Made by a program: the position numbers and the translations under genes. From IMG/VR virus record IMGVR_UViG_3300005915_000040, positions 1 through 41,780 of that record: a DNA stretch of 41,780 bases. One strand, written 5' to 3'. The stretch is from a virus. The notes below the pieces were generated by a model. It saw only the letters and a list, made by a program, of their open reading frames with translations. It did no database searches and had not been told where the DNA came from. Below are positions 1 through 41,780 of this stretch, piece by piece. Every line of letters starts with the position of its first letter. Position 1 is the first letter of the stretch.

Positions 1-1
1 A

Positions 2-442
2 TCTGACGACGTTAATAACGTAACTCTTGTAGATGTCACCACAACAAATACAGATATGCGTGGAACAGATTCTGCAAATACAGTAGTTCCTCCAAGTGTA
101 TCGCAATTTAATGCACGAACGATGCCAACTGCTGATTACTTCATATTTGGATCTGACGACGTTAATAACGTAACTCTTGTAGATACATCAACGGTTGTAA
201 CAACTAAAACCGGATACAGTTTAGCATCTACGGGACTTGATTTAATTCCAACTACTGCACCGTCTGGAGTTGCTACAACGTGGCCAGCTCGACAGGATCA
301 ACTGTGGCGACGATTCTTTATGAAAGTTGGTATTTCTGGCACAACGTTAACTACGTACGGGAATGACGGAACAACCGCTGTAACAACTCAGACAATGAGC
401 CCTACAACAACTACTGTACAGGTTCAAGGAGCCTCTAACTAA
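2..442 (+). CDS. Phage structural (fibre- or capsid-associated) protein, 3' part only
   Basis: The reading frame is open from the first base of the window, so the gene begins upstream; the ATG at 56 is internal. The visible 146 residues contain an in-frame repeat: an 11-residue stretch starting SDDVNNVTLVD occurs twice, exactly 50 codons apart, backed by a 34-base identical DNA repeat. The repeat unit is followed by a Thr/Ser-rich, beta-strand-like tail around GYSLASTGLDL and YGNDGTTAVT. Such low-charge repeated modules are common in phage fibre-like and decoration proteins, and the position before the tail-terminator genes fits a structural role. I do not recognise a specific family. The stop overlaps the next start (TAATG). 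Confidence 0.6.
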   Translation, partial: SDDVNNVTLVDVTTTNTDMRGTDSANTVVPPSVSQFNARTMPTADYFIFGSDDVNNVTLVDTSTVVTTKTGYSLASTGLDLIPTTAPSGVATTWPARQDQLWRRFFMKVGISGTTLTTYGNDGTTAVTTQTMSPTTTTVQVQGASN

Positions 443-936
443 TGTTACTTGGTGACTTATTATCACTAGCCCCACCTTTTGAAATGGGCACATATCCAAA
501 AGGCGGCGATGAACTACCAGCCTCATATATTGTTGCTGCAATGCTAATAGAAAAATTGAGCATAGGATCACTACCATCTTCCAATACTACGAATCCAGTA
601 TTTATAAGTCACGAACCTGATAAGCCAGATGCATGCATAACGATTTATGATACGGCCGGTATTGAAGAAATTAGAGGGATGCAAGGTGACCTTTGTATAC
701 ATCACGGCATACAAATACGTACCAGGGGAAAAAGTTATTTAACAGCGTGGCAACTATTGAATAATATTGATAGTGAATTTATTAGTATAGCCAATGAAGA
801 AGTTGCAGCGAGTGAGCATATTTATACAATAAATACGGTAACATCAACTTCTGATATAGTGTCTATTGGACCAACAGGTCAGAGAATACTTAATAAACTT
901 GCTAAAAATTTTATAGTATCGATGACTAACAACTAA
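442..936 (+). CDS. Minor capsid / tail-terminator-like protein, copy 1
   Basis: A 164-residue protein with the pattern NPVFISHEPDKPDACITIYDT followed by a GIQIRTRGKSYLTAWQL segment, typical of the phage minor-capsid (PF12691-like) proteins thought to act at the head-tail junction or tail end. Its start overlaps the upstream stop by one base. The first about 24 residues (Met-Leu-Leu-Gly to Gly-Asp-Glu) are extra relative to its neighbour. Its body is a close paralogue of the next gene, which shares HEPDKPD, RGMQGD, YLTAWQL, GPTGQRILNK and NFIVSMTN. Assignment as terminator rests on family resemblance and on position directly before the tail tube gene. Confidence 0.7.
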   Translation: MLLGDLLSLAPPFEMGTYPKGGDELPASYIVAAMLIEKLSIGSLPSSNTTNPVFISHEPDKPDACITIYDTAGIEEIRGMQGDLCIHHGIQIRTRGKSYLTAWQLLNNIDSEFISIANEEVAASEHIYTINTVTSTSDIVSIGPTGQRILNKLAKNFIVSMTNN

Positions 937-949
937 CGAAAGGAGCTAA

Positions 950-1390
950 ATGGTTACAGCTAATACACTACCAACATCATATGTTATCGCTGAGATGTTG
1001 ATCGAAAATTTAGCTTCAGGTACTCTTCCGTCTGCTAACGCTGCTAATCCAGTATTTATAAATCATGAACCTGATAAACCAGATACATGTATTGTAGTAT
1101 ACGATACGCCAGGAATTGAAGAAAGCAGAGGCATGCAGGGCGATCGTGTAACACATAACGGCATACGGGTTAGGGTTAGGAGTAAAAACTACTTAACAGC
1201 GTGGCAATTGATAAATAGTATTAATACTGCATTTGCTGGAATAGCCAACGAAGCTGTTATAGTTAATACTTATACTTATACAGTGAATACTATAACATCA
1301 ACGTCCGCTATAGTGACACTTGGACCAACAGGTCAAAGAATATTAAATAAGTTTACAAAAAACTTTATCGTCTCAATGACTAATAGATAA
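950..1390 (+). CDS. Minor capsid / tail-terminator-like protein, copy 2
   Basis: A 146-residue tandem paralogue of the preceding gene, roughly 60% identical by eye along its whole length. A strong Shine-Dalgarno AAAGGAG at 939-945 places the ATG at 950. The first gene has an N-terminal extension that this copy lacks. In siphophages one terminator protein caps the tail tube and binds the head connector, so two adjacent diverged copies suggest either division of labour (connector stopper versus terminator) or a recent duplication. Family resemblance is clear; the precise role of each copy is inferred. Confidence 0.7.
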   Translation: MVTANTLPTSYVIAEMLIENLASGTLPSANAANPVFINHEPDKPDTCIVVYDTPGIEESRGMQGDRVTHNGIRVRVRSKNYLTAWQLINSINTAFAGIANEAVIVNTYTYTVNTITSTSAIVTLGPTGQRILNKFTKNFIVSMTNR

Positions 1391-1418
1391 ACAGATAATA
1401 AATTGAAAGGAATTGAAT

Positions 1419-1871
1419 ATGGCTGTAATGAATGATGGGCATCAAACTACTATTACGTTTACTTCTTCGCAGTTAACGAGTGCTGCGATCATAACTCTTG
1501 TTATGAAAGAAAAAGAAGTAACGCCTCCAGGTGTATCTGGTGGTGGAGCAAATGATGTGTCTACAATGCGTAATGAAACTTGGAGAACGTTAGCCCCTAA
1601 GAACTTAAAAACTCTAACTGAAGCACCGATTGTTGTAGCTTGGAATCCTGGACTATATACCGAAATGGTAAATATGGTTCATGATAATCAAGAAATAACT
1701 ATAACGTTTCCAGATGGAGCAACGTTAGTATTTTGGGGATTTGTTGACTCATTTACTCCAAACTCTCAGGTTGAAGGTGCTCAACCGACTGCGAATGTTT
1801 CACTCATACCGTCGAACATGAATGGCGACGCTGATGATGCAGAGATCGCTCCTGTACTAACAGAAGCATAG
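1419..1871 (+). CDS. Major tail tube protein
   Basis: A 150-residue protein starting MAVMNDGHQTTITF. The ATG at 1419 has GAAAGG at 1405-1410; a TTG six bases upstream is in frame but badly spaced. The sequence is rich in beta-strand patterns, with EITITFPDGATLVFWGFVDSF and TANVSLIPSN, resembling the small tail-tube fold in which a central strand pair carries a hydrophobic edge and the C-terminus is acidic (DGDADDAEI). It lies between terminator-like genes and the chaperone pair, exactly where tube genes sit in lambda-like tails. Hexamers of this protein would stack into the tube. Identification is mainly by size, composition and context. Confidence 0.72.
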   Translation: MAVMNDGHQTTITFTSSQLTSAAIITLVMKEKEVTPPGVSGGGANDVSTMRNETWRTLAPKNLKTLTEAPIVVAWNPGLYTEMVNMVHDNQEITITFPDGATLVFWGFVDSFTPNSQVEGAQPTANVSLIPSNMNGDADDAEIAPVLTEA

Positions 1872-1915
1872 TGTACTACTTCATTTATAGTAAGATTTAG
1901 AAAAGGAATATGACT

Positions 1916-2266
1916 ATGTATTTTTCACTTATACTTAAAGAAGAGCAATTTCAAGTTACTGGTTTAGATGACATCGCTCGTACGTTTGTTTTAAAAGAAC
2001 TTGACGGGCGTGAGCGGGACGCATACTTAAATAACATGGGTGGACGTATGCAGTTCACTGAAGATGGTAAGACTAAAGGGTTGTCAAATTACGAAGGTTT
2101 ACAGTCCGGCTTACTTTCGCTGTGCGTGTATGATGAAGCAGGTAAATTAGTACCAGAGGACACTCTTCAAACTTGGCCTTCTCAAGTTCTTAATGCTCTT
2201 TTTGAAAAAGCTCAAAGCATGAGCGCTTTAGACAAAGGTACTGATACAGAATCAAAAAACGAATGA
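1916..2266 (+). CDS. Tail assembly chaperone G (short product)
   Basis: A 116-residue acidic protein starting MYFSLILKEEQFQV. Two in-frame ATGs exist at 1910 and 1916; AAAAGGA at 1901-1907 is better spaced for 1916. The family normally binds the tape measure protein during tail assembly and is absent from the finished virion. The last sense codons are TCA AAA AAC GAA before TGA, so the gene ends four bases past an A-AAA-AAC heptamer in the correct register for -1 slippage. The next ORF is in the -1 frame and overlaps by ATGA. Position between tube and tape measure genes supports the call strongly. Confidence 0.85.
   Translation: MYFSLILKEEQFQVTGLDDIARTFVLKELDGRERDAYLNNMGGRMQFTEDGKTKGLSNYEGLQSGLLSLCVYDEAGKLVPEDTLQTWPSQVLNALFEKAQSMSALDKGTDTESKNE
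2254..2260 (+). other. Programmed -1 ribosomal frameshift heptamer (G to GT)
   Basis: The heptamer A AAA AAC lies with AAA and AAC as zero-frame codons, which is the classic X XXY YYZ arrangement. A -1 slip moves ribosomes into the downstream ORF, giving a fusion of about 232 residues (115 from G, 117 from T) with the junction ...ESKN-RMKGETL. The zero-frame stop follows at 2264-2266. G/GT frameshifting is conserved in lambda-like tails. I see no strong downstream stem-loop; the purine run AAAGGGGAAA just after may contribute. Confidence 0.8.
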
Positions 2267-2613
2267 AAGGGGAAACTCTTGCTTGGCACGAACTAGCTTC
2301 ACACCTTCATATGTCTAAACAAAGGTGCCAACTAGAGACTTCCTCAACTGAGTTCTTAGATTGGTTACAATATCTACAACTTAAGGTTAACAGCTTTCAT
2401 AGAGAAGATTACTTTTTAGCTAACATTGCTAGAATGATCGTAGCAAGTAACTCAAAAGATCCAAAAAGCGTCACGCTTGATCCATTTTTATTAAAATTTA
2501 AAACAGATAAGCCGAAGAAAATTAAAAAGTCTTACAAGCAAACTTTAAGCAGAATAAAGCAGAGATGGTTAGCATGGGCAAGTGTGAAACGACAACCTCC
2601 TCGAAAGGATTAG
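2263..2613 (+). CDS. Tail assembly chaperone T domain (expressed as GT fusion)
   Basis: A 116-codon ORF in the -1 frame relative to G. It contains the T-domain signature: a helical region with LAWHELASHLHMSKQRCQLE, then SSTEFLDWLQYL, which matches the pattern where a small residue pair and EF(A/L)xW precede an aromatic helix in gpT-like proteins. The C-terminus is strongly basic (KPKKIKKSYKQ). The ATG at 2263 could allow separate initiation, but in known phages this domain is made only by frameshifting; GT then recruits tail tube subunits to the tape measure. The TAG stop is followed one base later by the tape measure start. Confidence 0.8.
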   Translation: MKGETLAWHELASHLHMSKQRCQLETSSTEFLDWLQYLQLKVNSFHREDYFLANIARMIVASNSKDPKSVTLDPFLLKFKTDKPKKIKKSYKQTLSRIKQRWLAWASVKRQPPRKD

Positions 2614-2614
2614 A

Positions 2615-5119
2615 ATGTCTTTTGGTTTAGACTTAGGCAATTTATTAGTTCATCTTAAACTTAACGACACGCACTTCGTAAAAGGAATGCGGTCTATCGA
2701 ATCTAAGATGCAGGTGATGTCTAAAAATCTTACATCGATGGGCACTAAGATGTCTCTTGGTGTAACCTTGCCGATAACATTAGCATTAAGGAAAGCTGAA
2801 AAAGCGTTTAGTAGTTTTGATTTGAAGATGACTGAAAGTTTATCGATCATGGGTGACGTATCTACAGGGATGCAAAGCTCAATGAAAGAACTTGCCACTT
2901 CTTTATCACTGGAAAGTAATAAATCAGCAGATGATTTAGCTTCGTCTTACTTTTACTTAGCATCTGCTGGACTTAATGTTGAGCAGTCAATGGCTGCGTT
3001 GCCGAAAGTAATGTCTTTTGCCACAGCGGGAGCGTTTGATATGGCAACCGCTACAGATTTAGCGACTGATGCGCAAAGTGCTTTAGGTTTAAAAGCTGCT
3101 GATGCTACTAAAAATATGGAGAACATGATCAGAGTTACAGACACTCTTGTTGGTGCTAACACTTTAGCTAATGCTACTGTTGAGCAATTTAGTAAAGCAC
3201 TAACTAGCGATGCAGGCGCAGCGATGCGATCAATGAACATTCAGCTTGAAGAAGGCGTAGCTGTTTTAGCTGCGTACGCTGATCAAGGACTCAAAGCTGA
3301 AGAAGCTGGTAACATGTTTGGTCGGATGTTACGACTTATGACTAAAAGCTTTTTTGATAACCGTCAAGCTTGGAAATCTTTTGACATAGATGTGTTTGAT
3401 GAGTTTGGAAGTTATAGACCATTAGCTGATATTATTCAAGACTTAACTGATTCATTTGGTAAAATGTCGCCGGAAGCTCGTGCTGCGTCTTTAGCTATTT
3501 TAGGTTTTGAAGCGAGGTCACAAAAAGCTATTACGCCTCTTCTTGGAACTGCGGATGCGATTCGAGAATATCATAAAGAATTAAAAAGTATGGGTGGCAT
3601 CACTGAAGAAGTAGCTAATAAGCAACTTAAAGCGTTCATTAATCAGATGAAACTAACTAAACATCATGTTGATGCAGTGTTCAGGTTTATCGGTAAAAAG
3701 CTTGCTCCAAAGTTACTTGAAATTGGACAGATCGTTAGAGAAGTTTCTTTATGGTTTTTAAGCCTTGGTACTGCGACTCAACAATTACTGATAAATATGA
3801 CTTTAATAGTAGCTGCGACTGGACCTGTATTAATCGCAATGGGTTTTTTGATTAAAGCTTTGTTGTTCATGAAAGCTACGATCACAATTATAGTAGCATT
3901 ACAGCTTAAGCTTTTACCGATAATCGCGATTATTGCAGCGATTGGAGTAGGCGTTTATTCTTTAGCGACAGTGTGGCGAAATAACTTCGCAGGTATGCGA
4001 GATACTCTACAGAGTTTCTTAAATGTGATTAGTGAATTTTGGGTAAATGTAGTAGCTGTATTTAAAACTGGGTATGAATGGATTATTAAAAATTGGAACC
4101 ATGTTATTGGAGCATTCACAGCTAGCCTTGGTGAGTTAGCTAAAGACATTGCGGGCTTTTGGAACGCTACGAATAAACAAATGCAGCGTGGAATGCTAGG
4201 ACCCGGTAGTTCGTTTAATGAAGGTGATGCGAATACTTGGATGCAAGATTTTATAGAAGGTCGGGATGGTTTATCAGCTAATCTTGATCGTATGGTAAAA
4301 TTAGTGCCAAGTAAGTTCAAGGGTATGAAAAGAGAACTCGATCAAGTCGCTAAGTTCACAGGGCAGTCTTTTAAAGAGTTAATAGACTTAAATATTCAAC
4401 AAGCAAAAGCTGATCTAACTTCATTCATTACTTGGTTAAAAGAGATGTCATCAGGTCTTAGTGATACGGATCCTTCGCTTAAAGTAATCGAAAGTTTAAG
4501 AACGCAAGCTGAAGCTCTTAAAAATACAATTGAAGAGATCGCACCTAAAATCGAGCACTTACAAGAGGGCGTAGCTGAGAGTACTAAGTCCTTTTCAGCT
4601 TCAGCAATACAGAAGTTCCAAGAATTTCAGACAAGTATTTCTTCAATCACTGAAAACGGTTTGATGCAAATGGCACAGAACTGGGAGGGCTGGGCCGACA
4701 CAGTGAAGAACGTTCTTAAAGAAGTTTATTATGAAGCTTTAAGAATTGCACTAATCAGACCGCTAGCTCAAGGGCTTGGCGGTGCTTTTACTTCAGCTGC
4801 TAAAGGATTTATAAGTGCCATACCTGGAACTACCGCTGCAGTACCTGCTACAGCTCAAGCTGCTGACGGTGGTCGTGTAGAACGAACTGGTTGGGCTTTG
4901 ATTCATAAAGGTGAAGAGTTCTCTGGTGTAGGTAAGACGCTTGATCAAAAATCCGGTGGTAATGTAGCATTGACTTTACATTATGAGGGACAGCCCCTTG
5001 TAGAAAGAAAGCGTAGAGAATACATCGAAAACGATCAGCGATTTATGGAAGTGTGGTTAAGGCTCGCTGATACAAATATGTCTGTACAATCAAAAGTACG
5101 GCAGTTAGCGACCTCATAA
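2615..5119 (+). CDS. Tail tape measure protein
   Basis: An 834-residue protein, the longest helical gene of the tail module, directly after G/T with CGAAAGGA upstream. Residues about 60-300 follow the TP901-type tape-measure core (GDVSTGMQSSMKELAT, ANATVEQFSKAL, FDEFGSYRPLADIIQDLTDSF). Residues about 390-455 form a hydrophobic multi-helix stretch (VAATGPVLIAMGFLIKAL, IIAIIAAIGVGVYSLATV) that could insert in the host membrane during DNA ejection. Coiled-coil segments follow, and the C-terminus resembles lambda gpH ends (NWEGWADTVKNVLKEVYYEA, then a Gly-rich turn). At about 0.15 nm per residue it would set a tail near 125 nm, an inference. Stop overlaps the next start. Confidence 0.9.
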   Translation: MSFGLDLGNLLVHLKLNDTHFVKGMRSIESKMQVMSKNLTSMGTKMSLGVTLPITLALRKAEKAFSSFDLKMTESLSIMGDVSTGMQSSMKELATSLSLESNKSADDLASSYFYLASAGLNVEQSMAALPKVMSFATAGAFDMATATDLATDAQSALGLKAADATKNMENMIRVTDTLVGANTLANATVEQFSKALTSDAGAAMRSMNIQLEEGVAVLAAYADQGLKAEEAGNMFGRMLRLMTKSFFDNRQAWKSFDIDVFDEFGSYRPLADIIQDLTDSFGKMSPEARAASLAILGFEARSQKAITPLLGTADAIREYHKELKSMGGITEEVANKQLKAFINQMKLTKHHVDAVFRFIGKKLAPKLLEIGQIVREVSLWFLSLGTATQQLLINMTLIVAATGPVLIAMGFLIKALLFMKATITIIVALQLKLLPIIAIIAAIGVGVYSLATVWRNNFAGMRDTLQSFLNVISEFWVNVVAVFKTGYEWIIKNWNHVIGAFTASLGELAKDIAGFWNATNKQMQRGMLGPGSSFNEGDANTWMQDFIEGRDGLSANLDRMVKLVPSKFKGMKRELDQVAKFTGQSFKELIDLNIQQAKADLTSFITWLKEMSSGLSDTDPSLKVIESLRTQAEALKNTIEEIAPKIEHLQEGVAESTKSFSASAIQKFQEFQTSISSITENGLMQMAQNWEGWADTVKNVLKEVYYEALRIALIRPLAQGLGGAFTSAAKGFISAIPGTTAAVPATAQAADGGRVERTGWALIHKGEEFSGVGKTLDQKSGGNVALTLHYEGQPLVERKRREYIENDQRFMEVWLRLADTNMSVQSKVRQLATS

Positions 5120-5466
5120 TGAATACATTTCCTATACTATCAACAGTCGGTTCAGTTCGTGGTTGGAACGAGCACACACAAACAAGTGGTGCTCGTAGTA
5201 CCGGCGATGCCTTTGTAGATACTGAAGTGACTTTTAATGCGGTTTCGTTTGAATTTCTATTGTTTAACCTTACTAGTACTGATAAAGAGTCTCTGCGAAC
5301 TTTTTACAATAATAATAAAGATAAAGAGTTCTATTGGACACGTCCTAGAACAAGTGCTGTGTACATCGTAGCTTTTCAAAATGTTCCAACATACACATCT
5401 AATAACGATATCAATTCTTGGAATGTTGATATTGAGTTTATTCAAACTATATCTTTGGTAGCTTAA
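5119..5466 (+). CDS. Minor tail protein, lambda gpM-like, copy 1
   Basis: A 115-residue beta-rich protein with the gpM/DUF2460-like pattern: a leading FPILSTVGSVRGW strand region, SFEFLLFNLTSTDKESLRTFY before a loop, then FYWTRPRTSAVYIVAF and the conserved end SNNDINSWNVDIEFIQ. In lambda-like tails gpM lies after the tape measure and helps close the tip complex. The start overlaps the tape measure stop by one base and the end overlaps the next gene in the same TAATG way. It is a paralogue of the N-terminal third of the next gene. Confidence 0.65.
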   Translation: MNTFPILSTVGSVRGWNEHTQTSGARSTGDAFVDTEVTFNAVSFEFLLFNLTSTDKESLRTFYNNNKDKEFYWTRPRTSAVYIVAFQNVPTYTSNNDINSWNVDIEFIQTISLVA

Positions 5467-6602
5467 TGCCTATATTAAACACTTATCCTACAATATCTAG
5501 TTATGGTCTGGTCTCACGATGGAGTGAGTCTGGCCATGCGCAAAGTGTGAATAAAAAACAATTTATAAGCGGCGCACCTATTGTTATTAGTACTAAAACT
5601 CTTAACACGATTTATTTTAATCATGAATTACGTAATGTAACTGATACGGATAAAGATACACTAGATACTTTTTATGCTGTAAATAAAGCAACTGAGTTTT
5701 TTTGGTTAAACCCAGATGATAACACAACATACGTTGTTAGATTTAATAGTGTTTTGAATTGGTCATCTAATAACGACATTAATTCTTGGAATGTTACACA
5801 ACACTTTAAACAGTACAGTTCAGTGACGATATCAAACGATACTATAGAGGACACTTCTATGTTTATACCAGCGCATAATATACACGAAATTTCTGGTTCA
5901 CCTGAACGATCCTCGCGGCTTTCGTTAGTTGGAGATGGGTTTAAGTGGACTGCTTCTAGTTCTGGTACAAATGAGTACTACGTATCACTTGCAGCCAGTG
6001 GAGACCCTTTAATAGCAGACGCACCACAAGAAGTGTACGAAGATGGGTTCTCTTTAGATGCCGCAACTGCCGGTTCATTATCTGCTGAAGAGTGGGATTA
6101 TGCAGATAATGATAGCTTGGGATATTCTACGATATATGTACGATTATCAGATAACACTGATCCTGATTCAAAAGCAGTTGACTACATTGAGTACATTGAT
6201 CTGTATCCTACTGAGATGTGGAAATTACCAAATGATGTTGATTCTGAAATCGGGTTTACAGTAGTAATGCCACCTAGTATTATATCTGGCACTTATAAAA
6301 TACGAACTAAAATATCTTACAGTGGACAAAAGGGATCAGGATCTTTTCAAACATTATTCGGCTTAACTACATTATCTTCTGGTAGTGATATACGGACAGG
6401 ATCAACTGCTGTCTATGCTCTTACAGTTCCAACTACAAATTATTTACTACAACAATCACAGGTCACCGACGGATTTTTATTAACTTTTTCCAGCGGAAGT
6501 ATTGTTAAGGGTATTTTAAAGAGAAACGCTGATGCATCAGATGATTATCATGATCAAAGCTTATACGTACTTGGATTTGAATTAACTTTAGAAAGGCAGT
6601 AA
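5466..6602 (+). CDS. gpM-like minor tail protein with C-terminal extension, copy 2
   Basis: A 378-residue protein. Residues 1-122 repeat the gpM-like domain of the preceding gene (TDKDTLDTFY, EFFWLNPDDNTTYVVRF, SNNDINSWNVTQHF). Residues about 130-378 are an extra, Ser/Thr/Gly-rich all-beta region with alternating polar and hydrophobic residues, such as DYIEYIDLYPTEMWKL and GTYKIRTKISYSG. That region looks like a carbohydrate-binding or jelly-roll module but I cannot name the family. The arrangement suggests duplication followed by acquisition of a surface-exposed domain, perhaps an accessory host-binding side fibre at the tail tip. Confidence 0.6.
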   Translation: MPILNTYPTISSYGLVSRWSESGHAQSVNKKQFISGAPIVISTKTLNTIYFNHELRNVTDTDKDTLDTFYAVNKATEFFWLNPDDNTTYVVRFNSVLNWSSNNDINSWNVTQHFKQYSSVTISNDTIEDTSMFIPAHNIHEISGSPERSSRLSLVGDGFKWTASSSGTNEYYVSLAASGDPLIADAPQEVYEDGFSLDAATAGSLSAEEWDYADNDSLGYSTIYVRLSDNTDPDSKAVDYIEYIDLYPTEMWKLPNDVDSEIGFTVVMPPSIISGTYKIRTKISYSGQKGSGSFQTLFGLTTLSSGSDIRTGSTAVYALTVPTTNYLLQQSQVTDGFLLTFSSGSIVKGILKRNADASDDYHDQSLYVLGFELTLERQ

Positions 6603-6603
6603 T

Positions 6604-8943
6604 ATGTTTAAAAGATCGATCATACTTTCCTTAGTGCTCTGTAGTGTGTGCGTAGCTGATATAGCATACCGCGGAAAAATAACTGCTGATGAGTTAAAAG
6701 CTAAAGTAGCGACGATCAATACTTTAACAGGTGACGCTATTGGTAAAAATGTGCAAGCTTGGGACGATAATCTTGATGATATCGCAGCGTTAATTCCTAT
6801 TAACGGTATCATTATGGTGGGGGATGGTACTGACTGGACTACAGAAACCGGAGTATCTGTAGATGCTAACTGGGTTCCTATGATAGAAGGTACGGAATCC
6901 GATGCAGAGCGGGTAACATGGAAAGGGGATGTTAATTTAGACCACGTTTTTGACGTAAGAGATTACGGTGTTACTGGCGACGGGGTAACAGATGATGAAG
7001 TTTCTATAGAAGCAGCTATTACCGCTGCTCAGGCTGTTGATGGTACAGTGTATTTCCCATCATCCTTAACAGCTTATTATTTTACGACGTCTATATCGGT
7101 GCCTAATGATGTTACGCTGAAGTTTGAGCCTGGTGCGTGGCTCAAGGGGGATGGCACAGCAATTATAGATATAGATGGCGGACTGGTCGCAGGCCGGACT
7201 ACTATTTTTAATTATGATTCGATGACTGTAACAGGTAGCCCCAAAATTGACGCTGTTTTTCCTGAGTGGTTTGGTGTCACAACATCAGAGTCCACACCAA
7301 CCGCATCTATCGAAACTAATAACACCAGTGCAATGGCGCCTATAATCAGTTTTACAAACAACAAAAGATTAGTTGTAGAATTTGGTTGTGGTCAGTACTT
7401 TTTCAACGGCACAATAGTAGAGAACATTACAGGCGGCGGCAATAAAATACATATTAGAGGACAGGGGCCACACGAAACGCACTTTGTCTTTACTGCTCAA
7501 GCTGTTGGTGATATATTTATCGATATCGACAAAGCATCGGCAGCCATCTTCACAGATTTTCGTTCATATGAATCAGCACTAAACCAACAGGGTATATGTT
7601 TCTCTTTCGGAGAGGACACTACTGATGACGAAGTGCAACACGTTACCATGACAAACGTAGAAATCGCGTATTACGACATAGCTATTCAGCATGGCGGTGG
7701 ACTTTACGCAAATTACACTAACGTATATACGTGGAACAATGACATAGGCGTCACGTTTCCTTATGATAACGCTTCTGTGATCACTAATTGGTATAATTGC
7801 ACGCATCAATCAAATTATGAATATAATATTTACTCCACTGAGGGTGGTACGAATAACTTTTTTGGTGGCACAATTGAGACAGCAAGTGGACGCTCAACAA
7901 TTGCCGGTCTTTGGGCACAAAAAGGCTTTTTTAATTTCCATAATGTCCACTTCGAGCATAATGCTGGAAAAAATTGTATGCTTGGCTACGGTGATGGCAC
8001 ACAAACCTTATATGTGTCGTTTAACGATATGGCGTCGGCGGGTGGTGGCGCTTTTGATGTTAATGACGTCAACCAGCTTACGATAACAGGCAACTGGACT
8101 GATTCCTGGGCTGATTTTCACTATGACGGAACTGTTGAATCACTACGGGATTACCGAACAATACACACCGATACGTCCGGAAACTTAGAAGCAGGAGTCT
8201 CTGTTTTAACCGTAAAAAATGGTGGAACTATAGGCCAAGCAGCAGGGCCACTACAAACTTTCGATGACACGAATAACCTGTGGCACCTTAAGGGTGCTGA
8301 CGTAGGGATCGGTGTTACTCCAGAAACAGACTGGCGTACATCTCCAGATTTTACGGCGATACAGATCGGTGGGACAGCATCGTTGTCAGCCCAAACAACC
8401 CCTGCGGCAGGCGATAGCTACTTCATTGGCCAGAATTTTCGACATACTAATACTGGAATAGATAAGTACATAGTCGCTGATGAGGCTTCTCTGATCCAGT
8501 TTACTTCGGGAGAAATACGATTCTATAATACCGATGCAGGTGCTGCTGATGGAACTATTACTTGGGTACGGTCCGGTGATATTAAGAAAGACGGCACTTG
8601 GCAGTTAGGTAGTGATGCCTCTAATGTGACTGTGAGTAGTAACGGCGTTGTATCTTTCACTAGTACTACAATAGCGGCAGATGACGTAACGCCTGATGTT
8701 TCGACGGGCACTATTTACGTTACATCTGCCAACACAGGGGCCACAGCGATCACAGATTTAGATAACCCAGTTGTAGGATTAATCGTGCGTATTATCGGTG
8801 GTAGTGATTCAAACAGCTCTACTATCGGTGATAGCGGCAATTTTAATTTATCTGCGTCCTGGACGGCTGCACTTGATGATGTACTTATTTTATATGTTCA
8901 AGCAGATAATGATTATATCGAAATTGGGCGAGTGGATAACTAA
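6604..8943 (+). CDS. Tailspike with pectate-lyase-type beta-helix and apparent signal peptide
   Basis: A 779-residue protein preceded by GAAAGG at 6591-6596. Residues 1-20 look like a Sec signal: MFKRS, then a hydrophobic core IILSLVLCSVCVA and a likely cut before DIAYRG. From about residue 115 the motif FDVRDYGVTGDGVTDDEVSI opens a pectate-lyase-superfamily domain, and FPEWFGV near 220 is the usual second landmark. The parallel beta-helix probably continues to about 500 and would bind or cleave host surface polysaccharide. The C-terminal about 280 residues resemble trimeric fibre repeats (DTNNLWHLKGADVGIGV). Lying inside the tail operon, it is most likely a virion tailspike; the signal-like N-terminus is unusual. 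Confidence 0.78.
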   Translation: MFKRSIILSLVLCSVCVADIAYRGKITADELKAKVATINTLTGDAIGKNVQAWDDNLDDIAALIPINGIIMVGDGTDWTTETGVSVDANWVPMIEGTESDAERVTWKGDVNLDHVFDVRDYGVTGDGVTDDEVSIEAAITAAQAVDGTVYFPSSLTAYYFTTSISVPNDVTLKFEPGAWLKGDGTAIIDIDGGLVAGRTTIFNYDSMTVTGSPKIDAVFPEWFGVTTSESTPTASIETNNTSAMAPIISFTNNKRLVVEFGCGQYFFNGTIVENITGGGNKIHIRGQGPHETHFVFTAQAVGDIFIDIDKASAAIFTDFRSYESALNQQGICFSFGEDTTDDEVQHVTMTNVEIAYYDIAIQHGGGLYANYTNVYTWNNDIGVTFPYDNASVITNWYNCTHQSNYEYNIYSTEGGTNNFFGGTIETASGRSTIAGLWAQKGFFNFHNVHFEHNAGKNCMLGYGDGTQTLYVSFNDMASAGGGAFDVNDVNQLTITGNWTDSWADFHYDGTVESLRDYRTIHTDTSGNLEAGVSVLTVKNGGTIGQAAGPLQTFDDTNNLWHLKGADVGIGVTPETDWRTSPDFTAIQIGGTASLSAQTTPAAGDSYFIGQNFRHTNTGIDKYIVADEASLIQFTSGEIRFYNTDAGAADGTITWVRSGDIKKDGTWQLGSDASNVTVSSNGVVSFTSTTIAADDVTPDVSTGTIYVTSANTGATAITDLDNPVVGLIVRIIGGSDSNSSTIGDSGNFNLSASWTAALDDVLILYVQADNDYIEIGRVDN

Positions 8944-8966
8944 TATAATAATGTAAAGGACCGATG

Positions 8967-9590
8967 ATGACTGTAACGTTACCAGATAGTTTTCGGGAGA
9001 GTTTACTCAACCCGATGGATAAGAATCAGTGGTCATGGTGTGTGCAAATCGCTGTGCCGAGTGAAACTACGCAACGAATAACCGATAATAATGAGGAAGT
9101 AGACTACGGAAGTGATCTGTATAGTCCAGATGATTTACAAGTAGGTGCAAGAGATGTAAATAGTACAGGTACTATTCCAACGATCACACTTCGCACATCG
9201 GCTTTGAATTCTACAATATATACATTACTTCAAGAGACTAATGGGGCTGCGAATGCTGACATAAAGTTAATTAAAGTTAATAATGACTTCTTAAGTGAAG
9301 CTATACCGGCGTTAGAAGTTGATTATGAAAACCTGACTTCAAAGTGTGATTCGAACTGGATCTATTTCACATTAGGTGCACCGAATCCGATGCATAAGCG
9401 CATACCTTTACGGGAATTTTCTTCAAGTATTTGTCCAAATGCAGACCCAGTTCGGTTTAAAAAATCACGTTGTCGATATTCTGGTGGTGATTCCTCATGC
9501 ACTGGTACATTCGAGGACTGTTACGCTAAAGGTAACGCAGAAAATTGGGGTGCATTTTTAGGCCTTGATAATGCATCAATGGAAGTCTAA
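8967..9590 (+). CDS. Minor tail protein, lambda gpL-like, with Fe-S-type cysteines
   Basis: A 207-residue protein. Two adjacent ATGs occur at 8964 and 8967; TAAAGGA at 8954-8960 suits 8967. The C-terminal domain carries four cysteines at about 156, 169, 178 and 185 in the order CPN..., CRYSGG, CTG, CYAKGN, followed by NWGAFLG. In lambda gpL the equivalent four-cysteine domain holds an iron-sulphur cluster and the ending is a closely similar GN-FGGFPG stretch. The N-terminal two-thirds match the beta domain of gpL/DUF2163-type proteins. It sits before the K-like and J-like genes, as in lambda, and joins the baseplate hub at the tail tip. Confidence 0.75.
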   Translation: MTVTLPDSFRESLLNPMDKNQWSWCVQIAVPSETTQRITDNNEEVDYGSDLYSPDDLQVGARDVNSTGTIPTITLRTSALNSTIYTLLQETNGAANADIKLIKVNNDFLSEAIPALEVDYENLTSKCDSNWIYFTLGAPNPMHKRIPLREFSSSICPNADPVRFKKSRCRYSGGDSSCTGTFEDCYAKGNAENWGAFLGLDNASMEV

Positions 9591-9907
9591 TGTTAAACCG
9601 ATACTTAAACACTATTTTTGAACCTGAAAAAGGGATGCTCCCTTGCTGGTCATTTTGTAGATTTAGCTGTAAAACCCTCGGAATTAGTTTACCAGACTCA
9701 GTTTGGCAAATGACTAGATTTGAAAAATGTTCATTACATTCAATAGTTCTATTTCAATTTGAAGGTAATATTTGGCATACTGCTCTTATCTGGCCGGATT
9801 GCTTACACATCTTACACGCTATTGAACGACCTTCAGGAGTTTACGTTATAAAAAGTAGATTAGATAAGCGCATTTTAAAATACGTAAAAGGCTATTATGT
9901 CTGTTAG
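9590..9907 (+). CDS. Small NlpC/P60-like tail tip protein (gpK-like)
   Basis: A 105-residue protein starting at a TAATG overlap. MLPCWSFCRFSCKTLGI places Cys19 on the helix that carries the nucleophile in NlpC/P60 cysteine peptidases. IWHTALIWPDCLHILHA supplies His63 and His76 at the usual positions of the catalytic His and third polar residue. Lambda gpK has an additional JAMM domain; here only the NlpC/P60-like part remains. It may cut peptidoglycan cross-links during entry or act as a structural tip subunit. It overlaps the J-like gene by 11 bases. The domain assignment is by motif spacing only. Confidence 0.62.
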   Translation: MLNRYLNTIFEPEKGMLPCWSFCRFSCKTLGISLPDSVWQMTRFEKCSLHSIVLFQFEGNIWHTALIWPDCLHILHAIERPSGVYVIKSRLDKRILKYVKGYYVC

Positions 9908-12900
9908 TACAAAACCAAAAAGAGTTGAAATAATTGTGTATAAGGACACAGCCGATAAGCCTTTATTCGCTGATTATTTCGTGCGACCTTATCGGCGTGA
10001 AACGCTACACGCTGTCTGTAGTAATTACGCGGAGAATTTAGGTTCAAAAGAGATTCTAGTAAATCGTGAGGTAGTTGCCCATGACCTATTACTTAGTACT
10101 AATGTTATTCCAGGCGATAAGATTGAAATAACTCCAAGACCTGGATTCATATTTCAAGCTATTGGGTGGATAGCATCAACCATTTGGGCATCAGCGCCCT
10201 CACTTCTGCTATCTATGGCTTTTAGTTATCTTGGAGGTATGCTATTCCAGCAGAACTTACCAGAAAGTGACGGGAAACAAGGAACAGGCGAGCAGTCTTT
10301 TGGATTTGATACTGCGAATACTCAGGTTGAAGGTATACCGATAGCTGAAGAGTACGGCGAAAATATTCGATATGGTAACATTGCTTCAAGATGGACTAAT
10401 ATCGATGAGAATGGTGACGAGCAACTGTACTTAAAGATTGTTCATTGTGAAGGACCTACAAGTGGTGTAGACTTACAGAAAGTTTATATAAATAACCAAC
10501 CTGTAGGTAATTTTGCTGATGTAACTGTTACACAGAATTTAGGTACAGATGATCAAACCGCAATGGCGGGGTTTGAAGTTGATAAAGTTGAGATACGAGA
10601 TAACGCAGAGATTACGAGTGCTGATGGCGCTCAGACTTTTAACTTACCACGAAGTGGGTTTGATGAGATAGAATTCACATTAGGTTTTGATCGTGGAATT
10701 TATCACTACGATAAAACCGGTGATCAAGAATCTAGTTACGTCGGTGCTAAGGTTGAGATCGCTGTTGTAGGCAGTGGGTCTTGGACCACGTTAGTTAATG
10801 AAAATGTAATACGAAACCAACTCGCTCCGTATTATAAAGAATATTCCACTGAAGATTCTTCGATATCCTTTACTATAAATAGATCTTCACACTATCAGTT
10901 ACGAGTAACGAAGACTAGCACTGATCGAAATAAATCAAGATACGGTGACGAGGTAAGACTTAGATCTTATCGTGGCGTAATTGACGTAGCGTTTAATCAT
11001 CCTGGTATCGCGATGATTGGCATTATCGCTAAAGCTTCAGATAGGTTACAGGGCGCCGTACAAGTTAAGTGTGTAAGAGAAGGAAAGATTCTCAGAGTAT
11101 ATAATGGAACTTCTTGGAATTGGGAATACAGTAATCTAAGAGCATGGGTAGTATACAACATGCTAACTCAACCAAGCGTAACTGGTAATGGTAGTTCAAT
11201 AGCGTACGATGTTGAGTTTTATGAGTTGTTCCAGCCTTCATCTATGAACACCGCATTCTTTTATGAATGGGCACAGTTATGTGCTACTCTAGTAGATGAT
11301 GGTGACGGAGGAACGACAGAGATATTACCTTGTAATATCATGATTAATCAAAGTTCTGAACTATGGAAAACTTGTTTTCAAATAGCGTCAATTGGGCGTG
11401 CAAGATTATATTGGGATGGGCTAGAACTTACTGGTTGGCTTGATCAAGCTTGGGACGGTGATTATGAAATTATAACCGACCAAAACATATTAGCAGACTC
11501 TTGGCTTCAAGAATGGACTCAGCCAATAAATAGAGCTGGTACATGCGTCATAGATTATGAAGACGCTGATCGTGGGTATAAGCGTATCAAGTGGCCTATC
11601 AGTAATTCTAGTGCAGGTAACTACACAAACAAAATTGATATAATGGGATTAGGAATTAAGAAGCGGGCTTTAGCTACCAGAGTAGCAGCTTTCGCTTTAG
11701 GTCGTAATCAGCTTATTAATGAGTTTAATACTTTTGCGATGTATAAAGATGCTTTACTCTACGAGTTAGGAGGTGTTTATAAAATACAACGGACAAAGCC
11801 TAACTGGGGCAAAAGTTACCTTGTGTTAGAATCAGATGATTCATCCGGTAGTGAACTTACGTTAGATCGAGATGCTAGTACTGATGATATTGGAAATAAA
11901 ATTTATATTCGATCTTATGTTCCAAGTTCTGGTCAAGTATTAACTCATGATTACACTATCACAGGCATCACTGGCCCTTTAATTAGCATTGCACCTGCAA
12001 GCTTAAGTTATGATGTGAGCTACCGAGACATCGTAACTATCGGGGCTGAGACCGACTTCGTAATACGTAGGATTATTAATAAACAATGGAATTCAGATCA
12101 TACTTATACTATTGCTGTTGAGAATTACGCTCCTGATTTATTCGATATCGATAGCGTAGCACCAACAGTTGACTACCCGGAGTACACTCCTGCACACACT
12201 GAAAATAAGCTCGCTGAGCCTTCATCATTATTTAATGTTCAAACAATGATCGCTAACGCGTTACCTCAACAGCCATCAAGTGACATCCCATGGACTAGCA
12301 ATTTAACTTGGGACCATACGGGTAGTAGTGGAACAGCGACCTGGGAAGCTACTGATGGAACTAACCCTATTTATTTTAGGTTTAAAGATACAACTTATAA
12401 CATCACAGCTGATTCAACAGATAAGGAATTTATTTATTGGGACCCAGACTTTACAACTATTTTCAGAACAACGGATGATATTAACGAAGCAATAGCATCC
12501 GGTAACTGGTTGATGGCAGTTAATGATAATGATAATGGTGTTGTTCATCCAGCGAATGGAATGCAACTAATTCATGCTGGTGTTTTATTAGCAGGTACGA
12601 TACGCGCTAGTGCGTATGCAGAGTTGCGACAAACAATGGCTTGGAATGGTAACGATTCGGGAGATGCTGCACACCCAGTAACTTTAGATTTTAAAATTCC
12701 ATCAGAAACTACAGATATAATTTCTGTAAAGTTATCATTTAAAATAAGGGACTTTAGGGCGTATTCTACTTCTGATGCAGAAGAAGCTTCTTTAACTATG
12801 CAGTCGTTTGCAGGACCCGTATTAACTGTTAGTACAAACATATCTGGTTTAACCAGTTATGCTGCACCAAATAATCCACATAATCACAGTATCGCAAGTT

Positions 12901-13187
12901 CACATACGCATCCAACTACTGACCTTGGACACACACACATAATGCTGGCGCATACACATGGCTTAGTGTTTGGAATTTACGAAGAATCAAACTCCATAAC
13001 GTTGCATTATAACGTTGATGACGGCAGTGGATACGGTTCATCGTCTGGAGATTATACAGGCGATCAAATTGATATTGATATTACAAGTTTAATTTCTGGC
13101 ACCGGATGGAAGTCAGTACGGTTTACGGTTGATGACCTCTGTCGTATTACCGCAATTGTTGAAGTTAAAGTAGATATTACAGCGTAG
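9897..13187 (+). CDS. Tail tip / host-specificity protein J-like, with fused I-like N-terminal domain
   Basis: A 1,096-residue protein. Residues 1-85 form a small beta-grasp-like domain (EILVNREVVAHDLLLS, PGDKIEITPRPG), and about 88-116 are hydrophobic (IWASAPSLLLSMAFSYLGGM). In lambda the corresponding parts are encoded by gene I, so I and J appear fused. The middle contains J-type tip features (YGENIRYGNIASRW, LYLKIVHCEGPTSGVDL), fibronectin-like segments and a wedge region. The C-terminus, about 993-1021, has five His-x-His pairs (HNH, HTH repeatedly), a metal-binding pattern found in phage receptor-binding fibres. AAAAGG precedes the ATG. It determines adsorption and would be the last tail gene. 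Confidence 0.85.
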   Translation: MSVSTKPKRVEIIVYKDTADKPLFADYFVRPYRRETLHAVCSNYAENLGSKEILVNREVVAHDLLLSTNVIPGDKIEITPRPGFIFQAIGWIASTIWASAPSLLLSMAFSYLGGMLFQQNLPESDGKQGTGEQSFGFDTANTQVEGIPIAEEYGENIRYGNIASRWTNIDENGDEQLYLKIVHCEGPTSGVDLQKVYINNQPVGNFADVTVTQNLGTDDQTAMAGFEVDKVEIRDNAEITSADGAQTFNLPRSGFDEIEFTLGFDRGIYHYDKTGDQESSYVGAKVEIAVVGSGSWTTLVNENVIRNQLAPYYKEYSTEDSSISFTINRSSHYQLRVTKTSTDRNKSRYGDEVRLRSYRGVIDVAFNHPGIAMIGIIAKASDRLQGAVQVKCVREGKILRVYNGTSWNWEYSNLRAWVVYNMLTQPSVTGNGSSIAYDVEFYELFQPSSMNTAFFYEWAQLCATLVDDGDGGTTEILPCNIMINQSSELWKTCFQIASIGRARLYWDGLELTGWLDQAWDGDYEIITDQNILADSWLQEWTQPINRAGTCVIDYEDADRGYKRIKWPISNSSAGNYTNKIDIMGLGIKKRALATRVAAFALGRNQLINEFNTFAMYKDALLYELGGVYKIQRTKPNWGKSYLVLESDDSSGSELTLDRDASTDDIGNKIYIRSYVPSSGQVLTHDYTITGITGPLISIAPASLSYDVSYRDIVTIGAETDFVIRRIINKQWNSDHTYTIAVENYAPDLFDIDSVAPTVDYPEYTPAHTENKLAEPSSLFNVQTMIANALPQQPSSDIPWTSNLTWDHTGSSGTATWEATDGTNPIYFRFKDTTYNITADSTDKEFIYWDPDFTTIFRTTDDINEAIASGNWLMAVNDNDNGVVHPANGMQLIHAGVLLAGTIRASAYAELRQTMAWNGNDSGDAAHPVTLDFKIPSETTDIISVKLSFKIRDFRAYSTSDAEEASLTMQSFAGPVLTVSTNISGLTSYAAPNNPHNHSIASSHTHPTTDLGHTHIMLAHTHGLVFGIYEESNSITLHYNVDDGSGYGSSSGDYTGDQIDIDITSLISGTGWKSVRFTVDDLCRITAIVEVKVDITA

Positions 13188-13193
13188 GGTACT

Positions 13194-13310
13194 ATGGATG
13201 TTTTAATTTATCTATTAACTGAGGGCGCTTTAGCGTCATATTACAATTTTTTAGAAATACCTATTTGGAGTGTTTCTGATTTAATTTTCAAATCATTACA
13301 TCTTCTATAA
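13194..13310 (+). CDS. Small 38-residue protein after J
   Basis: A short ORF starting seven bases after the J stop, with TAGGG at about 13186-13190 as a possible ribosome binding site. The product MDVLIYLLTEGALASYYNFL...HLL is hydrophobic with several aromatics, and ends at TAA 13308-13310. I cannot name it. Tiny hydrophobic proteins at the end of tail modules sometimes are tail-fibre accessory or membrane peptides. It could also be chance. Confidence 0.35.
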   Translation: MDVLIYLLTEGALASYYNFLEIPIWSVSDLIFKSLHLL

Positions 13311-13318
13311 TATAACTC

Positions 13319-13347
13319 TAAGTCGTTACAGGTAAAGTACTTATAAT
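13319..13347 (+). promoter_or_regulatory. 29-bp dyad-symmetric repeat, copy 1
   Basis: First of four alignable 29-bp elements with arms TAAGT and ACTTA flanking a 15-base centre, here CGTTACAGGTAAAGT. It is paired with copy 2, exactly 50 bp downstream. Candidate operator for a dimeric repressor or activator, or a processed RNA hairpin. Confidence 0.6.
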
Positions 13348-13368
13348 CAATGAAGTAGTGCCTGAGCA

Positions 13369-13397
13369 TAAGTCGTTATAAACAAAGGACTTATGAT
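13369..13397 (+). promoter_or_regulatory. 29-bp dyad-symmetric repeat, copy 2
   Basis: Second copy. The arms are longest here: CATAAGTC and GACTTATG form a perfect 8-bp inverted repeat starting at 13368. The conserved positions match copies at 32253 and 32292. Lies upstream of the sugar-modification cassette. Confidence 0.62.
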
Positions 13398-13416
13398 AGG
13401 ACACAGGATCGATTCT

Positions 13417-13444
13417 AAGGCTCTTAAGCCTTCTAGTGTATAAT
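13417..13444 (+). promoter_or_regulatory. Hairpin followed by TATAAT, possible promoter region
   Basis: AAGGCT-CTTA-AGCCTT forms a 6-bp stem at 13417-13432, and TATAAT follows at 13439-13444. No good -35 lies 17 bases upstream of this -10 candidate, and no T-run follows the hairpin. It may be an activator-dependent promoter of the cassette that starts at 13540. The rest of 13311-13539 holds the two dyad repeats and nothing else I can support. Confidence 0.35.
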
Positions 13445-13539
13445 CAATCAAATAACAGTATAAAGTGCCTTAGAGTATAAGTAGTGGCCTGTGGTAAGGT
13501 ATTAGAGTAGTATTTAAATAACGATTGGAGATTCGCATC

Positions 13540-14175
13540 ATGTACAACGAGATTTATCTGATAGGTGGGGGAGCAAGTCTTCGTGGATTCGATTTTTCTA
13601 CGCTTCAGCACAAGACTACAATCGCGGTAAACATGGCGGCGCTTGACGTTCCTTCCCCTACGTTTTCAATCACCGCTGATTCTACAATTCTTAAGCGCAT
13701 ACAAGAAGGAGAATTTACCGGGATAAAAACTACATGGGTATTAGTTACTAATCCTGATCATTGTACAATGAAGTTTCGTGATGGTGTGTTTAAAAATATT
13801 CACAACGGATACGTGTACAATCCCTTTGTAGTTAATATGATTATAAGAAATGCAGGCGTTGAAGGCTTAGGATTTTCGTTTAGTGATTTTAGAACTGGAT
13901 ACAACAGTGGTTACTGTGCGATGCAGTTAGCAATACTTTTAAAGTATGATGTTATCCACCTGCTTGGTTATGATTTTACACGCACTGACAAAAAGTGCCA
14001 CTATCATAACAGATATAAGCATGGGATTAGCGAACAGAATTTTAATAAGTACTTAATGTGTTTCATTGAAGCAATTAATGTTTTAAAAAATCATACACAC
14101 ATTAAAGTAATATCACACTCTAAAATAAGTGTATTAAATAACCATATCGAATATCAACCATGGGTTACATTATGA
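13540..14175 (+). CDS. DUF115 / sialyltransferase-like glycosyltransferase
   Basis: A 211-residue protein starting MYNEIYLIGGGASLRGF; TGGAG at 13526-13530 supports the ATG at 13540 rather than an in-frame TTG at 13525. The Gly-rich N-terminal loop and the motif TGYNSGYCAMQLAILLKYDV followed by IHLLGYDF match the fold of DUF115 (MptE/motility-accessory) and alpha-2,3-sialyltransferase-like proteins, where SGxxA and GxDF are the landmarks. It likely transfers or senses a nucleotide-linked sugar. It is the first gene of a tightly overlapping cassette (ATGA junction with the next). Exact donor and acceptor cannot be told. Confidence 0.6.
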   Translation: MYNEIYLIGGGASLRGFDFSTLQHKTTIAVNMAALDVPSPTFSITADSTILKRIQEGEFTGIKTTWVLVTNPDHCTMKFRDGVFKNIHNGYVYNPFVVNMIIRNAGVEGLGFSFSDFRTGYNSGYCAMQLAILLKYDVIHLLGYDFTRTDKKCHYHNRYKHGISEQNFNKYLMCFIEAINVLKNHTHIKVISHSKISVLNNHIEYQPWVTL

Positions 14176-14717
14176 ATAAAAAGCTATCAATTTTGATTTG
14201 TTCTCTTGTAGAGCGTAAAGAACTGCTAACTAGGTTGCTTAAATGCTTAGAGAAACAGGTAACTGATGAAGTTGAAATCATTACAGAGATCGATAACCAT
14301 AAAATAACTACCGGACACAAAAGGAATAATTTAATAGTAAGAGCTATAGGTGAGTATGTAGCTTTTATAGATGATGATGATTTAGTCTCTGATGATTATG
14401 TTGAAAAAGTTTTGAGTGCTATCGAACTAAACAAAGACTGCTGTAGCTTACAAGGTGAGATCACAATGACACGGGGTACAAAAAAACTAAAGCGAGTGTT
14501 TAAACACTCATTAATGTTTAAAGAATGGTATGAGAAGGAACGAGTATACTACCGTTCACCGAATCATCTTAATGCTATTAAGAAGTCTATCGTTGAGCAA
14601 GTACCTTATAAAAATATAACTATAGGTGAGGACAAGGATTTTTCTGAGCGTGTTTTACCATTGATTAAAAGTGAAGCGTTGATTCAAGGAATAATATACT
14701 ATTACTTTGCGAGCTGA
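14172..14717 (+). CDS. GT2-type glycosyltransferase
   Basis: A 181-residue GT-A-fold enzyme. KLSILICSLVERKELLTRLL is the nucleotide-binding first strand and helix; FIDDDDLVSDDYVEKV near residues 65-80 holds the metal-binding Asp cluster (DxD equivalent); IGEDKDFSERVLP near the end fits the acceptor-side ED motif of family 2. I choose the ATG at 14172 because it overlaps the upstream TGA (ATGA), although an in-frame ATG at 14160 also exists. The protein is shorter than typical GT2 enzymes (220-300 residues) but seems to contain the whole catalytic core. Confidence 0.7.
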   Translation: MNKKLSILICSLVERKELLTRLLKCLEKQVTDEVEIITEIDNHKITTGHKRNNLIVRAIGEYVAFIDDDDLVSDDYVEKVLSAIELNKDCCSLQGEITMTRGTKKLKRVFKHSLMFKEWYEKERVYYRSPNHLNAIKKSIVEQVPYKNITIGEDKDFSERVLPLIKSEALIQGIIYYYFAS

Positions 14718-14718
14718 T

Positions 14719-15396
14719 ATGAAGATTCTATTTAAGTATCCTACAAGATCAAGACCAGAATGGTTTATAAAAACGCTCGGACTATACTACGCGCGTGTTA
14801 GTGATAAATGTAACTTCGAGTTTGTAGTTACTTTAAATGACGATGATGAATCTATGAAACAGATGCGTGTTGTTTCGTTAATGAAATCAATAACTAATTT
14901 AAACTTTTACTACGGAGATCATCAAGATAAAATCGATGCGTGTAACGCTGATGTTGATAAGTGTAAAGACTGGGACATTTTGATTCTAGTGTCTGACGAT
15001 ATGATCCCAAACAAGCAAGATTTTGATTTAGATATAGTTAAACTAATGCAAGATCACTTTCCAGACACTGACGGGGCTATTCATCTTAATGATGGTAAGT
15101 TTGGAAAAAACCGAACTATAACTTTGTCTATAATCGGTCGAAAGTTGTATGAGCGATTCAATTATGTTTATCATCCAAGTTATAGAAGCTTTTACTGTGA
15201 TAATGAATTCACTGATGTAGTTAAAGCTTTAGGAAAATGCTATTATGATAACCGTGTGCTTATACATCATGATTGGTGCGGAGGCCCTAACTCAAAAGAC
15301 GCGCTGTACCGTCGTAATTCAGCAATGGGTGATCCTGATAAACAAACGTACTTGACCAGAAAAGCAGCTGGATTTCCAATGGAGATAATGATATGA
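14719..15396 (+). CDS. Glycosyltransferase-like protein (GT-A fold)
   Basis: A 225-residue protein starting MKILFKYPTRSRPEWF. The ATG at 14719 immediately follows the upstream TGA; an in-frame TTG at 14707 is less likely. The opening KYPTRSRP and FEFVVTLNDDDESM fit a GT-A nucleotide-sugar site, and ILILVSDDMIPN near residue 95 supplies a second Asp pair in the place of DxD. DGAIHLNDGKFG and the later WCGGPNSKDALY look like acceptor-side elements. Similar proteins occur in phage and bacterial polysaccharide clusters. Specificity unknown. It overlaps the next gene by ATGA. Confidence 0.58.
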   Translation: MKILFKYPTRSRPEWFIKTLGLYYARVSDKCNFEFVVTLNDDDESMKQMRVVSLMKSITNLNFYYGDHQDKIDACNADVDKCKDWDILILVSDDMIPNKQDFDLDIVKLMQDHFPDTDGAIHLNDGKFGKNRTITLSIIGRKLYERFNYVYHPSYRSFYCDNEFTDVVKALGKCYYDNRVLIHHDWCGGPNSKDALYRRNSAMGDPDKQTYLTRKAAGFPMEIMI

Positions 15397-16010
15397 AGAT
15401 TTTTATTCTAGCAAGTGGAGACGCTACGCGATGGGGTGGCACTGTAAAACAGCTTCAGCAAGTGCGAGGTACTACAGTGCTGCAGCGCCAGATTGATATG
15501 GTGAAAAAGTATGGATATCGATATACTGTATTGTCACATCAGCCGAAGATTAGAAGTATGTGCATCAACCAGTGGGTAGTACCAGAAAATCACGACACAC
15601 TTTTGAATACAGTTAAGAGTTCAGCGAATCTATGGAAGACACACACAGAAGTAATATTTTTACTGGGCGATGTCATCTTTACGAAGAAATGCTTTCAGAC
15701 TTGTGTGAAGCAAAACATAAATAAATCATTTCAATTCTACGGTTCGTTTGATGAACAGTTTTGTTTTCGATTTACTGAAATGATGTATGATAAAGTAATT
15801 GAAAGTATTGATAATATTTTAGCACAAAGTGCAATTGGATCTGCATGGGAGCTTTACCGATCACTGGTAGGAATTCCAATAGACAAGACTTGGACCGATC
15901 AATGGTTCAGGACGTTAATTCAAGATAAAACAGATGACATCGATTATCCAGAAGATTATAACAAGAAAATTAAGTCTGGTTATTTTGATGGTGCGGAGTT
16001 TAACCTATGA
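15393..16010 (+). CDS. MobA-like nucleotidyltransferase (sugar-nucleotide forming)
   Basis: A 205-residue protein with the NTP-transferase signature at its very start: MKIFILASGDATRWGG, then KQLQQVRGTTVLQRQID. This is the Gly-rich NTP loop (normally LAAGxGxRxG...PK) followed by the leader of MobA/IspD/sugar-1-phosphate nucleotidyltransferases. VIFLLGDVIF near residue 90 supplies the metal-binding Asp. The usual lysine after the loop is present as KQL. GGAG precedes the ATG, which overlaps the upstream TGA. It would supply an activated sugar or alditol to the neighbouring transferases; that link is inferred from clustering. Confidence 0.62.
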   Translation: MKIFILASGDATRWGGTVKQLQQVRGTTVLQRQIDMVKKYGYRYTVLSHQPKIRSMCINQWVVPENHDTLLNTVKSSANLWKTHTEVIFLLGDVIFTKKCFQTCVKQNINKSFQFYGSFDEQFCFRFTEMMYDKVIESIDNILAQSAIGSAWELYRSLVGIPIDKTWTDQWFRTLIQDKTDDIDYPEDYNKKIKSGYFDGAEFNL

Positions 16011-17674
16011 AGAAAGTGATTAGCTTAGCTGTATTCGATCACAAAAAGCACGTCGGACGTCCTGGGTATTATTGGCAGCACTTGAAGCATTCTGTGTGGG
16101 GTTATCTCTGTTTGTTTCCAGACTATGAACTTTGGATTTATCATGATGAAAGTCTTTATAACAACTATTATGGTGGCGTACTTTTACGCTTGGAAAGTGC
16201 TGGGTTAGTTAATCTTAAATTCATGGGAACTAATCCAGACATATGCAAAGCTATGATGTGGCGCTTGGAACCGATGTTTGATCCTACAGTTGATTACTTA
16301 TTTTGTAGGGACGTTGATCATTCGCCGACGCATCGTGAACGTGCAATGCATGAACAGTTTATTGGTTCAGGTAAAACACTGCACTGTATACAAGATAACA
16401 CATCGCACTCATGCCCAATGCTTGGAGGGTTGATAGGGTTCAAAGCTAAGGATGCAAAGGCCGCGTTAAAATGTAATTCAGTTAATGAATTAATACGTCG
16501 TCACGGATATGACAATAAGCTTAATGAACACGGAACAGATCAACAGTTATTAAATGCGCATGTATGGCCTGTATTAAAAAAGCATTCAGCATTTCATTCA
16601 GTTAGACATCAGCGACAAGGTGCAGTTGACTTACCGATTGTTAAACCTACTACGGTGATTGATAAGTGTATTCCTTTTATGGGTACTGCAAGATGCGACT
16701 GGGATGCTTGGTACACTGAACTAAATAAAGTAGGGCTCAGATGTGCCATAGACAAAATTGATTACGCGGAAAAGGGCGCGTATGTTGTTCAAGATTTTTC
16801 ACACTTGAATCTTGAAAACGCTTGCATAAATAGGAGACGGGTAATACTCGCGGTTGATGCTAGCATTACTTACTTTTTCTTTATGGGCATTGTAACAATG
16901 CTATGGCAGAAGTACATGGGGTTCTGCCCAGTGATTCTTATAGCCGACAGTATCACCAACTGGTTGAATGATCCTGTAAAGAAGTATGCGCTTAACTTTG
17001 CTAGAGCATATGGGGCTGAAATTCATTTCATTAAACCAATTGATAAATTTAAGTCTTCTACCATTGCACAAAATGCACGCATGTATGCATCGTGTCTACC
17101 AATGTATCATGATGAAATGTACATGATGACGAGTGACATGGATATGCTACCACTTAGTAAAGCGTTTTTCAATAAGCAGAACATGGATAAAGAAGTTCAC
17201 TTGGATTATGCTAACGCGTACGGTGGTTCACATTTTCCGCTTTGCTATGTTGGAGCAAAAGTTAAGACTTGGCGCGAGATCATGCAGCCAGCTGATGCTA
17301 CTAATATAGAGAAGAGTTTAAAAGCTATATTCTACACTGATGGTTTGGATAAGCAGCAGGACGGTATGAGGCTTTGGTGTTATGATGAAGAAATGTTCGG
17401 TAAAAAAATAAAAGCTTGGAGTGGATACCCTGATAAATGTCAAATGTTTGATCGTCGCGGTGGACCTCCAGTAGATCGTATTGATCGTTCGTGTTGGCCT
17501 AAAAGGGTTAGTATTAAAAATATGTCTGATTGCCACTCAGTTCGTCCAGGGCATATTTCACCTAATTGGGAGAGGATTGAGTCTGTATTAATTCAAATAC
17601 TTAGTGAACAAGACCTACAATTGATTCGTGGATACCGTTGGAATTTTTGTACATTAGTAAACAAGGAGAAATAA
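16007..17674 (+). CDS. Two-domain glycosyltransferase (two GT-A-like halves)
   Basis: A 555-residue protein that appears to carry two GT-A-like domains. The N-terminal half has DYELWIYHDESLY and YLFCRDVDHSPTHRE with a D-V-D near residues 102-104, followed by LGGLIGFKAKDA, a typical post-DxD segment. The C-terminal half repeats the plan: VILAVDASITYFFF, MYMMTSDMDMLPLSKAF near residue 376 with D-M-D, and LDYANAYGGSHFPLCYVGAK. Fused dual transferases occur in polysaccharide polymerisation, where each half adds one sugar. GGAG at 15994 lies upstream and the ATG overlaps the previous TGA. Donors and acceptor are unknown. Confidence 0.6.
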   Translation: MKKVISLAVFDHKKHVGRPGYYWQHLKHSVWGYLCLFPDYELWIYHDESLYNNYYGGVLLRLESAGLVNLKFMGTNPDICKAMMWRLEPMFDPTVDYLFCRDVDHSPTHRERAMHEQFIGSGKTLHCIQDNTSHSCPMLGGLIGFKAKDAKAALKCNSVNELIRRHGYDNKLNEHGTDQQLLNAHVWPVLKKHSAFHSVRHQRQGAVDLPIVKPTTVIDKCIPFMGTARCDWDAWYTELNKVGLRCAIDKIDYAEKGAYVVQDFSHLNLENACINRRRVILAVDASITYFFFMGIVTMLWQKYMGFCPVILIADSITNWLNDPVKKYALNFARAYGAEIHFIKPIDKFKSSTIAQNARMYASCLPMYHDEMYMMTSDMDMLPLSKAFFNKQNMDKEVHLDYANAYGGSHFPLCYVGAKVKTWREIMQPADATNIEKSLKAIFYTDGLDKQQDGMRLWCYDEEMFGKKIKAWSGYPDKCQMFDRRGGPPVDRIDRSCWPKRVSIKNMSDCHSVRPGHISPNWERIESVLIQILSEQDLQLIRGYRWNFCTLVNKEK

Positions 17675-18162
17675 TGGACTGTTACGCAACTCATATACCT
17701 GTGCTAACTACAATGTTATGCAATAGAGATCACGGAATGAATAACCCAATTCTTGAAATGGGTTGTGGAAATTACTCAAGCTACACATTAGGATTATACA
17801 GCGGAGTAGCTAGCTGTAAAGTGTTTACTCTTGATGAAAAACAAGATTGGATTAATCAGTTTAAGCATTTAGAAACACAGTCTCATTCGTTTCAATGGGT
17901 TGATAAGTGGGAAGAGTGCGCTTTAATTGATGAGTATTATTGGAGCTTAGTCTTGGTAGATCATGCACCGGGTGAGCGAAGAAAATTTGATATTAAACGC
18001 TTAGCTGATCGAGCGGATTATTTAGTAGTTCATGATACCGAAGAAGCAGGCTATGAGTATGAACCCGTACTAAGTCTATTTAAGTACCGATTTGATTACA
18101 AAGTAGTGCGACCGTGGACTACTGTAGTAAGTAATAAATATTCCTTGGAGTTTTTAAAATGA
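17674..18162 (+). CDS. Class I SAM-dependent methyltransferase-like protein
   Basis: A 162-residue protein; AAGGAGAA at 17663-17670 and a one-base overlap with the upstream TAA fix the ATG at 17674. NPILEMGCGNYSSYTLGLY is a motif I SAM-binding loop (E-x-G-x-G), CKVFTLDEKQDW carries the acidic residue ending strand 2, and WSLVLVDHAPGERRKFDIKRL plus YLVVHDTEEAGYEY resemble motif IV of small-molecule or sugar O-methyltransferases. It is compact and lacks an obvious extra substrate domain. The location among glycosyltransferases suggests methyl capping of a glycan. Confidence 0.6.
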   Translation: MDCYATHIPVLTTMLCNRDHGMNNPILEMGCGNYSSYTLGLYSGVASCKVFTLDEKQDWINQFKHLETQSHSFQWVDKWEECALIDEYYWSLVLVDHAPGERRKFDIKRLADRADYLVVHDTEEAGYEYEPVLSLFKYRFDYKVVRPWTTVVSNKYSLEFLK

Positions 18163-18800
18163 ACTATGAAAGAGTACTTGTTAGTCTAGGCGATAGAGGT
18201 ATCTATCTTAAACTCTTAAGGCGGTTAAGGGATAGTTGTGTTGAATATAATGTTCCTCATATATTTTGGAAAAAATTACCAGAGAGTTCAAGATCACACA
18301 GCGAATCACCATATGGCTTTAAGTTGCACTGCATCCAAGATGCAATTAAACGAGGGTTTAAAACAATTATATGGGCAGATTCTGCGTGTTATGCAATAAA
18401 AAACCCAACTAAGTTGTTTGAACTCGTAGAAGAACTCGACATTTTGTTTCTTAGCGGAACTGATAATTTGGCTCATTACGTGAATGACAGAAGTTTAAAC
18501 AGCTTAGGTATAACAAGGCAACAGATTAACGGGCAGCCTTTAGTAAGTGGTTCACTATTCGGTTTTAACTTTAATAGCCCGAAAGTAATTGAGTTTTTTG
18601 ATGAGTTACTTTCGTATGAAAAGCATAATTACTTTGTTGAAGATAACCAAAAACCGGATGATTTATTTAAAACGCATAGACATGATGAAGCGATTATAAG
18701 TTTAATGTTATACAAATATAATATCTATGCACGTAACGCTTATCAATATTTTCAAGGGGACGGTAAGGACGTTATGTTTAAAGCGGGAAAGGATGTATAA
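18159..18800 (+). CDS. Glycosyltransferase-like protein
   Basis: A 213-residue protein with ATGA overlap to the upstream gene and GGAG at 18147-18150. FKTIIWADSACYAIKNPTKLFE has the shape of a GT-A metal site, with Asp-Ser in place of DxD, followed by helix and strand; LVSGSLFGFNFNSPKVIEFF is the usual segment after that site, and FKTHRHDEAIISLMLYKY near the end resembles the catalytic HDE-type element of GT34/GT8-like enzymes. It is likely an active or derived nucleotide-sugar transferase, but the altered DxD leaves doubt about metal use. Same operon as its neighbours. Confidence 0.5.
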   Translation: MNYERVLVSLGDRGIYLKLLRRLRDSCVEYNVPHIFWKKLPESSRSHSESPYGFKLHCIQDAIKRGFKTIIWADSACYAIKNPTKLFELVEELDILFLSGTDNLAHYVNDRSLNSLGITRQQINGQPLVSGSLFGFNFNSPKVIEFFDELLSYEKHNYFVEDNQKPDDLFKTHRHDEAIISLMLYKYNIYARNAYQYFQGDGKDVMFKAGKDV

Positions 18801-19423
18801 TGGAACTCCAATTAGTTGAAGAACATACTATTGCAGTACTATCAGACGATAATAGAAAAGTACTTGATGTCGGATGCAGGCACTTTGATTTTGCACTTGA
18901 AATGTGTAATAACGACTATGAAGTATGTTGTGTTGAAGCTGATAAAAACGTGGATCAGACTCCATTCTTTGATCGCGTTAAGTTTATTCATGCGGCGTTA
19001 GTTCCTGAATCTGAAAATCTTCAATTAAAAACGTTGTATACCTTCGGTAATGGTACTGCGAATCATCTTGCGGATGTAAGAGGTGCGAACCCAAAAAACA
19101 AACAAGTCCAAAAAGTAACTGGTAGATCACTTACAAACCTAAGTAACATTTTTGAAGTTGAGCATTGGAGTGTTATTAAACTCGACTGTGAAGGATCAGA
19201 ATACTGTGTACTTTTAGAATGGCCTGGTCCTATTTCTGATCAGATCACTGTTGAATTCCATGAACATACTAACGCAAATACAGATGGTGAATACGTGTAT
19301 GATAATATTATAAAACACTTATCACAATGGTACACGCTCATACAACACGAAAAATCTACAAGACACTGTATTTCTACTCCAAACTATTGGGATTCTTTGC
19401 TTGTTTTAACTAAGCTTTTATGA
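18800..19423 (+). CDS. FkbM-family methyltransferase
   Basis: A 207-residue protein starting at a TAATG overlap. KVLDVGCRHFDFALEMC is the SAM loop, YEVCCVEADKN the strand-2 acidic residue, and WSVIKLDCEGSEYCVLLEW is the characteristic FkbM signature (D-x-E-G-x-E) that identifies this family. PISDQITVEFHEHTN follows as usual. FkbM enzymes O-methylate sugars or polyketides and are common in surface-glycan clusters, so here the likely substrate is a phage- or host-surface sugar. It is the last gene before the inverted-repeat element. Confidence 0.75.
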   Translation: MELQLVEEHTIAVLSDDNRKVLDVGCRHFDFALEMCNNDYEVCCVEADKNVDQTPFFDRVKFIHAALVPESENLQLKTLYTFGNGTANHLADVRGANPKNKQVQKVTGRSLTNLSNIFEVEHWSVIKLDCEGSEYCVLLEWPGPISDQITVEFHEHTNANTDGEYVYDNIIKHLSQWYTLIQHEKSTRHCISTPNYWDSLLVLTKLL

Positions 19424-19460
19424 TTCATGAAAATTTATCGGTGAGTTTTCATGCACACTT

Positions 19461-19691
19461 TTGGTAACTGATAATGTAATGTCCAACCAACTGATTATAT
19501 ATCTTTGAAATTAGTCTCTTATCTCTGTATACTTAACTAGTATACCCTTTATTATATATATATATATATACAACGGGTTTTTTAGGATATAAGTGTATAT
19601 ATAACAATAAGTTACAATTTTGTAATTCAGATAGAGATAGCTTTTTGAGTTGTATAGGCAGTTGATAGAACATTACATTATCAGTTACCAA
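19461..19691 (+). repeat. 231-bp inverted-repeat element with 22-bp perfect ends
   Basis: Positions 19461-19482 and 19670-19691 are perfect 22-bp inverted copies starting TTGGTAACTGATAATG. Inside, CAACTG 19488-19493 pairs with CAGTTG 19659-19664 after symmetrical 5-nt gaps, and TATCTCT 19520-19526 pairs with AGAGATA 19633-19639, so one RNA strand could fold into a long interrupted hairpin. The centre holds GTATAC repeats, nine TA dinucleotides at 19553-19570, and ACGGGTTTTTT near 19572-19583 that may terminate transcription. No coding frame and no clear target duplication are seen. This is also what the 19424-19758 gap holds. Confidence 0.7.
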
Positions 19692-19758
19692 CAGCTTTTC
19701 AGAGAATGGGCTAAACTACTTGGTTTAAAACGAGATGTTAAAAATAGGTAATACACTA

Positions 19759-20343
19759 ATGAAACCGTGGATAGTAGTATCTTATTATACTAATGGTACT
19801 TTTTACAAAGATCTTAGCGTTGAGTTTAAAAAATCTGCTATACAGCACAAAATTCCGCACCTTGTTGCTGGTGTGCCTAATTTAAAAGACTGGAGTAAAA
19901 ATACTAACTACAAACCAACGTTTCTTCTGCAAGCGTTAAAAGAGCTTAAAGGACTTGATATTATATGGGTAGATATCGACGCTAAGTTTAACGCGTATCC
20001 GAAATTGTTTGATGATTTAGAGTGTACAATCGCAGCGCACGAATTTGACCAAAGAAAGTACTATGGTAAGCATCACGTTTTAAAAGAGCTTTTAAGTGGC
20101 ACAGTTTTTCTTCGTAATAATGATGAAGCACTTAGTGTAGTTCAGCGATGGACTGAAGAATGTAAAAGAAAGCCAAAGCAATGGGATCAAAAATCATTGC
20201 AAACAGTAGTTGGAGAAAATTACTACAAACTACCTGGTGAGTATTGCACTATTTCTGGTAGAATGCGAGACATTAAACACCCTATCATTGAGCATTTTCA
20301 AGCGTCTCGAAAAGTCAGAAAAAATAAACAGCTATTGAGATGA
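19759..20343 (+). CDS. GT77-like nucleotide-diphospho-sugar transferase
   Basis: A 194-residue protein starting MKPWIVVSYYTNGTFY; TAGGTAA at 19745-19751 supports this ATG, though an in-frame ATG at 19735 adds eight residues. LDIIWVDIDAKFNAYPKLF holds a clear D-I-D metal motif; LLSGTVFLRNNDEALSVVQRW, WDQKSLQTVV and HPIIEHFQASRK follow in the order seen in GT77-type and related transferases. It lies just beyond the inverted-repeat element and seems to be the last member of the sugar cassette. Donor sugar unknown. Confidence 0.68.
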   Translation: MKPWIVVSYYTNGTFYKDLSVEFKKSAIQHKIPHLVAGVPNLKDWSKNTNYKPTFLLQALKELKGLDIIWVDIDAKFNAYPKLFDDLECTIAAHEFDQRKYYGKHHVLKELLSGTVFLRNNDEALSVVQRWTEECKRKPKQWDQKSLQTVVGENYYKLPGEYCTISGRMRDIKHPIIEHFQASRKVRKNKQLLR

Positions 20344-20382
20344 AGATGCTCAATATAAATGCAAACTTTATGAAATTAACAG

Positions 20383-20411
20383 TGTACAAGTAAGTTTATT
20401 TGTTGTATAAT
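20383..20411 (+). promoter_or_regulatory. Sigma-70-like promoter before the helicase gene
   Basis: TGTACA at 20383-20388 and TATAAT at 20406-20411 are separated by exactly 17 bases. The -10 is a perfect match and the -35 matches four of six consensus bases. It lies 54 bases upstream of the ATG at 20465, with TAAAGGA close to that start, and probably opens the early/replication transcription unit. Confidence 0.6.
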
Positions 20412-20464
20412 ACGTATATTGAATAAGATAGAACGACGTACAACGTGTATTAAAGGACACAGTA

Positions 20465-22492
20465 ATGGATCACGACGTAATTACTCAAGCATTTCTTGAA
20501 CCTCTATGCGATTCAACTCGTAAGTTATTAAGACCTGTATCACTTCAGTTAAACGACTATCTTGAAATCGATATTGATAAAGAAGGTAAGCGTTTCATTT
20601 TAAACTTCTACGCACTGATCAAGGATTGGTCAAATCCTACAGAGCTAAAACGTAGAGGGCCGTCTTGGAGTGTACGGCACTTTGTAAAACGAATTCCAGA
20701 ACGCAAGCAAGTTCAAAGTGAACACCTGTGCGAAACCTACGTTGTAGGAGGAACTGATTTTTCAGCTATTATAATTCATAGTTTGTGGCCAAAAGACCGA
20801 TTAGAATTTAGAACAGATGAAGCTAAGTTTTTCTTTGAGTTTCTACTTACACGGTTTTTTAGTCAGACAGAAAAAGCTAAAATAAAAGCCTCATATAAAA
20901 TTAATAAAGAACTTCCAGAAATGCCTGAAGACTTTATTGATCACCCAATAAGACCTTTAATGTCTTTTCAAAAAGTTGCAGTCGCCGCTTCTGTTAGTAA
21001 TGATGACAATCTTTGGATGGAACAGGGAACTGGGAAAACTCCTATTATCATATCAAGGATTTGCTACGAAGCGCATCGTGTGTACAAAAAAGAAAAGCGA
21101 ATGTACAGTGCACTTATTATCGTCCCTAATTGTGTACGTATGAATTGGCATAATAAATTCATTGATTTCGCTGTACACTCTGGAAAATTAACAGTGCTAC
21201 GCGGGTGTCAACTAACACGTATTAAACTTTTAGTTGAAGCGTTTAAGACTGAAGAGAACTGTGAGTATACTGTTGTAATCGGTTCATACGATACAATCAT
21301 AAATTCTTGGGCTGCTATCCGAATGATTGAATGGGATTTCTGTGGTATAGATGAAGCCCATATGATTAAAAGCCCGACCACAAAACGATGGAAAATTCTT
21401 AAAGAACTTAGAGATCTTTCTAAAAATCGAGCAGGCTTAACCGGAACTCCAATTGCGAATAATTTGTTCGATGCATGGACGCAGCTAGAATGGTTAGGTG
21501 AAGGTCTTAGTGGGTTCATGACTTTTAAAGGATTTAAGTCGTACTATGGTAAGTTCGTTAAGTCTCAAGACGGGCAACGTGACATCCTTAATGGGTATAA
21601 CAATTTGCCGATTTTACAAGAGCGATTCACCCGCTTGTGTTTTATGATTACGCGAGCAGAAGCAATGCCTGAACTGCCTAAAAAAACATATGACATTTAT
21701 GAAGTTGAAATGTCTAAACAACAACGAGAATTCTACACTCAGTTACAAACGCAGCTAGCTATTGAGATCGAAGCTGAATTGAAAAGTGACACTAACAAGC
21801 AACTTACAGCGAATCACATTTTAACCAAGCTTTTGCGCTTATCACAAATTACATCAGGATACCTAAAATGGGATGATCAAGTAACCACTGAAGGGGAAAT
21901 AGAAGTAGGTAAAATCGAATATATCAAAGTTAATCCAAAACTTGAAGCTCTTATCGAAATTCTTAAAAACAAAAGGCCTGAAGAAAAAACTATTGTTTGG
22001 ACTAACTGGGTGCCAGCGATCAAATTTATAAGTCAAAGACTGCTTGAAGAAAAAATTGAACACGTCGTGTATTATGGAGGCACATCTGAAAAAGATCGAA
22101 TTGAAGCTGAACGCCGGTATAATCAAGAAGCATCTTGTAGAGTTTGGCTTTCTAATCCTACGGCTGGTGGAGTTGGACTTGATTTATGGGGTCATATTCC
22201 CGAATGGGTAGGAACTTCAAAAGATCATGGCTGTAACACTACCCAAGAAATTTATTATTCTCAAGATTGGTCAATGATTAAACGTACACAGAGTGAAGAC
22301 CGTGCGGTACGTAGAGGCACACGAGTATCAGTACAGATAACAGATTTGATTATACCAAAAACAATTGACGAAGAAATAGCTTGTAGAGTACTTGATAAAA
22401 AAATGACAGCTATGCAATTACAAGACGTTAGATCAATTTTTCAACGAATCATTAATAACATTTCAATTTTAGGTGAGACCAATGAACAGTAG
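20465..22492 (+). CDS. SNF2/DEAH superfamily 2 helicase
   Basis: A 675-residue superfamily 2 ATPase. Walker A is EQGTGKT at 186-192, motif II is DEAH at 296-299 (GIDEAHMIK), motif III is LTGTP at 325-329, and motif VI is in QDWSMIKRTQSEDRAVRRGT near residues 600-617. Motif IV-V elements sit in the C-terminal lobe (KTIVWTNWVPAIKF, GGVGLDLWG). The N-terminal about 165 residues have no recognisable domain. Phage SNF2-like proteins of this size occur in replication modules next to primase and polymerase and may remodel forks or strip proteins. Strong promoter and TAAAGGA lie upstream. It overlaps the next gene by 11 bases. Confidence 0.88.
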   Translation: MDHDVITQAFLEPLCDSTRKLLRPVSLQLNDYLEIDIDKEGKRFILNFYALIKDWSNPTELKRRGPSWSVRHFVKRIPERKQVQSEHLCETYVVGGTDFSAIIIHSLWPKDRLEFRTDEAKFFFEFLLTRFFSQTEKAKIKASYKINKELPEMPEDFIDHPIRPLMSFQKVAVAASVSNDDNLWMEQGTGKTPIIISRICYEAHRVYKKEKRMYSALIIVPNCVRMNWHNKFIDFAVHSGKLTVLRGCQLTRIKLLVEAFKTEENCEYTVVIGSYDTIINSWAAIRMIEWDFCGIDEAHMIKSPTTKRWKILKELRDLSKNRAGLTGTPIANNLFDAWTQLEWLGEGLSGFMTFKGFKSYYGKFVKSQDGQRDILNGYNNLPILQERFTRLCFMITRAEAMPELPKKTYDIYEVEMSKQQREFYTQLQTQLAIEIEAELKSDTNKQLTANHILTKLLRLSQITSGYLKWDDQVTTEGEIEVGKIEYIKVNPKLEALIEILKNKRPEEKTIVWTNWVPAIKFISQRLLEEKIEHVVYYGGTSEKDRIEAERRYNQEASCRVWLSNPTAGGVGLDLWGHIPEWVGTSKDHGCNTTQEIYYSQDWSMIKRTQSEDRAVRRGTRVSVQITDLIIPKTIDEEIACRVLDKKMTAMQLQDVRSIFQRIINNISILGETNEQ

Positions 22493-22811
22493 AGTATTTT
22501 TACTTGAACCAACTAAAGCTAACATTGACCTTACAAGTGCCTTAACTTTTGGAGATCTCATCTACATTTTTCCTGCAAACAAAAGGCGGTGTAGTGTGTT
22601 TAACAGCTCTGCATATTGTAAAGCGGTTATTAACAGATTAGCTGAGTGTGAATTTCATAAAGATAATGACTATATCTGTGCGGTAGGCTCTATGATTTCT
22701 GTAACTACAGCAGTGATCGCAGTCGCTCAACTCTATGAAAATTTTAACGTGTTACTCTTTAACAGCGTTGAAGACTCATATGTAGCTAGACGATTTAGTA
22801 AAGAAATTTAA
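22482..22811 (+). CDS. Small conserved phage protein of unknown function
   Basis: A 109-residue protein. I place the start at ATG 22482 with AGGTGAG at 22471-22477, while a GTG at 22473 within that sequence is in frame. The sequence is a mix of strands and helices (FGDLIYIFPANKRRCSVF, YICAVGSMISVTTAVIAVA, NFNVLLFNS) with no catalytic motif. The alternating hydrophobic strand and the VGSM-type turn suggest a small alpha/beta fold. It is embedded in the replication operon, overlapping the helicase gene, so a replication or nucleotide role is plausible but unproven. Confidence 0.6.
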   Translation: MNSRVFLLEPTKANIDLTSALTFGDLIYIFPANKRRCSVFNSSAYCKAVINRLAECEFHKDNDYICAVGSMISVTTAVIAVAQLYENFNVLLFNSVEDSYVARRFSKEI

Positions 22812-22827
22812 AAGTATGAAAGGGCAC

Positions 22828-23421
22828 ATGATGATTTGTGATGATTTGTTAGGAATGATGAAAAAGTTTGAAGAGTTTAATGACTTTTTTCTTAAGTACT
22901 ATGGTGAGTTATCTGCTATTCGTGATAACATTAAAAAGAATAAATACCCTTTAAAAGAATTGATTGATTTTATATATGTTATACGTACAACTTCAGAGAT
23001 GTTTAATGACTTAAGAAAAGAAGCAAGCGGAGTTGAAGTTTCTATGATTAATGTTGCTTGCTTGTTGTACTTGAGTCGTGGTAAAGATGGACCTATCCGA
23101 GGAGACTTAGCTACTGGTACACCTAATGTTACTATGTCAGCTAAGATTCCATCACTTAAAAAAGATCCGGACAACTTCATAAAGTTAATGGAATACTTTG
23201 GTATCCCAGCTAGTCCGATTAAAGAAGGAATTCTCAAGCCGTATTGGCCTGGTTTATGTGAACATATTTCAAAATGTGCCACAGAAGGTAAACCGTTACC
23301 GCCAGGTATACAAAAAGATTCACAATACCCGGTATACAAAATGCAGATTAGAAACAAGGTTGATATTATTAACGCTGTAGAGTCAGCTCAGAACGGGGGC
23401 GACAATGAAGTAAATGAATGA
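22828..23421 (+). CDS. Unknown replication-module protein
   Basis: A 197-residue protein starting near MMICDDLLGMMKKFEEF. ATGs at 22816, 22828 and 22831 are all in frame; GAAAGGG at 22818-22824 favours 22828 or 22831. The N-terminal about 80 residues are helical (FFLKYYGELSAIRDNIKKNK), and the C-terminal half is loop-rich with Pro-Gly motifs (YFGIPASPIKEGIL, PLPPGIQKDSQYP). I do not recognise a domain. The gene runs into a four-copy 7-bp tandem repeat at its 3' end, where its TGA lies. Confidence 0.6.
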   Translation: MMICDDLLGMMKKFEEFNDFFLKYYGELSAIRDNIKKNKYPLKELIDFIYVIRTTSEMFNDLRKEASGVEVSMINVACLLYLSRGKDGPIRGDLATGTPNVTMSAKIPSLKKDPDNFIKLMEYFGIPASPIKEGILKPYWPGLCEHISKCATEGKPLPPGIQKDSQYPVYKMQIRNKVDIINAVESAQNGGDNEVNE

Positions 23422-23443
23422 TGAATGATGAATGATGAATGAT
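23416..23443 (+). repeat. Four tandem 7-bp repeats (GAATGAT)
   Basis: GAATGAT is repeated four times without change, spanning the TGA stop of the upstream gene (23419-23421). Because seven is not a multiple of three, successive ATG and TGA triplets fall in different frames, giving a cluster of overlapping starts and stops just before the Shine-Dalgarno AAAGGA (23452-23457). It may help ribosomes re-initiate, or may be simple slippage expansion. Confidence 0.75.
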
Positions 23444-23464
23444 GAACTTATAAAGGACAAAATC

Positions 23465-24310
23465 ATGGCAAGAAAAAAAGATTTAAGTAAAGAGACCACC
23501 TTGGTCGTACCGCAAACAGTGAATGAAGTTCCGTCTTTTATGCAAGATGAAGAAGTCACCGGAGTTGAGGATTTAAAGCAGTATATAACTCCGCCGTTCA
23601 TTAAGCTTATACAGAAACAAGCTTCTGACGAACTATTAAAAGAGTTTTCAAAAGGCGACATCGTTCTTTCCCCGTCAAAAGCTATTATAGCTGAAATGCC
23701 TTTAGATAAGAAAGGCCGCCAAATTGAAGGAGAGATGCCTTCGTTTATGTTTACTCCTCTGTTATTCTATGTTGAATGGGCGACATGGAATTCGATTAAG
23801 CTTAAAGGAACTGAGCCTACGATCGTGTATCGTACAATCGACGAGAATGATCCTATCGTGGCGAAAGCTCGAAACCCTAAGTTGCGAGCAGAGCCTCACC
23901 CTAATTACCCGGATGATCGTAAGTATGATCGTCACAATGTTGAGCATTTGAACTTTCTCATATCACTAAGAGATCATCCGTTAGGTTCTGATCCTATTAT
24001 TTTAAGTTTTTCAAAAGGTAACTGGTTCGCTGGTAGCCGATTTGCGTCGCTTATTAGCATGCGAAAAGCTGCGTTGTATGGGTGTGTCTTTCAAGCAACC
24101 CTTGCTCTTCGGCCTAATCCTTCTGGTGATTATTATGGACTTGATATAAGTAATCCTGATGACGGGAACTCATGGGTAAGTGAAGAAGAGTATGAAGTGT
24201 TTAAAGAGAAGCATCTTGAGTTAAAGAGGTTTCATGACAAAGCATTGATTCGTGCTTCGTATGAGCCCGACCAAGACCCGTCTGAAAGACCAGCTACTGA
24301 AGATTTTTAA
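23465..24310 (+). CDS. Conserved phage replication-module protein, possible ssDNA-binding protein
   Basis: A 281-residue protein. AAAGGA at 23452-23457 supports the ATG at 23465 (MARKKDLSKE); the frame continues upstream through the 7-bp repeats but that start has poor spacing. Features include TPPFIKLIQKQASDELL, SFMFTPLLFYVEWATWN, ILSFSKGNWFAGSRFASLI and GDYYGLDISNP. The C-terminus is acidic and ends EDF, recalling the acidic tips of SSB-type proteins. I have seen this pattern in phage replication clusters next to polymerase and primase, but the biochemical role is not known to me; ssDNA binding is a weak inference. Confidence 0.6.
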   Translation: MARKKDLSKETTLVVPQTVNEVPSFMQDEEVTGVEDLKQYITPPFIKLIQKQASDELLKEFSKGDIVLSPSKAIIAEMPLDKKGRQIEGEMPSFMFTPLLFYVEWATWNSIKLKGTEPTIVYRTIDENDPIVAKARNPKLRAEPHPNYPDDRKYDRHNVEHLNFLISLRDHPLGSDPIILSFSKGNWFAGSRFASLISMRKAALYGCVFQATLALRPNPSGDYYGLDISNPDDGNSWVSEEEYEVFKEKHLELKRFHDKALIRASYEPDQDPSERPATEDF

Positions 24311-24330
24311 TTAAAAGTTATAGTACTATA

Positions 24331-24360
24331 AGCAGCAGCTATCTTATAGCTGCTGCTACC
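24331..24360 (+). terminator. Strong hairpin between replication genes
   Basis: AGCAGCAGCTAT at 24331-24342 pairs perfectly with ATAGCTGCTGCT at 24346-24357 across a CTT loop, a 12-bp stem. The following ACCTTTAAA has only a short T run, so it may be a weak terminator, a processing or stability hairpin, or an attenuator before the primase-helicase gene. Confidence 0.55.
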
Positions 24361-24389
24361 TTTAAACGCTTTCTAAAACGGCGGAAATA

Positions 24390-27260
24390 ATGAATGATCA
24401 AATCCATATAATCAACGTAATCAATGAGTTAGATCGTTGCGGAATAAAGTATGAGTTTGCTACTGATAATGAAGTAAAGACTTGCTGCCCGTTTCATAAA
24501 GACAAAACTCCAAGTTGCAGTATCAATACTGAAAAAAATCTATTCAAGTGTCATACCGCTGTGTGTAATGCTAAAGGTGACATAGTTACTTTCTTAGCTA
24601 AAGCACTTAAAACAACAAGAAGAGTAATTTGGGAAGACCTATCTACAAGATATGAATTATCAGCATCTAAAACGATTAATGCTTCAGTGATAGAAAAATA
24701 TCACGAAGCAATTTGGAAAGCTAAACCGTTATTAAAAGAGCTGTATAATAGAGGTGTCACAGACGAAATGATTCGTAAGCACCGGTTAGGGTTTGATGAC
24801 GGTCGAATTTCGATCCCAGTTTATAACGAGAATAATCTTGTAGTAAATGTTAGACGATATTCTCCAGGAGCACCTGGTCCGGAGAAAATGAAAAACAAAC
24901 GCGGCCATGGTAAAATCAGGCTTTATCCAGTTGAGCAACTTAAGTATGATACGATAATTCTATGTGGTGGAGAGATTAAGGCCATCGTAGCTGCTTCACT
25001 TCTAAATAAACATAAAATAGGTGCGATTACTGCAACTGCTGGTGAAGGTAACTGGCACAAAGATCTCAGCGCTCAACTTAAAGATAAAAAAGTGTACGTG
25101 TGTTTTGACATAGATTCAGCAGGAACAGTCGGAGCAAATAATGTTAGTACTCAACTTAAAGCTAGTGCAAAATGGATCGGTATAGTAGAGTTGACACTTG
25201 ATGTTGATCAATATCCAAATGGTGACATAAATGACTATTTCGGCGTTGAAAAGAAAACCGCAAACGACTTTCTTAAGTTACTCAAAGACGTTAAAGAATG
25301 GACTGTCAAACTTAAGCAGTCTATAAATATGTCTGAAGAACCGATTGATCTACACTTAAATCAGGCCTCTCACGCGAAGTACACTGGCGAAAGAATTAAA
25401 CTAAACGCTACAGTGACTGCTATGGACACTGCACCTTATGTTATTCCGAAAAGAATCCGTGTTAGTTGTCAGAGAAATCAACCGTTGTGCGGGGCATGCC
25501 CGGTGTTTGCTAAGCAGTCTAATGAGTTAAACGAAGTATTAATGGAGATCCCAGCGGAGTCGCCTGCTATTCTTGAAATGGTAGCAACTTCAAAAGCAAC
25601 ACAACGAGATTCGATTATGCTTGGTTTACAACTACCAATGTGTAAAGTCGTAGAGTTAATACCAGATCAGTTTTATAACGTTGAAGATGTTCGTTTATCT
25701 CCTCAGTTAGAAATTAGTTCGAGAGCAGTCGATGATATCCTACAACCCGCTTTATGTGTTGGGCATGAGTTAGAAACTAACGAGTCGTATACATTCACTG
25801 GTAGAATGTACCCGCACCCAAAATCGCAGCAGTCAGTGATTCTTGCTAGTAGCTATGAAACAACCTCTGACGCGTTATCAAGTTATGAACCTTCTGTTGC
25901 TGAGCTTGAAAATTTAAAACTTTTTCAACCAAAGAAATGGACTGTGGAAAGTATAGAGGAAAAGCTCAATGATATCTACGGTGACTTATCAGCTAATGTT
26001 ACTCATATTTTTCAACGAAAGCGCTTGCACTTAGCTATCGATCTTACTTATCATAGTGTGCTGCTATTTAAGTTTGATCAAAAATTGATTAAAGGATGGG
26101 TTGAGCTATTAATTGCAGGCGATAGTTCTCAAGGTAAGTCAGAAACCATTCTTAGATTGATGGAGCATTACGGACTAGGCGAACGTGTAGAGTGTAAGAA
26201 CGCTACTGTCGCAGGTTTACTTGGTGGGTTACAACAAATGAACTCAAGTAATAGATGGTTCGTAACTTGGGGTATAATACCTACTCATGACAAACGTCTT
26301 GTAATACTCGAAGAGATCAAAGGAACAAGTACAGACGTTATTGGTAAGTTAACAGATATGAGGTCGTCGGGCGTCGCAGAATTACCGAAAATCGAAAAAA
26401 GAAGAACACACGCTCGAACACGCCTGATTGCAGTTAGTAATCCACGAAGTGACATGCCCTTATCTGCGTATAATTTTGGAATCGAAGCTATTAAAGAATT
26501 GATTGGTGGGTTAGAAGACATTCGTAGGTTTGATTTTTCGATTTTAACTTCCGCTGATGAAATTGACGTTGATACTCTTAATCAGCTACAACGGTATCGG
26601 CCTAAGATTAAACATAAGTATAAGGACAAAGAATGTAAAGAACTTATTTTGTGGGCTTGGACTAGAAAACCAGAGCAAGTAATATTTACATCTGAAGCAA
26701 CCGATTTTGCTTTAGTTGAAGCTACTAGACTATGCTCGATCTTCACCGAATTAATCCCTATTGTAGATCGCGGGTCAATGCGGTTTAAAATATGCCGATT
26801 AGCTATATCTCTAGCTTGTAGAACATTTTCAAATCATAATCTACGTTCAGTTAAAGTCAGAAAGTGCCACGTTGAATACATCACTAAATTTTTAGAGGAG
26901 ACTTATTCAGAAAGTATGTTTGGGTATAAAGATTTTAGTGATGCGATCAGTGCTAATAGCAAGTTATTAAACCCTGAGATTTTAAAGACTCATATACTAC
27001 AGTCACCATTTCCCAGTGATTTCATCCAACAGCTGTTGTATAATAACGAAATTGAATTTAGAGATATATGTGATTGGTGCGGCTGGGAGAAAGGACCGAC
27101 CGCACAACTACTGTCGTTGTTTGTTCGTAAAAATGCGCTGCGTAGAGATGGAAGAGGTTACAGAAAAACGCCAAGTTTTATTCAGTTTCTAAAGGGGTTG
27201 CTCGTATCCAAGGAATTGGAAATATGTAAACGACCAGAGTTTATAGAAGAGGAATTTTAA
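24390..27260 (+). CDS. DnaG-type primase fused to MCM-like AAA+ helicase
   Basis: A 956-residue fusion. N-terminus: CHC2-type zinc finger with C33, H36, C54 and C59 (CCPFHKDKTPSCS, LFKCHTAVCN), then a TOPRIM domain with GGE at 193-195 and FDIDSAG at 239-245. Middle, about 330-490: an OB-fold-like region with a C360, C367, C370 cysteine group. C-terminus: an AAA+ domain with Walker A GDSSQGKSE 577-585, Walker B RLVILEE 636-642, sensor 1 AVSNP 681-685 and arginine-finger-type EDIRRFDFSI 709-718. The Zn/OB plus NATVAGL and RFDF order matches MCM helicases, not DnaB. It would prime and unwind DNA. Only a weak GCGGA precedes the ATG. Confidence 0.85.
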   Translation: MNDQIHIINVINELDRCGIKYEFATDNEVKTCCPFHKDKTPSCSINTEKNLFKCHTAVCNAKGDIVTFLAKALKTTRRVIWEDLSTRYELSASKTINASVIEKYHEAIWKAKPLLKELYNRGVTDEMIRKHRLGFDDGRISIPVYNENNLVVNVRRYSPGAPGPEKMKNKRGHGKIRLYPVEQLKYDTIILCGGEIKAIVAASLLNKHKIGAITATAGEGNWHKDLSAQLKDKKVYVCFDIDSAGTVGANNVSTQLKASAKWIGIVELTLDVDQYPNGDINDYFGVEKKTANDFLKLLKDVKEWTVKLKQSINMSEEPIDLHLNQASHAKYTGERIKLNATVTAMDTAPYVIPKRIRVSCQRNQPLCGACPVFAKQSNELNEVLMEIPAESPAILEMVATSKATQRDSIMLGLQLPMCKVVELIPDQFYNVEDVRLSPQLEISSRAVDDILQPALCVGHELETNESYTFTGRMYPHPKSQQSVILASSYETTSDALSSYEPSVAELENLKLFQPKKWTVESIEEKLNDIYGDLSANVTHIFQRKRLHLAIDLTYHSVLLFKFDQKLIKGWVELLIAGDSSQGKSETILRLMEHYGLGERVECKNATVAGLLGGLQQMNSSNRWFVTWGIIPTHDKRLVILEEIKGTSTDVIGKLTDMRSSGVAELPKIEKRRTHARTRLIAVSNPRSDMPLSAYNFGIEAIKELIGGLEDIRRFDFSILTSADEIDVDTLNQLQRYRPKIKHKYKDKECKELILWAWTRKPEQVIFTSEATDFALVEATRLCSIFTELIPIVDRGSMRFKICRLAISLACRTFSNHNLRSVKVRKCHVEYITKFLEETYSESMFGYKDFSDAISANSKLLNPEILKTHILQSPFPSDFIQQLLYNNEIEFRDICDWCGWEKGPTAQLLSLFVRKNALRRDGRGYRKTPSFIQFLKGLLVSKELEICKRPEFIEEEF

Positions 27261-28025
27261 ATGTCACTCCAATTAATCAACGGCGACTGCCTTGAAGAGA
27301 TGAAAAATATCGAACCCGGCAGTGTGGATTTAGTGATGGCCGATCCCCCTTTCAATCTTGTAGAGAAGATGGGTGGAAGCATACATTTATTTAGACAATC
27401 CGAAAAAAGCGGCGACGGTACTTATGATGCTGATACAATGGGATACGATACAGGTTTTGATCAGCTTAAATGGCTCAGTGTGGCACTAAGTACACTGAAA
27501 AAAGGCGGGCATATTATCATCTTTAACGACTGGGAAAACATGGGGGCTATTTCAGGTGAACTAAGAAAGCATAGAGCTGTAGTAAAATCTTTGAATCACT
27601 GGCAGAAAACAAACCCACAACCTGCTGAATGGAAGAGGAGATTTGTTCCAGGTAGAGAGTATTTTATACATGCCGTAAAGAAGGGAAGATATACTTTTAA
27701 TTTAAACAGTATTCATCACGGAGATTTTGTGATGGGTTTGACTCCAGGAAAAGAAAAGATTTACGGAAACCATCCAAATCAAAAACCTATTAAATTGATG
27801 TCAGAGATAGTTGAAATATTAACAAATGAAGGTGACACAGTTTTAGATCCGTTTATGGGGTCAGGGACTACCGGCGTAGCGTGTGTGAATTTAAAGAGGA
27901 ACTTTATAGGGATTGAACTTGATACATTTTATTTCGACGATGCGGCATTACGTATCGATCCGAATTATAAAAACCCTAAAGATAAACGTATCGATGATAA
28001 GCTCGATAAATATTTTGGAAAGTAG
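27261..28025 (+). CDS. Beta-class DNA methyltransferase (N6-adenine or N4-cytosine)
   Basis: A 254-residue enzyme starting immediately after the primase stop. Motif IV ADPPFNL is near residues 27-33 and motif [14 protein letters not shown] is near 196-208. The order IV then I, with the target-recognition region between, is the beta-class arrangement. DPPF fits either adenine-N6 or cytosine-N4 methylation. No restriction endonuclease lies beside it, so it is probably an orphan modification enzyme protecting phage DNA from host restriction or marking replication. The sequence specificity cannot be read from the sequence. Confidence 0.85.
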
Positions 28026-28038
28026 AAAGGACGATAAA

Positions 28039-28284
28039 ATGAAAGCATGGGTTGTCGACAGTGGATGCGTTTCCGATGGATGTCTGCTTGTGTATGCTGA
28101 AACATGTAACAAAGCTCGATATGCCAGCTTGGATTTCGCTATAGGATTTATGTCAGAGTATGAATATGTAAGGGCGCGACGTTCGCCTATGTTTGATCAT
28201 TGGTATACCAGCAAAAAGATCGTTAGTACCAATGAGGAATTACCAAACGATGCACCGAAATTTTACTGCGAAGAGGAGTTTTAA
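28039..28284 (+). CDS. Small phage protein of unknown function
   Basis: An 81-residue protein starting MKAWVVDSGCVSDGC; GAAAGGA at 28025-28031 fixes the ATG at 28039 although the frame is open further upstream within the methyltransferase gene. The beginning resembles small phage proteins with a conserved opening strand followed by a turn (VVDSGCVSDG), and the C-terminus is acidic (FYCEEEF). Four Cys residues are scattered, not in a zinc pattern. It lies between two methyltransferase genes. No function can be assigned. Confidence 0.6.
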   Translation: MKAWVVDSGCVSDGCLLVYAETCNKARYASLDFAIGFMSEYEYVRARRSPMFDHWYTSKKIVSTNEELPNDAPKFYCEEEF

Positions 28285-28285
28285 A

Positions 28286-28444
28286 ATGGCAAATATAAAT
28301 TTCGAATTTAAAGAGTGCCAATCGTGCAAGGCTAAATCGGGAACCCCGATTTTGTGTATAAGCTGTTTGCACAATCAATATGTTATCAATAAGCTTACAG
28401 ATGTGCTAAAGGATGTACAAAAATTAGCCAAGGAGGTGACATAG
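28286..28444 (+). CDS. Small zinc-ribbon-like protein
   Basis: A 52-residue protein with GAGGAG upstream at about 28272 and ATG at 28286, one base after the previous stop. It has two CxxC pairs, CQSC and CISC, separated by about 11 residues, as in a minimal zinc ribbon, followed by an amphipathic helix (VINKLTDVLKDVQKLAKEV). Such proteins often bind nucleic acid or act as small adaptors. The partner is unknown. Confidence 0.6.
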   Translation: MANINFEFKECQSCKAKSGTPILCISCLHNQYVINKLTDVLKDVQKLAKEVT

Positions 28445-28445
28445 C

Positions 28446-29309
28446 GTGAGTAAATCAACAAGATTGACAGGTCCTTTAAAGTGGCACGGTGGTAAATACT
28501 ATTTGGCGAAATGGATTCTCAGTTTAATGCCTCCGCACTTGCACTACGTTGAAGCATATGCCGGTGGGTTACAGGTACTAATGGCTAAAGACCCGTTTGA
28601 CCCTAGACATGAATGGAGCAAAAAATGGTTTTCTGATTCGTCTGAAAAAGGATGCAGCGAAGTTGTTAATGATCTTAATAAAGATCTGATGAATTTTTGG
28701 TATGTGATGCAGGATGTAAGAGCGTTTAAGAAGTTTCAACGAATAGCTGAAGCGATACCAATTTCACAAGATCAATATGAAAAGGCAAATATAGTTCCTA
28801 CACGTGAATTGGATGTTAAAGCAGCAGTTGCATTTTTTGTAAGGTGCAGGCAGTCACGTGCTGGAAATTTTGGCAGTTTTAGCCCTTTGGGACGCACTGG
28901 CACAGCAAGGGGAATGAGTGTTAACTCTTCCCACTGGCTGCATAGTATTGATGGACTTGACGATGTGCATGAGCGCTTAAAGACTGTTGTAGTTCTGTGC
29001 GATGATGCACTAAAAATCATCAAGCGCGAAGACTGCAAACGCACATTGTTTTATCTTGACCCTCCATATGTTCACAGCACTCGCGTTGAGAAAGATGTAT
29101 ATTGTTACGAAATGACTTATGAAGACCATGAGAAGATGCTAAAGGTTATTTCAAAGTGCAGCGGATCAGTTATGTTATCTGGATACTCCAATGATTTGTA
29201 TGATACTAAATTAAAAGATTGGAACAGGCACGACCATAAAATTGCTAAAGCTTCTAGTGGGCAATATATCAAACCCGTAGCAGTCGAATCTTTATGGTGT
29301 AATTTTTAG
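28446..29309 (+). CDS. Dam-like D12-class N6-adenine DNA methyltransferase
   Basis: A 287-residue enzyme starting at GTG 28446 (protein MSKSTRLTG), with a near-ideal Shine-Dalgarno AAGGAGGTG at 28429-28437. LKWHGGKYYLAKWIL is the family's opening (KWxGGK), YVEAYAGG is motif I, and YLDPPYV near residues 203-209 is motif IV. This I-then-IV order is alpha-class Dam/MT-D12. The typical target is GATC, but that cannot be shown here. It is a second, unrelated orphan adenine methyltransferase in the same operon as the beta-class one, pointing to strong restriction pressure. Confidence 0.85.
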   Translation: MSKSTRLTGPLKWHGGKYYLAKWILSLMPPHLHYVEAYAGGLQVLMAKDPFDPRHEWSKKWFSDSSEKGCSEVVNDLNKDLMNFWYVMQDVRAFKKFQRIAEAIPISQDQYEKANIVPTRELDVKAAVAFFVRCRQSRAGNFGSFSPLGRTGTARGMSVNSSHWLHSIDGLDDVHERLKTVVVLCDDALKIIKREDCKRTLFYLDPPYVHSTRVEKDVYCYEMTYEDHEKMLKVISKCSGSVMLSGYSNDLYDTKLKDWNRHDHKIAKASSGQYIKPVAVESLWCNF

Positions 29310-29317
29310 GAGGTGAC

Positions 29318-29809
29318 ATGAGTACTTCAAGATATATCAAAAAGTTGAAGACGTTTGCTGCAATGAGTCACTCACTCAACGATTTGTCGACGTGCAAGCG
29401 CACTTCAGTTAGTGCAATTATATTTCCAATTGATTGTTCACAAGTCTATTCAATTGGCTACAATGGACCGTCTGCTGGATTGTCGAATGAAAGCTGCACG
29501 AATATAAAAGATCACTGTGGTTGTGTGCACGCTGAAATAAATGCACTTATTAAGTTCAGTCCGATGGGTGCTAAACCTAGTTTGCTGTATTGTGACACAA
29601 TGCCGTGCGTCCGATGCGCAAGCGCAATTTTAAACTGTGATAAAGTTATTGGAGTACTGTGGAAAGATCCGTATCGTAATAAGCTAGGCGAAGATCTGCT
29701 GCGTAAGACTCTGCGCATTCATGTTATTAATATTATTGCTTTGAATATATGTAGCGGAGTGATTAACGATTGGATTTCAATGAGTAAGCCTTGTAATGCA
29801 TCTATGTAG
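29318..29809 (+). CDS. dCMP/cytidine deaminase family protein
   Basis: A 163-residue protein with AGGAGGTGAC upstream. CVHAEINAL holds His71, Ala72 and catalytic Glu73, and MPCVRCASAI holds Cys97 and Cys100, so the zinc triad of the cytidine/deoxycytidylate deaminase fold is complete. Preceding IGYNGPSAGLSNESC matches the dCMP-deaminase substrate loop. It likely converts dCMP to dUMP for thymidylate supply during phage replication, next to the polymerase gene. The C-terminal about 40 residues look like the normal end of the fold. Confidence 0.85.
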   Translation: MSTSRYIKKLKTFAAMSHSLNDLSTCKRTSVSAIIFPIDCSQVYSIGYNGPSAGLSNESCTNIKDHCGCVHAEINALIKFSPMGAKPSLLYCDTMPCVRCASAILNCDKVIGVLWKDPYRNKLGEDLLRKTLRIHVINIIALNICSGVINDWISMSKPCNASM

Positions 29810-29818
29810 GAATGTAAA

Positions 29819-29995
29819 ATGAGAGATAAACCGATGTACCGTGACATTCCAACAATTCCAGATTGTTTTGGCACTGTTACTAGTTGTCAAGAACAAGCAG
29901 AGAATTGATGCCGCGATTGTTATTGGTTATGGTTAAACGAATGCTTAAGCATAAGGCCACGTGATATAGTAACAGATGACAGGAATGTAAAATGA
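29819..29995 (+). pseudogene. Cys-rich small ORF interrupted by in-frame TGA
   Basis: From ATG 29819 the frame reads MRDKPMYRDIPTIPDCFGT... to TGA at 29906-29908 (codon 30), then stays open as CRDCYWLWLNEC...DDRNVK until TGA 29993-29995, which overlaps the next start by ATGA. The two halves together make a DCFGT...CxxC...C zinc-type pattern, a common layout in small phage and bacterial proteins, and the frame ends precisely at the next gene's start. This argues that the TGA breaks a once-complete 58-codon gene, or is read through, or is a sequencing error. AGGAATG precedes the start. Confidence 0.55.
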
Positions 29996-30327
29996 TATAC
30001 TTAGCATCTCCATATAGCCACGACGATCCAAAAATCAGAGAAGAAAGATTTAACAAAGTGAATAAGGCAGCAGCTAGCTTGATGTCACAAGGCTTAATAA
30101 TATTTAGCCCAATAAGTCATACTCACCCAATAGCACTAGCAGGTGCGCTACCTTTAGGATGGGCTTTTTGGCATGAATATGATTATGAATTTATATCAAT
30201 GTGTAACAAGGTGTTAGTTTTAAAATTAGAAGGATGGGAAAATTCAATTGGAGTAAACGCTGAAATTGCAATTGCGCAGGAATTATGTATTGAAATTGAA
30301 TATATTGATGACAGGAATGTAAAATGA
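29992..30327 (+). CDS. DUF1937 / nucleoside 2-deoxyribosyltransferase-like protein
   Basis: A 111-residue protein matching the DUF1937 pattern: MIYLASPYSHDDPKIREERF at the start, FSPISHTHPIALAG, LGWAFWHEYDYEFI and LKLEGWENSIGVNAEIAIA near the end. The fold resembles the nucleoside deoxyribosyltransferase/TIR-like phosphoribohydrolase group; the Glu in VNAEIA is in the place of the catalytic Glu. It may process nucleosides or nucleotides. It begins at an ATGA overlap and ends with another ATGA overlap to the polymerase; both junctions share a 23-base identical sequence. Confidence 0.72.
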   Translation: MIYLASPYSHDDPKIREERFNKVNKAAASLMSQGLIIFSPISHTHPIALAGALPLGWAFWHEYDYEFISMCNKVLVLKLEGWENSIGVNAEIAIAQELCIEIEYIDDRNVK

Positions 30328-32249
30328 TAAAGTACGACAACGGTGGAATACTTGTTGAGAAATTAAGTGAACTACCGAACCTTAGTAATGCAAAGTCACT
30401 CTTTCTTGATACTGAAACTCGATCTTTTGATCCTAAAGAGAAAGCGCTTAAGCCGTATCATGGTCATCGCATCGCTGGGTTTGGAGTTACAGCGGACGAT
30501 GCTAAAAATGCATGGTATATACCGATTCGATGTGCGTATGAAAAATGGAACTTAGAATTAGAGCCTGCACTTAAATACCTTGATCAAACTATTAATTCTT
30601 GCGATGATTGGGTTAATCACAATGTGAAGTTTGATGCACATTTTTTAAGACAAGATAACATTGATTTTAACTGTCGTCTGGTAGATACTAATACTTTAGC
30701 AAAGATCGTTAATTCAGATAGATATTCGCACGCATTATCTGCACTATCTCTTGATTGGTTAGAAGAAGACATCTCAAACTACGAGCTTGAATTAAAAAAT
30801 TATCTTGCTAGCTTTAAAAGTAAGGATTACGGTGACATTCCTGGTGATATAATCGGTGAGTATGGATGTCAAGACGTTTTAACTAATCGTAAGCTATACA
30901 ACTATATGCTTAGGCGGAAACCAGAACAAGTTAACAACGTGTGGGAAACAGAGATAAAATTAACTCCAGTTCTTTTCGACATGGAAGTAGAAGGGATGCG
31001 AGTTGATCCTACACAACTTACTATACTCCAATTTCAAACTCTTAACAGATTACTTAAGCTTGAAGAGGAGCTACATAAACTAACAGGCGAATCAATTCGT
31101 CCACATACTAACTCTGACTGTTATGATGTTCTTTGTAGTAAATACGGATTACCGGTGTTAGGTCGTACTGAAAAGAACGAACCTTCATTCGATAAAGCGG
31201 CGTTAATTTCTTATATGTCATATCCAGCAGTGCGTGAGTCACAGGAACTTATGCTTATCGTTAAAAAAATTCAGTCTTATCGAAAATTAAATACTCTTAA
31301 TAACTTCTTCGTTAAGCCATACCTTGAACATCAGGTCGATGGTTTAATGCACTCTGATTATAATCAAATAGTCAGGACTGGTAGGATGTCATGTCGACGG
31401 CCTAATGCGCAACAATTATCTTATGAAGCGAAAGAATTGATTCTACCCATTAAAGGATATGACATTTCAAGTTGGGACTACGCACAGATCGAATTCAGAA
31501 TCATTGTTCACTATATAAAGGACCCTGACGCGATACAGTCTTATAAAGAAGACCCGGATACAGATTTTCATAGCTGGGTAAGCAAGCTGTGTAATATCTC
31601 AAGGAAACCAGCTAAAAGTGTGAATTTTGCTATCGCATTCGGCGGCGGTAAAGCTCGTGTTGTATCAATGTTAGCTTTAGATATGTCATTGATGAGTACA
31701 CTCGCTGATAAAATCGATCAATTAGTAGTGAGTGGAAAAATCGAAGAGTCGTTAAAAGATCAGCTCTTTTCTACACTGAGTTATAAAAAGGGTGAAAAAG
31801 TCTATAACGAATACCATAGTAAGATGCCTGGAATTAAGCGCGTAACATATGATGCAAGTAACAATCTAAAAAGTCGTGGGTACGTGTTTAACATTTACGG
31901 TAGGCGTAGGCATTTACCAGAGAAAGCTTCTTATCGAGCGTTCAACTCAATCGTGCAGTCTTGCGCTGCTGATGTCATCAAAGAGCGTACGGTTGCATTA
32001 GCTCCACGATATAACAAAACGATGCGAGAGTACGGTATTAAGTTTTTCGCGAGTGTACATGATGAAGTCGCAATGCACCAGCCGAAAGGGTTATCTAATG
32101 ATTTCACCTCGCTTAAAAAGATTAAAGCGTCTTTTGAAGACGTACCTGTGAACTTTAGAGTGCCGATGCGAATGTCCTACGGAGTGTCGTCTAAAAACTG
32201 GGCGATTGCATCAGGAGACGATGGTACAGTGGACTTGAAGAATATGTGA
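30324..32249 (+). CDS. Family A DNA polymerase with 3'-5' exonuclease
   Basis: A 641-residue polymerase. The exonuclease has motif I LDTET (D29, E31), motif II NHNVKFDAHFL and motif III YGCQDVLTNRKLY near 180-192. Polymerase motif A is DYAQIEFR near 385, motif B is RKPAKSVNFAIAFGG near 427-441, and motif C is VHDEV near 577-581. In motif B the residue equivalent to E. coli Pol I F762 is Phe and the Y766 equivalent is also Phe. There is no 5'-3' exonuclease domain; a separate gene at 37869 may supply it. This is the phage replicative polymerase. Confidence 0.93.
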   Translation: MIKYDNGGILVEKLSELPNLSNAKSLFLDTETRSFDPKEKALKPYHGHRIAGFGVTADDAKNAWYIPIRCAYEKWNLELEPALKYLDQTINSCDDWVNHNVKFDAHFLRQDNIDFNCRLVDTNTLAKIVNSDRYSHALSALSLDWLEEDISNYELELKNYLASFKSKDYGDIPGDIIGEYGCQDVLTNRKLYNYMLRRKPEQVNNVWETEIKLTPVLFDMEVEGMRVDPTQLTILQFQTLNRLLKLEEELHKLTGESIRPHTNSDCYDVLCSKYGLPVLGRTEKNEPSFDKAALISYMSYPAVRESQELMLIVKKIQSYRKLNTLNNFFVKPYLEHQVDGLMHSDYNQIVRTGRMSCRRPNAQQLSYEAKELILPIKGYDISSWDYAQIEFRIIVHYIKDPDAIQSYKEDPDTDFHSWVSKLCNISRKPAKSVNFAIAFGGGKARVVSMLALDMSLMSTLADKIDQLVVSGKIEESLKDQLFSTLSYKKGEKVYNEYHSKMPGIKRVTYDASNNLKSRGYVFNIYGRRRHLPEKASYRAFNSIVQSCAADVIKERTVALAPRYNKTMREYGIKFFASVHDEVAMHQPKGLSNDFTSLKKIKASFEDVPVNFRVPMRMSYGVSSKNWAIASGDDGTVDLKNM

Positions 32250-32252
32250 TTG

Positions 32253-32281
32253 TAAATCATTGTATACAAACGACTTATGAA
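32253..32281 (+). promoter_or_regulatory. 29-bp dyad-symmetric repeat, copy 3
   Basis: Third copy, beginning three bases after the polymerase TGA, with arms TAAATC and GACTTA. It aligns without gaps to the other three. It is paired with copy 4, 39 bp downstream. Confidence 0.55.
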
Positions 32282-32291
32282 AGATTGATTG

Positions 32292-32320
32292 TAAGTCATT
32301 GTGTATGCAGTACTTATAGA
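32292..32320 (+). promoter_or_regulatory. 29-bp dyad-symmetric repeat, copy 4
   Basis: Fourth copy, arms TAAGT and ACTTA. Partial right halves (AAAGTACTTATAGAA and AAAGCACTTATAGAA) also appear at 33337-33351 and 33802-33816, just before two of the small basic-peptide genes, which extends the motif into the small-gene region. Confidence 0.58.
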
Positions 32321-32329
32321 CGTACACTG

Positions 32330-32760
32330 TGTAAGGGCCTGTGAGGTGATTTAAGACGCTCTAAGGGTCAAGGGCGTATTGAATATAGGCTGTAGGGTGA
32401 AATGGTCACACAGTTGAACGTGTGGGCTCATATTTAGGTGCTTGTGGCGTGTTTTAGGTTTGCGTGAGATTTAATAAGGTTTGTGTGATGTTTGGTGGGA
32501 ATTTACGTGTAAAACGTGACGGTTGAAAAAATTTTGCAAAAATTGACGTGTTTTTTCTGGGTGCGCGTGTTTTGTAATTGGTTTTGAAACGTGCGCAGGT
32601 GTTCGTTGAAAACATTTACAACGCGAGTGTTTCGTTTCAAATGCGTTAAAGCGTAACAGCCTTTGTTAAAAAAGTTTCAACATTTGTGTTTAACCCAAGT
32701 GGTTTATATTAAACCACTTGGGTTAAAAACGTTAACGTTAAGCAAAAACTTTCAAAAGTT
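32330..32760 (+). other. GT-rich, palindrome-dense non-coding region, possible replication origin
   Basis: About 32340-32640 is strongly G- and T-biased on the + strand with many GTG/TTTG runs and no supported ORF. It is followed by an 18-bp perfect hairpin (32689-32727), a 12-bp palindrome AACGTTAACGTT (32728-32739) and a further AAACTTT/AAAGTTT repeat near 32746-32761. Lying between the polymerase gene and the next promoter, this fits an origin or packaging/recombination site. That is inference from composition; no known initiator box is recognised. Confidence 0.4.
32689..32727 (+). repeat. 39-bp near-perfect palindrome (18-bp stem, 3-nt loop)
   Basis: The arm TTTAACCCAAGTGGTTTA and its complement are separated by TAT. 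No T run follows on either strand, so it is not a plain terminator. Cruciform-forming potential next to the GT-rich stretch suggests a binding site or origin component. Confidence 0.7.
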
Positions 32761-32773
32761 TACTGGATTTATG

Positions 32774-32802
32774 TTGACCATTAACCGATAAGTGATTATA
32801 GT
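32774..32802 (+). promoter_or_regulatory. Strong sigma-70-like promoter of the small-gene region
   Basis: TTGACC at 32774-32779 and TATAGT at 32797-32802 are separated by exactly 17 bases, each five of six to consensus. Transcription would start near 32809 and run through the first ribozyme-like element (32975-33045) into the chain of small genes. Confidence 0.68.
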
Positions 32803-32974
32803 TTCATTAGATTGAAAACTGAATAAACAATGTAGGACGCCTGGACGGGCAAATTTTTGGAGCATCTTTGAAAAGTTAATAATATGGAGCTAGGACGAAG
32901 CTCGAAACAAAATTGGAAACTGGTGCTGATTCTGATCGACCAGAACACAAAATTAACGTCGGAGTAAAAATAAA

Positions 32975-33045
32975 GTCGAAACGCTGAAACATTGTTTCAG
33001 CGTCGTGATTGGGTTAACCGCCAACGCTTGAATAAGACAGGTTGA
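32975..33045 (+). ncRNA. Degenerate hammerhead-like RNA (element 0)
   Basis: It has the same order as the three elements downstream: GTC arm (32975-32977) then GAAA; stem III ACGCTGAAAC/GTTTCAGCGT (32981-33003); GUC triplet ending at 33004; a stem I of GTG-bulge-TTGG with CCAACGC; then TTGAATAA where CUGAUGA is expected, GAC to close stem II, and GGTTGA (33040-33045) pairing with loop I TTAACC (33014-33019). The core differs at essential positions, so cleavage is doubtful; it may be a decayed or repurposed copy. Confidence 0.5.
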
Positions 33046-33067
33046 ACTTTTCATAGGAGATTGAAAA

Positions 33068-33325
33068 ATGAAACTGACTCAAGAACAAATCAACGAAAGC
33101 ATCAACGACGCAACAGAGGCGCTGCTGAGCAACGGAAGAAAAAACACAGCTATAGTTTACCCTCAAGGATTTGTTGCAAACGCATACAGATATGCAGCGC
33201 CAGCGACACGAATTGTCGTCCAAAGAATTGGAATGGGAAAATTTGTATCACGTACCGAAGGGTACGACAGGAAACGATCATACGGAAAAGGTAGATATAT
33301 CACTCTTTGGAATCAGCTAAGATAG
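33068..33325 (+). CDS. Small basic protein of unknown function
   Basis: An 85-residue protein starting MKLTQEQINESINDATEAL, with TAGGAGA at 33054-33060 within a leader motif (CATAGGAGATTGAAA) that recurs before two later genes. A helical N-terminus is followed by a basic, Tyr/Arg-rich C-terminal half (YDRKRSYGKGRYITLW). No family recognised. It is the first coding gene after the promoter at 32774. Confidence 0.55.
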   Translation: MKLTQEQINESINDATEALLSNGRKNTAIVYPQGFVANAYRYAAPATRIVVQRIGMGKFVSRTEGYDRKRSYGKGRYITLWNQLR

Positions 33326-33367
33326 CTGATAGTTAAAGTACTTATAGAACGAATTAAGGAATCGAAA

Positions 33368-33469
33368 ATGAGACGCGGACTTGTAGAAATGGAACGTCGG
33401 GCGAATATCAAAATTCGCGTGAACCACTGTAATTTGTTTAAACGTTTAATGCTTAGTTTTGCATCGTAA
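33368..33469 (+). CDS. Tiny basic peptide, paralogue 1
   Basis: A 33-residue peptide, MRRGLVEMERRANIKIR..., ending FKRLMLSFAS, preceded by AAGGAA. Two more copies follow at 33828 and 34317, with the same plan: an Arg/Lys-rich start, RRAxIKIxxNxC, then an aromatic-basic end. Conservation of the protein while intervening DNA varies argues that it is translated. The combination of charge and amphipathic C-terminus could suit RNA, DNA or membrane binding; function unknown. Confidence 0.55.
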   Translation: MRRGLVEMERRANIKIRVNHCNLFKRLMLSFAS

Positions 33470-33489
33470 ATGGCCTCCTCCTTCTCAAA

Positions 33490-33515
33490 ACCCGCCGGTC
33501 AACGCGACGGAGGGT
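33490..33515 (+). promoter_or_regulatory. Leader hairpin with anti-Shine-Dalgarno tract (copy A)
   Basis: ACCC-G-CCG pairs with CGG-A-GGGT around GTCAACGCGA. Upstream, CCTCCTCCTT (33474-33483) is complementary to the downstream AGGAG (33541-33545) that serves the next gene, so this leader could mask the ribosome binding site. It resembles copy B, where the stem mismatch moves but base pairing is kept. Confidence 0.5.
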
Positions 33516-33553
33516 CATTTTACTTTGTTAACTTTTTCATAGGAGATTGAAAA

Positions 33554-33790
33554 ATGAAAACGATTGCAGAGAACATCGAAACACTTGAAAGATTGCTGAA
33601 AGAAGTAAATGATCACTGCATGTGTGCTTGGTTTGAATCAACGAGCGATGCTTACCAGGTTATTTATCCAATCGGGTATTTCCCGAACGGTGTACGATGC
33701 AATAAAGGAATGGGAAAAGCCAAAGCATTGAAACGGATTTTGTCAACTATGGAAAAGCACTGGCAAGAATCGTGCTGGTGGAATAATTAG
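33554..33790 (+). CDS. Small protein of unknown function
   Basis: A 78-residue protein starting MKTIAENIETLERLLKEVND, with AGGAG at 33541-33545. It has a helical N-terminus, then a C-x-C pair (HCMCAWF), an aromatic core (YQVIYPIGYFPNGVRC) and a Trp-rich end (KHWQESCWW). It shares the IYPIGYFPNG/IVYPQGFVANA turn with the protein at 33068 (both read as Y-P-x-G-[YF]-x-x-x), so the two may be distant relatives. No catalytic pattern. Confidence 0.55.
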   Translation: MKTIAENIETLERLLKEVNDHCMCAWFESTSDAYQVIYPIGYFPNGVRCNKGMGKAKALKRILSTMEKHWQESCWWNN

Positions 33791-33827
33791 AGTGAACATT
33801 AAAGCACTTATAGAACAGGAATCGAAA

Positions 33828-33977
33828 ATGAGACGCGGACTTAAATCAGGACTTAAATCAGGACTTAAATCAGGACTTAAATCAGGACTTGTAGAAATGG
33901 AACGTCGGGCGAATATCAAAATTCGTATGAATCATTGTAATTTGTTTAAACGTTTGATGCTTAGTTTTGCATCGTAA
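33828..33977 (+). CDS. Tiny basic peptide, paralogue 2, with LKSG repeat expansion
   Basis: A 49-residue version of the peptide at 33368. After MRRG, the 4-residue unit LKSG is repeated four times by exact 12-bp DNA repeats, before the common VEMERRANIKIR core. CAGGAA precedes the ATG at 33828; an upstream in-frame ATG at 33792 adds 12 residues but lacks a good ribosome site. The expansion adds four lysines, making the peptide more basic. Confidence 0.55.
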   Translation: MRRGLKSGLKSGLKSGLKSGLVEMERRANIKIRMNHCNLFKRLMLSFAS

Positions 33978-33997
33978 ATGGCCTCCTCCTTCTCAAA

Positions 33998-34023
33998 ACC
34001 CGACGGTCAACGCGACGGCGGGT
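33998..34023 (+). promoter_or_regulatory. Leader hairpin with anti-Shine-Dalgarno tract (copy B)
   Basis: ACCCG-A-CG pairs with CG-G-CGGGT around GTCAACGCGA. The pyrimidine tract CCTCCTCCTT upstream (about 33982-33991) again can pair with AGGAG at 34049-34053. Compared with copy A, base changes in the stem keep it paired. Confidence 0.5.
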
Positions 34024-34059
34024 CATTTTACTTTGTTAACTTTTTCATAGGAGATTGAA

Positions 34060-34272
34060 ATGTCTATAGTAGAATTAGATACAGTTGGTCCGAGTGATGA
34101 AGACTTTGTTAGGTTCTTAAAAAGCAATCATATTAAAATGACTGTGGTTGATCCGCACGGTCCTGGTGGTGGTTTTCTAGTTTGTTCTTATTACGCTGAA
34201 CGAGTGAAGCTTGAAGCATTAATCCTTGAGTGGTGGGATGATGATGGTTTGTTCAAGTATATTGTTGATTGA
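34060..34272 (+). CDS. Small acidic protein of unknown function
   Basis: A 70-residue protein starting MSIVELDTVGPSDEDF, with AGGAGATTG just upstream. It is acidic with a compact beta-alpha look (IKMTVVDPHGPGGGFLVCSYYAE, ALILEWWDDDGLF). No family recognised. It follows copy B of the duplicated leader. Confidence 0.5.
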   Translation: MSIVELDTVGPSDEDFVRFLKSNHIKMTVVDPHGPGGGFLVCSYYAERVKLEALILEWWDDDGLFKYIVD

Positions 34273-34316
34273 GCGTAGTTTAAAGTATTTTATAGAACGT
34301 AGTAAAAGGAGAAAAC

Positions 34317-34424
34317 ATGAGACGAAAGCAAGGTATCAACGAAATGTATCGTAGAGCTTCAATTAAAATTCAAATGAATCGCTGCAGTTGGTTGAAACGA
34401 GTTTTATTAAGCTTTACACTTTAA
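34317..34424 (+). CDS. Tiny basic peptide, paralogue 3
   Basis: A 35-residue peptide MRRKQGINEMYRRASIKIQ..., the diverged third copy of the peptides at 33368 and 33828 (RRAxIKIQMNRCSWLKR, ending LLSFTL). AAAAGGAG precedes the ATG. Its TAA stop (34422-34424) is also the first base of the stem II arm of hammerhead element 1, so coding and ribozyme abut. Confidence 0.55.
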   Translation: MRRKQGINEMYRRASIKIQMNRCSWLKRVLLSFTL

Positions 34425-34531
34425 TCGAAACGCCCAGCACTCTCCTTCACATGACGTGCTGATCCGCCTCACATTTCATGCTGCTGGGCGTCTTAATAGG
34501 ATGGCTACCTATTAACTGATGAGATAAGCCA
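34424..34531 (+). ncRNA. Type II hammerhead ribozyme-like RNA (element 1)
   Basis: Order in RNA: ATC, GAAA (34427-34430), stem III ACGCCCAGCA paired to TGCTGGGCGT (ending 34491), GUC with predicted cleavage after C34492, stem I TTAATAGG/CCTATTAA (34493-34500 and 34508-34515) closed by loop ATGGCTA, then the intact core CTGATGA (34516-34522) and GAT that pairs with the initial ATC to close short stem II. Loop I TGGCT (34502-34506) also pairs with AGCCA (34527-34531). All core residues of a natural hammerhead are present. An alternative CAGCAC/GTGCTG pairing inside stem III could compete. Confidence 0.85.
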
Positions 34532-34558
34532 CTAACATCTTTCTAAGGAGATAGTACT

Positions 34559-34996
34559 ATGGCAAAGAAATCGAAAAAAGTTGCATCAAAAAAGACTACG
34601 AAAAAAGTCACCGTTGATTTTCGGGATGCTAATTTGCGAGGCGCTGATTTGCGAGGTGCTGAAATGGTAGCAATTGGTGCTGAAATCAATGCTGAAGATG
34701 TTACAGTTAAAAGTGTTCTCAACGCTATATCCTGGCTTCAGTCGATTAATCATGATGAATTAACCGGTTCATTAGAAAAGTTAGGTCAGCCGATTAACGT
34801 TAGTATGAGTCGACTTGAGTCACTTGCTAAACGGATAAGTAAAGCAATCTGTTACGATGAAACAAAAGTAGCGCGTGAAGCGGTTAAAATAGAGCGTGAA
34901 GCTTTGAAGACAACTCGTCGGCGAAGAATCGTTAAAAAGAAAAGAGAACAACTAGCATCACTTCAAGCTCAAATCGATGAACTTGAAGCTGAGTAA
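34559..34996 (+). CDS. Basic protein with pentapeptide-like start and C-terminal coiled coil
   Basis: A 145-residue protein starting MAKKSKKVASKKTTKK, with AAGGAGA at 34545-34551. After the Lys-rich tail, FRDANLRGADLRGAEM contains two to three A(N/D)LRG units resembling pentapeptide repeats. The rest is helical, ending in a charged coiled coil (RRRIVKKKREQLASLQAQIDEL). Such proteins could be DNA-binding or scaffold-like, but I cannot assign a family. Its leader contains hammerhead element 1; a strong terminator follows. Confidence 0.55.
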   Translation: MAKKSKKVASKKTTKKVTVDFRDANLRGADLRGAEMVAIGAEINAEDVTVKSVLNAISWLQSINHDELTGSLEKLGQPINVSMSRLESLAKRISKAICYDETKVAREAVKIEREALKTTRRRRIVKKKREQLASLQAQIDELEAE

Positions 34997-35014
34997 GCGC
35001 ATCACCCCTCCGAA

Positions 35015-35043
35015 CCTCGAGGCTTCGGCCTCGGGGTTTTATT
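35015..35043 (+). terminator. Rho-independent terminator
   Basis: CCTCGAGGC at 35015-35023, tetraloop TTCG, and GCCTCGGGG at 35028-35036 form a 9-bp GC-rich stem (one G-U), followed by TTTTATTT. This is the cleanest terminator in the window. It ends the unit containing the gene at 34559. Confidence 0.85.
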
Positions 35044-35076
35044 TAGAGGTTAACTTTTATTCTTAAGGAGAATAAC

Positions 35077-35214
35077 ATGGGATCAGCAAAGAGCAAACCG
35101 AAATTCACTGAGAATTACTGTAAATCAACGAAACGTTGCAGCTGCGGTTACAAGATCCGTGGTATGAATCATGAAGCTGGAAAGCATCATAAAATGGGAA
35201 GAAACCACAAATAA
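35077..35214 (+). CDS. Small Cys/His-rich basic peptide
   Basis: A 45-residue peptide starting MGSAKSKPKFTENYC, with AAGGAG upstream. It has a CSC pair after a preceding Cys, and a very His- and Lys-rich second half (GMNHEAGKHHKMGRNHK). The C-x-C and His pattern might bind zinc, but no standard finger is seen. It lies between the terminator and hammerhead element 2, whose ATC arm begins seven bases after its stop. Confidence 0.5.
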   Translation: MGSAKSKPKFTENYCKSTKRCSCGYKIRGMNHEAGKHHKMGRNHK

Positions 35215-35220
35215 ATCGAA

Positions 35221-35318
35221 ATCGAAACGCTCATCACCAATCCTCTCCATTTGACAATCAATAACTAAGTGATGAGCGTCTTAACTGGACGGCTACCAGT
35301 TAACTGATGAGATAAGCC
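35221..35318 (+). ncRNA. Type II hammerhead ribozyme-like RNA (element 2)
   Basis: ATC then GAAA (35224-35227); stem III ACGCTCATCAC (35227-35237) paired to GTGATGAGCGT (35269-35279); GUC with predicted cleavage after C35280; stem I TTAACTGG/CCAGTTAA around loop ACGGCTA; core CTGATGA (35304-35310); GAT closes stem II. Loop I GGCT (35291-35294) pairs with AGCC (35315-35318). Compared with element 1, stems I and III have many changes that preserve pairing, so the structure is under selection. It precedes the PEP-CTERM-like gene. Confidence 0.87.
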
Positions 35319-35346
35319 ACTAATTCTATTTAAGGAGATTTGCATC

Positions 35347-36006
35347 ATGAAACGCACAACCAAAATGACGATGGTAGTATTAGTTCTTCTAGATTGTATG
35401 TTAGGGGTGAGTTCAGCCGCGGTGTATGACTTTTCTGGAACTGTCTTAGGAATTGAAGATGCTGGAGGGTTGCTTGATGGATCAGTAATAAACGGATCTA
35501 CATTTAGTGGTTCTTATTCATTTGATCCTGGAGCTCCAGCTATTTTAGCAACGCCCCCTTTTGATACTTCATTCGCGAAGTATTCAAGCCCTGGAAGTTC
35601 AGTCGTAGGAACTGTCGGTAACTATACGATGATTAATGGACCGACCGAAATCTATATCTGTAATGATTTTGGAAGCTTAGAGCTTGACGGGTACGGCCTA
35701 AGTTCAAGTGCCAATAACACTTTCGTTAACGGCATAAGCACATTTATAAAAGTTGATTTTGTTTGGGGCTTAGAAGATAAGGGCGGATCAGTTTTTGATT
35801 CGCTTGATCTTCCTTTGTCTCCGCCCGATTTAAATGAGTTTGAATCAAACTACTTTTTGATCAGATTAGAAAATTCATGTGTTGATACTGCTTGCATCTA
35901 CGGAACAATGAACGCACTTACTCCAGTGCCTACTCCTTCAGCTATGATTCTTTGTAGTGTTGGAGTTGGGATCGCCGGGTGGGTGAAAAAACGTAAAATG
36001 ATTTAA
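35347..36006 (+). CDS. Secreted protein with PEP-CTERM-like sorting signal
   Basis: A 219-residue protein, AAGGAG at 35332-35337 before the ATG. Residues 1-25 are a Sec signal (MKRTTK, hydrophobic core, VSSAA). The mature part, beta-rich and Gly/Ser-rich, has no recognised domain. Residues 194-219 have VPTPSA, a hydrophobic segment of about 13 residues, and the basic end KKRK, matching the tripartite PEP-CTERM plan read by exosortase. The host would process it and place it at its surface. The stop codon (36004-36006) is also the first base of hammerhead element 3. Surface alteration or superinfection exclusion is possible; function unknown. Confidence 0.72.
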   Translation: MKRTTKMTMVVLVLLDCMLGVSSAAVYDFSGTVLGIEDAGGLLDGSVINGSTFSGSYSFDPGAPAILATPPFDTSFAKYSSPGSSVVGTVGNYTMINGPTEIYICNDFGSLELDGYGLSSSANNTFVNGISTFIKVDFVWGLEDKGGSVFDSLDLPLSPPDLNEFESNYFLIRLENSCVDTACIYGTMNALTPVPTPSAMILCSVGVGIAGWVKKRKMI

Positions 36007-36066
36007 GTCGAAACACTCGAAAGAGTGTCTACCAGATTAGCATACTAGTACCGATGAGACTGCTAA
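36006..36066 (+). ncRNA. Compact hammerhead ribozyme-like RNA (element 3)
   Basis: AGTC then GAAA; stem III ACACTC-GAAA-GAGTGT (36013-36028) with a tetraloop; GUC with predicted cleavage after C36029; stem I TACCAG/CTAGTA with one C-A mismatch; core CCGATGA (36051-36057), one difference from CTGATGA; GACT closes stem II against AGTC. Loop I TTAGC (36037-36041) pairs with GCTAA (36062-36066). Both helical arms covary with elements 1 and 2. The core change may slow cleavage. Confidence 0.72.
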
Positions 36067-36100
36067 GAATTTGTAGTATTACTTTATAGGAGATAGAACA

Positions 36101-36205
36101 ATGTTTAAAAAGGTTAGTGAAGTTGTATTAATTGTTGGAGTAGCGTGCACAATATATGGTGTGATGTTAACCACTGTGATTGTAGAATTAATTTTGAGGA
36201 GTTAG
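36101..36205 (+). CDS. Single-span membrane micropeptide
   Basis: A 34-residue peptide MFKKVSEVVLIVGVACTIY..., with TAGGAGA upstream. After a short basic start it has an uninterrupted hydrophobic helix of about 20 residues (VVLIVGVACTIYGVMLTTV) and a short end ELILRS. It is a likely inner-membrane peptide. A second tiny hydrophobic ORF follows. Roles such as lysis timing or toxin-type membrane effects are possible but not shown. Confidence 0.5.
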   Translation: MFKKVSEVVLIVGVACTIYGVMLTTVIVELILRS

Positions 36206-36206
36206 T

Positions 36207-36260
36207 ATGTGGAGAGAAATTCGGATTATAACGTTTTGGGCAATCATAGCACTAATGTAG
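36207..36260 (+). CDS. 17-residue hydrophobic micro-ORF
   Basis: MWREIRIITFWAIIALM follows one base after the previous stop, with GAGGAG directly before its ATG. It is mostly hydrophobic and could form a short membrane-associated helix. So short an ORF can be chance; the good ribosome site is the only support. Confidence 0.3.
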   Translation: MWREIRIITFWAIIALM

Positions 36261-36282
36261 TATAAAGCACAAGGGGTTTGTA

Positions 36283-36606
36283 ATGGCAAAAAAAGAGTTT
36301 AAGAAATCGAAAGCATTATATGCTGTTTCAATGCCTGAAGATTTTAATTTTGATGAGCATGCCGCGTTGAATCGTGAAGATTTTGAAAATGATGGTTTGT
36401 TCTTACAACATAAAGCGAAGCAATACAGATACCGTGCTTTAATGTTAGATGAAAGAGCAGATTTCTTTTTTAAATACGGTTCGAAAGCAACTGTTCGCAA
36501 AGCCGCGAAGCTAGTAGCTTTACTCGAAAAAATGAAAGCTCTTAAAAAGGAGCTTGTTCAGAAAGGAGTGCCTATTGACGGGATCATAGAGGGTAGCACA
36601 AAGTAG
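36283..36606 (+). CDS. Conserved small phage protein, MPEDF family, copy 1
   Basis: A 107-residue protein with AAGGGG upstream. It starts MAKKEFKKSKALYAV and has MPEDFNFDEHAALNREDF, then a helical, charged region (LQHKAKQYRYRALMLDERADFF), and a C-terminal LVALLEKMKALKKELVQKGVPID. The next gene repeats this plan, so the two are paralogues. The family has no function known to me; the helical middle looks like a coiled-coil pair. Confidence 0.62.
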   Translation: MAKKEFKKSKALYAVSMPEDFNFDEHAALNREDFENDGLFLQHKAKQYRYRALMLDERADFFFKYGSKATVRKAAKLVALLEKMKALKKELVQKGVPIDGIIEGSTK

Positions 36607-36673
36607 CAGTGTTTAAGACGCTCAAATAGTTTTAATTTGATGAACAGATCGACTAGTATTAAAGGATCCAAAA

Positions 36674-37096
36674 ATGGCAAAAGCAAAAGTAAAAGCACCG
36701 CAGCAAACCCAGAAAAAAGGAATCGTTAACGTTAAGCCCACACCTAAGAAAGTTCGTGAACAGAAGCCTGAATTCGAAGTACCTGAAGATTTGTTCACAG
36801 AAGCAATGCCAGAAGATTTCGAATTCGGTAAGTATAAACCACTTCGGAGATCTGACTTTGCACAGATATGGATGTACATCGAACATCGCGCTTTAGAGGC
36901 TGAGTTTAAAGCTGAGTTGCTTCATGCTGAAGCAGCACGCGTTAAGAAGCTTGGTTCTTCTGCTGACCGTAACAAGGCCAAACGTTATCTCAAGATGAGC
37001 GAGAAAATGGAAGAGCTGCGTAAACAACTTGAAGAAGCTGGTTTTGATACTGATACACTTTTGGAAGACGAAAAAGAAGAGGAAGATGGCAGCTAA
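36674..37096 (+). CDS. Conserved small phage protein, MPEDF family, copy 2
   Basis: A 140-residue paralogue of the previous gene. It has a longer, basic Lys/Pro/Gln-rich start (MAKAKVKAPQQTQKK), then AMPEDFEFGKYKPLRRSDF, a helical region (YIEHRALEAEFKAELLHAEA) and an acidic tail (DTLLEDEKEEEDGS). A moderately good AAAGGATCC precedes the ATG. The charge of the two ends differs from copy 1, suggesting divergence in partner binding. Confidence 0.62.
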   Translation: MAKAKVKAPQQTQKKGIVNVKPTPKKVREQKPEFEVPEDLFTEAMPEDFEFGKYKPLRRSDFAQIWMYIEHRALEAEFKAELLHAEAARVKKLGSSADRNKAKRYLKMSEKMEELRKQLEEAGFDTDTLLEDEKEEEDGS

Positions 37097-37138
37097 CGCA
37101 TCATACTGGAATAGACACTAAGACGTGAGTTATGTAAT

Positions 37139-37175
37139 CCGACGGCAGGATCACTCACTGCCGTCGGTTTCATTT
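37139..37175 (+). terminator. Hairpin terminator candidate
   Basis: CCGACGGCAG (37139-37148) pairs perfectly with CTGCCGTCGG (37158-37167) around GATCACTCA, a 10-bp GC-rich stem, followed by TTTCATTT. The T run is interrupted, so termination could be partial. The next gene's leader begins at once with TAGGAG at 37178-37183. Confidence 0.65.
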
Positions 37176-37187
37176 ATAGGAGATAAA

Positions 37188-37514
37188 ATGAAACCAGCTG
37201 ATGTAAGACTAAAAATTAAGCAACTCAAAGAGTCTTTAAAACTTAATAAAGTGCTTACTAAAGAGTACGCTAAATATTTAGAAAAAGACTACTTCGAACG
37301 TCGCGTTAGAGAGCAACAAGAAGTAATTGATGAAGCTCAAGCAAAAATAGATACTATAACAGAAAAACGTAATAACATTATTTTTGATATAGGAAGAATT
37401 GAGCAATACGATAAGCATCGTAGAAAAAGATTAGTGTATCTACAAAACATTAAGAAAATTATGCAATTCAAAGAGCTCATTGCTAAGATTAGAAAGGAGA
37501 CCGCAGATGGCTAA
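37188..37514 (+). CDS. Coiled-coil protein of unknown function
   Basis: A 108-residue protein starting MKPADVRLKIKQLKESLKLN, with TAGGAG at 37178-37183 in the recurring leader TATAGGAGATAAA. Nearly all residues are in long heptad-like helices rich in Lys and Glu (REQQEVIDEAQAKIDTITEKRNN... RRKRLVYLQNIKKIM). The frame is open farther upstream through the terminator hairpin, but the start at 37188 is the only one with a ribosome site. It overlaps the CsrA-like gene by eight bases. Confidence 0.6.
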   Translation: MKPADVRLKIKQLKESLKLNKVLTKEYAKYLEKDYFERRVREQQEVIDEAQAKIDTITEKRNNIIFDIGRIEQYDKHRRKRLVYLQNIKKIMQFKELIAKIRKETADG

Positions 37515-37674
37515 AGTAATCTGTATCCGTAAATACCAAGACGTAATTGAATTAAAATTACATAATGAGGTTATCGCTAATATTGTTATTGCTAAGTCCT
37601 CTAGGACTTCATCTGTGAATCTCAGTATAGAGTCGCCTTCAAAAGTCAAGATTAATAGAGTAAGTGTTAAATAA
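37507..37674 (+). CDS. CsrA/RsmA-like RNA-binding regulator
   Basis: A 55-residue protein whose end matches the CsrA signature: SVNLSIESPSKVKINRVSV compares with CsrA VRIGVNAPKEVSVHREEI, including an Arg (R51) at the position of the RNA-binding Arg44. The start MAKVICIRKYQDVIEL is weaker but strand-like. CsrA dimers bind GGA in leaders and repress or stabilise mRNA. AAAGGAG precedes the ATG, which overlaps the coiled-coil gene. The surrounding leaders all contain AGGA, so local targets are plausible. Lack of the usual GxxAP glycine makes this likely but not certain. Confidence 0.6.
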   Translation: MAKVICIRKYQDVIELKLHNEVIANIVIAKSSRTSSVNLSIESPSKVKINRVSVK

Positions 37675-37689
37675 ACACGGGAGCTTCAA

Positions 37690-37866
37690 ATGTGTAAAGA
37701 CGACGGAATACCGAAGTTCATTTTATCCGCAGACAGACCAAATGCTGCAGCGGCTTTGAAAGCTTTTATCATTAATTTAAATGTGTATTCTGATGAACGT
37801 TGCTATCTTGAGTCGTTGTACGATGAATTTCGTAAATACATCGAAGATCACCCTGAAGGGGACTAA
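37690..37866 (+). CDS. Small helical protein of unknown function
   Basis: A 58-residue protein MCKDDGIPKFILSADRPN..., starting after GGGAG at about 37680. It has an alpha-helical middle (NAAAALKAFIINLNVYSDERC) and an acidic end (RKYIEDHPEGD). It ends two bases before the exonuclease start, implying coupling. Function unknown; the size puts it just below the usual ORF cutoff. Confidence 0.5.
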   Translation: MCKDDGIPKFILSADRPNAAAALKAFIINLNVYSDERCYLESLYDEFRKYIEDHPEGD

Positions 37867-37868
37867 AA

Positions 37869-38741
37869 ATGATGCTCATAGATATGTCGATGGTTATGCA
37901 TCGTTGTTATGCTAAAATGGATTTTCTCAAGAACTCTGAAGGTGATCCAACTGGAATGGAATTTGGTAGTCTACGCATTATTCAAAGTTTAAAGACTAAG
38001 TTCCCAGATCAAAAAATTGTGTTGTGTCTTGATAGCCGAAAAAGTTGGAGGAAAGAAAAGTATAAAACGTACAAAGCAGATCGTGTAACACCGAGCGATC
38101 GTAGTTACAGAAGTCGAATAAATACACTTTTAAAATTTCTACGTGAAGAGTATAATACTGCTGAAGCTGAAGGGTACGAAGCAGACGATGTAATGTATTC
38201 TTTATCATTACTACCAGGGATTCATTACATTTATTCAAATGATCATGACCTGCTACAAGCGGTGACTGACCGCTGTACAGTGCTTAAATCTTTTAAGTCA
38301 GTTCTGTACCACTGGGACATCGACAAGGTGGTAGAAACTTATGGTGTTCCGCCGAAATTATTGACAAAGTATTTTGCATTTACAGGTGACCGTATAGATG
38401 CAGTTGCCGGTGTGCCACGGATCAGTAAAAAGCATCTTGCTGAATTACTGGTATGGGCTGATGCTGTGAATCGTAACGGCGTTGATGAAGTTTGCACTGC
38501 TGACTGGCCTATAAATATGAAAATGAAAATTCATGATTATGTGAATAGTGGTGAGTACGCAAAATCTTATGAGCTCATTAAGCTTTGTGATTTAAACAAA
38601 GTTGCAGAGTTTGATAACGTCAAGTGGTGTAACGAACCTCGTGGTGATGTTGGTTTTGTTAAAGAGTGCTTGCAGCAATGGAACATTTACTCGTTGAGTC
38701 TCAGTAAAAAGTATCAAGTTGTAGGCACTGAAGAGTTCTAA
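37869..38741 (+). CDS. 5'-3' exonuclease / flap endonuclease (FEN family)
   Basis: A 290-residue enzyme with the metal-binding acidic residues of the family: MLIDMSMV at the start, CLDSRKSWRKEKYKTYKADR, AEGYEADDVM, SNDHDLLQAV and GDRIDAVAGVPRI with the following HLAELL (H2TH-like). It resembles T5 and T7 gp6-type nucleases rather than the fused PolI domain, matching the polymerase at 30324, which has none. It would remove RNA primers and degrade host DNA. It begins two bases after the preceding gene. Confidence 0.87.
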   Translation: MMLIDMSMVMHRCYAKMDFLKNSEGDPTGMEFGSLRIIQSLKTKFPDQKIVLCLDSRKSWRKEKYKTYKADRVTPSDRSYRSRINTLLKFLREEYNTAEAEGYEADDVMYSLSLLPGIHYIYSNDHDLLQAVTDRCTVLKSFKSVLYHWDIDKVVETYGVPPKLLTKYFAFTGDRIDAVAGVPRISKKHLAELLVWADAVNRNGVDEVCTADWPINMKMKIHDYVNSGEYAKSYELIKLCDLNKVAEFDNVKWCNEPRGDVGFVKECLQQWNIYSLSLSKKYQVVGTEEF

Positions 38742-38753
38742 GGAGAAAGCACA

Positions 38754-39587
38754 ATGTGGACGCACGAGCGGTTGAAACCAAAGAAGTGGGCTGAGCAGCC
38801 AGCGAAGTACAAACAAATGAAGTACAACGGCCATCGATGCACGTTTTTTAAACAAGGAGACGGCCAACTTGTAGGATTCGAACGAACGATTAGAGCTGAC
38901 CGCGAAATTAGGTTGCTACGACCAAAGATTAAAGAGTACCGGTGGTGGAAGATACTAGATAAGATTCCGCCCATGTCTTCAGTCGACGGTGAGCTTTACG
39001 TTGATTTCGGTAATGCAGGTGACGCTGCGCACGCTATTGCTGAATGCTCTAAGGATCTTGATTTCATGCCGTTCGCGGTGCCGTACTGGGAAGGATTCCA
39101 GATGTACAGCCAAGGCGTGTTCTTTTGCGAAAAAGAATTGAAGCCTCTTGGGCTGAAAACCGCTGAGGTGTTTGGCGTGTATGAACATGATACGTACGAA
39201 TCAATGTGCTATGATGCTGAGCAGTTGGACATCGAAGGATGGGTGCTGAAAAATTATAACTATGACGAGTGGTGGAAAGTTAAACCGCAGCGTGAAGTTG
39301 ATGCAATAGTCACAGGGTTTGTTGATGGCAATGGTAAGTACCTCGGGTTGGTAGGTTCATTGAAGTGTTCAGTTTATATCAATGGTGAACTCGAAGAGAT
39401 TGCTAAGGTCAGCGGCATGGACGACGAGGTACGAATTAATATTGATGAAGAAAAAGATCTCGGCCGTGTATGTGAGATCGAGTACCAAGAAGTCGGTAAC
39501 GGTGGAAGATTAATACATGCACACTTTCAGCGATGGCGGGACGATAAACCCGTTGAGGAGTGCGTTGTAGTTAGGAGCGACTTGTAA
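38754..39587 (+). CDS. ATP-dependent DNA ligase
   Basis: A 277-residue enzyme with TAAGGAGAAAG at 38739-38749. Nucleotidyltransferase motifs are KYNGHR with Lys23 as the adenylylated residue (N replaces the usual D in KxDG), DGE at 78-80, EGWVLK at 162-167 and WWKVKP at 174-179. The C-terminal about 90 residues are an OB-fold domain (DAIVTGFVDGNGKYLG). It is a minimal ligase without added domains, similar in size to other phage ligases. Together with the exonuclease and polymerase it completes Okazaki-type processing. Confidence 0.88.
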   Translation: MWTHERLKPKKWAEQPAKYKQMKYNGHRCTFFKQGDGQLVGFERTIRADREIRLLRPKIKEYRWWKILDKIPPMSSVDGELYVDFGNAGDAAHAIAECSKDLDFMPFAVPYWEGFQMYSQGVFFCEKELKPLGLKTAEVFGVYEHDTYESMCYDAEQLDIEGWVLKNYNYDEWWKVKPQREVDAIVTGFVDGNGKYLGLVGSLKCSVYINGELEEIAKVSGMDDEVRINIDEEKDLGRVCEIEYQEVGNGGRLIHAHFQRWRDDKPVEECVVVRSDL

Positions 39588-39615
39588 ATATTAACTACGC
39601 TTAAGGAGGTTTGTG

Positions 39616-39849
39616 ATGAAAACTCTATGGTTAATTGTTGTACTAGTAGTCGTGTCAGGTATCACTGGGTGTCGAACACCTGAAGAGCAATCGATTATTA
39701 CGCCTACTGTTGTGCCGATCACTACTGAGAAACTCTACACCGAGAAAGAAGTATATGAGTTGATGTACGGTAAAGAGTCGGTATATGAGCTTGCTCTTAA
39801 ACAACAAATGCTGATTCATAAAATGTTTGTAGAAAAATACGGAGAATAA
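39616..39849 (+). CDS. Predicted small lipoprotein
   Basis: A 77-residue protein; AAGGAGG at 39603-39609 supports ATG 39616, although GTG 39613 is also in frame. MKTLWLIVVLVVVSGITGC is a signal peptide ending in a lipobox-like ITGC, so Cys19 would be lipidated. The remainder is acidic with a helix (YTEKEVYELMYGKESVYELAL). It probably sits in the outer or inner membrane. A superinfection-exclusion or spanin-like role is possible; it does not have the Pro-rich stretch of typical Rz1 spanins. Confidence 0.65.
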   Translation: MKTLWLIVVLVVVSGITGCRTPEEQSIITPTVVPITTEKLYTEKEVYELMYGKESVYELALKQQMLIHKMFVEKYGE

Positions 39850-39860
39850 GGACGGCTGGT

Positions 39861-41096
39861 ATGAAAAAGCCCACAGTGTTAGTTTGTAAATTAGGTGTTG
39901 CATTTTGGACGGATGAAGAACGGAATAAAAGGAGTGCAAAATTTAGTAGCGCTGGTGACCAAGGAGAAGCATCAAGTATTGTTCGTCATCTCATTGAGCG
40001 CGACGACATTAATACGGTTTACTTCGGCAAGTGGAACGGCAAAATTCCTGAAGGCCTCACTGTGATAAAGCCGAATGTGCAAGGCATAGAAACTTTCTGC
40101 ACTGCAAGAGAACAACGCGAAAGATGGGAAAGTGATGCACAAGTTGTAGCAAAATTCGATCCTAAACTTTTTGTCACCGTGTCAGGATATACCCCTACTA
40201 GATTCGATATCGGTAATAAGCACGAGGAGGCTGTGCAGTTGTGCTCAATGAGGTATGTTGGACCGGCCTTGAGTATCATTGAACGATTTAAGCTTAAACG
40301 GTTGGTGGTGTTATGTGATACAAGAAACATCCCAAAGGAAGCTGAAATGTATTACGGGTTCCCACATATTAAACCGGCTGCAGTGTTATCACTCCGTGAG
40401 CATGAAAGTAAGCGTGTTATAATGGGTGTTAAGACTTTGATTCGTGAAGTCTACGGAGCAAGATACTTGATTGATGTGAGTAAGTTCAGTTCACGAAATA
40501 AGCCGTACGATTGCACAATTTTTCAGCATGCTCATATCATGACGGATAAGCATCTAAAAGGGTTTGATGACGTATGGAGAACCGTATTAGCTCCAGATGA
40601 TGATCTAAGAAAGATGGTGGCCTCTGGATTGAGGTTATATGGTAAAGGGTGGGAATACTACAGTAAGTATGACGCGTCCTTTATGAGGCCTCCTACAACC
40701 TTAGATCAGATGCTTAGAGCATACGGTAACGCTAAGACCACAGTGCTTGCTACAAATAACAGATTTTATACATATAAGATCCGTTTTTGCTTAGAGCAAA
40801 ATTGTTTGCCCATTTTCTATGGAAGCGGTGAAGAATACACATTTGATCCACTCGAGTTATATTACCCGCTAGATTCGCCGCTTCGAATTAAAGAACCTGG
40901 TGATATGAAACGACTTGTTGAGTTTTGGAAAAATGACGCTACTGCTCGTAAGCAAGAAATTAAGCGCTTGAAAAAATTAACATTACCTGACTGGAGTTTG
41001 TTTGACAGCTGTGTTAGCGATGTACTTAATGGTGCTGATACTACAAGTGACTCTTGGTGGAAAAAGTACGGAGGCTACCGTGAACTTTGCAAATGA
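39861..41096 (+). CDS. Putative GT-B-type glycosyltransferase
   Basis: A 411-residue protein. The N-terminal half has Rossmann-like strands (PTVLVCKLGVAFW, FVTVSGYTP) and the C-terminal half contains RRPPT... style loops and YTYKIRFCLEQNCLPIFYGSGEEYTFD, which looks like the nucleotide-sugar-binding half of a GT-B enzyme. A DNA-modifying sugar transferase or a surface-glycan enzyme are both possible; the genomic position beside ligase and nuclease favours DNA handling, but this is inference. It overlaps the next gene by 17 bases. The fold assignment itself is only moderately supported. Confidence 0.42.
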   Translation: MKKPTVLVCKLGVAFWTDEERNKRSAKFSSAGDQGEASSIVRHLIERDDINTVYFGKWNGKIPEGLTVIKPNVQGIETFCTAREQRERWESDAQVVAKFDPKLFVTVSGYTPTRFDIGNKHEEAVQLCSMRYVGPALSIIERFKLKRLVVLCDTRNIPKEAEMYYGFPHIKPAAVLSLREHESKRVIMGVKTLIREVYGARYLIDVSKFSSRNKPYDCTIFQHAHIMTDKHLKGFDDVWRTVLAPDDDLRKMVASGLRLYGKGWEYYSKYDASFMRPPTTLDQMLRAYGNAKTTVLATNNRFYTYKIRFCLEQNCLPIFYGSGEEYTFDPLELYYPLDSPLRIKEPGDMKRLVEFWKNDATARKQEIKRLKKLTLPDWSLFDSCVSDVLNGADTTSDSWWKKYGGYRELCK

Positions 41097-41478
41097 AAGT
41101 GCATACACTCGATGGTTCTGTGAAAGAGTCGAAAAGATGGGCTCCAAAGTTGTTGCGTTTGTTGGGAACTCTTACCAAAAATCTGGGATACCCGATAGGT
41201 ACATTTCGCATCCTATATTTAGAGGATGGATAGAGTTCAAAAGACATAATGTGCAGTGTAAAACGAACCAACGAATCTTTATTAAGGATGCATTACGTGT
41301 GGGAGATACCGCGTTAGTTGTACGATTATTGAAAGATTATCATACGACTGTTGAAGATACTCATCAAACAGTGTATGCGTATCTTGATTTAAAACCTGTA
41401 ATTTTGATGTCTAAAACAGAAGCTGGAAGAGAACTGCTAGGGTTCTTAGCTAACGGTTGGAGAGCAATGCAACACTAA
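41080..41478 (+). CDS. VRR-NUC-like endonuclease
   Basis: A 132-residue protein starting at GTG 41080 with GGAGG at 41070-41074; upstream in-frame ATG codons lack a ribosome site. GNSYQKSGIPDRYISH and GWIEFKRHN provide the PD-(D/E)xK layout (Asp39, Glu52, Lys54) characteristic of VRR-NUC/Holliday-junction-type nucleases, and QRIFIKDALRVGDTALVV is the following helix-strand. Phage VRR-NUCs act on branched DNA or recombination intermediates. Unlike nearly all others in the window this gene uses GTG. Confidence 0.72.
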   Translation: MNFANESAYTRWFCERVEKMGSKVVAFVGNSYQKSGIPDRYISHPIFRGWIEFKRHNVQCKTNQRIFIKDALRVGDTALVVRLLKDYHTTVEDTHQTVYAYLDLKPVILMSKTEAGRELLGFLANGWRAMQH

Positions 41479-41480
41479 CT

Positions 41481-41667
41481 AAACTAGTGAGCAAATAATA
41501 TTAACTATAAAATTTTATTGATTAGCAAATGTATGATACACCGAAGGTAGATCTTTTATAAGTTAATAACAAGGTATTTGGTTGAATCCTCTTTCTAACC
41601 TCGGTTCGGCGCAACGCTGACTGAACCTCTGTGAAGTAGTCGCAATACTTCTGTTGCTCACTAGTTT
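41481..41667 (+). ncRNA. Structured RNA candidate closed by a 14-bp stem
   Basis: AAACTAGTGAGCAA (41481-41494) is perfectly complementary to TTGCTCACTAGTTT (41654-41667), enclosing about 159 bases. Inside are GGTTC...GAACC around a GCG-CAA-CGC hairpin (about 41605-41631) and GAAGTA...TACTTC (about 41634-41652), so a multi-branched RNA is likely. The next gene's AAGGAG follows 10 bases after the closing stem. It could be a riboswitch-like leader or another self-processing element; no known class is matched. This accounts for the 41479-41691 gap. Confidence 0.6.
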
Positions 41668-41691
41668 ATAATTTTAAGGAGAAATAGAACA

Positions 41692-41780
41692 ATGTATATA
41701 TACGGAAAAAAAGATGATAAGAGATTTGTGATCGGCATTTCTGCTAAAGAAAATATTAAAGATGCAATTTGTGATTTGAG
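41692..41780 (+). CDS. Unknown protein, 5' part only
   Basis: An ORF starting MYIYGKKDDKRFVIGISAKE, with AAGGAGAAA at 41676-41684. It runs off the window end, so length and family cannot be judged. It is the gene controlled by the structured leader at 41481-41667. Confidence 0.5.
   Translation, partial: MYIYGKKDDKRFVIGISAKENIKDAICDL

Follow-up and report, generated by a model that had tools for sequence, protein, structure and literature searches.

Hammerhead ribozymes cleave themselves after position H17, leaving a 2′,3′-cyclic phosphate and a 5′-OH. The invariant core of the type II form is C3 U4 G5 A6 N7 G8 A9 ... G12 A13 A14 ... A15.1-U16.1 H17. The closest described systems are clusters that flank prophage genes: the text of Perreault et al. 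2011 (PMC3088659) reports a triple array around ardA in Agrobacterium tumefaciens and tandem sets in Clostridium scindens and Azorhizobium caulinodans. That text describes hammerheads clustered in polycistronic RNA as self-cleaving in vitro and one triple array as cleaving in E. coli. For HHphage of haloviruses HF1/HF2, the same text gives a 5′ end mapped to within 3 nt of the cleavage site.

Here we analyzed a 41.8 kb stretch of viral DNA (the window), in which four type II hammerheads, E1 to E4, lie between small genes, all on the plus strand. Like the clusters in the text of PMC3088659, for which cutting into single-gene mRNAs was proposed in 2011, they place several hammerheads in one transcript around single genes, and we regard the window as another case. 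Same-strand type II arrays of up to eight copies, with a stop codon adjoining stem II and the next start codon at a set spacing, are not described in that text, figures aside. HHphage, according to the same text, is also a hammerhead with a variant core that lies shortly ahead of a phage start codon, but it is a single copy with a different core insertion in an archaeal high-salt host. Theta ribozymes of gut phages (PMC10879173) are likewise phage self-cleaving ribozymes for RNA processing, a function predicted here, but they have an HDV-like fold and sit at tRNA 3′ ends; a tRNA search of the window found none. Retrozymes and viroid-like circular RNAs resemble the array in hammerhead self-cleavage (predicted here) and in having several copies. 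Unlike them, the copies here are interspersed with protein genes on the genomes of DNA phages, with no repeat-unit element and no clear ligase enrichment.

Identification of the four ribozymes

The elements share the order stem II strand, GAAA, stem III hairpin, UC, stem I hairpin, CUGAUGA-like core and stem II strand. Stem II is open and stems I and III are closed around the core, which, with the loop I-tail pseudoknot and a UH cleavage site, is the arrangement of Hammerhead_II (Rfam RF02276, clan CL00010). E2 and E3 also have the GAAA/CUGAUGA core of that family. They differ from it in their very long stem III arms, as E1 and E4 do in their variant cores.

We searched both strands of the window with a lineage-specific covariance model (R1), trained without E1-E3 but with E4. 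It matched exactly the four elements and nothing else, with E-values of 7e-4 (E1), 1.9e-8 (E2), 1.1e-7 (E3) and 9.5e-12 (E4, in the training set). Perfect-core type II descriptors occurred twice in the window, whereas 2,959 Markov-shuffled windows averaged 0.022. Four stem pairs distinguish E2 from E3, and each of them is compensated. Across 32 distinct ribozymes, 90.6% of cells were paired, 12 of 13 pairs had changed on both sides, and the covariation score was 0.729, versus 0.19 when shuffled and at most 0.115 when slid. The loop I-tail pseudoknot is present in all four window elements; among 31 ribozymes, matched loops and tails scored 310 versus 186 ± 20 for shuffled pairings, a value reached in 0 of 2,000 shuffles. 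Thus E1-E4 are type II hammerheads, and an earlier note, which had placed four such elements at about these positions, is confirmed by the R1 matches and the excess over shuffles.

Rfam 15 gave no match in the window at the gathering level (37 bits for RF02276, a detection threshold and not a chemical criterion), and all four elements fell below it. The only Hammerhead_II match was a weak one to E4 (28.2 bits, E 0.021, 9.5 kb searched). E2 was probably missed because of its long stem III arm and E1 because of its odd core. The earlier note had named the lack of a significant covariance-model match to the first two elements as a refutation; on Rfam alone both would have been refuted, whereas R1 matches both.

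Core variants and gene context

E1 (32974..33053, plus strand, outside the R1 training set) has stem II strands GTC (32975-32977) and GAC (33036-33038), GAAA at 32978-32981, stem III at 32981-33003, stem I at 33005-33027 and a TTAACC/GGTTGA pseudoknot. Cleavage is predicted between 33004 and 33005. Its core, TTGAATAA (33028-33035), reads UUGA-A-UAA in RNA, with a C3U/G8A swap of the 3-8 pair (giving U3-A8) and an A6a insertion. E1 lies in a leader rather than behind a gene, and the stop triplet adjoining it is untranslated. Upstream of the leader is a sigma70-like promoter, TTGACC-17-TATAGT (32774..32802, plus strand; 10/12 consensus), although promoter-like sites in the region are no more frequent than in shuffles. 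Downstream, an 85-aa gene (33068..33325, plus strand) with no family match starts 63 nt after the predicted cut. In three relatives (L002, L005 and L030), the first ribozyme after the DNA polymerase occupies the same position and has a perfect core.

E2 (34423..34540, plus strand, also outside the training set) is intact, with GAAA at 34427-34430, stem I at 34493-34515, core CTGATGA at 34516-34522, a TGGCT/AGCCA pseudoknot and predicted cleavage between 34492 and 34493. Its stem II strand ATC (34424-34426) is overlapped by the stop TAA (34422-34424) of a gene for a 35-aa basic microprotein (34317..34424, plus strand), related copies of which occur at 33368-33469 and 33828-33977 and in L002. 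Downstream are a 145-aa gene (34559..34996, plus strand) that contains a short pentapeptide-like stretch and is related to a gene flanked by ribozymes in L016, a terminator-like strong hairpin with a T-run (35008..35045, plus strand; z -3.76) and a 45-aa ORF (35077..35214, plus strand). The stop TAA of this ORF (35212-35214) lies directly upstream of E3 (35220..35328, plus strand), the other intact element and likewise outside the training set, with GAAA at 35224-35227, stem I at 35281-35303, core CTGATGA at 35304-35310, a GGCT/AGCC pseudoknot and predicted cleavage between 35280 and 35281. A pairing between start codon and tail seen in E2 is absent from E3 and was dropped. Between E3 and E4 is a 219-aa gene with a PEP-CTERM-like C-terminus (35347..36006, plus strand), whose stop TAA (36004-36006) overlaps the first base of E4 (36006..36075, plus strand). 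E4 has a U4C core, CCGATGA (36051-36057), a TTAGCA/TGCTAA pseudoknot and predicted cleavage between 36029 and 36030, and is followed by a 34-aa ORF (36101..36205, plus strand).

The earlier note had described the first two cores as intact and the first three elements as beginning at or near a stop codon. The former holds for E2 and not for E1, and E3 is intact as well; the latter holds for E2 and E3, but the triplet at E1 is not the stop of a gene, and E4 also lies on a stop. The deviations in E1 and E4 all match natural variants reported as active or slow, two of them slow: the text of PMC3088659 gives low activity for the A6a insertion and considerably decreased activity in vitro for U4C. 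Minimum-energy folding of E1 and E4 alone favored competing pairings. E1 and E4 are variants and are probably slow, and E2 and E3 should cut fast.

The 219-aa gene is the only single-gene unit in the array. The E1-E2 interval holds several genes and hairpins, and the E2-E3 interval two genes and the terminator-like hairpin. Segmentation in the window would therefore be incomplete, and its units are less tidy than those of relatives.

Arrays in relatives and other viruses

Among relatives of this phage, some have arrays of three to six ribozymes on one strand and several have none, which indicates that the arrays are dispensable. An Rfam search of two relatives found nothing at E ≤ 1, though L002, one of the two, has two perfect-core copies, which points to insensitivity of Rfam rather than absence. 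Elsewhere, 25 copies in nine array loci reached the gathering threshold of Hammerhead_II and were used to check the class.

A further 80 viral contigs, sampled separately and holding 139 ribozymes, were surveyed for layout. There were up to eight ribozymes per locus, always on one strand within a locus, and they flanked single genes or short blocks. A start codon with a Shine-Dalgarno sequence (SD) lay 20-50 nt past the core in 113 of the 139, versus 1 of 139 on the opposite strand and 100 of 1,390 random positions. The cut-to-start distance had a median of 57 nt, and the product was mostly paired over its first 6 nt. With the lineage included, the upstream stop codon ended at -2 to +1 nt of the ribozyme in 81 of 145 cases and at -3 to -15 in none; E2 (-2) and E4 (-1) fit this peak, while E1 and a minority of other ribozymes have no adjacent gene stop. 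Exactly one ORF separated neighboring ribozymes in 64 of 84 intervals (survey plus lineage). Predicted SD exposure hardly changed on cutting (0.58 against 0.54), so freeing of the ribosome site is an unlikely mode of action, and we rejected it.

The model retained matches in 75 of the 80 viral loci versus only a minority of the loci found by pattern in genome contigs. The raw pattern in those contigs (257 Gb), for which we estimate several hundred chance matches, was not used as evidence. Megablast against phages gave no match. Neither did the PEP-CTERM-like protein and an array gene family searched against phages, nor a ligase protein used as query in viral contigs. Members of the array gene family have diverged too far for their alignment to serve in a contig scan.

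Probable segmentation of phage messages

We consider it likely that these hammerheads act in cis to cut a phage polycistronic mRNA into one- or few-gene messages with a hairpin at each end. The cutting role put forward in the earlier note gains support from covariation, the pseudoknot, conservation in relatives and the recurrent stop-ribozyme-start layout; fold, position and orientation are observed directly, as are covariation and conservation. In the mechanism that we infer, the four ribozymes sit in intergenic gaps of a transcription unit after the DNA polymerase gene. Each would fold as RNA polymerase passes, forming stems I-III and the loop I-tail pseudoknot, and cleave once, 5′ of stem I, so that a long transcript becomes mRNAs of one or a few genes. 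The predicted end chemistry leaves the upstream message with a stem III hairpin and a 2′,3′-cyclic phosphate shortly past its stop codon, and the downstream message with a 5′-OH right at the stem I hairpin, some 60 nt ahead of the start codon. Most likely, both new ends would be protected and stabilized, and the stability and dosage of neighboring small genes would be uncoupled.

Other outcomes of cutting can be weighed against this one. The stop codon adjoins stem II and GAAA, so a terminating ribosome could sit on the GAAA strand and obstruct the core, and the message would be released only when upstream translation pauses or ends. Such a ribozyme would sense translation rather than act constitutively. 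The size of the ribosome footprint is established knowledge and favors this reading, as does the stop-codon peak. However, the same peak is expected if a ribozyme fills the smallest gap in a compact genome, and E1 and others have no adjacent gene stop; we think translation timing rather doubtful. Similarly speculative is the idea that phages widely give every small gene of a transcription unit a hammerhead of its own as a boundary, with release timed by ribosomes and with fast or slow cores setting dosage gene by gene. Cutting might instead destabilize the messages and lower expression, since the primary 5′ end is lost and coupling is broken, and slow variant cores would tune dosage. This seems unlikely: a hairpin at both new ends and a standard SD leader 20-50 nt past the core fit preserved expression better.

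E1 might serve to detach the 5′ leader, of roughly 190 nt, as a small RNA with a function in trans, but this is quite improbable. By eye, promoter-like sequences occur at the same place in L002, L005 and L030, and a TTGAAAAnTnAATAATATG-like motif precedes the first ribozyme in these relatives and in the window, but beyond the motif the four leaders align poorly, the window leader folds no better than shuffles (z -0.53), and the E1 core is compromised. A literature search for the exact boxA string found no paper. Circular phage mRNAs, made by pairs of ribozymes that excise one-gene RNAs whose 5′-OH and 2′,3′-cyclic phosphate are then joined, are very unlikely. The predicted ends would be the right substrates, E2 and E3 have compatible stem II strands, an RtcB gene lies about 1.2 kb downstream in one array phage (G038), and a host ligase could supply the activity. 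Against this, RtcB occurs in 1 of 80 ribozyme-bearing or sampled records versus 636 of 50,697 phages, which is no clear enrichment, and 30 records gave no RNA_ligase match. According to the text of PMC3088659, circular or spliced products were sought there and none were found. Finally, the failure of Rfam to detect E1-E3 and the altered cores of E1 and E4 would suit inactive hairpins or chance look-alikes, such as terminators or decayed ribozymes. This is hardly credible given the perfect cores and compensatory changes of E2 and E3, the model and shuffle results, and the perfect-core ribozymes conserved at the position of E1 in relatives.

Segmentation of the message thus remains our preferred reading. 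The predicted 5′-OH ends, a transcript that combines intact with variant cores, and relatives that do or do not carry ribozymes offer clean targets, and the elements may be useful as ready-made parts for obtaining separate single-gene messages from a single transcript. It is difficult to see arrays of up to eight ribozymes, with their fixed stop-ribozyme-start geometry, as anything other than devices for mRNA processing, and they indicate that these phages probably cut long messages into single-gene pieces.

A conserved set of type II hammerheads

The window comes from a tailed phage, with genes for a tape measure protein, tail fibre J, helicase, primase, DNA polymerase, 5′-3′ exonuclease and a DNA-ligase-like protein. 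Four type II hammerhead elements (E1–E4) occupy the region between polymerase and exonuclease, amid small, mostly unknown genes, and each was present where the earlier note had placed it. A simple type II descriptor found two perfect-core copies (GAAA at 34427 and 35224) and one copy with a single core mismatch (GAAA at 36010), all on the + strand, and no match on the − strand of the window. Shuffled windows gave 0.022 perfect-core matches per window, and 0.45 when one mismatch was allowed. Searching the window with Rfam 15 returned no gathering-level match; the sole Rfam match was E4 to Hammerhead_II (28.2 bits; E = 0.021 in 9.5 kb and 2.5e-4 in 111 nt).

Relatives were gathered via the DNA polymerase gene, and a covariance model of this lineage's ribozymes (R1) was built from 25 aligned sequences, 24 from fetched viral contigs plus E4, leaving E1, E2 and E3 outside the training set. 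On the 41,780-base window, R1 gave exactly four matches, all on the + strand: E4 (36006–36075; 54.4 bits, in training), E2 (34423–34540; 41.1 bits, E = 1.9e-8), E3 (35220–35328; 38.1 bits, E = 1.1e-7) and E1 (32974–33053; 22.7 bits, E = 7e-4). These E-values are rough, owing to a shortened calibration; the exclusivity of the four matches is direct. The covariance-model check proposed for E1 and E2 thus failed with Rfam alone (no significant match) but succeeded with R1, which found both. We conclude that the four elements are real type II hammerheads and form a conserved set.

E2 overlaps the TAA (34422–34424, +) of a 35-aa microprotein gene, E3 follows a 45-aa ORF ending in TAA at 35212–35214 (+), and E4 overlaps the TAA (36004–36006, +) of a 219-aa gene. 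The first three elements had been described as starting at or near stop codons, which holds for E2 and E3 but not for E1: rather than sitting behind a gene, it is found where a leader ends, downstream of promoter-like sequence. A motif like TTTGAAAAGTTAATAATATGG, which we take to resemble boxA, an antitermination signal found in rRNA leaders, occurs shortly after promoter-like sequence at 32812, 32865 and 41551 and in the leaders of three related contigs (L002, L005 and L030); the window leader holds two copies.

Several neighbouring features were also recorded. Basic microproteins of ~35 aa, all of one family, are encoded at 33368–33469, 33828–33977 (with a 12-bp tandem repeat) and 34317–34424, and at 13036–13135 of L002; a 176-nt stretch is duplicated at 96% identity. 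The protein encoded at 35347–36006 begins with a signal-like segment and ends in a PEP-CTERM-like one (VPTPSA, membrane helix, KKRK) that scores below the NCBIfam cut-off. A lysine-rich protein family (36283–36606 and 36674–37096; also in L005, L026 and L030, often as tandem paralogues) is ribozyme-flanked in relatives and without flanking ribozymes in the window. A long structured non-coding RNA lies between two genes, at 41478–41693; in it, several hairpins are enclosed by a long helix (z-score −3.58), and it has no match in Rfam.

Arrays in relatives and other viral contigs

Whole-record searches found ribozyme matches in 13 of 28 records, with six in the record of L030 (where the array reaches within 176 nt of the contig end), five in L005, four in L008 and three each in L006, L026 and L032. 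Matches of any one record share a strand, and nearly all are clustered. Relatives such as L003 and L011, among the 28 records searched, have no ribozyme match, and therefore arrays have been gained and lost. The five ribozymes of L005 (12347–14067) belong by turns to two subtypes of loop and tail (A-B-A-B-A), an arrangement that might keep neighbouring copies from cross-folding or recombining.

An exact-pattern scan of viral contigs matched at least 120 stretches, and 80 loci among the matches listed were examined. R1 identified 139 ribozymes in 75 of these 80 loci, up to eight per locus (L076 and L109), none of the loci listed having ribozymes on both strands; in nine array loci, 25 copies score at or above the gathering threshold of Rfam's own model. 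Among the matches listed, a start codon with a Shine-Dalgarno (SD) sequence lies within 140 nt past the core for 134/139 ribozymes (opposite strand, 12/139; random same-strand positions, 443/1,390) and 20–50 nt past it for 113/139 (1/139 and 100/1,390, respectively). Exactly one ORF fills 64 of 84 gaps between successive ribozymes (median coding fraction 0.89) in the listed lineage and survey matches. As a control, the raw pattern was also run on cellular genomes, where only a minority of the loci it picked out had an R1 match. One metagenome bin of Acidimicrobiaceae carries four consecutive type II hammerheads (L256, 426–2151), possibly in a prophage.

Pairing and core variants

Across 32 distinct ribozymes, 90.6% of cells are paired, both sides change in 12 of 13 pairs, and the covariation score is 0.729, versus 0.19 shuffled and 0.07–0.115 slid, figures somewhat favoured by an alignment fitted to the model. 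Within the window, E2 and E3 are related to one another: they differ at two stem III pairs and two stem I pairs, every difference being compensated, and are almost the same in core, loop I and tail. The pseudoknot between loop I and the tail after stem II, described for this class in the text of Perreault et al. (2011; PMC3088659), occurs in all four elements (E1 TTAACC/GGTTGA, E2 TGGCT/AGCCA, E3 GGCT/AGCC, E4 TTAGCA/TGCTAA). Over 31 ribozymes, matched loops and tails outscore 2,000 of 2,000 re-pairings.

Intact cores had been assigned to E1 and E2. The E2 core, like that of E3, matches the consensus, but E1 is a variant (U3 U4 G5 A6 A6a U7 A8 A9), with C3-G8 swapped to U3-A8 and an A inserted after A6; E4 carries U4C. 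The 2011 text describes all three changes as natural: the U3-A8 swap is active, activity is low with an A6a insertion, and U4C slows cutting greatly in vitro yet suffices for viroid infectivity. Given these descriptions, both E1 and E4 probably cut slowly, or else E1 is undergoing decay. In L002, L005 and L030 (polymerase identity 61–67%), the ribozyme that comes first behind the polymerase gene has a perfect core.

Proposed cutting of the transcript

The ribozyme kind and the idea of mRNA cutting are already known, as seen in the text of Perreault et al. (2011) and in a 2017 review (PMC6155905), which calls the hammerhead role open and refers to small unknown ORFs in phages flanked by hammerheads. 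The apparent additions are the array size, the fixed stop-ribozyme-start geometry, as measured against controls, and the presence of intact and variant cores in one array; the arrays are larger and more regular than those described in the literature consulted, which includes the text of the 2011 paper.

Joining of excised RNAs into circles by a ligase was also considered, and the ligase genes reveal no trend. RtcB joins exactly such ends as hammerheads leave, and in one contig (L117; 3051–4139, − strand) its gene lies ~1.2 kb downstream of a same-strand ribozyme array. However, this is the single case in 80 records, versus 636 of 50,697 phages, and RNA_ligase had no match in 30 records. In the listed lineage and survey matches, the upstream stop codon ends at −2 to +1 from the first ribozyme base in 81/145 cases, between −3 and −15 in 0/145 and deeper inside the ribozyme in 6/145. 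This adjoining stop may make cutting depend on translation, or may reflect compact packing only.

For mRNA cutting, the predicted cut would fall 5′ of stem I, leaving a leader (median 57 nt) with its initial bases held in the stem I helix; predicted SD exposure does not change noticeably on cutting. The upstream message would end in the stem III hairpin, shortly past its stop codon. Such a geometry would be expected of a device that splits a single transcript into separate messages and leaves every new end with a hairpin. Since hairpins generally stabilise messages against bacterial mRNA decay, these end hairpins would be expected to stabilise the phage messages.
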